Source: an uncultured Erysipelotrichaceae bacterium
GTDB taxonomy: Bacteria > Bacillota_I > Bacilli_A > Erysipelotrichales > Erysipelotrichaceae
Assembly: GCA_946537835.1 (NCBI GenBank)
Contig: CAMNGB010000002.1
Coordinates: forward strand, 1 to 46,091
Length of the DNA: 46,091 nt
Direction of reading: 5' to 3'
Shown here: positions 1 through 46,091 of the stretch, piece by piece
How positions within the stretch are numbered: position 1 is the first letter of the stretch
How the letters are laid out: every line of letters begins with the position of its first letter
Translations under genes and position numbers: made by a program
The notes under the pieces: generated by a model
The model's database searches: none
Told to the model about the DNA's origin: nothing
Seen by the model: only the letters and a program-made list of their open reading frames with translations

Positions 1-122
1 GATACTGCATGCCTGATAAGTAACGTATATATACAAGAACGGCAGGGACTGCCGGAATAGCCTGCTCAATATGAGGAACCATTGGGTATACTCACTTCGC
101 AGGAAGCCCCCGCTTCAAGGCA

Positions 123-479
123 ATGCCTAAGCGGCGGGCAGTTCACGCAGTATTCAGGGAACAGCTGGCATCGGAAAGATTCACCTGCCTGGTATTTGAG
201 GAAGAGGGAACGGTAAAGGGGCTGCTGAATCTGAGGATCGAAGCACAGCTGCATCACCGTCGCCGCACTGCCCAGATTACCGAACTGATTGTGGCACCGC
301 CGTACCGGGATCACGGCATCGGTACACAGCTTTTCCGCGAAGCAGTCAGAACAGCAGAGGCATATGACTGTGAGAGAATCGAACTGGAAACTTCACTCTG
401 GCGCAAAAAAGCCCATTCCTTCTACGAAAGGATGGGCATGGTTCCCGATCATTATTTCTTTACAATGAACCTGAAATGA
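123..479 (+). CDS. GNAT family N-acetyltransferase, 5' end missing or disrupted
   Basis: The 118 residues carry the C-terminal two thirds of a GNAT acetyltransferase. The acetyl-CoA loop is present as ELIVAPPYRDHGIGTQLF, and the closing strand reads KKAHSFYERMGM. Such proteins move an acetyl group from acetyl-CoA to an amine; the substrate is unknown. The family normally has about 25-35 more N-terminal residues before this point. Here the frame upstream is closed by stops at 21-23 and 72-74, and no ATG or GTG with a good ribosome binding site lies between 75 and 123. The gene may start at a poor site or be a frameshifted remnant. A terminator follows directly at the stop codon. The GNAT assignment is firm; an intact gene is doubtful. 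Confidence 0.6.
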   Translation: MPKRRAVHAVFREQLASERFTCLVFEEEGTVKGLLNLRIEAQLHHRRRTAQITELIVAPPYRDHGIGTQLFREAVRTAEAYDCERIELETSLWRKKAHSFYERMGMVPDHYFFTMNLK

Positions 480-497
480 TCTTCGGATCATTTTTTT
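474..497 (+). terminator. Rho-independent terminator after the GNAT gene
   Basis: The stem AATGATC/GATCATT closes on a TTCG tetraloop and is followed by seven T. It overlaps the GNAT stop codon and ends just before the stop codon of the convergent asnA gene. The minus-strand T tract is poor, so it mainly serves the plus strand. Confidence 0.8.
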
Positions 498-498
498 C

Positions 499-1509
499 TT
501 ACAGCAGGCGCATATTGTTGGCGGTGCAGATTTCTTCCATTTCCTTCGGCCAGATGGAAGCCTGTACTTCGCCGATATGTGCCTTGTTCAGCAGCAGCAT
601 GCACAGTCTGGACTGACCGATGCCGCCGCCGATGGTATAGGGGAGTTCCTGATTCTGGATCATCTTATGATACGGAAGGATCAGTCTTCCTTCACAATGT
701 GCAGCCTGACACTGACTGACAATTGATTTTTCATCAACACGGATGCCCATGGATGTGATTTCCAGAGCTCTCTGCAGGGACGGCAGCCAGAACAGCATGT
801 CGCCGTTGAGATCCCAGTCGTCATAGTCCGGGGCCCTGCCGTCATGCGGACGGCCGCTTCTCTTCAGGGGCTTGCCGATCTGGGTGATGAAGACACACTG
901 CTTTTCCTTTGTGATGGCGTCTTCTCTTTCCTTCGGCGTCAGGTCCGGATACATGTCTTCCAGTTCCTGTGAAGTGATAAAGAAGACATCGTCTGCCAGC
1001 CGGCATACAGCCTGGGGATATTTGTACCAGACTTCATGTTCCATATGCTTGATGACCTTGAAGATCTCACGGGCTGTTTCCTCAAGGGTAGCCATGGTTC
1101 TTTCATCCTTGGAAATCACCTTTTCCCAGTCCCACTGATCGACATAGACGGAATGCAGGTTGTCGAGCAGTTCATCGCGGCGGATCGCATTCATGTTGGT
1201 ATACAGTCCTTCATGTACCTGAAAATGGTATTTCTTCAGGGCAACACGCTTCCATTTGGCAAGGGACTGAACGACTTCGATCCGTTCATCCGGCATTTCC
1301 TGGATATCAAATGAAACCGGCCGTTCGATACCGTTGAGGTTGTCATTGAGACCGGAACTGCGGGGTACGAACAGCGGTGCGCTGATACGGGTCAGTCCGA
1401 GCTCCCTGCCGATTTCTTTCTGAAAGGTATCACGGATATATTTGATTGCTTCCTGTGTTTCCCGGACGGAAAGAACAGGATCATAGTTTTCTGGTATCTG
1501 TACTTTCAT
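499..1509 (-). CDS. asnA: Aspartate--ammonia ligase (asparagine synthetase A)
   Basis: AsnA makes asparagine from aspartate, ammonia and ATP through an aspartyl-AMP intermediate, and has a class II aminoacyl-tRNA synthetase fold. The 336-residue length is normal. Recognisable blocks are the N-terminal [15 protein letters not shown], the substrate region [16 protein letters not shown], and the C-terminal [17 protein letters not shown], which is the class II motif 3 area. The start at 1509 has only a weak purine-rich ribosome binding site. The leader is about 35 nt, too short for the T-box riboswitch often found before amino-acid genes in Bacillota. It is divergent from the redox operon at 1631. 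Confidence 0.97.
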
Positions 1510-1524
1510 AGGATTCTCTTTTCT

Positions 1525-1547
1525 TTACAAATATGTAAAATATTCTA
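1525..1547 (-). promoter_or_regulatory. Probable asnA promoter (-10) with an inverted repeat in the short leader
   Basis: Read on the minus strand, TAGAAT at 1547-1542 is a fair -10 box. Just downstream lies the inverted repeat TTTACA/TGTAAA (1540-1525), which could be an operator or a small hairpin. No strong -35 box is visible. Confidence 0.4.
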
Positions 1548-1577
1548 GCACAAAACGAAAAAACCGAAGCAACGGAC

Positions 1578-1610
1578 TTGAACAATTAAATATATTGTAT
1601 ACAATATAAT
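1578..1610 (+). promoter_or_regulatory. Promoter of the redox operon with an OhrR/MarR-type palindromic operator
   Basis: A -35-like TTGAAC (1578-1583) is followed after 16 nt by TACAAT (1600-1605); a second possible -10, TATAAT, lies at 1605-1610. Lying over both is the perfect 16-bp palindrome ATATTGTATACAATAT (1592-1607). An extra ACAAT at 1582-1586 forms another inverted pair with ATTGT at 1594-1598. The half-site ATTGTA/TACAAT resembles operators of OhrR-class MarR repressors. The third gene of this operon encodes such a protein, so autoregulation is likely by inference. Confidence 0.65.
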
Positions 1611-1630
1611 CGCATAAACGGAGGGCAATC

Positions 1631-2509
1631 ATGGAAAGATATGATATTGCAATTATCGGCACCGGTCCGGCCGGACTGGAAGCAGCCGTAACGGCAACCG
1701 TAAGAAACAAGAAAATTCTTCTGCTCGGTTCCAGACTTCTCAGCAATAAAATGCAGGTAGTCGATCATCCGATCAAGAACTATCTGGGACTGCCGGAAGT
1801 CACCGGTAAGGAAATGGCTGCGGCTTTTCAGAAGCAGCTGGATATTCTCGGCATTGAAGTGACAGAAAAGAAAGTGACAACCGTCTATGCGATGGGTTCC
1901 TACTACAGCCTGCAGCTGTCTGACGGCAGCTATGCCGAGGCTGATACCGTGATTCTGGCAAGCGGCGTTGTGGCCGGCAAGCCGTATCCGGGAGAAGAAT
2001 CCTATCTCGGCCGCGGTGTCAGCTACTGCGCAACATGTGATGCACCGCTGTACAAAGGAAAGACAGTTGCGGTCATCGGCGGCAGTGCCGAGGAAGAGGC
2101 AGAAGCCGACTTCCTGGGAGAAGTATGCGAAAAGGTATACTATCTGCCGCTGTATAAGGAAGAACCGCATTTCACCCATGACAATCTGATTGTTCTCAGG
2201 GAAAAGCCGGCTGAAATCAAGGGCGGAATGAAAGTCAATGAACTGGTAACCGAACAGGGCAGCCATACTGTTGACGGCGTATTCATTCTCAGAGCCGCCC
2301 AGTTCCCGGGCCAGCTGGTGCCGGGCCTGGAAACGGAAGGCAGTGCCGTCAAGGTCGATCTGCAGATGAGAACAAACCTGCCGGGTCTGTTTGCGGCAGG
2401 AGATATCGCCGGACAGCCGTATCAGTATATCAAGGCAGCCGGTCAGGGCAATGTGGCAGCACTGTCTGCCGTCAGCTATATTGACGAAAAGAGAAGAGCC
2501 GCAAAATAA
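1631..2509 (+). CDS. Thioredoxin-reductase-like FAD-dependent oxidoreductase
   Basis: This 292-residue flavoprotein has the FAD dinucleotide motif GTGPAG (residues 10-15), a redox-active CATC pair (C133, C136) and the closing FAD motif AAGDIAGQ (about 255-262). It should pass electrons from a reduced cofactor to a disulfide partner. The nucleotide-binding stretch is unusual: VIGGSAEEEAEADF replaces the GGGDSAxEEA pattern, and no HRRxxxR motif for the NADPH phosphate is seen. Electron donor and partner are therefore uncertain; the flavodoxin encoded next is one candidate. The start is set by a GGAGGG site at 1620-1625. It is the first gene of a four-gene operon. It may be a paralogue of TrxB with another role. 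Confidence 0.85.
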   Translation: MERYDIAIIGTGPAGLEAAVTATVRNKKILLLGSRLLSNKMQVVDHPIKNYLGLPEVTGKEMAAAFQKQLDILGIEVTEKKVTTVYAMGSYYSLQLSDGSYAEADTVILASGVVAGKPYPGEESYLGRGVSYCATCDAPLYKGKTVAVIGGSAEEEAEADFLGEVCEKVYYLPLYKEEPHFTHDNLIVLREKPAEIKGGMKVNELVTEQGSHTVDGVFILRAAQFPGQLVPGLETEGSAVKVDLQMRTNLPGLFAAGDIAGQPYQYIKAAGQGNVAALSAVSYIDEKRRAAK

Positions 2510-2528
2510 AACCGGCCCGGGAGGTATT

Positions 2529-2939
2529 ATGACAACAGCGATTCGCTATTATACACAGACAGGCAATACAAAAAAGCTTGCCGATGCCATTGCCGAAGCT
2601 ACAGGCGTCAAGGCCGAAGATGTTTCGGTGCCGCTGAACGGATATACGGATGTTCTGTTCCTCGGCAGTTCGGTATATGCGGCCGGCATCGATCCGAAAG
2701 TCAGGGAATTCATCAGCACCCTGAAGCCGGAGAATGTCGGAAAGGTTGTCTGCTTTTCGACCGCAGCACTGCTGCCGTCGACCTACAGACAGGTTTCCGG
2801 ACTGCTGAAAAAGCAGGGTGTTGCCGTATCGGAAAAGGAATTCCACTGCCGCGGACGGTTCCTGCAGGTTCATAAGGACCGGCCGAATGCACAGGATATC
2901 GAAGCGGTAAAGCAGTTTGCAGAAGAGGTGCTGAAATGA
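2529..2939 (+). CDS. Flavodoxin-like protein
   Basis: The 136-residue protein opens with a flavodoxin FMN-phosphate loop, YYTQTGNTKKLADAIAE (residues 7-23), and keeps the flavodoxin fold pattern, including LFLGSSVYAAG. It probably binds FMN and acts as a one-electron carrier or quinone-type reductase. I chose ATG 2529 because GGGAGG lies 5-10 nt upstream; the longer frame reading back into the preceding gene has no such site. Its stop overlaps the start of the MarR-type gene (ATGA). Co-transcription with the flavoprotein suggests they share electrons, but this is inferred. Confidence 0.85.
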   Translation: MTTAIRYYTQTGNTKKLADAIAEATGVKAEDVSVPLNGYTDVLFLGSSVYAAGIDPKVREFISTLKPENVGKVVCFSTAALLPSTYRQVSGLLKKQGVAVSEKEFHCRGRFLQVHKDRPNAQDIEAVKQFAEEVLK

Positions 2940-3382
2940 GTGAAAACGAATACGACTGCCTGCGTCTGGACAATCAGCTCTGTTTCCCGCTGTATGCGGC
3001 TGCCCGCAAGGTCACCGGAAAATACACACCGTATTTTAAGGAACTGGGCCTGACCTATACACAGTACATCGTCTTCATGGTTCTGTGGGAAAAGGATAAT
3101 GTGACGGTGAGCGACATCTGCCGCCGTCTGTATCTGGATTCCGGAACCCTGACGCCGCTGCTGAAGAAAATGGAAGAAAAGGGGTGGCTCAGACGGACGC
3201 GTTCACAGGACGATGAACGCATTGTCATGATTACGCTGACAGATGAAGGAAGAGCACTTCGCGGCAGATGCAGAGAGATACCGGCAGCCATCGGCAGATG
3301 CATTCATCTTTCCCAGAAAGATGCGGCCGATCTGTACCGGATCCTCTATCTGATTCTTGAACAGGAGGAGCAGGAACAATGA
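2936..3382 (+). CDS. OhrR-like MarR family redox-sensing regulator
   Basis: The 148-residue winged-helix protein closely follows the OhrR pattern. The N-terminus contains LDNQLCFPLYAAARK, and Cys16 sits where OhrR has its peroxide-sensing cysteine. The DNA-binding helices include LYLDSGTLTPLLKKME, and the wing carries SQDDERIVMITLT. OhrR proteins repress peroxide-defence genes until the cysteine is oxidised. Cys8 is an additional cysteine. No ohrA gene is nearby; the gene sits inside the flavoprotein/flavodoxin/cation-efflux operon, overlapping both neighbours by ATGA. A matching palindrome lies in the operon promoter. The family is clear; the exact signal (organic peroxide, quinone, disulfide stress) is not. 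Confidence 0.9.
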   Translation: MSENEYDCLRLDNQLCFPLYAAARKVTGKYTPYFKELGLTYTQYIVFMVLWEKDNVTVSDICRRLYLDSGTLTPLLKKMEEKGWLRRTRSQDDERIVMITLTDEGRALRGRCREIPAAIGRCIHLSQKDAADLYRILYLILEQEEQEQ

Positions 3383-4485
3383 ACCGCGAACAGAAAATCA
3401 TCCGTGCCAGTATTACCGGCATTCTGGCCAATCTATTCCTGGCAGCCTTCAAGGCTGTTGTCGGTATCCTGTCCAATTCCATTGCCGTCGTGCTCGATGC
3501 GGTCAATAATCTCAGTGATGCCATGAGCAGTGTCATCACCATTATCGGAACCAAGCTGGCCAACCGGCCGGCAGACAAGAAACATCCCTTCGGCTACGGC
3601 CGCATTGAATATCTGAGTGCAACGATCATCTCGGTCATCGTGCTCTATGCCGGCATTACATCCTTTGTGGAATCTGCCAAGAAGATCATTACTCCGGAAG
3701 CACCGGATTATTCGGCTGTGACACTGATTGTCATTGCGGCCGGCGTGCTGGTCAAGATCATTCTCGGAAACTATGTCAAGAAAGTCGGTGAGGAAGTCGG
3801 CTCCGATGCGCTTGTCAACAGCGGTGAGGATGCCAGACTGGACGCTGTCATTTCCGCATCCACGCTGGTTGCGGCAGTCATCTACATGTTCTTTCATGTA
3901 TCACTGGACAGCTGGCTGGGTCTGATCATTTCCTGCGTCATTATCAAGAGCGGCGTGGAAATGCTGAAGGATACGATCAGCCGTATTCTCGGAGAAAGAG
4001 CGGAAGGATCTCTGACCAGGGAAATCAAGGCGACGGTATGTTCGGTAGAAGGAGCCATCGGTGCCTATGACCTGTTCCTGCATGACTACGGTCCGGACCG
4101 TATGCTCGGATCCGTGCATGTTGAGGTGCCGGATTACTTTACCGCGGACAGACTGGACAAGATGACCAGGGAAATCGAAGAAAAAGTCCTGCAGAAGCAC
4201 CATGTGATCATGACGGCTGTCGGTTTCTATTCCCAGAATACGAAGAATGATGAAGCCGCAAAACTGAGAGACACCGTCAGGGATACGGTCATGAGTTTTG
4301 ACCATGTTCTGCAGATGCACGGCTTCTATGCCGACCTGCAGAAGAAAACGATCCAGTTTGATGTGGTGATCGACTTCATGGCCGGTGATATCAGAAAGGC
4401 ATTTAATGAAACTGTCAGAGCCGTGCAGGAGGCTCTGCCGGATTATCAGATCAATGCCCAGATGGATACCGATGTCAGTGACTGA
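3379..4485 (+). CDS. Cation diffusion facilitator (CDF) family metal efflux transporter
   Basis: The 368-residue membrane protein has the CDF hallmarks: a TM2 metal site LDAVNNLSDAMS (D40, N44), the HPFGYGR cytosolic motif (about 69-75) and TM5 DARLD (D151, D155). In zinc-type CDFs the first TM5 ligand is usually histidine; aspartate here fits manganese/iron-type members. CDFs export divalent cations in exchange for protons. The C-terminal cytoplasmic part is long, about 170 residues, and seems to hold a second ferredoxin-like domain. Being last in a redox-regulated operon suggests Mn or Fe control under oxidative stress, which is inference. It overlaps the regulator gene by 4 nt. Confidence 0.92.
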   Translation: MNREQKIIRASITGILANLFLAAFKAVVGILSNSIAVVLDAVNNLSDAMSSVITIIGTKLANRPADKKHPFGYGRIEYLSATIISVIVLYAGITSFVESAKKIITPEAPDYSAVTLIVIAAGVLVKIILGNYVKKVGEEVGSDALVNSGEDARLDAVISASTLVAAVIYMFFHVSLDSWLGLIISCVIIKSGVEMLKDTISRILGERAEGSLTREIKATVCSVEGAIGAYDLFLHDYGPDRMLGSVHVEVPDYFTADRLDKMTREIEEKVLQKHHVIMTAVGFYSQNTKNDEAAKLRDTVRDTVMSFDHVLQMHGFYADLQKKTIQFDVVIDFMAGDIRKAFNETVRAVQEALPDYQINAQMDTDVSD

Positions 4486-4490
4486 ACAGG

Positions 4491-4518
4491 GCAGGTGAAA
4501 AGCCTGCTTTTTCATTTT
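4491..4518 (+). terminator. Terminator of the redox operon
   Basis: The short stem GCAGG/CCTGC lies just after the CDF stop codon and is followed by TTTTTCATTTT. The stem is only 5 bp, so strength is uncertain. Confidence 0.6.
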
Positions 4519-4576
4519 CAATGAATGTTAAGTGCAGTATTGTCTGCTAAAATGATAAGTGGAGGATTTACTTGCA

Positions 4577-6343
4577 ATGAAAAGATTCACACAATTATTT
4601 CTGTCCGGTATGATGGCGCTGTCCATGGCAGCGTGTGCCGGATCGGGAGCTCCTTCTGCCGGGGCGGTTTTTAAGGCCGGAACCTATGAGGCGGAAGCAG
4701 AAGGCTTTGCCGGATCTTCAAAGCCTGTCCATGTTAAAGTAACATTCAGCGAGAATGCGATCGACGCCATCGAATATACGGCGGAAGGTGAAACACCGAC
4801 TGTAGGCGGTGTCGCCCTGCCGAAACTGGTTGACAATGTGCTTGCCGCCCAGTCGACAAAGATCGACGCTGTCAGCGGTGCCACCAAGACATCCAACGGC
4901 TTCTTCACGGCCGTGAACGATGCCATCAGCCAGGCCGGTGCCGATCCGGACAAGCTTGAGCCGAAAACGGCTGAAGCCAAGGCGGAAGATGTCGAAGCAA
5001 CCTATGATGTTGTCGTTGTCGGTGCCGGCGGTGCCGGTATGACGGCAGCCATAACCGCTGCCCAGAACGGCAAGAAAGTCATGATCATCGAAAAGGCTTC
5101 CGTAGCCGGAGGCAATTCCAGCTATGCGACCGGCGGCATGAATGCGGCCGATACCCACTATCAGGCAGAACAGGGCATCGAGGATTCTGCCGATCTGTTC
5201 TACGCAGATACCATGAAGGGCGGCCATGATATCAATAATCCCGATCTGGTCCGCACACTGGCAGAGAATTCCTCGGCAGCCATCGACTGGCTCGATTCCA
5301 TCGGTGCTCCGCTTTCCAATGTCGGTCAGGCCGGCGGCGCTTCCACCAAGCGTCAGCACCGTCCGGTTGACGATGAAGGAAAGATTCTCTCCGTCGGAAC
5401 CTTCCTGGTTTCGCATCTGACAGATACTGTCAATGAAATGGGAATCGATACGATCTTCTCGGCGAAGGTTAATGAAATCATCATGGACGAAGGAAAGGCG
5501 GTCGGCGTCAGGGCTGAAGGTGCTGACGGCAACAAGATCGTTATTCATGCCGATTCCGTTATCATTACGACCGGCGGCTTCGGATCCAATCCGGAGCTGA
5601 TCGAAAAATACCGTCCGGATCTGAAGGGCTATGTTTCAACCAATGCCCCGTCCATTACCGGTGATGCCATTGCATTCCTGGATGCGGTCGGTGCCGACTT
5701 TGTCGATCTCGAACAGATCCAGATCCATCCGACAGTCGTACAGGCTGACGGATCCCTGATTTCCGAATCCCTGCGCGGTGACGGTGCCATTCTGATCAAC
5801 GCCGAAGGCAAGCGCTTCTGCAATGAGATTCTGACCCGTGACGTCGTCTCTGCCCATGTCAATGAACAGACCGGCAGCTATGCATGGCTGATCGTTGACC
5901 AGCAGATGTTCGATGCGTCCAACGTTATTGCCAAGTATCTGGACAGAGGCCTGATGACCAAGTGCGAAACCGTTGATGACCTGGCAAAGCTGATGGAAGT
6001 TGATCCGGCAGTGCTGCAGGAAACGCTGTCAACATGGACAGCAGCCTGTGCTGCAAAAAACGATGCCGAATTCGGACGTGAGGCATTTGATGCCGTGCTT
6101 TCCGATCTCTCGCACGCGCCGTATTATGCAGTCAAAATTGCCCCGGGCATCCATCACTGCATGGGCGGTGTCAGGATCAACACCAATGCCGAAGTCATTG
6201 ATGTCGACGGCAATGTGATCCCCGGTCTGTATGCGGCCGGTGAAGTAACAGGCGGTGTCCACGGCGGCAACCGTCTGGGCGGAAATGCCGTTGCCGACTT
6301 TGTTGTCTTCGGACGCATTGCCGGCGAGAATGCTTCAAAGTAA
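4577..6343 (+). CDS. Flavinylated fumarate-reductase-type lipoprotein (FMN-binding plus FAD-binding domains)
   Basis: The 588-residue protein begins with a lipoprotein-like signal ending in SMAAC (Cys20). Next comes an FMN-binding domain (about 30-120) containing SGATKT (100-105), the motif where ApbE-type transferases attach FMN to the last Thr. From residue 143 there is a flavocytochrome-c/fumarate-reductase FAD domain: VVVVGAGGAGM, ESLRGDGAILIN and, near the C-terminus, GGVHGGNRLGGNA. Such enzymes reduce fumarate or similar enoates (urocanate, cinnamate types) outside the membrane, as a respiratory sink. The substrate cannot be read from sequence. ATG 4577 is chosen because GGAGG (4561-4565) precedes it; the in-frame GTG at 4559 overlaps that site. 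It is monocistronic. Confidence 0.92.
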   Translation: MKRFTQLFLSGMMALSMAACAGSGAPSAGAVFKAGTYEAEAEGFAGSSKPVHVKVTFSENAIDAIEYTAEGETPTVGGVALPKLVDNVLAAQSTKIDAVSGATKTSNGFFTAVNDAISQAGADPDKLEPKTAEAKAEDVEATYDVVVVGAGGAGMTAAITAAQNGKKVMIIEKASVAGGNSSYATGGMNAADTHYQAEQGIEDSADLFYADTMKGGHDINNPDLVRTLAENSSAAIDWLDSIGAPLSNVGQAGGASTKRQHRPVDDEGKILSVGTFLVSHLTDTVNEMGIDTIFSAKVNEIIMDEGKAVGVRAEGADGNKIVIHADSVIITTGGFGSNPELIEKYRPDLKGYVSTNAPSITGDAIAFLDAVGADFVDLEQIQIHPTVVQADGSLISESLRGDGAILINAEGKRFCNEILTRDVVSAHVNEQTGSYAWLIVDQQMFDASNVIAKYLDRGLMTKCETVDDLAKLMEVDPAVLQETLSTWTAACAAKNDAEFGREAFDAVLSDLSHAPYYAVKIAPGIHHCMGGVRINTNAEVIDVDGNVIPGLYAAGEVTGGVHGGNRLGGNAVADFVVFGRIAGENASK

Positions 6344-6359
6344 ACGGAAATGAGAACAG

Positions 6360-6387
6360 CCGGATCGGCAGATCCGGTTTTCTTTTG
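6360..6387 (+). terminator. Terminator after the flavinylated reductase
   Basis: The 7-bp stem CCGGATC/GATCCGG with loop GGCA is followed by TTTTCTTTT. Confidence 0.85.
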
Positions 6388-6404
6388 CCTGTACGTATGG
6401 GAAA

Positions 6405-7187
6405 ATGGAGCTGATGAGGATCCTGATCATGCTGCTGATTGCGCTGCTGATGACTTCTTCCGAACTGCCGGCAGCCACCGCAAACATTCCGCTGCCGCAG
6501 CTGCGGCAGGATTTTGTGTGGACATTGAGGGCAGACGGAACCTATGGTGTTTCCAATGCCTTCCGGACTGCAGAGACTCCGGAAGGAAGGATCCGGACAG
6601 ATACTGCCGGACCGCATGTCAGTATGCCGGAGCTGGAGGAAAACATCTCTTCCGGCGGACTGTACTGCTATACAACACCCTATTATTCACAGAAGGACAG
6701 GCGCTGGTCATACCGGCGCTACGGCAGCTATTATTTCGGCAATACCGGATGTGTGCCTTCGGCTCTGGCCATGATCTTTTCCGGCATTCTGGGAACGGAG
6801 ATCCTGCCGCCGGAAATCGGCGACTATCTGCACTATGACATGGCCATATACAACGGACCTCTTTCCGGCTGGTACGGCGCCGGCATGAAAGGTATTGTGC
6901 AGGCAGCGGGGCATTATCATATCAACTGCCGGCTGCTGGATACATATGATGAATTTGAACAGGCTCTGAAAGAGGGAAAATGTGTCTGTCTGCTGGTGAA
7001 TTATATCGGTTCGGCCACGCATGCCTATGTGTGCATGGGCTGGCATAACGGCTTTGTCTATGTCAAGGACAGTGACAGCCGGGCGCTTTCGCATTACTAC
7101 GATGCCCGGCAGCTGTGGCAGTCCTGTTCATCAAACAGCTATGACCGCATCGGCAATGCGGCAGCGGCAGCTCTCTGGGGAAACTGA
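6405..7187 (+). CDS. Secreted C39-like (papain-fold) cysteine peptidase
   Basis: The 260-residue protein starts with a hydrophobic signal peptide (about residues 4-26, ending ELPAATA). The C-terminal domain matches the C39_2/papain-like pattern: TPYYSQKDRRW with an oxyanion-type Gln, GNTGCVPSALAM with the likely nucleophile Cys116, ATHAYVCMGW with His206, and VKDSDS with Asp222. Residues 30-85 form an unassigned N-terminal region. It probably acts outside the cell on a peptide or cell-wall protein; the substrate is unknown. The start could be ATG 6405 or ATG 6414; neither has an ideal ribosome binding site, and 6414 would still leave a complete signal peptide. Confidence 0.8.
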   Translation: MELMRILIMLLIALLMTSSELPAATANIPLPQLRQDFVWTLRADGTYGVSNAFRTAETPEGRIRTDTAGPHVSMPELEENISSGGLYCYTTPYYSQKDRRWSYRRYGSYYFGNTGCVPSALAMIFSGILGTEILPPEIGDYLHYDMAIYNGPLSGWYGAGMKGIVQAAGHYHINCRLLDTYDEFEQALKEGKCVCLLVNYIGSATHAYVCMGWHNGFVYVKDSDSRALSHYYDARQLWQSCSSNSYDRIGNAAAAALWGN

Positions 7188-7208
7188 AAAACAGCCCGCA
7201 GGCTGTTT
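7187..7208. terminator. Bidirectional terminator between convergent genes
   Basis: The stem AAACAGCC/GGCTGTTT with loop CGCA lies between the C39-like peptidase gene and the convergent capA-like gene. The minus strand ends in a run of five T; the plus strand in TTT. It overlaps the stop codon of the minus-strand gene. Confidence 0.7.
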
Positions 7209-8425
7209 CAGAGTCCGATCTGGAAGGAACTGTCGTAACGGTGTACGACATCATCAATCATTTTCTGATAGAAGGCATCCTTGTCGGGGAATAATCCTTC
7301 TTCAATATCCTTGTAGAATACAGAGTGAATATTTTCAAATGTTCCTTCATAGGCGGTAAAGATCAGATCGATCTTCACATCCTTGATTGCAATTTCGACG
7401 GTTCCGTTCGGCTGGACCGTCTTTTCTATGACCAGAGAGGAGGCCATGCCGGTATTGACTTCTTCCCAGGAGGTATCTTCCAGAACGTCCTGAGAGTTGA
7501 TGGCATTGCCCATGGCGTAATAGCAGAGTGTCTTTCCGTCATTCAGCCACTGTACCGGCTGGATGTTATGCGGGTGGTTGCCGATGATGATATCGGCACC
7601 GGCATCCGCAAGCTGCTGGGCAAGTGAGAGCTGCTCATTGTCGGGGTCTGCCGTATACTCTACGCCCCAGTGCATGGAGACGATGACGATGTCGGCTTTC
7701 TGATCGGCTTCCCTGACCCAGTTCATCAGTTCCTGTTCATGATCGCGGTAACAGTTGACCATATATTCATGACCGGGTTCGGTTTCGTAGCCGTTCATGC
7801 CGTAGGTCCAGGCAGTGAAGGCATAGGTAATGCCGTTGACTTCGTGAACGGCAATTTCATGCCGCTGTTCTTCGGAAACATTCAGACCCGATGTCACAAC
7901 TTCAGGATGTCCTTTCCAGAAGGTGTCGGAATTGACGATTGCCTCTTCTCCCTTGTCGAGGGAGTGATTGTTTGCCGTAGATACCAGATTGAAGCCCTTG
8001 GATACCATATAGTCACCGAAGGACTGGGGACAGTTGAAGTGCGGGAAAACGGTAATGCCGAGATGGTCACCGCCGAGGATGGTTTCCTGGTTGTAGAAAG
8101 CCAGGTCATAGCTTGCGGCAGGGTTTGCAATGCCGTCCATTTCTCCGTCCCAGAGATAACTGCCGTCTTCCTGCCGGGCCTGATCGATGCATTCGATCTG
8201 AACCAGAGCATCGCCGAGAATATACATCGAGGCGGTTGTGATCTGCGGCTCGCCGCGCCACAGAATGTTTTTTTCAGTATGTTCGAGAGGCCTTTCCTGC
8301 TTGGTATATACCGGTTCTTCGGTAAAAGAGAATTTACTGATCATGAAGACGCCGGCGATGATCAGAGCCAGGGGAAGGATCACCTGGAATTCCTTGCGCA
8401 GATGCCGTGATTTTCTTTTTGCCAT
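7208..8425 (-). CDS. CapA family membrane-anchored metallophosphoesterase-like protein
   Basis: The 405-residue protein has one N-terminal membrane anchor (about residues 15-31) after a basic start, so the domain faces outward. It shows the CapA/PgsA calcineurin-like blocks: GDALVQIE, NQETILGG, STANNHSLDKG, IVSMHWGVEYT and IIGNHPHNIQPVQ. Relatives take part in poly-gamma-glutamate capsule synthesis, but many Bacillota carry solitary copies of unknown role, and no pgsB or pgsC is nearby. No Shine-Dalgarno precedes the ATG. Instead an extended -10 (TGGTAAGAT) ends 6 nt before it, so the mRNA may be leaderless. Confidence 0.88.
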   Translation of the reverse strand: MAKRKSRHLRKEFQVILPLALIIAGVFMISKFSFTEEPVYTKQERPLEHTEKNILWRGEPQITTASMYILGDALVQIECIDQARQEDGSYLWDGEMDGIANPAASYDLAFYNQETILGGDHLGITVFPHFNCPQSFGDYMVSKGFNLVSTANNHSLDKGEEAIVNSDTFWKGHPEVVTSGLNVSEEQRHEIAVHEVNGITYAFTAWTYGMNGYETEPGHEYMVNCYRDHEQELMNWVREADQKADIVIVSMHWGVEYTADPDNEQLSLAQQLADAGADIIIGNHPHNIQPVQWLNDGKTLCYYAMGNAINSQDVLEDTSWEEVNTGMASSLVIEKTVQPNGTVEIAIKDVKIDLIFTAYEGTFENIHSVFYKDIEEGLFPDKDAFYQKMIDDVVHRYDSSFQIGL

Positions 8426-8431
8426 ACCAAA

Positions 8432-8440
8432 ATCTTACCA
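8432..8440 (-). promoter_or_regulatory. Extended -10 promoter of the capA-like gene, apparently leaderless
   Basis: On the minus strand the sequence TGG-TAAGAT (8440-8432) is an extended -10 element. Only 6 nt separate it from the ATG at 8425, so transcription should begin at or next to the start codon. No Shine-Dalgarno could fit. Confidence 0.6.
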
Positions 8441-8483
8441 TAAGAATGAGAAAATGTATTTTACAGGGAGATTCTCTTTTTCC

Positions 8484-8492
8484 TGTTATAAT
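8484..8492 (+). promoter_or_regulatory. Extended -10 promoter of the MATE gene, apparently leaderless
   Basis: TGT-TATAAT is a consensus extended -10 box. It ends 7 nt before ATG 8500, so the first transcribed base should be at or beside the start codon. It lies back to back with the capA-like promoter in a 74-nt intergenic gap. Confidence 0.7.
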
Positions 8493-8499
8493 TGCGGAT

Positions 8500-9864
8500 A
8501 TGGACATTTCTTCCTACATCGGAAATAAGGAGTTTTACCGGGAGACCGCAAGGATTGCGGTTCCGCTGGCCCTGCAGAGTGCGCTGATGAGCTGTCAGTC
8601 GATGATCGATACCCTGATGGTGTCGTGGATCGGAAAAGTATCCGCAGTCGGCACGGCCGCCCAGATCGATACCCTGGCAAGCATGATTGCCTACGGCTGT
8701 ATCGGCGGCATCAGTATTTTTGCCTCGCAGTTTTACGGTGCTGACGATACCGCAAATCTGAAACGGTGCACCGGTCTGGGTCTCTGTCTGGTACTGACCA
8801 ATGCACTGCTGTGGATCACGGCTGCCACCTTCTTCGGCAGTTCCATCCTGTCGTTCTATATGGGCGATGCTGCAGTCGTTGCCGACGGTCTGCTGTATCT
8901 CAATATCTCCAGATTCACCTTGCTGGTATCGGGGATTTCATTCATTATTTCCAACATGTACCGTTCCACCGGGCAGCCGGGCATTGCCCTGCGGATCTCG
9001 GTTCTGACTACGGTATGCAATGTGACGCTGAATTATCTGCTCATATTCGGCATCGGTCCGTTTCCGGAACTCGGTATCGAAGGAGCGGCGCTGGCAACAC
9101 TTCTTGCCCAGTGCATTGCCTGCATCACCCTGATCGGATACGCATTAAAATCCAGGCAGAAGTTTATCGGCTCCCTGCCGGAACTGTTCGGCTTTGACAT
9201 GGGCTTTGTCAGACCGGTGCTGGATCGGATCCTGCCGCTGATTCTCAATGAAACAGCCTTCGGGTTCGGCCAGACCCTGTTTATCAAAGCCTTCGGATAT
9301 CTCGGAAAGGACCAGATGGATGCCTACTATGCCGGCAATCAGATCTTCAACCTGATGACATTTGTCATCTACGGATACGGCAATGCCGTGCAGATCCTGC
9401 TCGGTCAGAAACTGGGGAGGGGAGATATCGAGGAAGCAAAAAAAGAATGCAGACAGCATATCGGCCTGGCCTTTGTGCTTTCCTGCATTCTGGTCACATT
9501 CCTGGTGATCTTTGCAAAACCGATGGTTTCCCTGTTTGCCCTGACGGATCCGGCTGTTGAAGCCATGGCTGTCATGATCGTCAGAGTCCTTGCCATCAAG
9601 GCATCGATGCGCCTGTATAATTTCATGATCTTCTGCATTCTCAGATCGGGCGGCGACGCAAAGGTCATTCAGTTCCTGGATTCCGGACTGGAGTGGCTGG
9701 TCGGACTGCCGTGTGCCTTCTTCTGTGTCATTGTTCTGCACATGGACAATATTGCCCTGGTGCTTCTCATCACGCAGCTGGAACAGCTGGTGCGTCTGGT
9801 TCTGGGCATGCGGCGGGTAATGACATACCGCTGGGCAAATGACCTGACGAAGCTTGTGGCATAA
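8500..9864 (+). CDS. MATE family efflux transporter
   Basis: The 454-residue protein has about 12 hydrophobic segments in two similar halves, as in MATE (NorM/DinF) exporters, which expel drugs or metabolites using a sodium or proton gradient. Typical segments include ETARIAVPLALQSALMSCQ, IDTLMVSWIGKVSAVGTAAQ and the second-half equivalent LPLILNETAFGFGQTLFIKA. The frame is open further upstream, but ATG 8500 gives the normal MATE N-terminus and sits 7 nt after a consensus -10 box. No Shine-Dalgarno is present. The substrate is unknown. Confidence 0.92.
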   Translation: MDISSYIGNKEFYRETARIAVPLALQSALMSCQSMIDTLMVSWIGKVSAVGTAAQIDTLASMIAYGCIGGISIFASQFYGADDTANLKRCTGLGLCLVLTNALLWITAATFFGSSILSFYMGDAAVVADGLLYLNISRFTLLVSGISFIISNMYRSTGQPGIALRISVLTTVCNVTLNYLLIFGIGPFPELGIEGAALATLLAQCIACITLIGYALKSRQKFIGSLPELFGFDMGFVRPVLDRILPLILNETAFGFGQTLFIKAFGYLGKDQMDAYYAGNQIFNLMTFVIYGYGNAVQILLGQKLGRGDIEEAKKECRQHIGLAFVLSCILVTFLVIFAKPMVSLFALTDPAVEAMAVMIVRVLAIKASMRLYNFMIFCILRSGGDAKVIQFLDSGLEWLVGLPCAFFCVIVLHMDNIALVLLITQLEQLVRLVLGMRRVMTYRWANDLTKLVA

Positions 9865-9869
9865 GAAAA

Positions 9870-9898
9870 GAGTTCAAAAATTGAACTCCTTTTTTTCT
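9870..9898. terminator. Bidirectional terminator between the MATE and ABC exporter genes
   Basis: The stem GAGTTCAA/TTGAACTC with loop AAA is followed by C and eight T on the plus strand. On the minus strand the same stem runs into TTTTCTT. It separates two convergent transcription units. Confidence 0.9.
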
Positions 9899-9905
9899 GT
9901 GGTTT

Positions 9906-11768
9906 TCAGGCTGCAGCACCCTCAAACTGGGAGTTGTACAGCTTCGCATAGAAACCGTTTCTTTCCAGCAGTTCCTCATGCGTTCCGATCTCAACGATGT
10001 CTCCGTGATCCATGACCAGGATCATGTCGGCATTGCGGATGGTGGAAAGACGGTGGGCAATGACAAAGGACGTTCTGCCTTTCATCAGATTTTCCATGCC
10101 TTTCTGGATCAGGATCTCGGTGCGGGTATCGACAGAAGATGTCGCCTCATCCAGGATCAGGATCTTCGGATCGCTGAGGAAGGCACGGGCAATCGTCAGA
10201 AGCTGTTTCTGCCCCTGGGAGATATTGGTGGATTCCTCATTGATCTCGGTCTGATAGCCGTTTTCCAGGGTGCGGATAAAGTGATCGACATAGGCGGCAT
10301 CGGCAGCCTTCATGACTTCTTCGTCAGTGGCATCCATGCGGCCGTAGCGGATATTGTCCATGATCGTGCCGGTATGGAGCCAGGCATCCTGCAGAACCAT
10401 GCCGAAGCAGTCGCGCAGGTCAGATCTTCTCATATCGGTGATGTTCTTTCCGTCGATGTAGATATTGCCGGAATTGAGATCGTAGAAGCGCATCAGCAGC
10501 TTGACGATGGTCGTCTTGCCGGCACCGGTCGGACCGACAATGGCGACCTGGGATCCGTAATGGATATAGGCGCTGAAATCATGGATGACGATCTTGTCCG
10601 GATCATAGCCGAAGACAACGTCTTCAAAGGTAACATTGCCCTTGATGCGGATATTGCCGTTTTCGTCACGGATCGATACCGGATGTCCGGTATCGGGTGC
10701 TTCTTCTTCCTCTTCCAGGAATTCAAAGACACGCTCTGCCGCTGCTGCAGTTGCCTGCAGGATATTCATGATCTGGGCAGTCTGGGTAATCGGCTGGTTG
10801 AAGTTTCTGACATACTGGATGAAGGCCTGAATGTCACCGATGGCAAGGCCGTTGTGGACAGCCAGGTATCCGCCCAGCACACAGCATCCGACGTAGCCGA
10901 CATTGCCGATGAAATTGGTGATCGGCTGCATGGCGCCGGAGATGAACTGGGCCTTCCATGCGGCATTGTACAGACGGTTGTTCAGATCGTTGAAGGTGCT
11001 GATCGAGCGTTCTTCGCCGTTGAATGCCTTCATGACAATATGACCGCCGTACATCTCTTCGATATGGCCGTTGACATTGCCGAGGGTATCCTGCTGGGCC
11101 TTGAAGAATTTCTGCGACTTCGACACGACGAAGGCAGCCGCAAGACCGGACAGGGGCACGACGATCAGAGCCATCAGCGTCAGCTGCCAGGAGATGCTCA
11201 GCATCATGTAGAGAATGCCGATGATGGTGATGACGGAAGTAAAGACCTGCTGCACCGACTGGTTCAGTGACTGGGAAACGGTATCGACGTCATTGGTCAC
11301 CCGTGAGAGCACTTCACCGTGGGTGGTATGGTCAAAGTATTTCAGCGGCAGGCGGTTGATCTTTTCCGAGATTTCCTTCCGCAGATTGTAGGTGATCTTT
11401 TGGGTAACGCCGGACATCATCCAGCCCTGAATGTAATGGAACAGAGCCGAGAGGAGATAGATGCCGAGCAGGGTCAGAAGGATCGATCCGATCTTTTCAA
11501 AATCGATGCCGCCGGTACCGCCGTACTTTGCGGCAAGGCCTTCTGCCAGGGTGGTTGTGGCCGATCCGAGAATACGGGGACCGATGATCGAGAAGATGGT
11601 GGATCCCAGTGTGAAGAGGGCAATGATAATGATCTGTACATAGAACGGCTTCATGTAGCGGATCAGCTTGGCAATCGTGCCGCGGAAGTTTCTGGCCTTG
11701 TCACCGGCTACCATGCCGCGGGGTGAGCGCATGCCGGTCCGGTAGTTTTTCTTCTTGTTTTCACTCAT
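9906..11768 (-). CDS. Heterodimeric ABC exporter, subunit with catalytic Glu
   Basis: The 620-residue half-transporter has an N-terminal six-helix permease domain and a C-terminal ATPase domain. Visible motifs are Walker A GPTGAGKTT, Walker B ILILDEATSSVD with the catalytic Glu, and the H-loop VIAHRLST. Its signature is the altered NISQGQ instead of LSGGQ. It overlaps the upstream partner gene by 4 nt (ATGA), so the two are translationally coupled. Together they form an asymmetric exporter of the LmrCD/TM287-288 type: this subunit's Walker motifs and the partner's intact signature make the consensus ATP site. The substrate (drug, lipid or peptide) is unknown. The DNA-binding-like basic N-terminus (KKKNYRTGMRSPRG) is cytoplasmic. 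Confidence 0.93.
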   Translation of the reverse strand: MSENKKKNYRTGMRSPRGMVAGDKARNFRGTIAKLIRYMKPFYVQIIIIALFTLGSTIFSIIGPRILGSATTTLAEGLAAKYGGTGGIDFEKIGSILLTLLGIYLLSALFHYIQGWMMSGVTQKITYNLRKEISEKINRLPLKYFDHTTHGEVLSRVTNDVDTVSQSLNQSVQQVFTSVITIIGILYMMLSISWQLTLMALIVVPLSGLAAAFVVSKSQKFFKAQQDTLGNVNGHIEEMYGGHIVMKAFNGEERSISTFNDLNNRLYNAAWKAQFISGAMQPITNFIGNVGYVGCCVLGGYLAVHNGLAIGDIQAFIQYVRNFNQPITQTAQIMNILQATAAAAERVFEFLEEEEEAPDTGHPVSIRDENGNIRIKGNVTFEDVVFGYDPDKIVIHDFSAYIHYGSQVAIVGPTGAGKTTIVKLLMRFYDLNSGNIYIDGKNITDMRRSDLRDCFGMVLQDAWLHTGTIMDNIRYGRMDATDEEVMKAADAAYVDHFIRTLENGYQTEINEESTNISQGQKQLLTIARAFLSDPKILILDEATSSVDTRTEILIQKGMENLMKGRTSFVIAHRLSTIRNADMILVMDHGDIVEIGTHEELLERNGFYAKLYNSQFEGAAA

Positions 11769-13921
11769 TTTGCCAGTTCCTCCTCGCTCAGCTGAGAGAG
11801 CGCGATTTCCTGATAGACAGAACAGTTTTTCATCAGTTCGGCATGGGAGCCGATGCCGGCAACGCGGCCTTCGTCAAGAACGACGATGCGGTCTGCCTGC
11901 ATGATGGTGCTGATGCGCTGGGCAACGATGAAGACGGTCGCCTGGGTTCTTTCGATCATCTGATTCAGTGCTTCCCGCAGTTTTGCGTCAGTCTGATAGT
12001 CAAGAGCACTGAAGGTATCGTCGAAGATATAGACCTGGGCATCCTTGGTCAGAGCCCGGGCAATTGAGAGACGCTGTTTCTGACCGCCGGAAACATTCGT
12101 TCCGCCCTGCGAGATCTCTTCCTGCAGGCGGTTCGGCATGCGGTCGACAAATTCCTTTGCCTGGGATACTTCCAGGGCATTTTCGATGGCTTCTTCAGAT
12201 GCATTTTCATCGGCATAGCGGAGATTGGATTCGACTGTGCCGGAGAACAGAATGCCTTTCTGGGGAACATAGCCGATACGCTCACGCAGTTCCTTCTGGG
12301 GAACACTGCGGATATCGGTATCACCGAAACGGATACTTCCTTCGGTGACATCAAAGAATCTCGGAAGCAGATTGATCAGCGTTGATTTGCCGGATCCGGT
12401 TGAACCGATAAAGGCAACGGTCTCGCCCGGCGAGGCGGTAAATGTAATGTCACTGAGCACGTTCTGTTCGGCATTGGGATAGCGGAACGAGACATGATCG
12501 AAGGTGATGGTCTGATTTTCTTCCGGCAGATGCACGGGATTTTCCGGATCGTGAATCGACGTCTCTGTTTCCAGCACTTCAAAGATACGGTTGGCGGAAA
12601 CGGCAGAACGGGGAATCATGATGAAGATCACGGCAACGATCATGAAGGAAATCAGAACATGCGTGGCATACTGCAGGAAGGCAAGCATGTCACCGATCTG
12701 CATGGTGCCGAGATCAATGGCATTGGCACCGATCCAGATGATCAGAATCGATACGCCGCTCATCAGGAAGGTCATGGTCGGGGATATGACCGCCAGGACC
12801 CGGTTCAGGAACATGTTCAGTTTTGTAATGTCGCTGTTTGCCCTGTCAAAGCGTTCTTCTTCATTCTTTTCATTGTTGAAGGCGCGGATCACCAGCATGC
12901 CGGAGAGCTGTTCACGGATGACAAGGTTCAGGCGGTCGACCATTTTCTGCACGATGCGGAACTTCGGCATCGTGAACAGGAAGGTGACGATCATCAGGGC
13001 AATCATCAGCAGGATCGTCCAGCCCAGCACCATTGCCAGGTTTTTAAAGCGCAGTACCTTGAACAGCGATGTCAGCCCCATCATCGGTGCAAACAGAACG
13101 ATTCTCAGCATCATGGTCAATACCTGCTGGACCTGCTGGACATCGTTGGTCGTACGGGTGATCAGGGATGCGGTGGAGAACTTTGACAGCTCTTCGCTGG
13201 CAAAGGATTCAACCTTGGCAAAGACATCGGCGCGCATGTTCCGGGCGGCACCGGTGGCGGTGCGGCTGGCCAGGAAACTGGATGCGATGGCACACAGCGA
13301 AGCCATCAGGGCAATTCCCAGCATCAGCAGGCCTTCGTGCAGAATGTAGTCATTCTGCATCTTTTCGGTATCCATGCCGATTTTTGCATATTCATTCCGC
13401 AGCATCAGGATCTGGGCGGCTTTCAGGTTGTCGGCAGTGAATCCTTCGGTTCTTTCTTTCAGAGCCGAGCGGAAGGAATCGGCCGCAGCCGGATTCGTTT
13501 CCAGCATGGCCCAGACCTGTTCGGGAGAAACATTCATGGCTGAGGAGGCCTGATCGCTGCTCAGGAAGGAAACCAGCAGGAACGGTTCTTCCAGGACGGC
13601 GCGCAGTTCTTCACTGTCGTTTTTCAGAACGTAGACTTCCCCGCCGGCATCCGGATACAGGGTGCTCTCGGCGGGTTCATAGCTGTCTTCCAGGAGTCTG
13701 GCACCGTCTTCATCCATGAAGTATTTCATGTGCTGAAAGGTATCGCTGCTCAGTGCTTCCGGAAGGGTATCGCTGATCCCTCCGTACTGTATTCCGTAGG
13801 TAACAATATCAGACATGTAGTCCGGCAGGGCGAGATCAAACTGCACCTGCAGGAATACCAGGCCAATAATCATGATTACGGAGAGCCAGAAGGGTTTGAG
13901 ATAACGCATTGCTTTGATCAT
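11765..13921 (-). CDS. Heterodimeric ABC exporter, subunit with degenerate ATP site and large ectodomain
   Basis: The 718-residue half-transporter carries a normal Walker A (GSTGSGKST) and signature (NVSGGQKQR). Walker B reads VYIFDDTFSALD, with Asp for the catalytic Glu, and the H-loop reads IVAQRIST, with Gln for His. This is the non-hydrolysing side of an asymmetric pair. Between the first and second membrane helices lies about 150 extra residues (roughly 35-190), mostly acidic and soluble, which would form an extracellular domain. It is the first gene of the two-gene minus-strand operon. GGAGG lies 8 nt before the ATG. A TACAAT -10-like box sits at 13939-13934. Confidence 0.92.
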   Translation of the reverse strand: MIKAMRYLKPFWLSVIMIIGLVFLQVQFDLALPDYMSDIVTYGIQYGGISDTLPEALSSDTFQHMKYFMDEDGARLLEDSYEPAESTLYPDAGGEVYVLKNDSEELRAVLEEPFLLVSFLSSDQASSAMNVSPEQVWAMLETNPAAADSFRSALKERTEGFTADNLKAAQILMLRNEYAKIGMDTEKMQNDYILHEGLLMLGIALMASLCAIASSFLASRTATGAARNMRADVFAKVESFASEELSKFSTASLITRTTNDVQQVQQVLTMMLRIVLFAPMMGLTSLFKVLRFKNLAMVLGWTILLMIALMIVTFLFTMPKFRIVQKMVDRLNLVIREQLSGMLVIRAFNNEKNEEERFDRANSDITKLNMFLNRVLAVISPTMTFLMSGVSILIIWIGANAIDLGTMQIGDMLAFLQYATHVLISFMIVAVIFIMIPRSAVSANRIFEVLETETSIHDPENPVHLPEENQTITFDHVSFRYPNAEQNVLSDITFTASPGETVAFIGSTGSGKSTLINLLPRFFDVTEGSIRFGDTDIRSVPQKELRERIGYVPQKGILFSGTVESNLRYADENASEEAIENALEVSQAKEFVDRMPNRLQEEISQGGTNVSGGQKQRLSIARALTKDAQVYIFDDTFSALDYQTDAKLREALNQMIERTQATVFIVAQRISTIMQADRIVVLDEGRVAGIGSHAELMKNCSVYQEIALSQLSEEELAK

Positions 13922-13998
13922 AAAGCGGCCTCCATTGTACAGTTTTCATCTTAACAATGATCAATAATCTTGTGAACGCACATACACTGTAATCTGTA

Positions 13999-14004
13999 TA
14001 TAAT
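13999..14004 (+). promoter_or_regulatory. Consensus -10 box of the PD-(D/E)XK-like gene, apparently leaderless
   Basis: A perfect TATAAT ends 6 nt before ATG 14011. No Shine-Dalgarno lies in those 6 nt, and no good -35 box is seen. The geometry implies a transcript starting at or near the start codon. Confidence 0.55.
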
Positions 14005-14010
14005 TCTGTC

Positions 14011-14598
14011 ATGGGACTGTACGACAGTGAGATCCGTGAGCCGCTGTTTGACTGGCTGGAAGAACAGTACGGAATGATCCGGATCCTCGAAGAAAAACAG
14101 ATGGGAAAAGCCAGGGCGGATGCCGTCATGGTGACTGCAGCCGAACTGTACGGCATCGAGATCAAAAGCGATGCCGACAGCTATGCCAGGCTTGCGAACC
14201 AGGTCAGGTACTACAACTGGTATTATGACCGCAACTATATTGTTGTCGGCGTCAGTCATGCGGCGCATATTGCCGAACATGTGCCGGAATGGTGGGGCAT
14301 CATTACAGCTGAAGAAGAGGACGGCGGTGTGGATCTGTATGAAATGCGGAAACCGCAGCTGAACCCGAAGCGGAAGATGCAGCGCAAGATCACCCTGCTG
14401 TGGCGGCCGGAACTGGTGCGGATCCAGAAGCGGAATCACCTGCCGGCATATAAGGAAAAATCAAAGAAGTTCGTGCAGGAAAAGATTCTGGAGAAGATAC
14501 CCGAAGATCAGCTGCACCGGGAAATATCCAGAGAACTGTTTGAAAGGGACTATACCTTGATTGAGGAAGAACTGAAAGAATACAGACGGCAGAGATGA
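14011..14598 (+). CDS. Sce7726-like / PD-(D/E)XK nuclease-fold protein
   Basis: The 195-residue protein has a restriction-endonuclease-fold signature: Asp37 in RADAVMV, then GIEIKSD with Glu50 and Lys52, followed by a helix ending RYYNWYYDRNYIVVG. This arrangement, with a basic helical C-terminus (about 115-195), resembles the Sce7726/MmcB-type nuclease-like families, whose function is poorly known. No methylase or restriction partner is nearby, so it is probably not a restriction enzyme. It stands alone, divergent from the ABC exporter operon, and is followed at once by its own terminator. The family call is tentative; the catalytic motif is clear. Confidence 0.65.
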   Translation: MGLYDSEIREPLFDWLEEQYGMIRILEEKQMGKARADAVMVTAAELYGIEIKSDADSYARLANQVRYYNWYYDRNYIVVGVSHAAHIAEHVPEWWGIITAEEEDGGVDLYEMRKPQLNPKRKMQRKITLLWRPELVRIQKRNHLPAYKEKSKKFVQEKILEKIPEDQLHREISRELFERDYTLIEEELKEYRRQR

Positions 14599-14610
14599 TC
14601 TGCCGTTTTT
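14586..14610 (+). terminator. Terminator overlapping the stop of the nuclease-like gene
   Basis: The 8-bp stem ACGGCAGA/TCTGCCGT with loop GATGA is followed by TTTT. The stop codon lies in the loop. Confidence 0.85.
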
Positions 14611-14654
14611 GGTGTTATGATTAGAGTGGAAAGAAAGACAGAGGATAAGACCAG

Positions 14655-15719
14655 ATGGAAAAACAGGCAGCCTATCTCCGGGTATATGAAGCGGTGCGGC
14701 ATGATATTGTGTCCGGTGTTTTTCCCTTTGGTGCCAGGATTCCCTCCAAGCGGGTGATGGCGGATGCCTACAGCGTCAGTGTCATCACGGCTGAACATGC
14801 CCTGCAGCTGCTGGAAGAGGAAGGCTATATAGAGAAAAGAGAGCGCAGCGGCAGTTATGTGTGCTACCGCAGCGAGGATCTGATCAGTGCTTCCCGGCCT
14901 TCACAGCATCTTCATGAGGCGCTGATTCCGGCTGATGATCAGTTTCCCTACAGTGTCTATGCAAAGGCGGTCAGAAAGGTTCTGAATGATTACGGGGAAG
15001 GGGTGCTGCAGAAGACGGATGAAAACGGTTCGGCTATCCTCAGGGAGGCAGTTGCGTCCTATCTGCACCGCTGCCGCGGCATTTCCGTGGATCCGGAAAA
15101 TATCATTATCGGAGCCGGTGCCGAATATCTGTATTCACTCTGCGTGCAGCTGCTTGGCCGCTGGCGCATCTTCGCCATTGAATCACCGTCCTATGAAAAG
15201 ATACGGCTGATCTACCGCAGCAGCGGGGTGCGCCTGGATCCCCTGAAAATGGGAGAGAACGGCATTCTCAGCAGCGAACTGGAGCGGACGCCGGCATCGG
15301 TTCTGCACGTGACGCCGTATGCCAGCTTTCCTTCCGGCCGCAGTGCCGATGCCTCCAAGCGGACGGAGTACCTGCGCTGGGCGGAAGAAAGAAATGCACT
15401 GATTATTGAAGATGACTACGCTTCGGAATTTGCGGCAGGTCTGAAGAATGAAAAAACCCTGTTCGCAGCCGAACCCCGTGAACATGTCATCTATCTGAAT
15501 ACCTTTACGAAAACGATTGCGCCCTCGGCCCGGATCGGCTATCTGATCCTGCCGGAGAAGAAGGCGGAAATGATGCGGCAGAAGATCCGCGGCCGCTCCT
15601 GCACGGTGTCGACACTGACGCAGCTGGTTCTGGCCGAACTGCTGATGAGCGGAGCTTTTGAGAGGCATATCAACCGGGTCCGCCGGAAAATGCGAAAGAC
15701 CCATAATATAAGGAAATAA
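14655..15719 (+). CDS. MocR-type GntR regulator with PLP aminotransferase domain, C-terminally truncated
   Basis: The 354-residue protein starts with a GntR winged helix (about 1-75: YEAVRHDIVSG, RIPSKRVMADAY, EEEGYIEKRERSGSYV). A fold-type I aminotransferase-like domain follows, with IIEDDYASEF and the PLP lysine in NTFTKTIAPSARIGY. MocR proteins usually have about 450-480 residues. Here the frame ends after HINRVRRKMRKTHNIRK, removing roughly the last 90 residues, including most of the small domain. No continuation is seen in other frames. It may be a pseudogene or a shortened regulator. A TATGAT -10-like box lies at about 14615. Neighbouring pur genes read the same way, but a separate promoter lies between. 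Confidence 0.8.
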   Translation: MEKQAAYLRVYEAVRHDIVSGVFPFGARIPSKRVMADAYSVSVITAEHALQLLEEEGYIEKRERSGSYVCYRSEDLISASRPSQHLHEALIPADDQFPYSVYAKAVRKVLNDYGEGVLQKTDENGSAILREAVASYLHRCRGISVDPENIIIGAGAEYLYSLCVQLLGRWRIFAIESPSYEKIRLIYRSSGVRLDPLKMGENGILSSELERTPASVLHVTPYASFPSGRSADASKRTEYLRWAEERNALIIEDDYASEFAAGLKNEKTLFAAEPREHVIYLNTFTKTIAPSARIGYLILPEKKAEMMRQKIRGRSCTVSTLTQLVLAELLMSGAFERHINRVRRKMRKTHNIRK

Positions 15720-15722
15720 TCG

Positions 15723-15750
15723 TTGCCTTTTTTAGGGTCTCTGTTATGAT
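15723..15750 (+). promoter_or_regulatory. Promoter of the purine operon
   Basis: TTGCCT (15723-15728) is followed after 16 nt by TATGAT (15745-15750), preceded by TGT, giving an extended -10. A start near 15757 would produce a leader of about 205 nt before purE. Confidence 0.7.
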
Positions 15751-15790
15751 GATAGTGTTCTTTTTTGGTTTGCGTTCGGAAAGGAGTTTT

Positions 15791-15910
15791 ATGGCAGAAA
15801 TGTTCAGACTTTTCCAGGAAAAAAAGAATCACGGCGCAGCAGAGTTCATCTGCCGGCCGGCCGGGGTTTTTTCATACGGAAACCGTGAAGGACAGTATCA
15901 GACCCGTTAA
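15791..15910 (+). CDS. Purine-operon leader ORF (39 codons)
   Basis: ATG 15791 follows an excellent site, GGAAAGGAGTTTT, and opens a 39-codon frame ending in TAA at 15908-15910. The product begins MAEMFRLFQEKKNHG and ends NREGQYQTR; I recognise no family. It is probably a leader peptide rather than a working protein. The frame runs through a terminator-like hairpin (15839-15872), and its stop codon lies 4 nt before a second, stronger terminator (15915-15949) that itself sits just before the purE ribosome binding site. A ribosome at the stop would cover the left arm of that second hairpin. Translation of this frame could therefore control read-through into purE. That mechanism is inferred. Confidence 0.6.
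   Translation: MAEMFRLFQEKKNHGAAEFICRPAGVFSYGNREGQYQTR
15839..15872 (+). terminator. Terminator-like hairpin inside the pur leader ORF
   Basis: GCAGA/TCTGC with loop GTTCA is followed by the GC-rich self-complementary run CGGCCGGCCGG and then six T (15867-15872). It could stop transcription when the leader ORF is untranslated. Confidence 0.5.
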
Positions 15911-15914
15911 ACAG

Positions 15915-15949
15915 CAGCCTATGGATTTTATCCACAGGCTGTTTTATTT
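15915..15949 (+). terminator. Attenuator terminator just before purE
   Basis: The arms CAGCCT and TGGAT pair with ATCCA and AGGCTG, leaving one A/C mismatch and a TTT loop. TTTTATTT follows, then the purE site GGAAGGAG. A strong intrinsic terminator placed between promoter and first structural gene indicates attenuation control of the pur operon. Confidence 0.75.
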
Positions 15950-15963
15950 GGAAGGAGACAGAC

Positions 15964-16461
15964 ATGAAGAAAGTCGCAATTATCATGGGCTCAGACAGCG
16001 ATCTGCCGGTCATGGCGAAAGCTGTCAAGGTGCTGGCTGACTACGGCATCCCCTATGAGGCTCACATCTATTCCGCCCACCGCACTCCGGAAGAGGTTTC
16101 GGAATTTGCGGAAACAGCACGTGAAAACGGATTCGGCGTCATTATTGCCGGCGCCGGCATGGCAGCGGCTCTGGCCGGAGTGCTGGCCGGACATACGACC
16201 ATCCCGGTCATCGGTGTACCGCTGAAATCGGCTGTTCTGGACGGAGTTGACGCCCTGTATTCCACCGTCATGATGCCGAGCGGCATCCCGGTAGCCACCG
16301 TTGCCATTGACGGATCGAAAAACGCTGCCTATCTGGCGGCAGAGATTCTGGCCCTCAGTGACGATGAGCTTGCCGAAAAGATTGCGGCTGACCGCAGGAA
16401 ACAGAGAGACAATGTTCTGAAAAAGGATGCCGGCCTGGCCGAGCGCCTGAAGGAATTCTGA
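15964..16461 (+). CDS. purE: N5-carboxyaminoimidazole ribonucleotide mutase
   Basis: PurE moves the carboxyl group of N5-CAIR to form CAIR in de novo purine synthesis. The 165-residue length and motifs are typical of the class I bacterial enzyme: [20 protein letters not shown] and [15 protein letters not shown]. Its usual partner PurK, which makes N5-CAIR, is not in the window. First structural gene of the operon, it follows the attenuator by 14 nt, with GGAAGGAG as ribosome binding site. Confidence 0.97.
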
Positions 16462-16477
16462 GAAAGGATACAGACAT

Positions 16478-17524
16478 ATGGAAAAAAGTTACAGTGACAG
16501 CTACAAGGAAGCCGGAGTTGACGTAACTGCCGGCTACAAGGCAGTGGAACTGATGAAGCAGCATGTCGCCCGCACTTCCGTTCCCGGTGTCATGGAAGGC
16601 ATCGGCGGATTCGGCGGCCTGTTTGCGCCGCAGCTGGAAGGCTATGAGAAACCGGTGCTGGTTTCCGGCACCGACGGCGTCGGCACCAAGGTCAAGCTGG
16701 CCTTCATGCTGGACAGGCATGATACGGTCGGCATCGACTGTGTTGCCATGTGCGTCAACGATATCGTCTGTACCGGCGGTGCGCCGATGTTCTTCCTGGA
16801 CTATATTGCCTGCGGCAAAAATGTTCCGGAAAAGATTGCGGCAATTGTCAGCGGTGTGGCAGAGGGCTGTGTACAGGCCGGATGTGCTCTGGTCGGCGGT
16901 GAGACTGCCGAGCATCCCGGACTGATGGCAGAAGATGAATATGATCTGGCCGGCTTCTCGGTCGGCATCGTCGATGAGAAGAAGATTCTCGACAAGACAA
17001 ATGTCAGAGCCGGTGACGTGATCATCGGCCTGGCTTCGACCGGTGTGCATTCCAACGGTTTCTCCCTGGTCAGAAAGGTATTCGATATTGAACACAGCAA
17101 TGCGATTCACGAATATGCCGAAGAACTGGGAGCTCCGCTGGGCGAAGTGCTGCTGACACCGACAAAGATCTATGTAAAGCCGATCCTGAAGCTTCTGAAG
17201 GAAGTGAACGTCAAGTCGATCGCCCATATTACCGGCGGCGGTTTCTATGAAAACCTGCCGCGTGCCTATGGTGAGAACCTGAGCGCTGTCGTTCACAAGG
17301 GAACCTGGGAAGTGCTGCCGGTTTTCAGACTGATTTCAAAGGTCGGCAATATTCCCGAACATGATATGTACAACACGTTCAACATGGGTATCGGCATGGC
17401 TGTCATCGTTTCCGCCGAAGATGCCGACAGAACGATTGCCGTTCTGCAGGAAGCCGGCGTAAAGGCGAGCCGCATCGGCGAAATGACGGAAGGTGACCAT
17501 TCGGTCATCATCGAGGAAAACTGA
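16478..17524 (+). CDS. purM: Phosphoribosylformylglycinamidine cyclo-ligase (AIR synthetase)
   Basis: PurM closes the imidazole ring of FGAM to form AIR, using ATP. The 348-residue protein shows the family N-terminus [19 protein letters not shown], the ATP/substrate loop [15 protein letters not shown], and [11 protein letters not shown]. Other blocks are [10 protein letters not shown] and [12 protein letters not shown]. It lies 16 nt after purE, with a GAAAGGA site, and is followed after 1 nt by purN, which suggests coupled translation. Confidence 0.97.
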
Positions 17525-17525
17525 G

Positions 17526-18131
17526 ATGACCAGGATCGCAGTCATGGTCAGCGGCGGCGGAACCAACCTGCAGGCACTGCTTGATGCGGCTGCCCGCAAT
17601 GAGATTCCGCACGGCGAGTTTGCCCTGGTCATTGCCAGCACTGCCAAGGCCTATGCGCTGGAAAGAGCCGCAAAGGCCGGCATTGAAAGCACGGTCGTGC
17701 GGCGGAAGGATTACGGCAGCCAGGATGAATTCGATCAGGCCATTGTCGACGTTCTGCACGAGCATGACATTGACATGGTGATTCTGGCCGGATATCTGAG
17801 CATTCTCGGCGAGGTCATGATCAATGCCTACCGCGACCGCATTATCAATATTCATCCGTCCCTGATTCCGAGTTTCTGCGGAAAGGGATTCTACGGCCTT
17901 AAGGTACATGAGGCAGCCCTGGAAAGAGGCGTCAGGGTAACCGGTGCCACCGTGCATCTCGTCAATGAGATTCCCGACGGCGGCCGGATCCTGCTGCAGA
18001 AGGCAGTCGCCGTCGAAGACGGTGATACACCGGAAGTGCTGCAGAGACGCGTCATGGAACAGGCAGAATGGATTTTACTGCCGCAGGCAGCGGAAATGCT
18101 GGCGCGGCAGCTGGAGGAGGATAAAAGATGA
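17526..18131 (+). CDS. purN: Phosphoribosylglycinamide formyltransferase (GAR transformylase)
   Basis: PurN transfers a formyl group from 10-formyl-tetrahydrofolate to GAR. The 201-residue protein begins with MVSGGGTNLQAL and contains the catalytic stretch INIHPSLIPSF, with Asn and His, followed by GATVHLV and DGGRILLQ with the catalytic Asp. The frame is open further upstream inside purM, but ATG 17526 matches the normal N-terminus and starts one base after the purM stop. Its end overlaps the next gene by ATGA. Confidence 0.96.
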   Translation: MTRIAVMVSGGGTNLQALLDAAARNEIPHGEFALVIASTAKAYALERAAKAGIESTVVRRKDYGSQDEFDQAIVDVLHEHDIDMVILAGYLSILGEVMINAYRDRIINIHPSLIPSFCGKGFYGLKVHEAALERGVRVTGATVHLVNEIPDGGRILLQKAVAVEDGDTPEVLQRRVMEQAEWILLPQAAEMLARQLEEDKR

Positions 18132-18832
18132 AAGCAGTGAATTTATTTGATTACCTGAAGAACAACGAATATCCCGGCCGCGGCATTGCCGTAGGCCGTA
18201 CACCGTGCGGAAAGAAAATGCGCATTGCCTACTTCATCATGGGCCGCAGCGAAAACAGCCGCAACCGTGTCTTCATTGAAGACGGCGCCGGCATCCGCAC
18301 CGAAGCATTTGATCCTTCAAAGATGGTCGATCCTTCACTGATCATCTACGCACCGGTACGTGTATACGGCGATACGCAGATCGTCACCAACGGCGATCAG
18401 ACCGATACGGTATATGATTTCCTGGCTGCAGGCAAAACGTTTGAAGATGCGCTGCGCACCAGAACATTTGAGCCGGACGGACCGAACTGGACACCGCGCA
18501 TTTCCGCCGCTGTCAAAGGTGCCGGCTATATGATGTCGATCCTCAAGAGTGCCGGCGGCAATGAAAATGCCGTTCACCGTCAGTTCTTTGACTTCACGGA
18601 TGAACTGCCGGGCTGCGGACATATCATTCACACCTATAAGGAAAACGGAAATCCGATTCCTTCCTTCGAAGGCGAACCGGTGCTCTGGGAAATGGTGAAG
18701 GAATCCTTTGATGACTTCAGCGATCATGTCTGGGAAGCTCTGAATGAAGACAACAAGGTTTCCCTGTTTACCCGTCAGATCAGCCTGGAAGACGGAACTG
18801 TCGAAACCAGGATCTATAACAAGAACAAGTAA
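18128..18832 (+). CDS. purO: IMP cyclohydrolase, PurO type
   Basis: The 234-residue protein matches the PurO-like IMP cyclohydrolase family, which closes FAICAR to IMP, the last step of the pathway. Family features include the N-terminal NNEYPGRGIAVGRT, the segment MGRSENSRNRVF and FEPDGPNWTPRISA. In most bacteria this activity is the N-terminal domain of bifunctional PurH, which has an unrelated fold. Here the separate PurO-type enzyme, first known from archaea and also present in some anaerobic Bacillota, is encoded next to a free-standing formyltransferase. It overlaps purN by 4 nt. Confidence 0.88.
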   Translation: MKAVNLFDYLKNNEYPGRGIAVGRTPCGKKMRIAYFIMGRSENSRNRVFIEDGAGIRTEAFDPSKMVDPSLIIYAPVRVYGDTQIVTNGDQTDTVYDFLAAGKTFEDALRTRTFEPDGPNWTPRISAAVKGAGYMMSILKSAGGNENAVHRQFFDFTDELPGCGHIIHTYKENGNPIPSFEGEPVLWEMVKESFDDFSDHVWEALNEDNKVSLFTRQISLEDGTVETRIYNKNK

Positions 18833-18847
18833 GAAGGAGAAAAGAAC

Positions 18848-20023
18848 ATGGCTAAGGAACTTGAACTGAAATACGGCTGCAACCCCAACCAGAAACCGTC
18901 CCGCATTTTTGTCGAGGAAGGTGAACTGCCTGTCACTGTCCTGAGCGGACGCCCGGGCTACATCAACTTCATGGATGCCCTGAACAGCTGGCAGCTGGTC
19001 AAAGAACTCAAGGAAGCAACAGGTCTTCCTTCTGCCGCAAGCTTCAAGCATGTATCACCGGCCGGCGCTGCTGTCGGTCTGCCGCTGAGCGATGTGGAAA
19101 GACAGATCTATTTCACCGGCACGAAGGAGCTTTCTCCGATTGCCTGTGCCTATGCCAGAGCCAGAGGTGCCGACCGCATGAGCTCCTACGGTGACTGGGC
19201 AGCTCTTTCCGATATCTGCGATGCCGATACAGCCCGTCTGATCCGCCGCGAAGTTTCCGACGGTGTCATTGCCCCGGGCTATACCGATGAAGCACTGGAG
19301 ATCCTGAAGGCAAAGAGAAACGGCAGCTATAACGTCGTACAGATCGATCCGGACTATGTGCCGGCAAAGCTGGAACGCAAGATGGTCTTCGGCATTACCT
19401 TTGAACAGGGACGCAACGACATCAAGATCGATGATTCTCTGTTTACCAATATCGTGACAGCGAACAAGAACCTGCCGGAGAGTGCCGTGCGGGATCTGAA
19501 GATCGCCCTGATCACACTGAAATATACCCAGTCCAACTCTGTCTGTTATGTCAAGAACGGGCAGGCCATCGGTGTCGGTGCCGGCCAGCAGTCCCGCGTA
19601 CACTGCACAAGACTGGCCGGTCAGAAGGCTGACAACTGGTGGATGCGCCAGAATCCGAAGGTTCTGAATCTGCCGTTCCGCAAGGACATCAAGAGACCGG
19701 ACCGCGACAATACGATCGATGTCTATATCGGTGAGGAATACGAAGATGTCCTCAGAGACGGTGTCTGGGAACAGTTCTTTACCGAAAAGCCGGAGCCGCT
19801 GACAGTGCAGGAAAAGAAGGACTGGCTGGCACAGAATACGGATGTAGCACTCGGCTCCGACGCATTCTTCCCGTTCGGCGACAATATCGAGCGTGCTCAC
19901 AAGAGCGGTGTCTGCTATATTGCCGAACCGGGCGGATCCATCCGTGACGACAATGTCATCGAGACCTGTGACCGTTACGGCATCACCATGGTCTTCAACG
20001 GAGTACGTCTGTTCCATCACTGA
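18848..20023 (+). CDS. Stand-alone AICAR formyltransferase (PurH C-terminal-domain type, PurV)
   Basis: The 391-residue protein is the formyltransferase half of PurH without the cyclohydrolase half. It formylates AICAR with 10-formyl-tetrahydrofolate. The catalytic block SFKHVSPAGAAVGLP carries the Lys-His pair, and the C-terminal part contains GVGAGQQSRVHCTRLA and SDAFFPFGDNIE. It has the shortened form seen when PurO is used as a separate enzyme. The two genes lie 15 nt apart, with AAGAAGGAGA as ribosome binding site. This pairing explains the absence of a full-length purH here. Confidence 0.93.
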   Translation: MAKELELKYGCNPNQKPSRIFVEEGELPVTVLSGRPGYINFMDALNSWQLVKELKEATGLPSAASFKHVSPAGAAVGLPLSDVERQIYFTGTKELSPIACAYARARGADRMSSYGDWAALSDICDADTARLIRREVSDGVIAPGYTDEALEILKAKRNGSYNVVQIDPDYVPAKLERKMVFGITFEQGRNDIKIDDSLFTNIVTANKNLPESAVRDLKIALITLKYTQSNSVCYVKNGQAIGVGAGQQSRVHCTRLAGQKADNWWMRQNPKVLNLPFRKDIKRPDRDNTIDVYIGEEYEDVLRDGVWEQFFTEKPEPLTVQEKKDWLAQNTDVALGSDAFFPFGDNIERAHKSGVCYIAEPGGSIRDDNVIETCDRYGITMVFNGVRLFHH

Positions 20024-20037
20024 TCGGAGGTATTGAC

Positions 20038-21312
20038 ATGAGAGTTCTCGTAGTCGGATCGGGCGGCCGCGAACATGCGGTCATCCGGAAACTGAAAGAA
20101 AACAAAGATATTGAGCAGATCATCTGCGCTCCCGGCAACGGCGGCATCGCCGCGGATGCCGAGTGCGTGAACATCAAGGCAACGGATGTGATCGGCATGG
20201 CAGACTATGCCACGTCCAATGACATTGATTTTGTTGTCGTGACACCGGATGATCCGCTGGCTCTGGGTATGGTCGATGCCATTGAAGCCAGAGGCATTCC
20301 CTGTTTCGGACCGCTGAAGAATGCGGCAGTCATCGAGGCTTCCAAGGTTTTCTCCAAGAATCTGATGAAGAAATACGGCATTCCGACCGCAGCCTATGAA
20401 GTGTTCGACGATGCCGGAAAGGCACTTGCCTATATTCTGGAAAGAAATCAGTACCCGGCTGTCATCAAGGCGGACGGTCTGGCCCTCGGCAAAGGTGTGC
20501 TGATTGCCCAGAACGAAGAAGAGGCAAGGGAAGCGGTGAAGGAACTGATGGTTGACCATTCCTTCGGCACCGCCGGAAACCGGGTCGTTGTGGAAGACTT
20601 CATGACCGGTCCGGAAGTATCGGTTCTGGCATTTACCGACGGAAAGGTCATCTGCCCGATGGTTTCATCGATGGATCATAAGCGGGCCAATGACAATGAC
20701 GAAGGTCTGAATACCGGCGGCATGGGCACGATTGCGCCTTCGCCGTTCTATACCGAAGCAGTTGCCGGAAGGTGCATGAAGGAAATCTTTGAGCCTACGG
20801 TTGCGGCCATGAATGCCGAAGGCAGAACGTTCCGCGGCTGTCTGTATTTCGGTCTGATGATCACACCGGACGGACCGAAGGTCGTGGAATACAACTGCCG
20901 TTTCGGTGATCCCGAAACCCAGGTGGTTCTGCCGCTGCTGAAAACGGATCTGTTTACGATCATGCAGGCCTGCCATGACGGCACCCTCGGTGATCTGAAT
21001 ATTGAATGGCGTGATCAGGCATGTGCCTGTGTCATTGAAGCTTCCGGCGGCTATCCGCAGAGCTATGCCAAGGGCTATGAAATTCACGGCCTGGATGAAA
21101 ACGGCCAGCATGAAGGTGTTACGGTCTATCATGCCGGCACGAAGCTGGAAGACGGAAAATATCTGACCAACGGCGGCCGTGTGCTCGGCATTACGGCTCT
21201 GGGAAATAACCTGAACGAAGCGCTGGACAAGGCCTATGCGGCAGTGAAGGAAATCGGCTTCAGGGATATGCATTACCGTACCGATATCGGCGGAAAGTTG
21301 AGGAATCTCTGA
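20038..21312 (+). CDS. purD: Phosphoribosylamine--glycine ligase (GAR synthetase)
   Basis: PurD joins phosphoribosylamine and glycine with ATP to form GAR. The 424-residue ATP-grasp enzyme starts VLVVGSGGREHAVI and shows the grasp-domain blocks YPAVIKADGLALGKGV, LNTGGMGTIAPSP and VVEYNCRFGDPETQ. It lies 14 nt after the AICAR formyltransferase gene behind a GGAGG site. Its stop codon shares one base with the purL start (TGATG), so the two are probably translationally coupled. Confidence 0.97.
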   Translation: MRVLVVGSGGREHAVIRKLKENKDIEQIICAPGNGGIAADAECVNIKATDVIGMADYATSNDIDFVVVTPDDPLALGMVDAIEARGIPCFGPLKNAAVIEASKVFSKNLMKKYGIPTAAYEVFDDAGKALAYILERNQYPAVIKADGLALGKGVLIAQNEEEAREAVKELMVDHSFGTAGNRVVVEDFMTGPEVSVLAFTDGKVICPMVSSMDHKRANDNDEGLNTGGMGTIAPSPFYTEAVAGRCMKEIFEPTVAAMNAEGRTFRGCLYFGLMITPDGPKVVEYNCRFGDPETQVVLPLLKTDLFTIMQACHDGTLGDLNIEWRDQACACVIEASGGYPQSYAKGYEIHGLDENGQHEGVTVYHAGTKLEDGKYLTNGGRVLGITALGNNLNEALDKAYAAVKEIGFRDMHYRTDIGGKLRNL

Positions 21313-24300
21313 TGACTGTATACCGCTGTTTTGTAGAAAAAAAGCAACCGTTTGCGGTTGAGGCAGCCGGTGTCAGAAACGACCTGAAAACTGCCCTGCG
21401 CAACGATCATGTCGAATCCGTCAGAGTGCTGAACCGCTATGATCTGGAAAATATCGAAGAGCAGGACTATCTGAATTCCCGCTATACGATTCTCTCCGAA
21501 CCGCAGGTTGATGATCTGTACGAAGAGGAAGCTCCGGAACCGGAAAAGGACGAATGGGTGCTGGCGGTGGAATACCTGCCCGGCCAGTTCGACCAGCGTG
21601 CCGATTCCTGTGCCCAGTGCATCCAGCTGGCAACGATGCGGCAGCGTCCCGACGTCCGTACAGCCAGGATCTATTACATTGCCGGAAAGCTGAATGACAG
21701 CGACAAGGCAAGGATCAGGGAAACACTGATCAACCCGGTCGAAGCCCGTGAAGCTGCACTGGCAAAGCCGGAAACGATTCTTCAGAAATATCCGAAGCCG
21801 GATCTGCCGAAAGTGCTGGACGGCTTCAGGAAAATGGACGAAGAAGCCAGAAAGAATTTCTGCAGTGAAATGGGCCTGGCCATGGATATGGCAGATCTTG
21901 CCTTCCTGCAGGACTATTTCAGAAATGAGGAAAAGCGTGATCCGACGATCACCGAAGTGCGTGTGATCGATACCTACTGGAGCGATCACTGCCGCCATAC
22001 AACATTCAACACGATTCTTGAAAATATCGAGATCGAACCTGAATATATCAAAAAGACATATGACAGCTATCTTGAACTGAGAAAGAAGATCTATGCCGGA
22101 AAAGACGCAAAGCCGGTATCACTCTGGGATCTGGCTACGATCGGCGCCAAGGCGCTGAAGGCTTCCGGAAAACTGAAGGATCTGGATGAGTCGGAAGAAA
22201 TCAATGCCTGTTCGGTAAAGATCACAGTGGACGTGGACGGCAGGGATGAAGACTGGCTGCTCATGTTCAAGAATGAAACGCATAACCATCCGACCGAAAT
22301 CGAACCGTTCGGCGGAGCAGCAACGTGTCTCGGCGGCGCGATCCGCGATCCGCTGTCCGGCCGCAGCTATGTCTATCAGGCGATGCGTGTCACCGGTGCT
22401 GCCAATCCGCTGACACCGGTGGAAGAGACACTGCACGGCAAACTGCCGCAGCGCAAGATCGTAACAACGGCAGCTGCCGGCTACAGTTCCTACGGCAACC
22501 AGATCGGTCTGGCGACCGGACATGTCCATGAACTCTATCATCCGGGCTATGTTGCCAAGCGTATGGAAGTCGGTGCCGTACTCGGAGCCGCACCGGCGGA
22601 AAATGTTGTCCGCGAAAGACCGCAGCCGGGTGATGTTGTCATCCTGCTGGGCGGCCGCACCGGCCGTGACGGATGCGGCGGCGCAACCGGTTCAAGCAAA
22701 TCCCATACGGTGGAATCGCTGGAAACATGCGGTGCCGAAGTACAGAAGGGCAATGCCCCGGAAGAGCGCAAGCTGCAGAGACTGTTCCGCAATCCGAAAG
22801 CCACACGGCTGATCAAGCGGTGCAATGACTTCGGTGCCGGCGGTGTATCCGTTGCCATCGGTGAACTGGCCGACGGTCTGAAGATCAACCTGAGTCTGGT
22901 GCCGAAGAAGTATGAAGGTCTGGACGGCACTGAGCTGGCAATTTCCGAATCGCAGGAGCGCATGGCGGTCGTGACATCGGCAGCCGACGCAAAACGGTTC
23001 CGTGAACTGGCCGACGAAGAAAATCTGGAGTCGACGGTTGTTGCCGAAGTAACGGAAGAAAAGCGTCTGGTCATGGAACTGGACGGTCATACGATTGTTG
23101 ATATCTCCCGTGCATTCCTGGATACCAACGGAGCCAGACGCTATGCCGACGCAAAGATCACGGTGGATGACAAAAAGGAAGAAGCGGCAGAAAGCCGTGA
23201 CTTCAAGCAGCGCTTTACTGATATGGCTGCCGATCTGAACTGCTGTTCACAGAAGGGTCTGGCTGAACGCTTTGACTCAACGATCGGCTCCAATACGGTA
23301 CTGATGCCGTTTGGCGGCAAATGGCAGCTGACACCGGCACAGGCAATGGCCTGCAAGCTGCCGGTGCTGAACGGTGAAACCGGAACGGCTTCACTGATGG
23401 GCTGGGGCTTTGATCCGTATCAGTCCTCGGAAAATCCGTATCTGGCGGCACAGAGCTCTGTCATTACTTCTGTTGCCAAGGTCATTGCGGCCGGCGGCAG
23501 CACGGAAAAATGCTGGATGAGCTTTCAGGAGTTCTTCGGTCACACTTCCAGTGATCCGAAGCGCTGGGGTTCGCCGATGGCGGCACTGCTCGGCGCCCTG
23601 AAGGCACAGCTGAATCTCGGCATTGCGGCAATCGGCGGCAAAGACTCGATGTCCGGAACCTTCGAAAATATCGATGTTCCTCCGACACTGATTTCCTTTG
23701 CGGTATCGACTGCCAGAACCAATAAGATCGTTTCCACCGAATTCAAGGGACCGGATCATTATGTATATCTGCTGAAACCGGTCTATGACGAAAACGGGGA
23801 GCCGTCCTATCCGTCGGTTCTGCATAATTTCCGCACGCTGGAAAACCTGATCAGAGACGATATGGCACTGTCTGTCTGGACGCTGGAAAGAGGCGGAGCT
23901 GCCGAAGGCCTGCTCAAGATGATGGTCGGCAATCATATCGGCTTTGAACTGGATCACGATGCCGACGAAATGAGTCTGTTCGACAAATGTGCAGGTGCTT
24001 TCCTGGTGGAAACCGAGGTGGAACTCTCCGGCTTCCAGCTGCTTGGCCGCACGGTCGAAGATTATGTTTTCCGTACAGACGATACCACCATGAATATGGA
24101 GTACGTACAGGAGAAGTGGGAAGAAACACTGCAGAGTGTGTTCCCGTATCTGACTCCGACCAGCAGCAGCCATGTCGATACTGTCAGCTATGAAGAGCGG
24201 GCAGTCATGCACGCTTCCTATAAGGTAAAGACACCGCAGGTGCTGATCCCGGTTTTCCCGGGCACCAACTGCGAATGGGATACGGCAAGGGCCTTTGAAA

Positions 24301-25031
24301 AGGCCGGTGCCAAGGCAACGATCTATGTAATCCGCAACCGCAGCAGCGAGGAAATCGAAAAAGCAGCAGACGAATTTGCGGCTCTGATTGCCAAATCACA
24401 GATCATTGCCCTGCCGGGCGGATTCTCGGGTGGTGATGAACCGGACGGATCCGGCAAGTTCATTACGGCGTTCTTCCGCAATCCGAAGGTCAAGGCAGCC
24501 GTCAGCGAACTTCTCGATGAAAGGGAAGGTCTGATGTGCGGTATCTGCAACGGTTTCCAGGCGCTGATCAAGCTCGGTCTGGTGCCGTACGGGAAGATCA
24601 TCGATACCGATGAGCACTGTCCGACCCTGACGTTCAATTCCATCGGCCGTCATCAGTCGATGCTGGTAAGGACAAGGGTTGCGTCCGTGAAGTCACCGTG
24701 GCTGCAGTTTGCCGAAGTGGGTGATATTCACCACGTGGCAATTTCCCACGGCGAAGGCAGATTCGTTGCCGAAGACGAAGTGATTTCGGAACTGCTGAAG
24801 AACGGGCAGATCGCAACGCAGTATGTGGATCTGGACGGCAATCCGACCGGAAATGTCCGCTTCAATCCGAACAATTCCTACTATGCTGTTGAAGGAATCA
24901 CATCAAAAGACGGCAGGATCTTCGGCAAGATGGGACACTCCGAACGTTCCGGCAGTGGACTGTACCGGAATATTCCGGATCTGGAACTGCAGGATACGAT
25001 CTTCAGGGGTGCAGTAGCCTATTTCAAATGA
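21312..25031 (+). CDS. purL: Phosphoribosylformylglycinamidine synthase, large single-chain form
   Basis: This enzyme converts FGAR, glutamine and ATP to FGAM. The 1239-residue chain is the large form found in enterobacteria and many clostridia-like Bacillota, in place of separate PurL, PurQ and PurS. Visible parts are an N-terminal PurS-like region, the synthase core with ETHNHPTEIEPFGGAAT and TYWSDHCRHTTF, and a C-terminal glutaminase. The glutaminase has MCGICNGFQ with nucleophile Cys1079 and SHGEGRF with the His/Glu pair. It is the last gene of the operon. purC, purF, purK, purB and purA are not in this window. Confidence 0.97.
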   Translation: MTVYRCFVEKKQPFAVEAAGVRNDLKTALRNDHVESVRVLNRYDLENIEEQDYLNSRYTILSEPQVDDLYEEEAPEPEKDEWVLAVEYLPGQFDQRADSCAQCIQLATMRQRPDVRTARIYYIAGKLNDSDKARIRETLINPVEAREAALAKPETILQKYPKPDLPKVLDGFRKMDEEARKNFCSEMGLAMDMADLAFLQDYFRNEEKRDPTITEVRVIDTYWSDHCRHTTFNTILENIEIEPEYIKKTYDSYLELRKKIYAGKDAKPVSLWDLATIGAKALKASGKLKDLDESEEINACSVKITVDVDGRDEDWLLMFKNETHNHPTEIEPFGGAATCLGGAIRDPLSGRSYVYQAMRVTGAANPLTPVEETLHGKLPQRKIVTTAAAGYSSYGNQIGLATGHVHELYHPGYVAKRMEVGAVLGAAPAENVVRERPQPGDVVILLGGRTGRDGCGGATGSSKSHTVESLETCGAEVQKGNAPEERKLQRLFRNPKATRLIKRCNDFGAGGVSVAIGELADGLKINLSLVPKKYEGLDGTELAISESQERMAVVTSAADAKRFRELADEENLESTVVAEVTEEKRLVMELDGHTIVDISRAFLDTNGARRYADAKITVDDKKEEAAESRDFKQRFTDMAADLNCCSQKGLAERFDSTIGSNTVLMPFGGKWQLTPAQAMACKLPVLNGETGTASLMGWGFDPYQSSENPYLAAQSSVITSVAKVIAAGGSTEKCWMSFQEFFGHTSSDPKRWGSPMAALLGALKAQLNLGIAAIGGKDSMSGTFENIDVPPTLISFAVSTARTNKIVSTEFKGPDHYVYLLKPVYDENGEPSYPSVLHNFRTLENLIRDDMALSVWTLERGGAAEGLLKMMVGNHIGFELDHDADEMSLFDKCAGAFLVETEVELSGFQLLGRTVEDYVFRTDDTTMNMEYVQEKWEETLQSVFPYLTPTSSSHVDTVSYEERAVMHASYKVKTPQVLIPVFPGTNCEWDTARAFEKAGAKATIYVIRNRSSEEIEKAADEFAALIAKSQIIALPGGFSGGDEPDGSGKFITAFFRNPKVKAAVSELLDEREGLMCGICNGFQALIKLGLVPYGKIIDTDEHCPTLTFNSIGRHQSMLVRTRVASVKSPWLQFAEVGDIHHVAISHGEGRFVAEDEVISELLKNGQIATQYVDLDGNPTGNVRFNPNNSYYAVEGITSKDGRIFGKMGHSERSGSGLYRNIPDLELQDTIFRGAVAYFK

Positions 25032-25035
25032 CATG

Positions 25036-25068
25036 AAAAAGTCTGATCGAAAAAGTCAGACTTTTTTT
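25036..25068 (+). terminator. Terminator of the purine operon
   Basis: The long stem AAAAAGTCTGA/TCAGACTTTTT with a 9-nt loop starts 4 nt after the purL stop and ends in seven T. Flanking TGACA/TGTCA could extend the stem. Confidence 0.92.
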
Positions 25069-25097
25069 GTCATGACAGGGGATTCTTTGGTACCATA
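25067..25097 (+). promoter_or_regulatory. Promoter with a GGTACC operator copy, apparently leaderless
   Basis: TTGTCA (25067-25072) and TACCAT (25091-25096) are 18 nt apart. TGG before the -10 makes it extended. The ATG at 25104 is only 7 nt further on, and no Shine-Dalgarno exists. The -10 lies within TTTGGTACCATA (25086-25097), which differs by one base from the palindrome found before the MarR gene at 25629. Confidence 0.6.
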
Positions 25098-25103
25098 GAT
25101 GTC

Positions 25104-25508
25104 ATGAACGCACAGGAAATGTATGATCTGATGAACCGCCGCCAGTTCAGCCGCGATTTTGCCTCGGAGCTGATAATGAATCATCTGGAAGTCATCAGCA
25201 GATATCTGAAGAATGAAATGCCGCTGGCTGTCTTCTGCGGCTTTGAAGATACCGACAGAGGTTCGGGCCACTCCCTGGCGGCTGTCATTACCGCCGAAAG
25301 ACTGGTGATCGGTGCACATGATGTCCGTGAGGACAGGGTGTGGGAAGTCTGGTTCCGGGAAGTCAGCAGTGTATCGTTTGCGGACCACTGTCTGGTGCTG
25401 GAAGCTTCGAGAGGAACAATGCGGATCCGGGTCAATGACAGCAGCGGCGAACGTCTGGTGCGCATGATACGTCAGCTGATTCCGGCAGAACAGAAAGAAA
25501 CAGAATGA
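25104..25508 (+). CDS. Small protein with a PH-like domain, function unknown
   Basis: The 134-residue protein has a helical N-terminal part (about 1-38) and then alternating beta strands ending in one amphipathic helix. The strand region includes AAVITAERLVIGAH, WEVWFREVSSVSFAD and GTMRIRVND, and the helix begins at GERLVRMIRQLI. This layout is that of bacterial PH-like (YokE-type) domains, which bind lipids or proteins. No catalytic motif is seen, and there is no signal peptide, so it is cytoplasmic. It is probably controlled by the MarR protein encoded downstream, because both promoters carry the same palindrome. The PH assignment is a fold-pattern guess. Confidence 0.6.
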   Translation: MNAQEMYDLMNRRQFSRDFASELIMNHLEVISRYLKNEMPLAVFCGFEDTDRGSGHSLAAVITAERLVIGAHDVREDRVWEVWFREVSSVSFADHCLVLEASRGTMRIRVNDSSGERLVRMIRQLIPAEQKETE

Positions 25509-25530
25509 CCTGAAAAGGTCATTTTTAAAT
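25504..25530 (+). terminator. Terminator after the PH-like gene
   Basis: AATGACCT/AGGTCATT closes on a GAAA tetraloop and is followed by TTTAAAT. The stop codon is inside the left arm. Confidence 0.8.
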
Positions 25531-25540
25531 AAATATATAA

Positions 25541-25601
25541 TTTGGTACCAAAATATATTGACAGATATGTACAGACAGGATATATTATGTTCGGTACCGA
25601 A
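25541..25601 (+). promoter_or_regulatory. MarR-gene promoter flanked by two GGTACC palindromes
   Basis: A strong promoter, TTGACA (25558-25563), 17 nt, TATATT (25581-25586), is bracketed by TTTGGTACCAAA (25541-25552) and TTCGGTACCGAA (25590-25601). Both are perfect 12-bp palindromes, 49 bp apart centre to centre. The downstream one covers the expected transcription start. They look like operators for the MarR protein encoded next. Confidence 0.75.
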
Positions 25602-25628
25602 GCAAATGGGTGTATCAAAGGAGGTTTT

Positions 25629-26144
25629 ATGGAGAAGACAATTGAAGAATTACTGTTCGACAAACTCAGACAGACCAGAAGGATGAACCGGAATATGATG
25701 CCGAAAGGCGGCAGAGGGCCGCATATGGACGGACCGCGTCCGATGCCCATGGGCGGACCGTGCCCGCCGCACATGGGAGGCGGAATGCCGCATCCCGGCA
25801 TGCACAGGGGAAGGATGCTGCCGCGGGAAAGAATCCTGCAGGTGATCCTGGAAGGCGGAGAAGACGGAATGCGTCAGAAGGATATCCTGGAAGAAGTTCA
25901 CGTCAATCCTTCCTCTCTTTCCGAACTCATCAACAAGCTTGAGGCAGACCGCTACATTGAGCGCAGACTGGATCCGGAAGACAAGCGGGCAACCCGCATC
26001 TTCCTGAGTGACAAGGGCAGGGCCCGTGCCTATGAGGTCATTGATGCCCACCGCGAATCCTGCGCAAAAATGTTTGCCAATCTGAGCGAGGAAGAAAAAA
26101 ACCAGCTTCTGGTTCTGCTGGACAAAATCCTGGTCACTGAGTGA
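25629..26144 (+). CDS. MarR family regulator with a Gly/Pro/Met/His-rich N-terminal insert
   Basis: The 171-residue protein has a short N-terminal helix, then a low-complexity stretch (about residues 23-63) rich in Gly, Pro, Met and His, with PCPPHMGGGMPHPGMHRG. The MarR winged helix follows: LPRERILQVILEGG, NPSSLSELINKLEADRYIERR and the wing DPEDKRATRIFL. The insert resembles soft-metal-binding sequences and contains one Cys, so a Cu or Ni response is possible but unproven. ATG 25629 follows a perfect AAAGGAGG. Two palindromes flank its promoter and a third lies in the upstream gene's promoter, which suggests it represses both itself and that gene. Confidence 0.85.
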   Translation: MEKTIEELLFDKLRQTRRMNRNMMPKGGRGPHMDGPRPMPMGGPCPPHMGGGMPHPGMHRGRMLPRERILQVILEGGEDGMRQKDILEEVHVNPSSLSELINKLEADRYIERRLDPEDKRATRIFLSDKGRARAYEVIDAHRESCAKMFANLSEEEKNQLLVLLDKILVTE

Positions 26145-26157
26145 CCGGAAACAAAGG

Positions 26158-26182
26158 CTCCGGATTTATCCGGAGTCTTTTT
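26158..26182 (+). terminator. Terminator after the MarR gene
   Basis: The stem CTCCGGAT/ATCCGGAG with a TT apex is followed by TCTTTTTC. Confidence 0.88.
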
Positions 26183-26278
26183 CTGCCGTGAGCGGAATCG
26201 GAGCGCCTGCGGACACCGGGGATTTCAGACAGGATATAATGATGACGTAGAGGCAGATGATAACTGCAGGAGGAAAAC

Positions 26279-26572
26279 ATGATCAGAGTGGTTGCGGCAT
26301 CAAGACTGTACAGCGACAGAATCGAAGACTATTATGCGGCAGTAAAGGAACTGATTGAAAAGACAAGACAGGAAGAGGGATGTATCTACTACACCCTCAA
26401 CCGGGATGAAAAGGATCCGCAGCTGCATTATTTCTCGGAAGGATGGAAGGACAGGGCAGCTCTGGACAGCCATCTTCAGAGCGGGCATTTCAGACGCATC
26501 GTTCCTTCGCTGAGCGAATTCATCGAAGAAAGACCGATGCCGATGATGGTCATGGAGGAAGTGGAACTGTAA
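26279..26572 (+). CDS. ABM-domain quinol monooxygenase-like protein
   Basis: The 97-residue protein is a single antibiotic-biosynthesis-monooxygenase (YgiN-like) ferredoxin-fold domain. The core is ELIEKTRQEEGCIYYTLNRD, then YFSEGWKDRAALDSHLQSGHF with the conserved His pair, and a final strand. Such proteins oxidise quinols or similar aromatics without a cofactor, usually as homodimers. A TATAAT box lies at 26235-26240, and GCAGGAGG sits 6 nt before the ATG. It is monocistronic and ends at a strong bidirectional terminator. Confidence 0.88.
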   Translation: MIRVVAASRLYSDRIEDYYAAVKELIEKTRQEEGCIYYTLNRDEKDPQLHYFSEGWKDRAALDSHLQSGHFRRIVPSLSEFIEERPMPMMVMEEVEL

Positions 26573-26576
26573 AACT

Positions 26577-26610
26577 AAAATATCCGGCTGAATTTCAGCC
26601 GGATATTTCT
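26577..26610. terminator. Bidirectional terminator between the ABM and DUF4428 genes
   Basis: The stem TATCCGGCTG/CAGCCGGATA is followed by TTTCTTTT on the plus strand and TTTTAGTTTT on the minus strand. It separates convergent genes. Confidence 0.9.
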
Positions 26611-26622
26611 TTTCCTGCGATC

Positions 26623-27531
26623 TTACTGTTCGCTGACGTTTTCACCGATCCACTGCAGCTGGTATTCACCGGTGCTTTCGAGGATGCCGCCGTCGCTGAG
26701 GTCGATGTGTTCCTCATTTTCGTAGTAGTCCTTGACGCGGCCCTGGGAATCGTGGATATGCAGGCCGGCATCATTGATGGCACGGACCTTGTAGATACCT
26801 GCCCGCAGTGTCTTCGGAATTTCGTAGACACCCGGGGTAATGGTGATATTGTCATCGTTGTTGATATAGATCAGATTGGTATATTTATTGTGCTTCTTGG
26901 CATTGACCTTGGACCAGAAACGCTCTCTCATGAAGAACAGGTCAGCGTGTTCGATCTTATAGGTGAAGGTCTTTGTCGGTGTGACAACTTCCACTCTGTC
27001 GGTCAGTCCCGTATTTCTGGTGACATAGCCGAGACGGTGGCAGTTGACGATCTTATCGGAAAGGAAGTACAGTGCAGCTTCCGTTTCATACAGCATTCCT
27101 GTTACCTTCTGGGCATTGGTCTTGCTGGAGGTATCGGGAATATTGTGGATCGTTCCCTTCTGGATCTTGTCGATGGAACGGACGGCATCTTCTTCCGGAA
27201 TCCGGTCCTTGTCAACAGTCAGAGTGGCCTTGACGGCACTGACACAGTGTTCGCCTCCGTGCATCAGGATGGAAGGATACGGGAAATATTTCGAAATTGC
27301 ATCTTCCGACTTCATATTTTCCAGATGGGCATCCATCATCATGTCACGCATATTTTTCTGGCCGGTGACCAGTTTCTGGAATATATCATATTTTACAGGC
27401 AGTCCGTAACGGTGAATTACACTCTTGCAGTTCTTGCAGATATAATGACCGTCTGACAGACGTTCCGGTTTGTGACTGAACATGCCCTTGCTTTCGGAAA
27501 GGCAGAAATCGCATACTTTTGTTCTGGCCAT
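26623..27531 (-). CDS. DUF4428-type zinc-ribbon protein
   Basis: The 302-residue protein starts with a four-cysteine zinc ribbon: KVCDFC near residue 5 and YICKNCKSVI near residue 33. A mixed middle region follows, with the YKI strand pattern of a PH-like module around residues 180-220. The C-terminal 65 residues contain GVYEIPKTLRAGIYKVRAIN, resembling a repeat seen in secreted proteins, but no signal peptide is present. The first ATG in frame (27552) overlaps the ribosome binding site GGAGG, so I place the start at 27531, giving MARTKVCDFC. A TATAAT box lies at 27560-27555. The function is unknown; DUF4428 is named from the N-terminal ribbon. Confidence 0.75.
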   Translation of the reverse strand: MARTKVCDFCLSESKGMFSHKPERLSDGHYICKNCKSVIHRYGLPVKYDIFQKLVTGQKNMRDMMMDAHLENMKSEDAISKYFPYPSILMHGGEHCVSAVKATLTVDKDRIPEEDAVRSIDKIQKGTIHNIPDTSSKTNAQKVTGMLYETEAALYFLSDKIVNCHRLGYVTRNTGLTDRVEVVTPTKTFTYKIEHADLFFMRERFWSKVNAKKHNKYTNLIYINNDDNITITPGVYEIPKTLRAGIYKVRAINDAGLHIHDSQGRVKDYYENEEHIDLSDGGILESTGEYQLQWIGENVSEQ

Positions 27532-27666
27532 AAAACGCACCTCCGCTCCCATACATTATAGACATAATGAACCAAAAAGGAAAACGAAAAGATACCTGCC
27601 GGGAATACTGATGACCGGCACCTGATACTGAATCTGTCAGCGGAAGATGATTTTTCGGAATAAAGA

Positions 27667-27696
27667 AAAACGAGTGTCTGGATGAACACTCGTTTT
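27667..27696 (-). terminator. Terminator of the nrdD-trxB operon
   Basis: Read on the minus strand, AAAACGAGTGT/ACACTCGTTTT with an 8-nt loop runs into TTTTTCTTT, about 20 nt after the reductase stop codon. Confidence 0.85.
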
Positions 27697-27717
27697 CGTA
27701 TGGGGGTGGCAATCAGG

Positions 27718-28641
27718 TCATTTGTTTTCGTTAATGTAACGGCATGCGGCAAGCGCTGCTGCAGCGCCGTCAGCTGCTGCCGTTGTCAGCTGACGCACAT
27801 TCTTGCGGCGGCAGTCACCGGCCACGAACACACCCGGTGTTCTGGTGGTGCACTGCTCGTCAGAATCGAAATAGCCGTAGGTATCAAGGTCGGTAATATC
27901 CTTGAAGGCATCGTTTTCGGGAATCAGACCGATGGCGACGAAGAGTCCGTCACACATGATCTTTTCGCTTTCGCCGGTGTCTGTATGTTCAATCAGGACA
28001 CCGCGAAGGCTTCCGTCTTCCGTCAGCAGCTGATTCAGTCTTACGGAAGTATAACTGCTGACATTGGGACGGCTGAAGAGAACTTCCTGAAGCTTTGCCT
28101 CGCCGGTGAACACCGGCATATCCTGCAGCATGACGACTTCGCTGCATTTTTCGGAAAGCAGGATGGCTTCCTGCAGAGCTGAGTTGCCGCCGCCGGCAAC
28201 ACAGACTTTCTTTCCGGTATAGAAGTCACCGTCGCATACGGCACAGAAGGAGATGCCTTCGCCGACGAGGTCATCCTCGCCCTCGAGGCCAAGCATTCTG
28301 TGCTTGACGCCGGTGGCGAGAATCACTGTCTTTGCGTCGTATGTGCTTCCTTCTTCGGTCATGACAATGCGGTGGTCTTTGGCATCGACGACCTGGGTGA
28401 CGGTTTCAACTTCGAATTCGGCTCCCTGGGCAATGATCTGATCGAACAGCTTGTCGGCCAGCTCGGTGCCGCTCAGCGACTGGAAGCCGGGGTAGTTTTC
28501 AACTTTCGGTGAATGGGTGATCTGTCCGCCGAAGCCTTCCTTTTCGATGACAAGGGCGGTTTTGCCGTTGCGCAGGGCATAGAGTGCGGCTGTCATGCCG
28601 GCCATGCCGCCGCCGACGATAACTACATCATAGTCAGCCAT
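27718..28641 (-). CDS. Thioredoxin reductase-like flavoprotein next to nrdD
   Basis: The 307-residue protein has FAD motif GGGMAGMTAA (10-19), a redox-active CAVC pair (C133, C136), nucleotide-binding GGGNSALQEA (150-159) and the terminal FAD motif VFVAGDCRR. It is TrxB-like in length and order. The HRRxxxR motif that binds the NADPH phosphate is absent (VVMLQDMPVF lies there), so NADH, ferredoxin or another donor may be used. It starts 4 nt after the nrdD stop, so it is in the same operon. The most likely substrate is the redoxin domain fused to NrdD, which would then reduce the NrdD active-site cysteines. The donor and partner are inferred. Confidence 0.9.
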   Translation of the reverse strand: MADYDVVIVGGGMAGMTAALYALRNGKTALVIEKEGFGGQITHSPKVENYPGFQSLSGTELADKLFDQIIAQGAEFEVETVTQVVDAKDHRIVMTEEGSTYDAKTVILATGVKHRMLGLEGEDDLVGEGISFCAVCDGDFYTGKKVCVAGGGNSALQEAILLSEKCSEVVMLQDMPVFTGEAKLQEVLFSRPNVSSYTSVRLNQLLTEDGSLRGVLIEHTDTGESEKIMCDGLFVAIGLIPENDAFKDITDLDTYGYFDSDEQCTTRTPGVFVAGDCRRKNVRQLTTAAADGAAAALAACRYINENK

Positions 28642-28645
28642 CGGC

Positions 28646-31039
28646 TTATTTCCTCATCAGCCAGCCTTTGATGTCGGATACACCGCGGTATTTTTCGAAT
28701 TCAGTGCCGTCGGTGATGACCAGTGTCGGAGCCTGCTTGATGCCGAACTTGGCAACCAGGTCACGTTCTTCATTGGCGTTGAGGGCTGTGTAGGAGATAC
28801 CGGCTTTATCAAGCAGGGCACCTGCTGCCTTGCAGTTCGGGCAGGTCGGTGTCTTGAACAGCAGGATCTGGCTTCCGTCAGCCTTTGCGGCTGCCGGTGC
28901 AGGTTCCGCTGCCGGTGTTTCCGGTGCGAGATCGACCGGTGCCGGAATCGGACCGGTATGTGTCAGTGTGGAATGACCGATGTTGTAAACCTTGCGGTCC
29001 TTGAATTCCTGTGCCTTGCCGTCGTTCCAGTTCTGAACCGGACGGTAGTAGCCGGTGATGCGGCTGTAGACTTCCGTCTTCTGTCCGCAGTGCGGGCAGA
29101 TATACTGTTCTCCTGTCAGGTAACCGTGATCCTTGCATACAGAGTATGTCGGGGACATGGTGTAGTACGGCAGCTTATAGTTTTCGGCAATCTTGCGGAC
29201 AAGATTTGCGGCTGCTTTCCAGTCCGGCAGCTTTTCGCCGAGGAAGGCGTGGAAGACTGTACCGGAAGTATAGAGTGTCTGCAGGTCATCCTGGATATCA
29301 AGAGCGCTGTATACATCCTCTGTGAATCCTACCGGCAGGTGGGAAGAGTTTGTATAGTACGGTGTGCCGTTCATGTTGGCAGTGATGATATCCGGATATG
29401 TTTCCTTGTCATGCTTGGCGAAGCGGTAAGTTGTGGATTCTGCCGGTGTGGCTTCCAGGTTGTACAGATCGCCGTACTGTTCCTGGTAGTCGGACAGACG
29501 TTCACGCATGTGGTTGAGAACATCGCGGGTGAAGCGCTGTGTTCTTTCGTCTGTCAGATCGGCACGCAGCCACTTGGCATTCAGACCGGCTTCGTTCATG
29601 CCGACCAGACCGATCGTGGAGAAGTGGTTGTTGAAGGTTCCGAGGTATCTCTTTGTATACGGATACAGACCCTGTTCAAGCAGCTTCGTAATGACGGTGC
29701 GCTTTGTCTTCAGGGAACGGGCTGCGATATCCATCAGGTCATCCAGGCGCTTGTAGAAGTCAGCCTCATCCGCTGCCAGGTAGGCAATGCGCGGCATGTT
29801 GATGGTGACAACACCGATGGAGCCTGTGGATTCACCGGATCCGAAGAATCCGCCGGACTTCTTGCGCAGTTCACGCAGGTCCAGACGCAGACGGCAGCAC
29901 ATGGAACGTACATCGCTCGGTTCCATATCGGAGTTGATATAGTTGGAGAAGTACGGTGTGCCGTATTTCGCTGTCATTTCGAACAGCAGCTTGTTGTTTT
30001 CGGTTTCACTCCAGTCAAAGTTCTTGGTGATGGAGTATGTCGGAATCGGATACTGGAAGCCTCTGCCGTTGGCATCGCCTTCGATCATGATCTCGATGAA
30101 TGCCTTGTTGATCATGTCCATTTCTTTCTGGCAGTCACCGTAGGTGAAGTCCATTTCCTGGTTTCCGATCAGCGCCGGCAGGTTCTTCAGGTCATTCGGA
30201 ACGACCCAGTCGAGGGTAACGTTGGAGAACGGTGCCTGTGTGCCCCAGCGGCTCGGTGTATTGACACCGTAGACGAAGGACTGGATGCACTGCTTGACTT
30301 CCTTCTGGCTCAGATTGTCAACGCGCACATACGGAGCGAGATATGTATCAAAGGAGGAGAATGCCTGAGCACCGGCCCATTCATTCTGCATGATGCCGAG
30401 AAAGTTGACCATCTGGTTGCAGAGGGTGGACAGATGCTTTGCCGGAGCCGATGTGATCTTGCCCGGAACACCGCCCAGACCTTCCGTGATCAGCTGCTTC
30501 AGGGACCATCCTGCACAGTAGCCTGTCAGCATCGACAGGTCGTGCAGATGAATGGCAGCACTGCGGTGGGCATTGGCGATTTCATCGTCATATACTTCGC
30601 TCAGCCAGTAGTTGGCTGTGATAGCGCCGGAGTTGGACAGGATCAGACCGCCGACAGAATAGGTGACGGTGGAGTTCTCCTTGACACGCCAGTCATTGAT
30701 GCGCAGGTAGTTGTCTACCAGATCCTTATAATTCAGCAGCGTGGAGTTGACGTTACGTACCTTTTCACGCTGTCTTCTGTAAAGAATGTAAGCTTTGGCT
30801 ACATCGGAGTAGCCCGATTCGGACAGTACCTTTTCAACGCTGTCCTGAATATCTTCAACGGTAATCAGACCGTTGCGGATCTTGCTTTCAAAATCCGATG
30901 TTACATGCAGAGCAATGAGATCGATCACGGACGGATGATACTCTTTCTGCAGGGCTTCAAATGCCATTGTGATTGCGGATGAGATCTTGGAGATGTTGAA
31001 ATCTACGATCTTGCCGTCTCTTTTAACTACCTGATACAT
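28646..31039 (-). CDS. nrdD: Anaerobic ribonucleoside-triphosphate reductase with fused C-terminal redoxin domain
   Basis: NrdD makes deoxynucleotides anaerobically using a glycyl radical. The 797-residue chain has an N-terminal ATP-cone (about 1-95, from MYQVVKRDGKIVDF), the catalytic barrel, a metal site with CKDHG and CPHC, and the radical loop SRITGYYRP (Gly663). Beyond this the usual enzyme ends soon, but here an Ala/Pro linker (about 697-722) leads into a thioredoxin/glutaredoxin domain with TPTCPNCKAAG (C733, C736) and a cis-Pro stretch KQAPTLVI. Such a redoxin suggests thiol-driven rather than formate-driven turnover. The adjacent thioredoxin reductase supports this. GGAGAGG precedes the ATG. 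Confidence 0.96.
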   Translation of the reverse strand: MYQVVKRDGKIVDFNISKISSAITMAFEALQKEYHPSVIDLIALHVTSDFESKIRNGLITVEDIQDSVEKVLSESGYSDVAKAYILYRRQREKVRNVNSTLLNYKDLVDNYLRINDWRVKENSTVTYSVGGLILSNSGAITANYWLSEVYDDEIANAHRSAAIHLHDLSMLTGYCAGWSLKQLITEGLGGVPGKITSAPAKHLSTLCNQMVNFLGIMQNEWAGAQAFSSFDTYLAPYVRVDNLSQKEVKQCIQSFVYGVNTPSRWGTQAPFSNVTLDWVVPNDLKNLPALIGNQEMDFTYGDCQKEMDMINKAFIEIMIEGDANGRGFQYPIPTYSITKNFDWSETENNKLLFEMTAKYGTPYFSNYINSDMEPSDVRSMCCRLRLDLRELRKKSGGFFGSGESTGSIGVVTINMPRIAYLAADEADFYKRLDDLMDIAARSLKTKRTVITKLLEQGLYPYTKRYLGTFNNHFSTIGLVGMNEAGLNAKWLRADLTDERTQRFTRDVLNHMRERLSDYQEQYGDLYNLEATPAESTTYRFAKHDKETYPDIITANMNGTPYYTNSSHLPVGFTEDVYSALDIQDDLQTLYTSGTVFHAFLGEKLPDWKAAANLVRKIAENYKLPYYTMSPTYSVCKDHGYLTGEQYICPHCGQKTEVYSRITGYYRPVQNWNDGKAQEFKDRKVYNIGHSTLTHTGPIPAPVDLAPETPAAEPAPAAAKADGSQILLFKTPTCPNCKAAGALLDKAGISYTALNANEERDLVAKFGIKQAPTLVITDGTEFEKYRGVSDIKGWLMRK

Positions 31040-31051
31040 TTCCTCTCCTTT

Positions 31052-31171
31052 GCCGGATCATATGAAGATTCCCCTTATCCGGCCTCTTTTTTAATCTGTT
31101 ATACGGATGTTCCGACGTGCCGTGTCTTCCGTTTAAAATGTTTCGCGAATTGCGAGCAAGCCACGAAACAT
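31052..31171 (-). promoter_or_regulatory. Structured nrdD leader with two long-loop hairpins
   Basis: The expected leader is about 178 nt, much longer than elsewhere in the window. It holds the stem ATGTTTCG/CGAAACAT (31138-31171) and the stem GCCGGAT/ATCCGGC (31052-31083), each with an 18-nt loop. The second ends directly beside the nrdD Shine-Dalgarno. No known riboswitch class was recognised, and no small ORF of note was seen. Confidence 0.4.
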
Positions 31172-31223
31172 CATTGTTTATCAAACGTTGTACGGCAGGG
31201 GTCTGAAATCATCCTGCAAAGGT

Positions 31224-31285
31224 ACTTTAACACCCCGGAAAAACAGCGTCAACCGAATTGAACCAAAATAATTGGATTTCCAATT
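31224..31285 (-). promoter_or_regulatory. nrdD promoter with upstream palindrome
   Basis: On the minus strand TTGACG (31252-31247), 17 nt, TAAAGT (31229-31224) preceded by TGT is a good promoter. About 18 nt upstream of the -35 is the inverted repeat AATTGGATTTCCAATT (31270-31285). No clear NrdR box was seen. Confidence 0.65.
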
Positions 31286-31322
31286 AATATTTTTTGCACA
31301 ATGAAAAAAGTGCTGATTTTTT

Positions 31323-32015
31323 TCAGTCAACGCCGCGGATGCTGGTGTCGCTGACGTACTGCCGGGCGATTTCGGCATAGGCTTCCAGCGCTTCCTTCGA
31401 AGGCGCATGGAGGTTGCCGAACGGTACGGAATCACGGTCGGTGAAGCACTGCAGATAGTAGTGCCGGGCACCCCGGATCAGTTCTCCGATGCCGTGAAAG
31501 TCCTCAGCCTGATGGAATTCTTCGACCACGGTCGTGCGGAATTCATAGTCGATGCCGCTGTTCATCAGCAGGGCAATGCTTTCCCGGACCGTATCCATAT
31601 TCACTTCGCTGACGCCGCAGGTGAGGGCGTACTTTTCCGGACAGTTCTTGATGTCCATTGCCGCATAGTCGATCAGCCCCTCCTCCAGCAGTGCTTGCAG
31701 AAGCCGGGGATGATAGCCGTTGGTATCGAGCTTGACGGCAAATCCGAGTTCCCTGATTCTGCGGATCAGGTCCGGAAGATCCCGGTGCAGGCACGGTTCG
31801 CCGCCGGTGAAGGCGACACCGTCGAGCAGGCCCTGCCGCTTTTTCAGAAAGCTCAGCAGTTCTTCCTCTTCCATGACGGGTTTTGCACTGCCGTCTGCCA
31901 GTTCGAAGTTGTGGCAGAACGGGCAGCGGAAATCACAGCCGCCGAGGAAGACCGTACAGGCAACCCGGCCGGGAAAATCCAGCAGTGTCATTTTCTGTAA
32001 TCCATGTATTTTCAT
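31323..32015 (-). CDS. nrdG: Anaerobic ribonucleotide reductase activase (radical SAM)
   Basis: This 230-residue radical-SAM protein holds the 4Fe-4S cluster with GCDFRCPFC (C27, C31, C34). The SAM-binding block is FTGGEPCL, followed by VKLDTNGYHP. It should generate the glycyl radical on NrdD. Its gene lies upstream of nrdD on the same strand but is separated from it by a separate promoter and a 283-nt gap. It starts 15 nt after the DUF4037 gene, behind GGAGAA, so it may be the last gene of the TPR-DUF4037-nrdG unit. It is longer than classical NrdG and fits the NrdG2-type pyruvate-formate-lyase-activase-like group. Confidence 0.9.
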   Translation of the reverse strand: MKIHGLQKMTLLDFPGRVACTVFLGGCDFRCPFCHNFELADGSAKPVMEEEELLSFLKKRQGLLDGVAFTGGEPCLHRDLPDLIRRIRELGFAVKLDTNGYHPRLLQALLEEGLIDYAAMDIKNCPEKYALTCGVSEVNMDTVRESIALLMNSGIDYEFRTTVVEEFHQAEDFHGIGELIRGARHYYLQCFTDRDSVPFGNLHAPSKEALEAYAEIARQYVSDTSIRGVD

Positions 32016-32030
32016 CTGTATGTTCTCCGT

Positions 32031-32969
32031 TTATACAGCCGCCAGGATATGCATATTGCGCAGCTGTGCATCTTCTATGCCGTCGTTGACGGAATAGGCA
32101 TGTTTCTCAAGATCGCCGCAGTCAGCCTTTGTCAGTCCGAGGGAAATCAGTTCATCGATGACATCGGCCGCAATGCTTTCAATGACCTTATACTTTTCGG
32201 CAGCATTCTCGTCATTGTCGCTGGTCATCAGATATTCCAGCAGTTCAGCCTCAAAGGACAGCAGAGACAGTTGTCTCATCGAGCGGAAGCTCCATTTGTA
32301 ATATGTCTGATAGACACGGTTCAGCAGGAAGATCACCGACATGATGCTGCGGACAAATTCAAAGACAGCCAGCTGGGCGGCAGCGGTTTCGCCGTGGGCG
32401 AGGCAGCGCTGATAGTTATACTGTCCGGACTGTGCTGCCAGAAGCAGATTTCCGGCCAGTTTCTTGCGGCGGATATCCTCGGGATAAAAGGCGAGAGCTT
32501 CGCGGATGCGGCTGACTTCGCCGTATCCGTCACAGAAGATTCTGCCGTTGACTGCTTCCGCCAGGGCGGTTTCGGGAATCTGCAGCCATTGTCCGAGGGT
32601 GAGAATGCCGTCGGGTGTGCCGGCTTTTTCCCGGAAGTATTCAGCGGTGCGGAAGACACCGTGACGGGGGCCTCCGACCGGCTGCATGACGTGCCTTTGA
32701 AAGCCTTCGAATTCCTTCGGCAGCTTTGCATAGGCTCTTTCCAGAAGGAATGCGGTGCGGCGGTCAACGATATCCTCTTCCGGCAGGAAGATGCAGAAGC
32801 CGGGTTCGAAGTCGTGGTCACGGGATATTTCGTCATCGAAGCCGAAACATTCCGACCCGCTGCCCGTCAGTCCGCAGGCGATCAGCGGCAGCAGCTGCGG
32901 AAATTCCTTTTCAAGCATCGGCCGGCCGTATGCTTCAAAGTATCTTTCCGACAGTTCAATCCCGCGCAT
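32031..32969 (-). CDS. DUF4037 nucleotidyltransferase-like protein
   Basis: The 312-residue protein has a nucleotidyltransferase-type start: CGLTGSGSECFGFDDEIS, then RDHDFEPGF with two acidic residues that could bind metal (about 33-58). The rest is helical, with a DUF4037-like C-terminal half (IRREALAFYPEDIRRKKL-type region). Relatives are of unknown function. It overlaps the TPR protein gene by 14 nt, so the two are translationally coupled and may act as a pair. nrdG follows 15 nt downstream. The nucleotidyltransferase role is inferred from motif spacing only. Confidence 0.72.
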   Translation of the reverse strand: MRGIELSERYFEAYGRPMLEKEFPQLLPLIACGLTGSGSECFGFDDEISRDHDFEPGFCIFLPEEDIVDRRTAFLLERAYAKLPKEFEGFQRHVMQPVGGPRHGVFRTAEYFREKAGTPDGILTLGQWLQIPETALAEAVNGRIFCDGYGEVSRIREALAFYPEDIRRKKLAGNLLLAAQSGQYNYQRCLAHGETAAAQLAVFEFVRSIMSVIFLLNRVYQTYYKWSFRSMRQLSLLSFEAELLEYLMTSDNDENAAEKYKVIESIAADVIDELISLGLTKADCGDLEKHAYSVNDGIEDAQLRNMHILAAV

Positions 32970-33795
32970 AGATCTCCTCCGCCCGTTTTGTCAGTTCGTC
33001 GGCAGCCAGGAAATAGCCGTAGTATGAGAACACAGGCGCGCACTTTTCACATACAAAGGCATAATAGCCGCCACGGACCGTTTCCGGGTCATTGAGGAGG
33101 TCATAAGCCTGATCAAGCAGGCTGAAGATCCGCTCTTCACCGGCTTCCATGCCTTTTTCGGCCTCCACTGCATTAGCTATATTAAGGCATGTGATGGCCT
33201 GCTCCAGTACACCGTCAGGTACAGTGCTCATTTTTTCCATGGCTTTTTCATATAATTCATATGCTTCGGCATAGTTTCCCTCCGCCGCACAGCAGAGGGC
33301 CATGTTGTTGTAGAGCCCGCCGAGCAGTTCCGGTGAGGTACGGGGCGCCGCCTCATATACTTCCCGGGCCTTGCGGAACAGGCGGATGGCCTCCGCGTTT
33401 TCGCCGAAGGCATTCATGGCTGTGGCAACGTTTGTATAGGTCGTGCCGGAAGAGATGGTGCCTTCAAAGCCGAGGACTTCCAGCAGCCGGAGGGCTTCCC
33501 GTCCGTTTTCCAGAGCCTTTTCGCGGTTTCCCGTCTTGCGGTAATGGCCGGTCAGCTCGTTTCTCAGCATCAGCTGTCCGCGCAGATCATGACCGAGTCC
33601 GGCTTCTTCAAGCCAGTAGAGCAGGTGTCTTTCGGCACCGGCATAATCCTTGCGGCTCATATATTCATCCATCTTTTCAATGATTCTTTTCTGGGGAACG
33701 GGGCGGAATTCCGCCGGGCTGCCGTACGGCTGTTCGCAGAGCGGACATTCCGGCTCCAGATAGTCTTCGGGTTTCAGTGTGTTCTGATCGTTCAT
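32956..33795 (-). CDS. TPR-repeat protein coupled to the DUF4037 protein
   Basis: The 279-residue protein begins with a short Cys pair (PECPLCEQPYG) and then an array of helical repeats of TPR type, such as GREALRLLEVLGFEGT, AIRLFRKAREVYEAAP and AEAYELYEKAMEKMS. TPR arrays bind other proteins; the likely partner is the DUF4037 product encoded downstream with a 14-nt overlap. The in-frame GTG at 33804 lies on the ribosome binding site GGAGG, so ATG 33795 is the start. Two overlapping TATAAT boxes lie at 33837-33827. The gene is divergent from rpsL. Confidence 0.75.
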   Translation of the reverse strand: MNDQNTLKPEDYLEPECPLCEQPYGSPAEFRPVPQKRIIEKMDEYMSRKDYAGAERHLLYWLEEAGLGHDLRGQLMLRNELTGHYRKTGNREKALENGREALRLLEVLGFEGTISSGTTYTNVATAMNAFGENAEAIRLFRKAREVYEAAPRTSPELLGGLYNNMALCCAAEGNYAEAYELYEKAMEKMSTVPDGVLEQAITCLNIANAVEAEKGMEAGEERIFSLLDQAYDLLNDPETVRGGYYAFVCEKCAPVFSYYGYFLAADELTKRAEEIYARD

Positions 33796-33857
33796 GAAAT
33801 GCACCTCCGGATCATTTTTCTCTTACATTATATTATATAGGCACTGTTTTTCTGTTT

Positions 33858-33874
33858 CCTGTGCAGAGCACAGG
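33858..33874. repeat. Inverted repeat between the divergent TPR and rpsL genes
   Basis: CCTGTGC/GCACAGG is a perfect 7-bp inverted repeat with an AGA centre. It lies 20 nt upstream of the TPR-gene -10 boxes and has no T tract. It may be an operator or a small hairpin; no protein can be assigned. Confidence 0.45.
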
Positions 33875-33949
33875 CTGACTGAGGTATTATATGCGATGCG
33901 GCGGAAAATTCCCACTGCATTCTTTTTGAAAAAGATATGAAACTTTTTG

Positions 33950-33979
33950 TTGACAGGGAAAACAGGGGCGTTTTATTAT
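33950..33979 (+). promoter_or_regulatory. Promoter of the str operon (rpsL)
   Basis: TTGACA (33950-33955) and TATTAT (33974-33979) are 18 nt apart. The expected leader is about 98 nt. Confidence 0.8.
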
Positions 33980-33997
33980 GTATAGGCTTGGCGAAAA

Positions 33998-34058
33998 TGG
34001 CTTTGTTGTGCACAAAGCCAAAAATTAGGCTGAGAGATGACACACTTGGAAACGTGTG
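33998..34058 (+). promoter_or_regulatory. Structured leader of the rpsL operon
   Basis: A strong hairpin, TGGCTTTGT/ACAAAGCCA with loop TGTGC (33998-34020), is followed by a second, CACAC/GTGTG (34041-34058), just before the rpsL ribosome binding site. No T tract follows, so these are not terminators. They may be sites for translational feedback by S7 or S12; this is inferred from position. Confidence 0.5.
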
Positions 34059-34083
34059 CACAAAAACGAAAGGAGAAAGAACA

Positions 34084-34497
34084 ATGCCTACAATAAATCA
34101 GTTGGTACGCAAAGGCCGTACTGATAAAGTGACAAAGTCAAAGTCCCCTGCTCTGAACAGAGGCTTTAACTCACTGAGAAAACGTCCGACAAAATTAAGC
34201 AGCCCTCAGAAGAGAGGCGTATGCACCCGTGTCGGCACAATGACACCGAAGAAACCGAACTCTGCTCTTCGTAAGTATGCCCGTGTCCGTCTTTCCAACG
34301 GTATGGAAGTTACAGCTTACATCCCGGGTGTAGGACACAATCTGCAGGAACACTCTGTTGTAATGATCAGAGGCGGCCGTGTCAAGGACCTGCCTGGTGT
34401 TCGTTACCACATCATCAGAGGAACTCTGGACTGCGCCGGTGTAAACGACCGTAACCAGAGCCGTTCCCTGTACGGCACAAAGAAGCCGAAGAAATAA
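34084..34497 (+). CDS. rpsL: 30S ribosomal protein S12
   Basis: S12 shapes the decoding centre of the small subunit. The 137-residue protein has the conserved [11 protein letters not shown] start, [17 protein letters not shown] with the streptomycin-related Lys, and [16 protein letters not shown]. The frame is open upstream, but ATG 34084 follows AAAGGAGAAAG and gives the standard N-terminus. It is the first gene of rpsL-rpsG-fusA-tuf. Confidence 0.99.
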
Positions 34498-34500
34498 TAG

Positions 34501-34986
<486 letters not shown>

Positions 34987-35004
34987 TAAAAGGAAGGAGC
35001 GACT

Positions 35005-37077
35005 ATGCCAAGAGAGTTTCCTCTGAACAAGATCCGTAATATTGGAATCATGGCTCATATCGATGCCGGCAAGACGACAACGACAGAGCGTATCCTTTAT
35101 TACACAGGTAAGATATACAAGATCGGTGAGACTCACGACGGCGCTTCCCAGATGGACTGGATGGCTCAGGAACAGGAACGTGGTATTACGATCACTTCCG
35201 CAGCCACAACCTGCCACTGGAAAGACTGCCAGATCAATATCATCGATACACCAGGTCACGTCGACTTCACAGCTGAAGTAGAACGTTCCCTGCGTGTCCT
35301 TGACGGAGCCGTAACCGTACTTGACTCAAAGGCAGGTGTAGAGCCGCAGACAGAAACAGTCTGGAGACAGGCTACTGAGTACAAAGTTCCGCGTATCGTA
35401 TTCTCCAACAAGATGGACGCAACAGGTGCCGACTTCGACATGTCTGTTGCTTCAATCGGAAACAGACTGGGTGCCAAGGCAGCTGCCATTCAGATGCCGA
35501 TCGGTGCCGAACAGTCCTTCCGCGGTATTATTGACCTCGTCACAATGCGCCAGTTCATGTACAACAATGACCTCGGCACAGACATCATCGAGTCCGATAT
35601 CGATGCCCAGTACATCGACAAGGCGACCGAAATGCATCAGACGATGCTGGAAATGATCGCTGACTATGATGAAGATCTGATGATGAAGGTTCTGGAAGGC
35701 GAAGAGCCGACCGTTGAAGAAATCAAGAAGGCAATCAGAGCCGGTGTTCTGACTTCTGAATTCTTCCCGGTTATGTGCGGATCCGCATATAAGAATAAGG
35801 GTGTTCAGCTGATGCTGGATGCGGTTGTCGACTATCTGCCGGCACCGACAGACATCCCGTCCATCAAGGGTACCCTGGAAGACGGTACAGAGAGCGAACG
35901 TCATCCTTCCGATGATGAACCGTTCAGTGCCCTGGCCTTCAAGGTTGCGACCGACCCGTTCGTCGGAAGACTGACTTACTTCCGCGTATATTCCGGTACA
36001 GCAACAGCCGGAAGCTATGTTCTGAATGCTTCCAAGGCAAAGAGAGAAAGATTCGGCCGTCTCGTCCGCATGCATGCGAACCACCGTGCCGATATCGAAG
36101 AAGTATATGCCGGTGACATTGCCGGTGCCGTCGGTCTGAAGAACACAACGACCGGTGACACACTGTGCGATGAAAAGAGCCCGATCATCCTCGAATCCAT
36201 GGTATTCCCGGAGCCGGTTATCCAGATGTCCGTTGAGCCGAAGACAAAGGCTGACTCACAGAAGATGGACGGCGCCCTGGCCAAGCTGGCTGAGGAAGAC
36301 CCGACATTCCGTACATATACAGACGAAGAAACAGGTCAGACGATCATTGCCGGTGTCGGCGAACTGCAGCTCGACATCATCATGGACCGTATGAGAAGAG
36401 AATTCAAAGTCGAAGCTACTGCCGGTGCTCCTCAGGTTGCTTACCGTGAGACGATCCGCAGGGAAGCCGAAGTTGAAGGCCGCTTCATCCGTCAGTCCGG
36501 CGGTCACGGTCAGTACGGTGACGTCTGGATCAGATTCTCACCGAACCCGGGCAAGGGATTCGAATTCGAAGACGCTACTGTCGGCGGATCCGTTCCGAAA
36601 GAATTCATCAAGCCTACCCAGGCCGGTCTGGAAGAAGCCCTCAACAACGGACTTGTTGCAGGCTACCCGGTCGTTGATATCAAGGCCGTCCTCTTCGACG
36701 GTAGTTACCATGATGTCGACTCCAGTGAACAGGCATATAAGATTGCTGCTTCCCTGGCACTGAAAGAAGCTGCCAAGGTATGCGATCCGGCCATTCTGGA
36801 ACCGATCATGGCTGTCGATATCACCGCACCGTCTGAATACCTCGGTGCTGTCATGGGTGACGTCACAAAGAGACGCGGCACCATCCGTGAACAGGAAGAA
36901 ATGGGCAATGCCATCAAGGTAAAGGCATTCATCCCGCTGGCACAGATGTTCGGTTATGTAACAGACCTGCGTTCCTTCACACAGGGCCGCGGCAACTACA
37001 TGATGCAGATGGACCACTATGAAGAGGTTCCGAAGAACATTGCCAAGGAAATCATCGAGAAAAACAGCACGAAATAA
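35005..37077 (+). CDS. fusA: Elongation factor G
   Basis: EF-G drives ribosomal translocation using GTP. The 690-residue protein has the G1 loop [15 protein letters not shown], the G2 region [19 protein letters not shown] and NKMD, then domains II-V including [11 protein letters not shown]. Length and domain order are those of the standard house-keeping EF-G. It lies 18 nt after rpsG behind AAGGAAGGAG. Confidence 0.99.
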
Positions 37078-37091
37078 AACATAAGTAATTA

Positions 37092-37120
37092 TTGCAATTG
37101 GATAGTCGGTCGGCTAAAAT
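37092..37120 (+). promoter_or_regulatory. Internal promoter for tuf
   Basis: TTGCAA (37092-37097), 17 nt, TAAAAT (37115-37120) lies in the 84-nt fusA-tuf gap, so tuf can be transcribed alone as well as from the rpsL promoter. Confidence 0.7.
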
Positions 37121-37161
37121 TATAGCAGACTGAAAATAAAAATAACGGAGGAAAAAACATT

Positions 37162-38355
37162 ATGGCAAAGCAGAAATTTGACCGTAGCCTCGAGCATGTA
37201 AACATCGGAACGATCGGCCATGTCGACCACGGCAAAACAACACTGACTGCAGCGATCACCAAGTATCTTGCTGAACATCCGGAAGACGGCAAGGCTGTCT
37301 TCGAAGCTTATGACAAGATCGACGGTGCTCCTGAAGAAAAGGCTCGTGGTATCACGATCAACACTGCTCACATTGAGTATCAGACAAACACAAGACACTA
37401 TGCACACGTTGACTGCCCAGGCCACGCTGACTATGTCAAGAACATGATCACAGGTGCCGCTCAGATGGACGGTGCTATCCTGGTTGTTGCAGCAACAGAC
37501 GGACCGATGCCGCAGACACGTGAGCACATCCTGCTCTCCCGTCAGGTAGGCGTTCCGAAGATGGTAGTATTCCTGAACAAGTGCGACATGGTTGACGATG
37601 AAGAACTCATTGACCTGGTCGAAATGGAAGTTCGCGAACTGCTTTCTGAATATGGATTCGACGGCGATGAGTGCCCGATTATCCGTGGTTCCGCATACGG
37701 CGCCCTGAACGGCGATCCGAAGTGGACACCGGCTATCAAGGAACTCCTTGATGCTGTTGATTCCTATATCCCGGCTCCGATGCATGAATTCGACAAGCCG
37801 TTCCTGATGGCTGTTGAAGACGTCTTCACAATCACAGGCCGTGGTACTGTTGCTACAGGCCGTGTAGAGCGTGGTAAACTGAACCTCAACGATACTGTTG
37901 AAATCGTCGGTATCCGTGAGACAAAGAGCACAGTCGTTACCGGAATCGAAATGTTCCGTAAGACTCTCGACTTCGCTCAGGCTGGTGACAACATCGGTGC
38001 TCTGCTCCGTGGTGTCAACCGTGACCAGATTGAACGTGGACAGGTTCTCGCTAAGCCGGGAAGCGTTACTCCGCACACAAAGTTCAAGGCTCAGGTTTAC
38101 GTACTGACAAAGGAAGAAGGCGGACGTCATACACCGTTCGTTTCCAACTACCGTCCGCAGTTCTATTTCCGTACAACTGACGTTACCGGTGTTATCAACC
38201 TTCCGGAAGGCACAGAAATGTGCATGCCTGGCGATAACGTCGAAATGAACGTTGAACTGCTGAAGCCGATCGCTATCGAAGAAGGAACACGTTTCTCCAT
38301 TCGTGAAGGCGGCCGTACAGTTGGTTCCGGCAACATCATCCACATTGATGAGTAA
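37162..38355 (+). CDS. tuf: Elongation factor Tu
   Basis: EF-Tu brings aminoacyl-tRNA to the ribosome as a GTP complex. The 397-residue protein is typical: [43 protein letters not shown], and the domain 2-3 region [13 protein letters not shown]. Codon use is strongly biased toward ACA, GGT and GTT-type codons, as expected for a very highly expressed gene. GGAGG lies 9 nt before the ATG. Confidence 0.99.
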
Positions 38356-38380
38356 TTGCCTGCTTTAAATTAAAAAACAG

Positions 38381-38425
38381 AAACCGAAGCGCAGATGCCC
38401 ATATGCACCGCACTTCGGTTTTTTT
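38381..38425 (+). terminator. Terminator after tuf
   Basis: AAACCGAAG/CTTCGGTTT with an inner GC pairing and a run of T ends the str operon. It isolates the following toxin-type cassette from tuf transcription. Confidence 0.92.
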
Positions 38426-38440
38426 AGTTTCTCTGCATTA

Positions 38441-38449
38441 TGTTAATAT
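38441..38449 (+). promoter_or_regulatory. Extended -10 promoter of the HAD-barnase-barstar cassette, apparently leaderless
   Basis: TGT-TAATAT is an extended -10 that ends 8 nt before ATG 38458. No Shine-Dalgarno is present. No convincing -35 box was seen. Confidence 0.5.
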
Positions 38450-38457
38450 GTTGTTAT

Positions 38458-39126
38458 ATGATCAGAGGAATATTGTTTGATTATGACAGCACCCTGAGCA
38501 GCCGCTATGAATCGGCGTACCGCATGTACAGGCATCTGATGCATCAGATTCTTCCCGACATGGATACTTCATCGCTTGCGTTTGAAGCCATGATCCAGAG
38601 AATGATGTACTGGGATCAGTACGGGACTGTCGACAAATCATATGTCATTGAAAAAATACGGGACAGATATGCGCCCGGCATTGACGTCAGGAAATGGAAG
38701 GATTACTGGTATGCCCACTTCCATGAATTTCAGGTGCCGATGCCGCATGCCGAAGAAATACTGACGGAACTGCAGAAGAAATACCGTCTGGGTCTTGTGA
38801 CCAACGGTGCCGGCGTCAGTCAGCTGGCCAAAGTCCGTGCCCTGGGGTTTGAGAAGTTCTTTTCGGTAATGATCGCTTCCGGAGACTTCGGAAGTGACAA
38901 GCCGGATCCGGCCATTTTCAGAAAGGCGGCAGAAGAGCTCGGTCTTCCCTGTGAAGAGATTGCCTTTATCGGCGATACGTTTCCGACCGATATCGCCGGA
39001 GCGATAGCAGCCGGCATGAAACCTGTATGGCTGTGCTATGAAAAAAGAACCGTATCTGAATACCCGGTCACGAAAATCAGTGACTTCGAGGAAATCAGAA
39101 CCATGTTTCTGGGGGATAAGACATGA
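38458..39126 (+). CDS. HAD-superfamily hydrolase
   Basis: The 222-residue protein is a haloacid-dehalogenase-type phosphatase with a helical cap. Motif I is FDYDSTLSS (D8 nucleophile, D10 acid/base), motif II is LVTNGAG, motif III is SDKPDPAIF and motif IV is IGDTFPTD. The substrate is unknown; phosphoglycolate- or nucleotidase-like activity is possible. ATG 38458 is chosen because it gives the normal HAD start and lies directly after a promoter -10; the upstream frame has no ribosome binding site. It overlaps the barnase-type gene by ATGA, so it is the first gene of a three-gene cassette. Its link to the toxin pair is unclear. Confidence 0.88.
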   Translation: MIRGILFDYDSTLSSRYESAYRMYRHLMHQILPDMDTSSLAFEAMIQRMMYWDQYGTVDKSYVIEKIRDRYAPGIDVRKWKDYWYAHFHEFQVPMPHAEEILTELQKKYRLGLVTNGAGVSQLAKVRALGFEKFFSVMIASGDFGSDKPDPAIFRKAAEELGLPCEEIAFIGDTFPTDIAGAIAAGMKPVWLCYEKRTVSEYPVTKISDFEEIRTMFLGDKT

Positions 39127-40043
39127 AACAGTTAAAGAAACTCCTGCTGCTGATACCGCTGGTGCTGCTGGGATCATTCATCCTGCTGCGCATGGCAGCT
39201 CAGCCGCAGCCTGCTCCGCAGCCGGATCCGACGCCGGTTGCGGCTCCCGAACCGGTCACGGCTCCGGAACCTGAATCCGGCATCCGCGAGGACGGCATAT
39301 ATGATTCGAAGGATGATGTAGCGCTCTACCTGTATACCTATCATCATCTGCCGTCCAACTACATGACCAAGAAGGAAGCGCGGAAACTCGGCTGGGATGA
39401 AGGTCCGCTGAATCAGTTCGCAGAAGGGAAGTGTCTGGGCGGTGATGTATTTGCCAACCGTGAAGGCAATCTTCCGAAGATATCCGGACGCTACTATGAA
39501 TGCGAGATTGATACCCTGACCGCAGATGAGCGCGGGGAAAAGCGCATTGTATGGTCGGATGACTTTGATATCTATTACACCGACGACTACTACAAGACCT
39601 TTGTAAAGCTGTATGACAGTCCCGGCGGCACGGTTTCATCACAGACGCCGGAACCGGATCCTGTTCCGCCGGTCACTCCCGCTCCGATCTCCGAAGCCGA
39701 AGTGGCAGAGGACGGCATATATGATACTGCCGATGAAGTAGCCCTCTATCTGATTTCCTATCATCATCTTCCTTCCAACTATATGACCAAGAAGGAAGCG
39801 AGAAAACTCGGATGGAGCGGCGGCGCTCTGAACCAGGTTGCGGAAGGAAAGTGCATCGGCGGCGATGTCTACGGCAATTATGAAGGGATTCTGCCGGAAA
39901 TATCCGGAAATTACTACGAATGTGACATTGATACGATCAACAGCAAAAGACGGGGTGAAAAGCGTCTGATCTGGTCAGATGACTGGGATATTTACTATAC
40001 CGAAGACCATTATGAGACGTTTGTTCAGCTCTACGGAGACTGA
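39123..40043 (+). CDS. Exported or membrane-anchored protein with two tandem barnase ribonuclease domains
   Basis: The 306-residue protein has an N-terminal hydrophobic segment (about 7-22), a Pro-rich linker (28-52) and two barnase-like domains (57-165 and 197-305) at a 140-residue period. Both keep the barnase pattern HHLPSNYMTKKEARKLGW, GGDV and GEKR. Catalytic Glu is E126/E266 and catalytic Arg is R141/R281. The second copy has the catalytic His296 in TEDHYETF; in the first this position is Tyr156. The first copy is therefore probably inactive or weakened. Each domain has two cysteines (104/127, 244/267) absent in classical barnase, which may form a disulfide after export. The next gene encodes barstar. 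Confidence 0.88.
   Translation: MKQLKKLLLLIPLVLLGSFILLRMAAQPQPAPQPDPTPVAAPEPVTAPEPESGIREDGIYDSKDDVALYLYTYHHLPSNYMTKKEARKLGWDEGPLNQFAEGKCLGGDVFANREGNLPKISGRYYECEIDTLTADERGEKRIVWSDDFDIYYTDDYYKTFVKLYDSPGGTVSSQTPEPDPVPPVTPAPISEAEVAEDGIYDTADEVALYLISYHHLPSNYMTKKEARKLGWSGGALNQVAEGKCIGGDVYGNYEGILPEISGNYYECDIDTINSKRRGEKRLIWSDDWDIYYTEDHYETFVQLYGD
39288..40037 (+). repeat. Diverged 420-bp tandem duplication within the barnase gene
   Basis: The DNA starting GAGGACGGCATATATGAT at 39288 recurs at 39708, exactly 420 bp on, and the two copies stay aligned without gaps for about 330 bp. Many synonymous sites differ, so the duplication is not recent. Confidence 0.85.
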
Positions 40044-40044
40044 A

Positions 40045-40320
40045 ATGGCAGGAAAAGAAATCAGAATCGATGCATCACGCATCACCTCCCGCCGGGACAT
40101 GGCGGAATATATGAAGGAATTGTTTTCGTTCCCGGATACGTTCGGCGGCAACCTGGATGCCCTGCATGACAGTCTTTCGGAGGTCAGCGAAGATACGGTG
40201 CTGATCTTCGACGCCCCGACACTCAGGGATATCTGTGATGACAAATATGCATGGAAAGTGCTGCGGGTGCTGCTGGATGAGACGGATGAGAACCCCCATA
40301 TCCGGGTGAAACTTGTCTGA
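40045..40320 (+). CDS. Barstar family ribonuclease inhibitor
   Basis: The 91-residue cytoplasmic protein matches barstar: a start strand KEIRIDASRI, then FPDTFGGNLDALHDSL, in which both aspartates that contact barnase (equivalents of D35 and D39) are kept, and a final strand. The barstar residues Tyr29 and Trp38 are replaced by Thr and His. It should bind and block the ribonuclease made by the gene just upstream, protecting the producer. ATG 40045 lies one base after the barnase stop, with CGGAGA as ribosome binding site; the longer upstream frame reads through the toxin gene and is rejected. Confidence 0.9.
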   Translation: MAGKEIRIDASRITSRRDMAEYMKELFSFPDTFGGNLDALHDSLSEVSEDTVLIFDAPTLRDICDDKYAWKVLRVLLDETDENPHIRVKLV

Positions 40321-40370
40321 AAAAGCAACGCATTCGGTAAAAAAAGCGCTTACATGAGACCAAAAAAGAG

Positions 40371-40405
40371 GGTGGAAATCAGTTGTATTTCCGCCTTTTT
40401 AAATT
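40371..40405 (+). terminator. Terminator of the barnase-barstar cassette
   Basis: GGTGGAAAT/ATTTCCGCC (one G/T pair) with a 7-nt loop is followed by TTTTT and AT-rich sequence. Confidence 0.85.
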
Positions 40406-40430
40406 TGTCAAAAAAGCTTTAAAAATGTGC

Positions 40431-40459
40431 TTGCAATGGGCATTTTGGGGTGTTAATAT
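40431..40459 (+). promoter_or_regulatory. Promoter of the S10 ribosomal protein operon
   Basis: TTGCAA (40431-40436), 17 nt, TAATAT (40454-40459), with TGT before the -10. Transcription should begin near 40466. Confidence 0.75.
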
Positions 40460-40465
40460 ATTGAA

Positions 40466-40575
40466 GCACTCGCGTGGACGTGGGAGGTTGCCGGCACGCC
40501 GAAATGCGTTGTCACGGTAAGCGTGATAACCGGGGAATTTCCACTGAGCGATCCCGAAGAGGGAGTGAATATAAG
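40466..40575 (+). promoter_or_regulatory. Structured leader of the S10 operon
   Basis: The ~120-nt GC-rich leader contains GTTGTCACG/CGTGATAAC with a 5-nt loop (40508-40530) and, further on, CACT/AGTG enclosing TCCC/GGGA (40542-40568). A 5' part with CGTGGACGTGGGAGG can pair in several ways. No T tract follows. It probably serves feedback control by a ribosomal protein such as L4, as in other S10 operons; the partner is inferred. Confidence 0.55.
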
Positions 40576-40587
40576 GAGGAAAAATTC

Positions 40588-40899
40588 ATGGCAAAGAACT
40601 CTGTAAGAATTCGTCTGAAGGCTTACGAGAACAGAAGTTTGGATGCAGCCAGCGAGAAGATCGTCTCCACTGCTACAAACCACGGCGCAAAGAAGATCGT
40701 CGGACCTGTTCCGCTGCCGACAGAGCGCGAAGTCATTACTGTGCTTCGTGCGGTACACAAGTACAAGGACTCTCGTGAGCAGTTTGAGATCCGTACACAC
40801 AAGAGACTGATCGAAATCATCGGTCCGAGTGCCGAAACGATCGATGCACTGAGCAGACTGGATCTGCCGTCCGGCGTCGATATCGAAATCAAACTTTAA
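40588..40899 (+). CDS. rpsJ: 30S ribosomal protein S10
   Basis: S10 is a 30S head protein and, as NusE, part of antitermination complexes. The 103-residue protein has the standard [13 protein letters not shown] start and [12 protein letters not shown] near the C-terminus. ATG 40588 follows AAGGAGG; the longer upstream reading lies in the structured leader. It is the first gene of the operon. Confidence 0.99.
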
Positions 40900-40920
40900 G
40901 GAAAGGACCGGTGAATACAG

Positions 40921-41613
40921 ATGAAGGGTATTTTAGGACGTAAGCTCGGTATGACACAGGTCTTTACAACTGACGGCGAACTGATTCCGGTTACTGTCGT
41001 TGAAGTAAAACCGAACGTTGTACTGCAGAAGAAAACAAATGAGACAGATGGCTACGAAGCAATTCAGCTCGGCTACGAGGATGTCAAGGAACATCGCTCC
41101 AACAAGCCGGCCATCGGTCACGCAAAGAAAGCCAACACAGCTCCGAAGCATTACATCAGAGAAATCAAGGCTGATGAAATGATGGATCTGGAGGTCGGCG
41201 CAGAAGTCAAGGCTGACCTGTTCAAGGCCGGCGACCTGGTAGATGTCCAGGGCGTCAGCAAGGGACATGGCTACACCGGAACGATTGCGCGCTACAATGC
41301 GCACCGCGGACCGGAATCCCACGGTGGTTCCAAGAACACAAGACACATCGGTTCGCTGGCCACTACCGGACGTAACAACGGCCGTATCGAAAAGAACACA
41401 CCGATGCCGGGCCACGACGGTGTCTATACGACAACCAACCAGAACCTGACAGTTGTCAAGGTTGACACGGAAGACGGATACATCCTGATCAAGGGCAACG
41501 TTCCGGGTCCGAAGAAAGGTCTGGTCATGATCAAGACAACCGTCAAGCCGGTGAAAGAAACAAAGGCTCCGGAGCTGATCAGTTACGCAGCTTCCGAAGA
41601 AGAAGGAAAGTAA
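40921..41613 (+). CDS. rplC: 50S ribosomal protein L3
   Basis: L3 is an early-assembly large-subunit protein reaching to the peptidyl-transferase centre. The 230-residue protein opens [13 protein letters not shown] and contains the extended loop [14 protein letters not shown]. Its acidic end (AASEEEGK) is slightly longer than in Bacillus. It follows rpsJ by 21 nt, with AAGGAAAGGA as ribosome binding site. Confidence 0.99.
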
Positions 41614-41626
41614 GAGGAGGTAAACG

Positions 41627-42256
41627 ATGTCAAAGGTTGATGTATACAATCAGAAAGCCGAGGTCGTTAAGTCCGTTGAGCTGTCTGACGCTGTATTCGG
41701 CATTGAACCGAATCAGCAGGCAATGTATGATGCAGTCCTCGTCTACCTCGCCGGTTTAAGACAGGGAACGCATTCCACAAAGACAAGAGCGTTTGTATCC
41801 GGAACAGGCAAGAAGCCGTTCCGCCAGAAGGGTACAGGCCGCGCCCGTCAGGGTTCCACAAGAGCTACACAGTGGAGACACGGTGCGATCGCATTCGGTC
41901 CGCATCCGCGCAAGTACAACCTCAAGATGAACCGCAAGGTCCGTCAGCTGGCTCTCCGCTCCGCTCTGAGCGAAAAGTGCAGAAACAGCGATCTGACTCT
42001 GATCGACAATCTGTCATTCGATGAGATCAAGACGAAGAAGGCTGTCGCACTTCTGGAAGCATTCAACTTCGACAGAAAGACACTGTTCGTAGCTGATGCA
42101 TCCGAAGACTTCGACAACGCATACGTTTCCATGAGAAACATTCCGAATGCAATGCTGGTTACAGTAGCAGGCCTCAATGTTTACGACATTGTCAACGCTG
42201 ACAAGATCGTCTTCACGGAAGCTGCCGCTGCCAAAGCAGGGGAGGTATTCGCATAA
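41627..42256 (+). CDS. rplD: 50S ribosomal protein L4
   Basis: L4 lines the exit tunnel and in some bacteria represses its own operon. The 209-residue protein has the tunnel loop TGKKPFRQKGTGRARQG and the block TQWRHGAIAFGPHPR. Its stop and the rplW start share one base (TAATG), giving coupled translation. AGAGGAGG precedes the ATG. Confidence 0.99.
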   Translation: MSKVDVYNQKAEVVKSVELSDAVFGIEPNQQAMYDAVLVYLAGLRQGTHSTKTRAFVSGTGKKPFRQKGTGRARQGSTRATQWRHGAIAFGPHPRKYNLKMNRKVRQLALRSALSEKCRNSDLTLIDNLSFDEIKTKKAVALLEAFNFDRKTLFVADASEDFDNAYVSMRNIPNAMLVTVAGLNVYDIVNADKIVFTEAAAAKAGEVFA

Positions 42257-42543
42257 TGAGTGCACGTGATATTATTATCCGCCCGGTCGTTACCGAAAAG
42301 TCGATGAAGATGTCCCAGGACAACAAGGTCACCTTCATTGTTGACAAAGGCGCAAACAAGGTTTCCGTTGCCCAGGCAATCAAGGAAATCTACGGCATCA
42401 CTGCTGAAAAGGTAAATATCGTAAACGTTCATCCGAAGACAAGAAGAGTCGGACGTTACGAAGGAAAGACAAACGCCTTCAAGAAGGCTATCGTCAAGCT
42501 GCCGGAAGGCGCTTCGATCGATATCTTCGGTACAGAAGAGTAA
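42256..42543 (+). CDS. rplW: 50S ribosomal protein L23
   Basis: L23 sits at the tunnel exit and docks trigger factor and SRP. The 95-residue protein has IIRPVVTEKSMK at the start, KVTFIVDKGANK, and the flexible loop KTRRVGRYEGKTNAFKKA. It overlaps rplD by one base. A 63-nt gap with a partly paired GGAG/CTCC element follows before rplB. Confidence 0.99.
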   Translation: MSARDIIIRPVVTEKSMKMSQDNKVTFIVDKGANKVSVAQAIKEIYGITAEKVNIVNVHPKTRRVGRYEGKTNAFKKAIVKLPEGASIDIFGTEE

Positions 42544-42606
42544 TTGAATTAACTATCGGAGGAACATCGCTATCTCCGGATAAAATGCGAAAGGAAAGAA
42601 GAGAAA

Positions 42607-43440
42607 ATGGCAATCATCAAATATAAGCCGACCAGCAACGGCCGCAGAAACATGACCACTCTCGCCAACGATGTCATCACGACATCGAAGCCGGAAAAGA
42701 GTCTGCTTGCGCCGCTGAACAAGAAGGCCGGCAGAAACAACACCGGCAAGATCATGACCCGTCATCAGGGCGGCGGTGTAAAGCAGAAGTACAGAGTCAT
42801 CGATTTCAAGAGAAACAAGGACAACGTTCCGGGCAAGGTTGCAACGATCGAATACGATCCGAACCGCAATGCCAACATCGCGCTGATCAACTACGCTGAC
42901 GGTGAAAAGAGATACATCCTTCATCCGGAAGGACTGAAGGTCGGCGATACAGTCATCTCCGGCGAAGCAGTCGACATCAAGGTCGGCAACGCCATGGAAA
43001 TGAAAAACATGCCGGATGGTACATTCGTGCACAACGTTGAGCTGAAGGCGGGCAAGGGCGGCCAGATGGCAAGATCTGCAGGCTGCTCCGCTCAGATCCT
43101 CGGTTCCGAAGGCGGATTCGTAACACTGCGTCTGTCTTCCGGTGAAGTACGCCGCGTTCACAGCAACTGCCGTGCTACGGTAGGTGTTGTCGGCAACGGC
43201 CAGTACAACCTGATCAACTGGGGTAAGGCAGGACGCAACAGACACAGAGGCATCCGCCCGACAGTCAGAGGTTCCGCGATGAACCCGGTCGACCATCCGC
43301 ATGGCGGTGGTGAAGGCCGCGCTCCGATCGGACGCAAGGCTCCGATGACACCGTGGGGCAAGAAAGCCATGGGTGTCAAGACGCGCAATACCAAGGCTCA
43401 GTCCAATAAGTATATTGTGAGAAGAAGAAACGGGAAATAA
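42607..43440 (+). CDS. rplB: 50S ribosomal protein L2
   Basis: L2 supports subunit joining and peptidyl-transferase activity. The 277-residue protein has the conserved [14 protein letters not shown] start, [15 protein letters not shown], and the C-terminal [17 protein letters not shown] carrying the key His. AAAGGAAAGAAG lies before the ATG. Confidence 0.99.
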
Positions 43441-43460
43441 TTGAAAGGAGAGAATGAATA

Positions 43461-43730
43461 ATGTCAAGAAGTATTAAAAAGGGCCCGTTCTGTGATGCTT
43501 ACCTTCTGAAGAAGGTTGACGCTCTGAACGCTGCCAACAAAAAAGAAGTTATTAAGACATGGTCACGCCGTTCAACGATTTTCCCGAGCTTCGTTGAGCA
43601 TACATTCGCTGTTCATAACGGCAAGGAACACGTTCCGGTTTATGTAACAGAGGATATGGTCGGACATAAGCTCGGTGAGTTTGTTCCGACAAGAAAGTTC
43701 GGCGGTCACGGTGCCGACAAGAAGGGATAA
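43461..43730 (+). CDS. rpsS: 30S ribosomal protein S19
   Basis: S19 binds 16S rRNA in the head together with S13. The 89-residue protein has [17 protein letters not shown], then [17 protein letters not shown], and ends [25 protein letters not shown] precedes the ATG, 20 nt after rplB. Confidence 0.99.
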
Positions 43731-43744
43731 GGAGGTAAGTCACG

Positions 43745-44080
43745 ATGGACGTAAAAGCAACAGCTAAGACAGTTCGCAACACACCTCGCAAAGTCCGCCT
43801 TGTTCTGGACCTGATCAGAGGCAAGAGTGTTGAAGAAGCACTGGCAATTCTCGCCTTCACACCGAATCAGGCTGCCACGGCAGTCGCCAAGGTTGTAAAG
43901 AGCGCCGCTGCCAATGCGACAAACAACCATCAGCTGAATGAATCTGCTCTGTATGTAAAGGCATGCTACGCTGACGAAGGCATCACAATGAAGCGTTATA
44001 TGCCGCGCGCCAAGGGCAGTGCCGGACAGATTTTAAAGAGAACGAGCCACATCACAGTCGTGGTCTCTGATGAGAGATAA
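43745..44080 (+). CDS. rplV: 50S ribosomal protein L22
   Basis: L22 lines the exit tunnel and affects macrolide sensitivity. The 111-residue protein contains [18 protein letters not shown] and the tunnel hairpin [18 protein letters not shown]. It begins 14 nt after rpsS behind AAGGAGG. Confidence 0.99.
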
Positions 44081-44097
44081 GGGAGGAAGATCGTAGA

Positions 44098-44904
44098 ATG
44101 GGACAGAAAGTTAGCCCGATCGGCATGCGTGTCGGCGTTATCCGTGACTGGGAATCCAGATGGTACGCAGACAAAGCAGAATTTGGTGATCTTCTGAACG
44201 AAGACATCAAGGTTCGTGAGTTCCTGGAAAAGGAACTGAAAGACGCTTACATCTCCAGAATCGAGATTGAGCGTACAGGAAAGAAAGACTGCAAGGTCAT
44301 TATCCGCTGCGCCCGTCCGGGTGCTGTTGTCGGCAAGGACGGCGACAAGGATAAGATGGAAGTTCTGAAGACAAAGCTCTCCAAGCTGACAGGCGGCAAG
44401 AACATCAAGATCGATGTCATCGCCGTTGCCAATCCGGATCTGGATGCACGCCTGGTTGCACGCAAGATCTGCGAACAGCTGGAAGCACGTCAGTCCTTCC
44501 GTATTGCCCAGAAGAAGACAATTCAGAGCACGATGCGTGCCGGTGCCAAGGGTATCAAGACTCTGGCAAAGGGACGTCTCGGCGGTGCTGAAATTGCCCG
44601 TTCCGAGGGTTATTCAAGAGGTGTCGTACCTCTGCACACACTGAGAAGTGATATTGACTATGCCTGCGAAGAGGCACAGACAACATACGGCAAGCTGGGC
44701 GTCAAGGTCTGGATCTGCCGCGGTGAAGTCCTGCCCGGACAGATGGTCAAGGAACCGGAAGCTCCGGCCCGTGCACCGAGAGGCGACCGCAGAAACGGCA
44801 GAAGGAATCCGAGAGACGGTCAGAGAAGACCTGCCCGCCGTCCGGCAAACGCTGAGGCTAAGCCGGCTGCTCAGACAGCTCCTGCCGAAGGAGGTAACGA
44901 GTAA
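44098..44904 (+). CDS. rpsC: 30S ribosomal protein S3 with a basic C-terminal tail
   Basis: S3 forms part of the mRNA entry channel. The 268-residue protein has [17 protein letters not shown] at the start, the KH domain with [16 protein letters not shown], and the S3-C domain with [18 protein letters not shown]. Common S3 is about 220 residues. The extra ~45 here form a disordered tail rich in Arg, Asn, Pro and Ala, as seen in several anaerobic Bacillota. GGGAGG lies upstream. Confidence 0.99.
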
Positions 44905-44906
44905 TT

Positions 44907-45329
44907 ATGTTAATGCCTAACAGAACGAAATACAGAAGACCGCATCGTCTGAGCTATGAAGGACGCGCCAAGGCCGGACGTTCCGTTACATTCGGTGAAT
45001 ACGGACTTGTTGCCGACGAAGGCGGATACATCAGCAGCGCTCAGCTCGAGGCTGCCCGTGTTGCCATGACACGTTATATGAACCGTGGCGGTAAAGTATG
45101 GATCAAGGTATTCCCGCAGCTTGCAAGAACCAAGAAGCCGCTGGAAGTACGTATGGGTTCCGGTAAAGGTGCTCCGGATCACTGGGTAGCAGTTGCTCAG
45201 AAGGGCCGTGTACTCTTCGAGGTTGCCGGTGTTCCTGAAGAAGTCGCAAGAGAAGCGTTCAGACTTGCTGCAAACAAGCTCTGCGTCAAGACCCGCTTCG
45301 TTAAGAAGGGCGAGGAGGAGAAGAAGTAA
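44907..45329 (+). CDS. rplP: 50S ribosomal protein L16
   Basis: L16 helps place tRNA in the A and P sites. The 140-residue protein starts [14 protein letters not shown] and contains [14 protein letters not shown] and [17 protein letters not shown] 44907 is preferred over ATG 44913 because of its distance from GAAGGAGG and the family N-terminus. It begins 2 nt after rpsC. Confidence 0.99.
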
Positions 45330-45331
45330 TC

Positions 45332-45532
45332 ATGAATGTGAAAGAAGTCAGAGATCTGAGCAACGAAGAGCTCGAGAAGGAAATCACATCCCTGAAGGAA
45401 GAACTGTACACTCTGCGTTTTGCGCAGGCTACAGGAAGCCTCGAGAATCCTGCTCGCATCAGAGATATCAAGAAAACGATCGCCCGCATCAAGACCGTTA
45501 TTACCGAACGTGCCAATGCGCAGGCTGAATAA
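45332..45532 (+). CDS. rpmC: 50S ribosomal protein L29
   Basis: L29 sits beside L23 near the tunnel exit. The 66-residue helical-hairpin protein has [18 protein letters not shown] and [16 protein letters not shown]. It starts 2 nt after rplP, with the site GAGGAGG inside the rplP end. Confidence 0.99.
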
Positions 45533-45547
45533 AGGAGGGCATAGAAC

Positions 45548-45808
45548 ATGGAAAGAAACAGACGTAAGGTCCTTCGCGGAACAGTAGTTTCCGACAAGAT
45601 GGACAAGACGATCGTCGTAGAGATCACCACAAAGAAGAGCCATCCTTTATATGGAAGACAGGTTAAGTACACAACCCGTTTCAAGGCTCATGATGAGAAC
45701 AATGAAGCCAAGGTCGGTGACATTGTTGAAGTAATGGAAACAAGACCGTTAAGCAAGGATAAGCATTTCCGTCTGGTCAAGATTGTCCAGAAGGCAGTCA
45801 TTCTTTAA
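45548..45808 (+). CDS. rpsQ: 30S ribosomal protein S17
   Basis: S17 is a primary 16S rRNA binder. The 86-residue OB-fold protein has [18 protein letters not shown] and the conserved [24 protein letters not shown] lies upstream, and the gene begins 15 nt after rpmC. Confidence 0.99.
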
Positions 45809-45826
45809 GCACAGGAGGAGAAAGCA

Positions 45827-46091
45827 ATGATTCAGAATGAAAGCAGATTGAACGTCGCTGACAACACCGGTGCCAAGGAAGTTCTGGTTATCAGATGTTT
45901 AGGCGGTTCTAAGCGCAAGAGCGCTACGATCGGTGACATTGTTGTCTGCGCCGTCAAGAAGGCATCCCCGAACGGATCCGTCAAGGAAGGCCAGGTAGTC
46001 AAGTGTGTCATCGCCCGTACAGTCTATGGTGTACGCCGTAACAACGGTTCATACATCAAGTTCGATGAGAACGCAGCAGTTATCATCAAAG
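45827..46091 (+). CDS. rplN: 50S ribosomal protein L14 (cut by the window end)
   Basis: ATG 45827 follows AGGAGGAG and opens a frame running to the window edge. The visible 88 residues match L14: [43 protein letters not shown]-like [16 protein letters not shown], and [12 protein letters not shown]. About 34 residues are missing beyond the window. It continues the S10 operon. Confidence 0.98.

Follow-up and report, generated by a model that had tools for sequence, protein, structure and literature searches.

The window, the 46,091-nt stretch of DNA analysed here, comes from a Solobacterium-like gut bacterium with a genome of ~51% GC. Solobacterium belongs to Bacillota, Erysipelotrichia, Erysipelotrichaceae in the NCBI taxonomy. 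The genome assembly that contains the window is incomplete (1.92 Mb, 178 contigs, 82% complete). A capA-like gene and a gene for a MATE-family transporter are divergent and separated by 74 nt (8426-8499). The features discussed below are:

7208..8425, minus strand: capA-like gene (405 aa, ATG at 8425), PGA_cap domain (Pfam PF09587, E 1e-52), predicted leaderless mRNA
8426..8499, no strand: divergent intergenic region with both promoters, coordinates read from the sequence
8440-8432, minus strand: extended -10 element TGGTAAGAT, 6 nt (TTTGGT) before the capA-like ATG (8425-8423)
8484-8492, plus strand: extended -10 element TGTTATAAT, 7 nt (TGCGGAT) before the MATE ATG (8500-8502)
8500..9864, plus strand: MATE-family transporter gene (454 aa, ATG at 8500), Pfam PF01554 (MatE, E 1.1e-41), predicted leaderless mRNA
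9870..9888, plus strand: intrinsic-terminator-like hairpin directly 3' of the MATE gene, from a consensus scan
14011..14598, plus strand: third leaderless-type gene (195 aa, no Pfam match), TATAAT-TCTGTC-ATG, no Shine-Dalgarno (SD) sequence

A first-pass annotation had described the 74-nt gap and the two extended -10 elements at 6 and 7 nt, and we confirmed these from the sequence. There is no SD upstream of the capA-like ATG or of the MATE ATG. An SD is present at most gene starts of the window; the earlier statement that nearly all other genes have one was slightly overstated, as the gene at 14011 lacks an SD and a few other starts are SD-poor. The capA-like hexamer, TAAGAT, is a weak -10. 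Given a 17-nt spacing, the -35 positions of the two promoters would be ~4 nt apart, and each is a poor match to TTGACA. A consensus promoter scan that required a -35 recovered neither promoter, as expected if the promoters are of the extended -10 kind and have weak -35 boxes. Terminator-like sites, such as the hairpin 3' of the MATE gene, numbered 7 compared to 2.3 in shuffled sequences, so each is individually weak.

It could be argued that the two -10-like boxes occur by chance, and that the real promoters are farther upstream or that translation starts downstream at a codon with a ribosome binding site. The weak -35 boxes and the lack of a match in the consensus scan fit this argument. In addition, the next in-frame start in the capA-like gene, a GTG at residue 15, is preceded by an SD-like AAGGA ~9 nt upstream. 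However, this GTG is at the edge of a membrane helix, and the next in-frame ATGs, at residue 28 of the capA-like protein and residue 30 of the MATE protein, are both inside a membrane helix (TM1, the first, in the MATE protein). A start upstream of the capA-like ATG is impossible because there is an in-frame TAA within the -10 box, four codons before the ATG, and no start codon between. The MATE N-terminal motif YIG...FY begins just past the ATG and is conserved among orthologues. An upstream GTG at 8407 was considered as a MATE start and rejected; it would cross the capA-like start, and the corresponding stretch in orthologues contains stops or is unrelated in sequence. Alternative starts for the two genes are excluded or unlikely. 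Together with the spacing statistics and the conservation described below, which extends to orthologues with 53% protein identity, the N-terminal conservation and the in-frame stop make chance boxes a highly improbable explanation.

We found that -10 boxes are concentrated 6-7 nt before ATG start codons across the genome. Using a simple home-made script, we called 1085 genes over 1.31 Mb of the window's genome and recorded -10 boxes before in-frame ATGs near gene starts. There were 36 boxes at 6 nt and 21 at 7 nt, compared to approximately 5 at adjacent spacings. Out-of-frame ATGs, which served as a control, had no peak at 6-7 nt, and there was no clear peak for GTG and TTG starts. Most of the ATGs in the peak had little or no SD: 34 (at 6 nt) and 19 (at 7 nt) had an SD match of at most 3 nt, and only 1 and 0 had a match of at least 5 nt. 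SD-led ATGs had -10 boxes 18-32 nt upstream instead. This mutual exclusion is partly trivial, since a -10 at 6-7 nt would overlap an SD, but the sharpness of the peak relative to adjacent spacings is not.

The peak was also seen in an expanded test, in which ATGs were searched over a range of 60 nt, giving 665 SD-less candidates, and the expectation was taken from the other spacings. The pattern TA(at least two of TAA)T was found at 6-7 nt before 61 of the 665 ATGs (7.8 expected, p ~3e-33). The same box with a TGN extension, as in the MATE promoter, was found 24 times (1.5 expected). The weaker capA type, in which TGN is joined to a hexamer that matches at one of the three middle positions, was found 7 times (1.2 expected). 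TGN preceded 24/61 leaderless-type boxes versus 41/181 leadered boxes. From these counts, a single match of the MATE type is almost certainly real, and one of the capA type is very probably real before conservation is taken into account. By a rough classification, 66/1046 called genes (~6%) are leaderless-type.

The position of the peak bears on whether the mRNAs are strictly leaderless. They might instead have very short SD-less leaders (~4-10 nt, or a variable 1-5 nt). RNA polymerase can shift its choice of start by 1-3 nt, and a start at the A at 8498 would leave the MATE mRNA with a 2-nt leader. There was also a small secondary -10 peak at 10 nt before the ATG (13 cases). Three MATE orthologues (L006, L007 and L009) have 10-11 nt between the -10 and the ATG, and L006 and L007 share the spacing of the secondary peak; some mRNAs in this 10-nt class possibly carry a 3-nt leader. 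However, the main peak is at exactly 6-7 nt, the canonical distance from a -10 to the transcription start, and is specific to ATG. Short leaders are therefore an unlikely alternative to leaderless mRNAs.

To follow conservation gene by gene, we used three samples, the MATE, capA-like and surE genes. The -10 box is 6-7 nt before the MATE ATG in 6/12 orthologue genomes, is at 10-11 nt in three more, and the arrangement is missing from the other three (G004, G025 and G008). The -10 elements and their distances from the ATG are:

MATE, window genome: TATAAT, 7 nt
MATE, G011: TATAAT, 7 nt
MATE, G017 (L011): TGGTAAAAT, 7 nt
MATE, G016 (L012): TGATATATT, 6 nt
MATE, G013 (L013): TATATT, 7 nt
MATE, L036 (53% identity): TATAAT, 6 nt
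MATE, G035, G005 and G031 (L006, L007 and L009): TATAAT, 10-11 nt
capA-like, G011 (protein 78% identical): TGTTAAGAT-TTTGAT-ATG, 6 nt
capA-like, L046: TGTTAAAAT, 8 nt
capA-like, L047: TGGTACAAT, 6 nt
capA-like, L049: TACAAT, 6 nt

Promoters at 6-7 nt persist in orthologues of both genes although the flanking sequences have diverged. Several of the more distant capA-like homologues (~40-46% identity) are SD-led, although in two of them (L056 and L061) a -10 box is again at 6-7 nt. The MATE orthologues of the sister family (L015-L018) are SD-led. Orthologues of surE (L187-L204) are leaderless-type in the window's genome and in G011, its closest relative. In most of the remaining genomes of the genus they have an SD or some other arrangement. 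Judging from the surE sequences, conservation of individual leaderless genes appears to be limited.

The first-pass annotation had singled out the divergent pair of leaderless genes as striking. Our counts do not bear this out. Among 113 divergent pairs, 27/226 gene ends (~12%) were leaderless-type. One double-leaderless pair, capA-like/MATE, was observed, and 1.6 were expected (113 x 0.119^2). The divergent neighbor of the third leaderless-type gene, at 13921, is SD-led.

The two genes might nevertheless work as a unit, in which overlapping polymerase sites act as a compact leaderless switch facing both ways and co-regulate capA-like and MATE. The -35 positions almost abut, and the two polymerases should then interfere with each other. 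G011 also retains the whole arrangement, the divergent pair and both promoters, in a slightly shorter gap (65 nt), with the sequence between the two -10 boxes changed. However, linkage of the pair was kept in G011 only; in the other genomes the two genes are separated or one of them is lacking. The best matches to the two genes are on different contigs in G004, G013, G016 and G017, and a close MATE orthologue is lacking in G014 and G020. Leaderless-type promoters persist even so, without the partner adjoining, for MATE in G013, G016 and G017 and for capA-like in G004, G014 and G020. Inspection by eye revealed no conserved operator. With the pair count at chance level, a co-regulating switch is very unlikely. 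Because that count is close to chance and the promoters occur apart in other genomes, the two genes are best read as independently leaderless and neighbors by chance.

Based on these results, we think it very likely that two sigma-A-type extended -10 promoters make both mRNAs leaderless, as members of a genus-wide class, and that their pairing is coincidental. The two promoters would face apart in the 74-nt region, and each would set the transcription start at the first base of the AUG or no more than 1-3 nt away. The 5'-terminal AUG would then be read by the leaderless route (a 70S ribosome, or 30S with initiator tRNA and IF2) and not by SD pairing. The divergent arrangement would be a coincidence, probably without coordinated control. 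We counted several points against this reading: the absence of the MATE arrangement from 3/12 genomes, the SD-led capA homologues, the weak TAAGAT, the AAGGA before GTG15, and the 10-nt class. The earlier proposal that both transcripts start at the AUG is well supported, as a prediction, by sequence and conservation.

Leaderless genes are known in Bacillota, and the capA-like/MATE case is an instance of a known phenomenon; what is new is the lineage in which it is found. Zheng et al. 2011 (PMC3160421) reported leaderless ("TA-led") genes in 56/209 Firmicutes genomes, at a mean of 4.2% and with a concentration in Lactobacillales and Mycoplasma. Those genes have the same box and TG extension as the genes described here, but the host here is a genus of Solobacterium-like Erysipelotrichaceae with ~51% GC. 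That leaderless mRNAs are uncommon in Bacillota, as first stated, holds for enterococci (<1%; PMC7724050) and for C. difficile (15 genes; PMC7438776). It does not hold for streptococci, where dRNA-seq found 8.6-9% of mRNAs to be leaderless (PMC6431027), or for this genome, with an estimated ~6%. The streptococcal mRNAs are, as here, a minority class conserved between species, but they were mapped experimentally, whereas those described here are predicted. A further difference is that single genes here (e.g., surE) are leaderless in some members of the genus and SD-led in others. Work on leaderless mRNA lists Erysipelotrichia as a class with a canonical anti-SD (PMC10783764). In a literature search with incomplete coverage, where absence is weak evidence, we found nothing that links "leaderless" with Solobacterium. 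The gap resembles the general class of divergent promoters with abutting -35 regions in having two promoters that face apart, here within 74 nt. It differs in that both outputs are predicted to be leaderless and there is no sign of shared regulation.

We found that the 6-7 nt spacing is enriched across the genus. TATAAT-N6-7-ATG was more frequent than TATAAT-N3-4-ATG in 36/36 genomes (2969 vs 1735, ratio 1.71, sign test 2.9e-11). Leaderless genes are thus predicted to be a genus-wide minority class beside an SD-led majority. In contrast, the 24 sister-family genomes had no N6-7 excess (6016 vs 6082, ratio 0.99). Families were compared by pattern counts rather than gene calls, because the home-made caller is simple and called g37 (28.5% GC) poorly. 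In a wider sample, the excess recurred in genera g19, g23, g24 and g25 of the same family; family f3 had no excess (ratio 0.94). Another family of the same class, f5, with small genomes (~0.8 Mb; within G063-G198), had an excess too (1.69 in g30 and 1.41 in g28).

On balance, we favor the view that leaderless initiation was expanded or retained in this Erysipelotrichaceae family, is patchy elsewhere in the class and essentially absent from the sister family, and that orthologues switch between SD-led and leaderless starts. If so, the family would be a natural system of orthologues that alternate between the two kinds of start. These findings place a gut lineage among those Bacillota where a measurable fraction of the genes probably has leaderless mRNAs. 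They bear on the annotation of start codons, on the predicted effect of drugs that leave leaderless translation intact, and on the study of switching between modes of initiation in genes of close relatives.

Loss of ribosomal protein S1 was also considered as an explanation and rejected, as multi-domain S1 was not found in most genomes of both families and does not discriminate between them. Multi-domain S1 was not found in 57/60 Erysipelotrichales genomes from both families, which had single S1-domain matches only. Three genomes of genus g6 had a longer S1 match.
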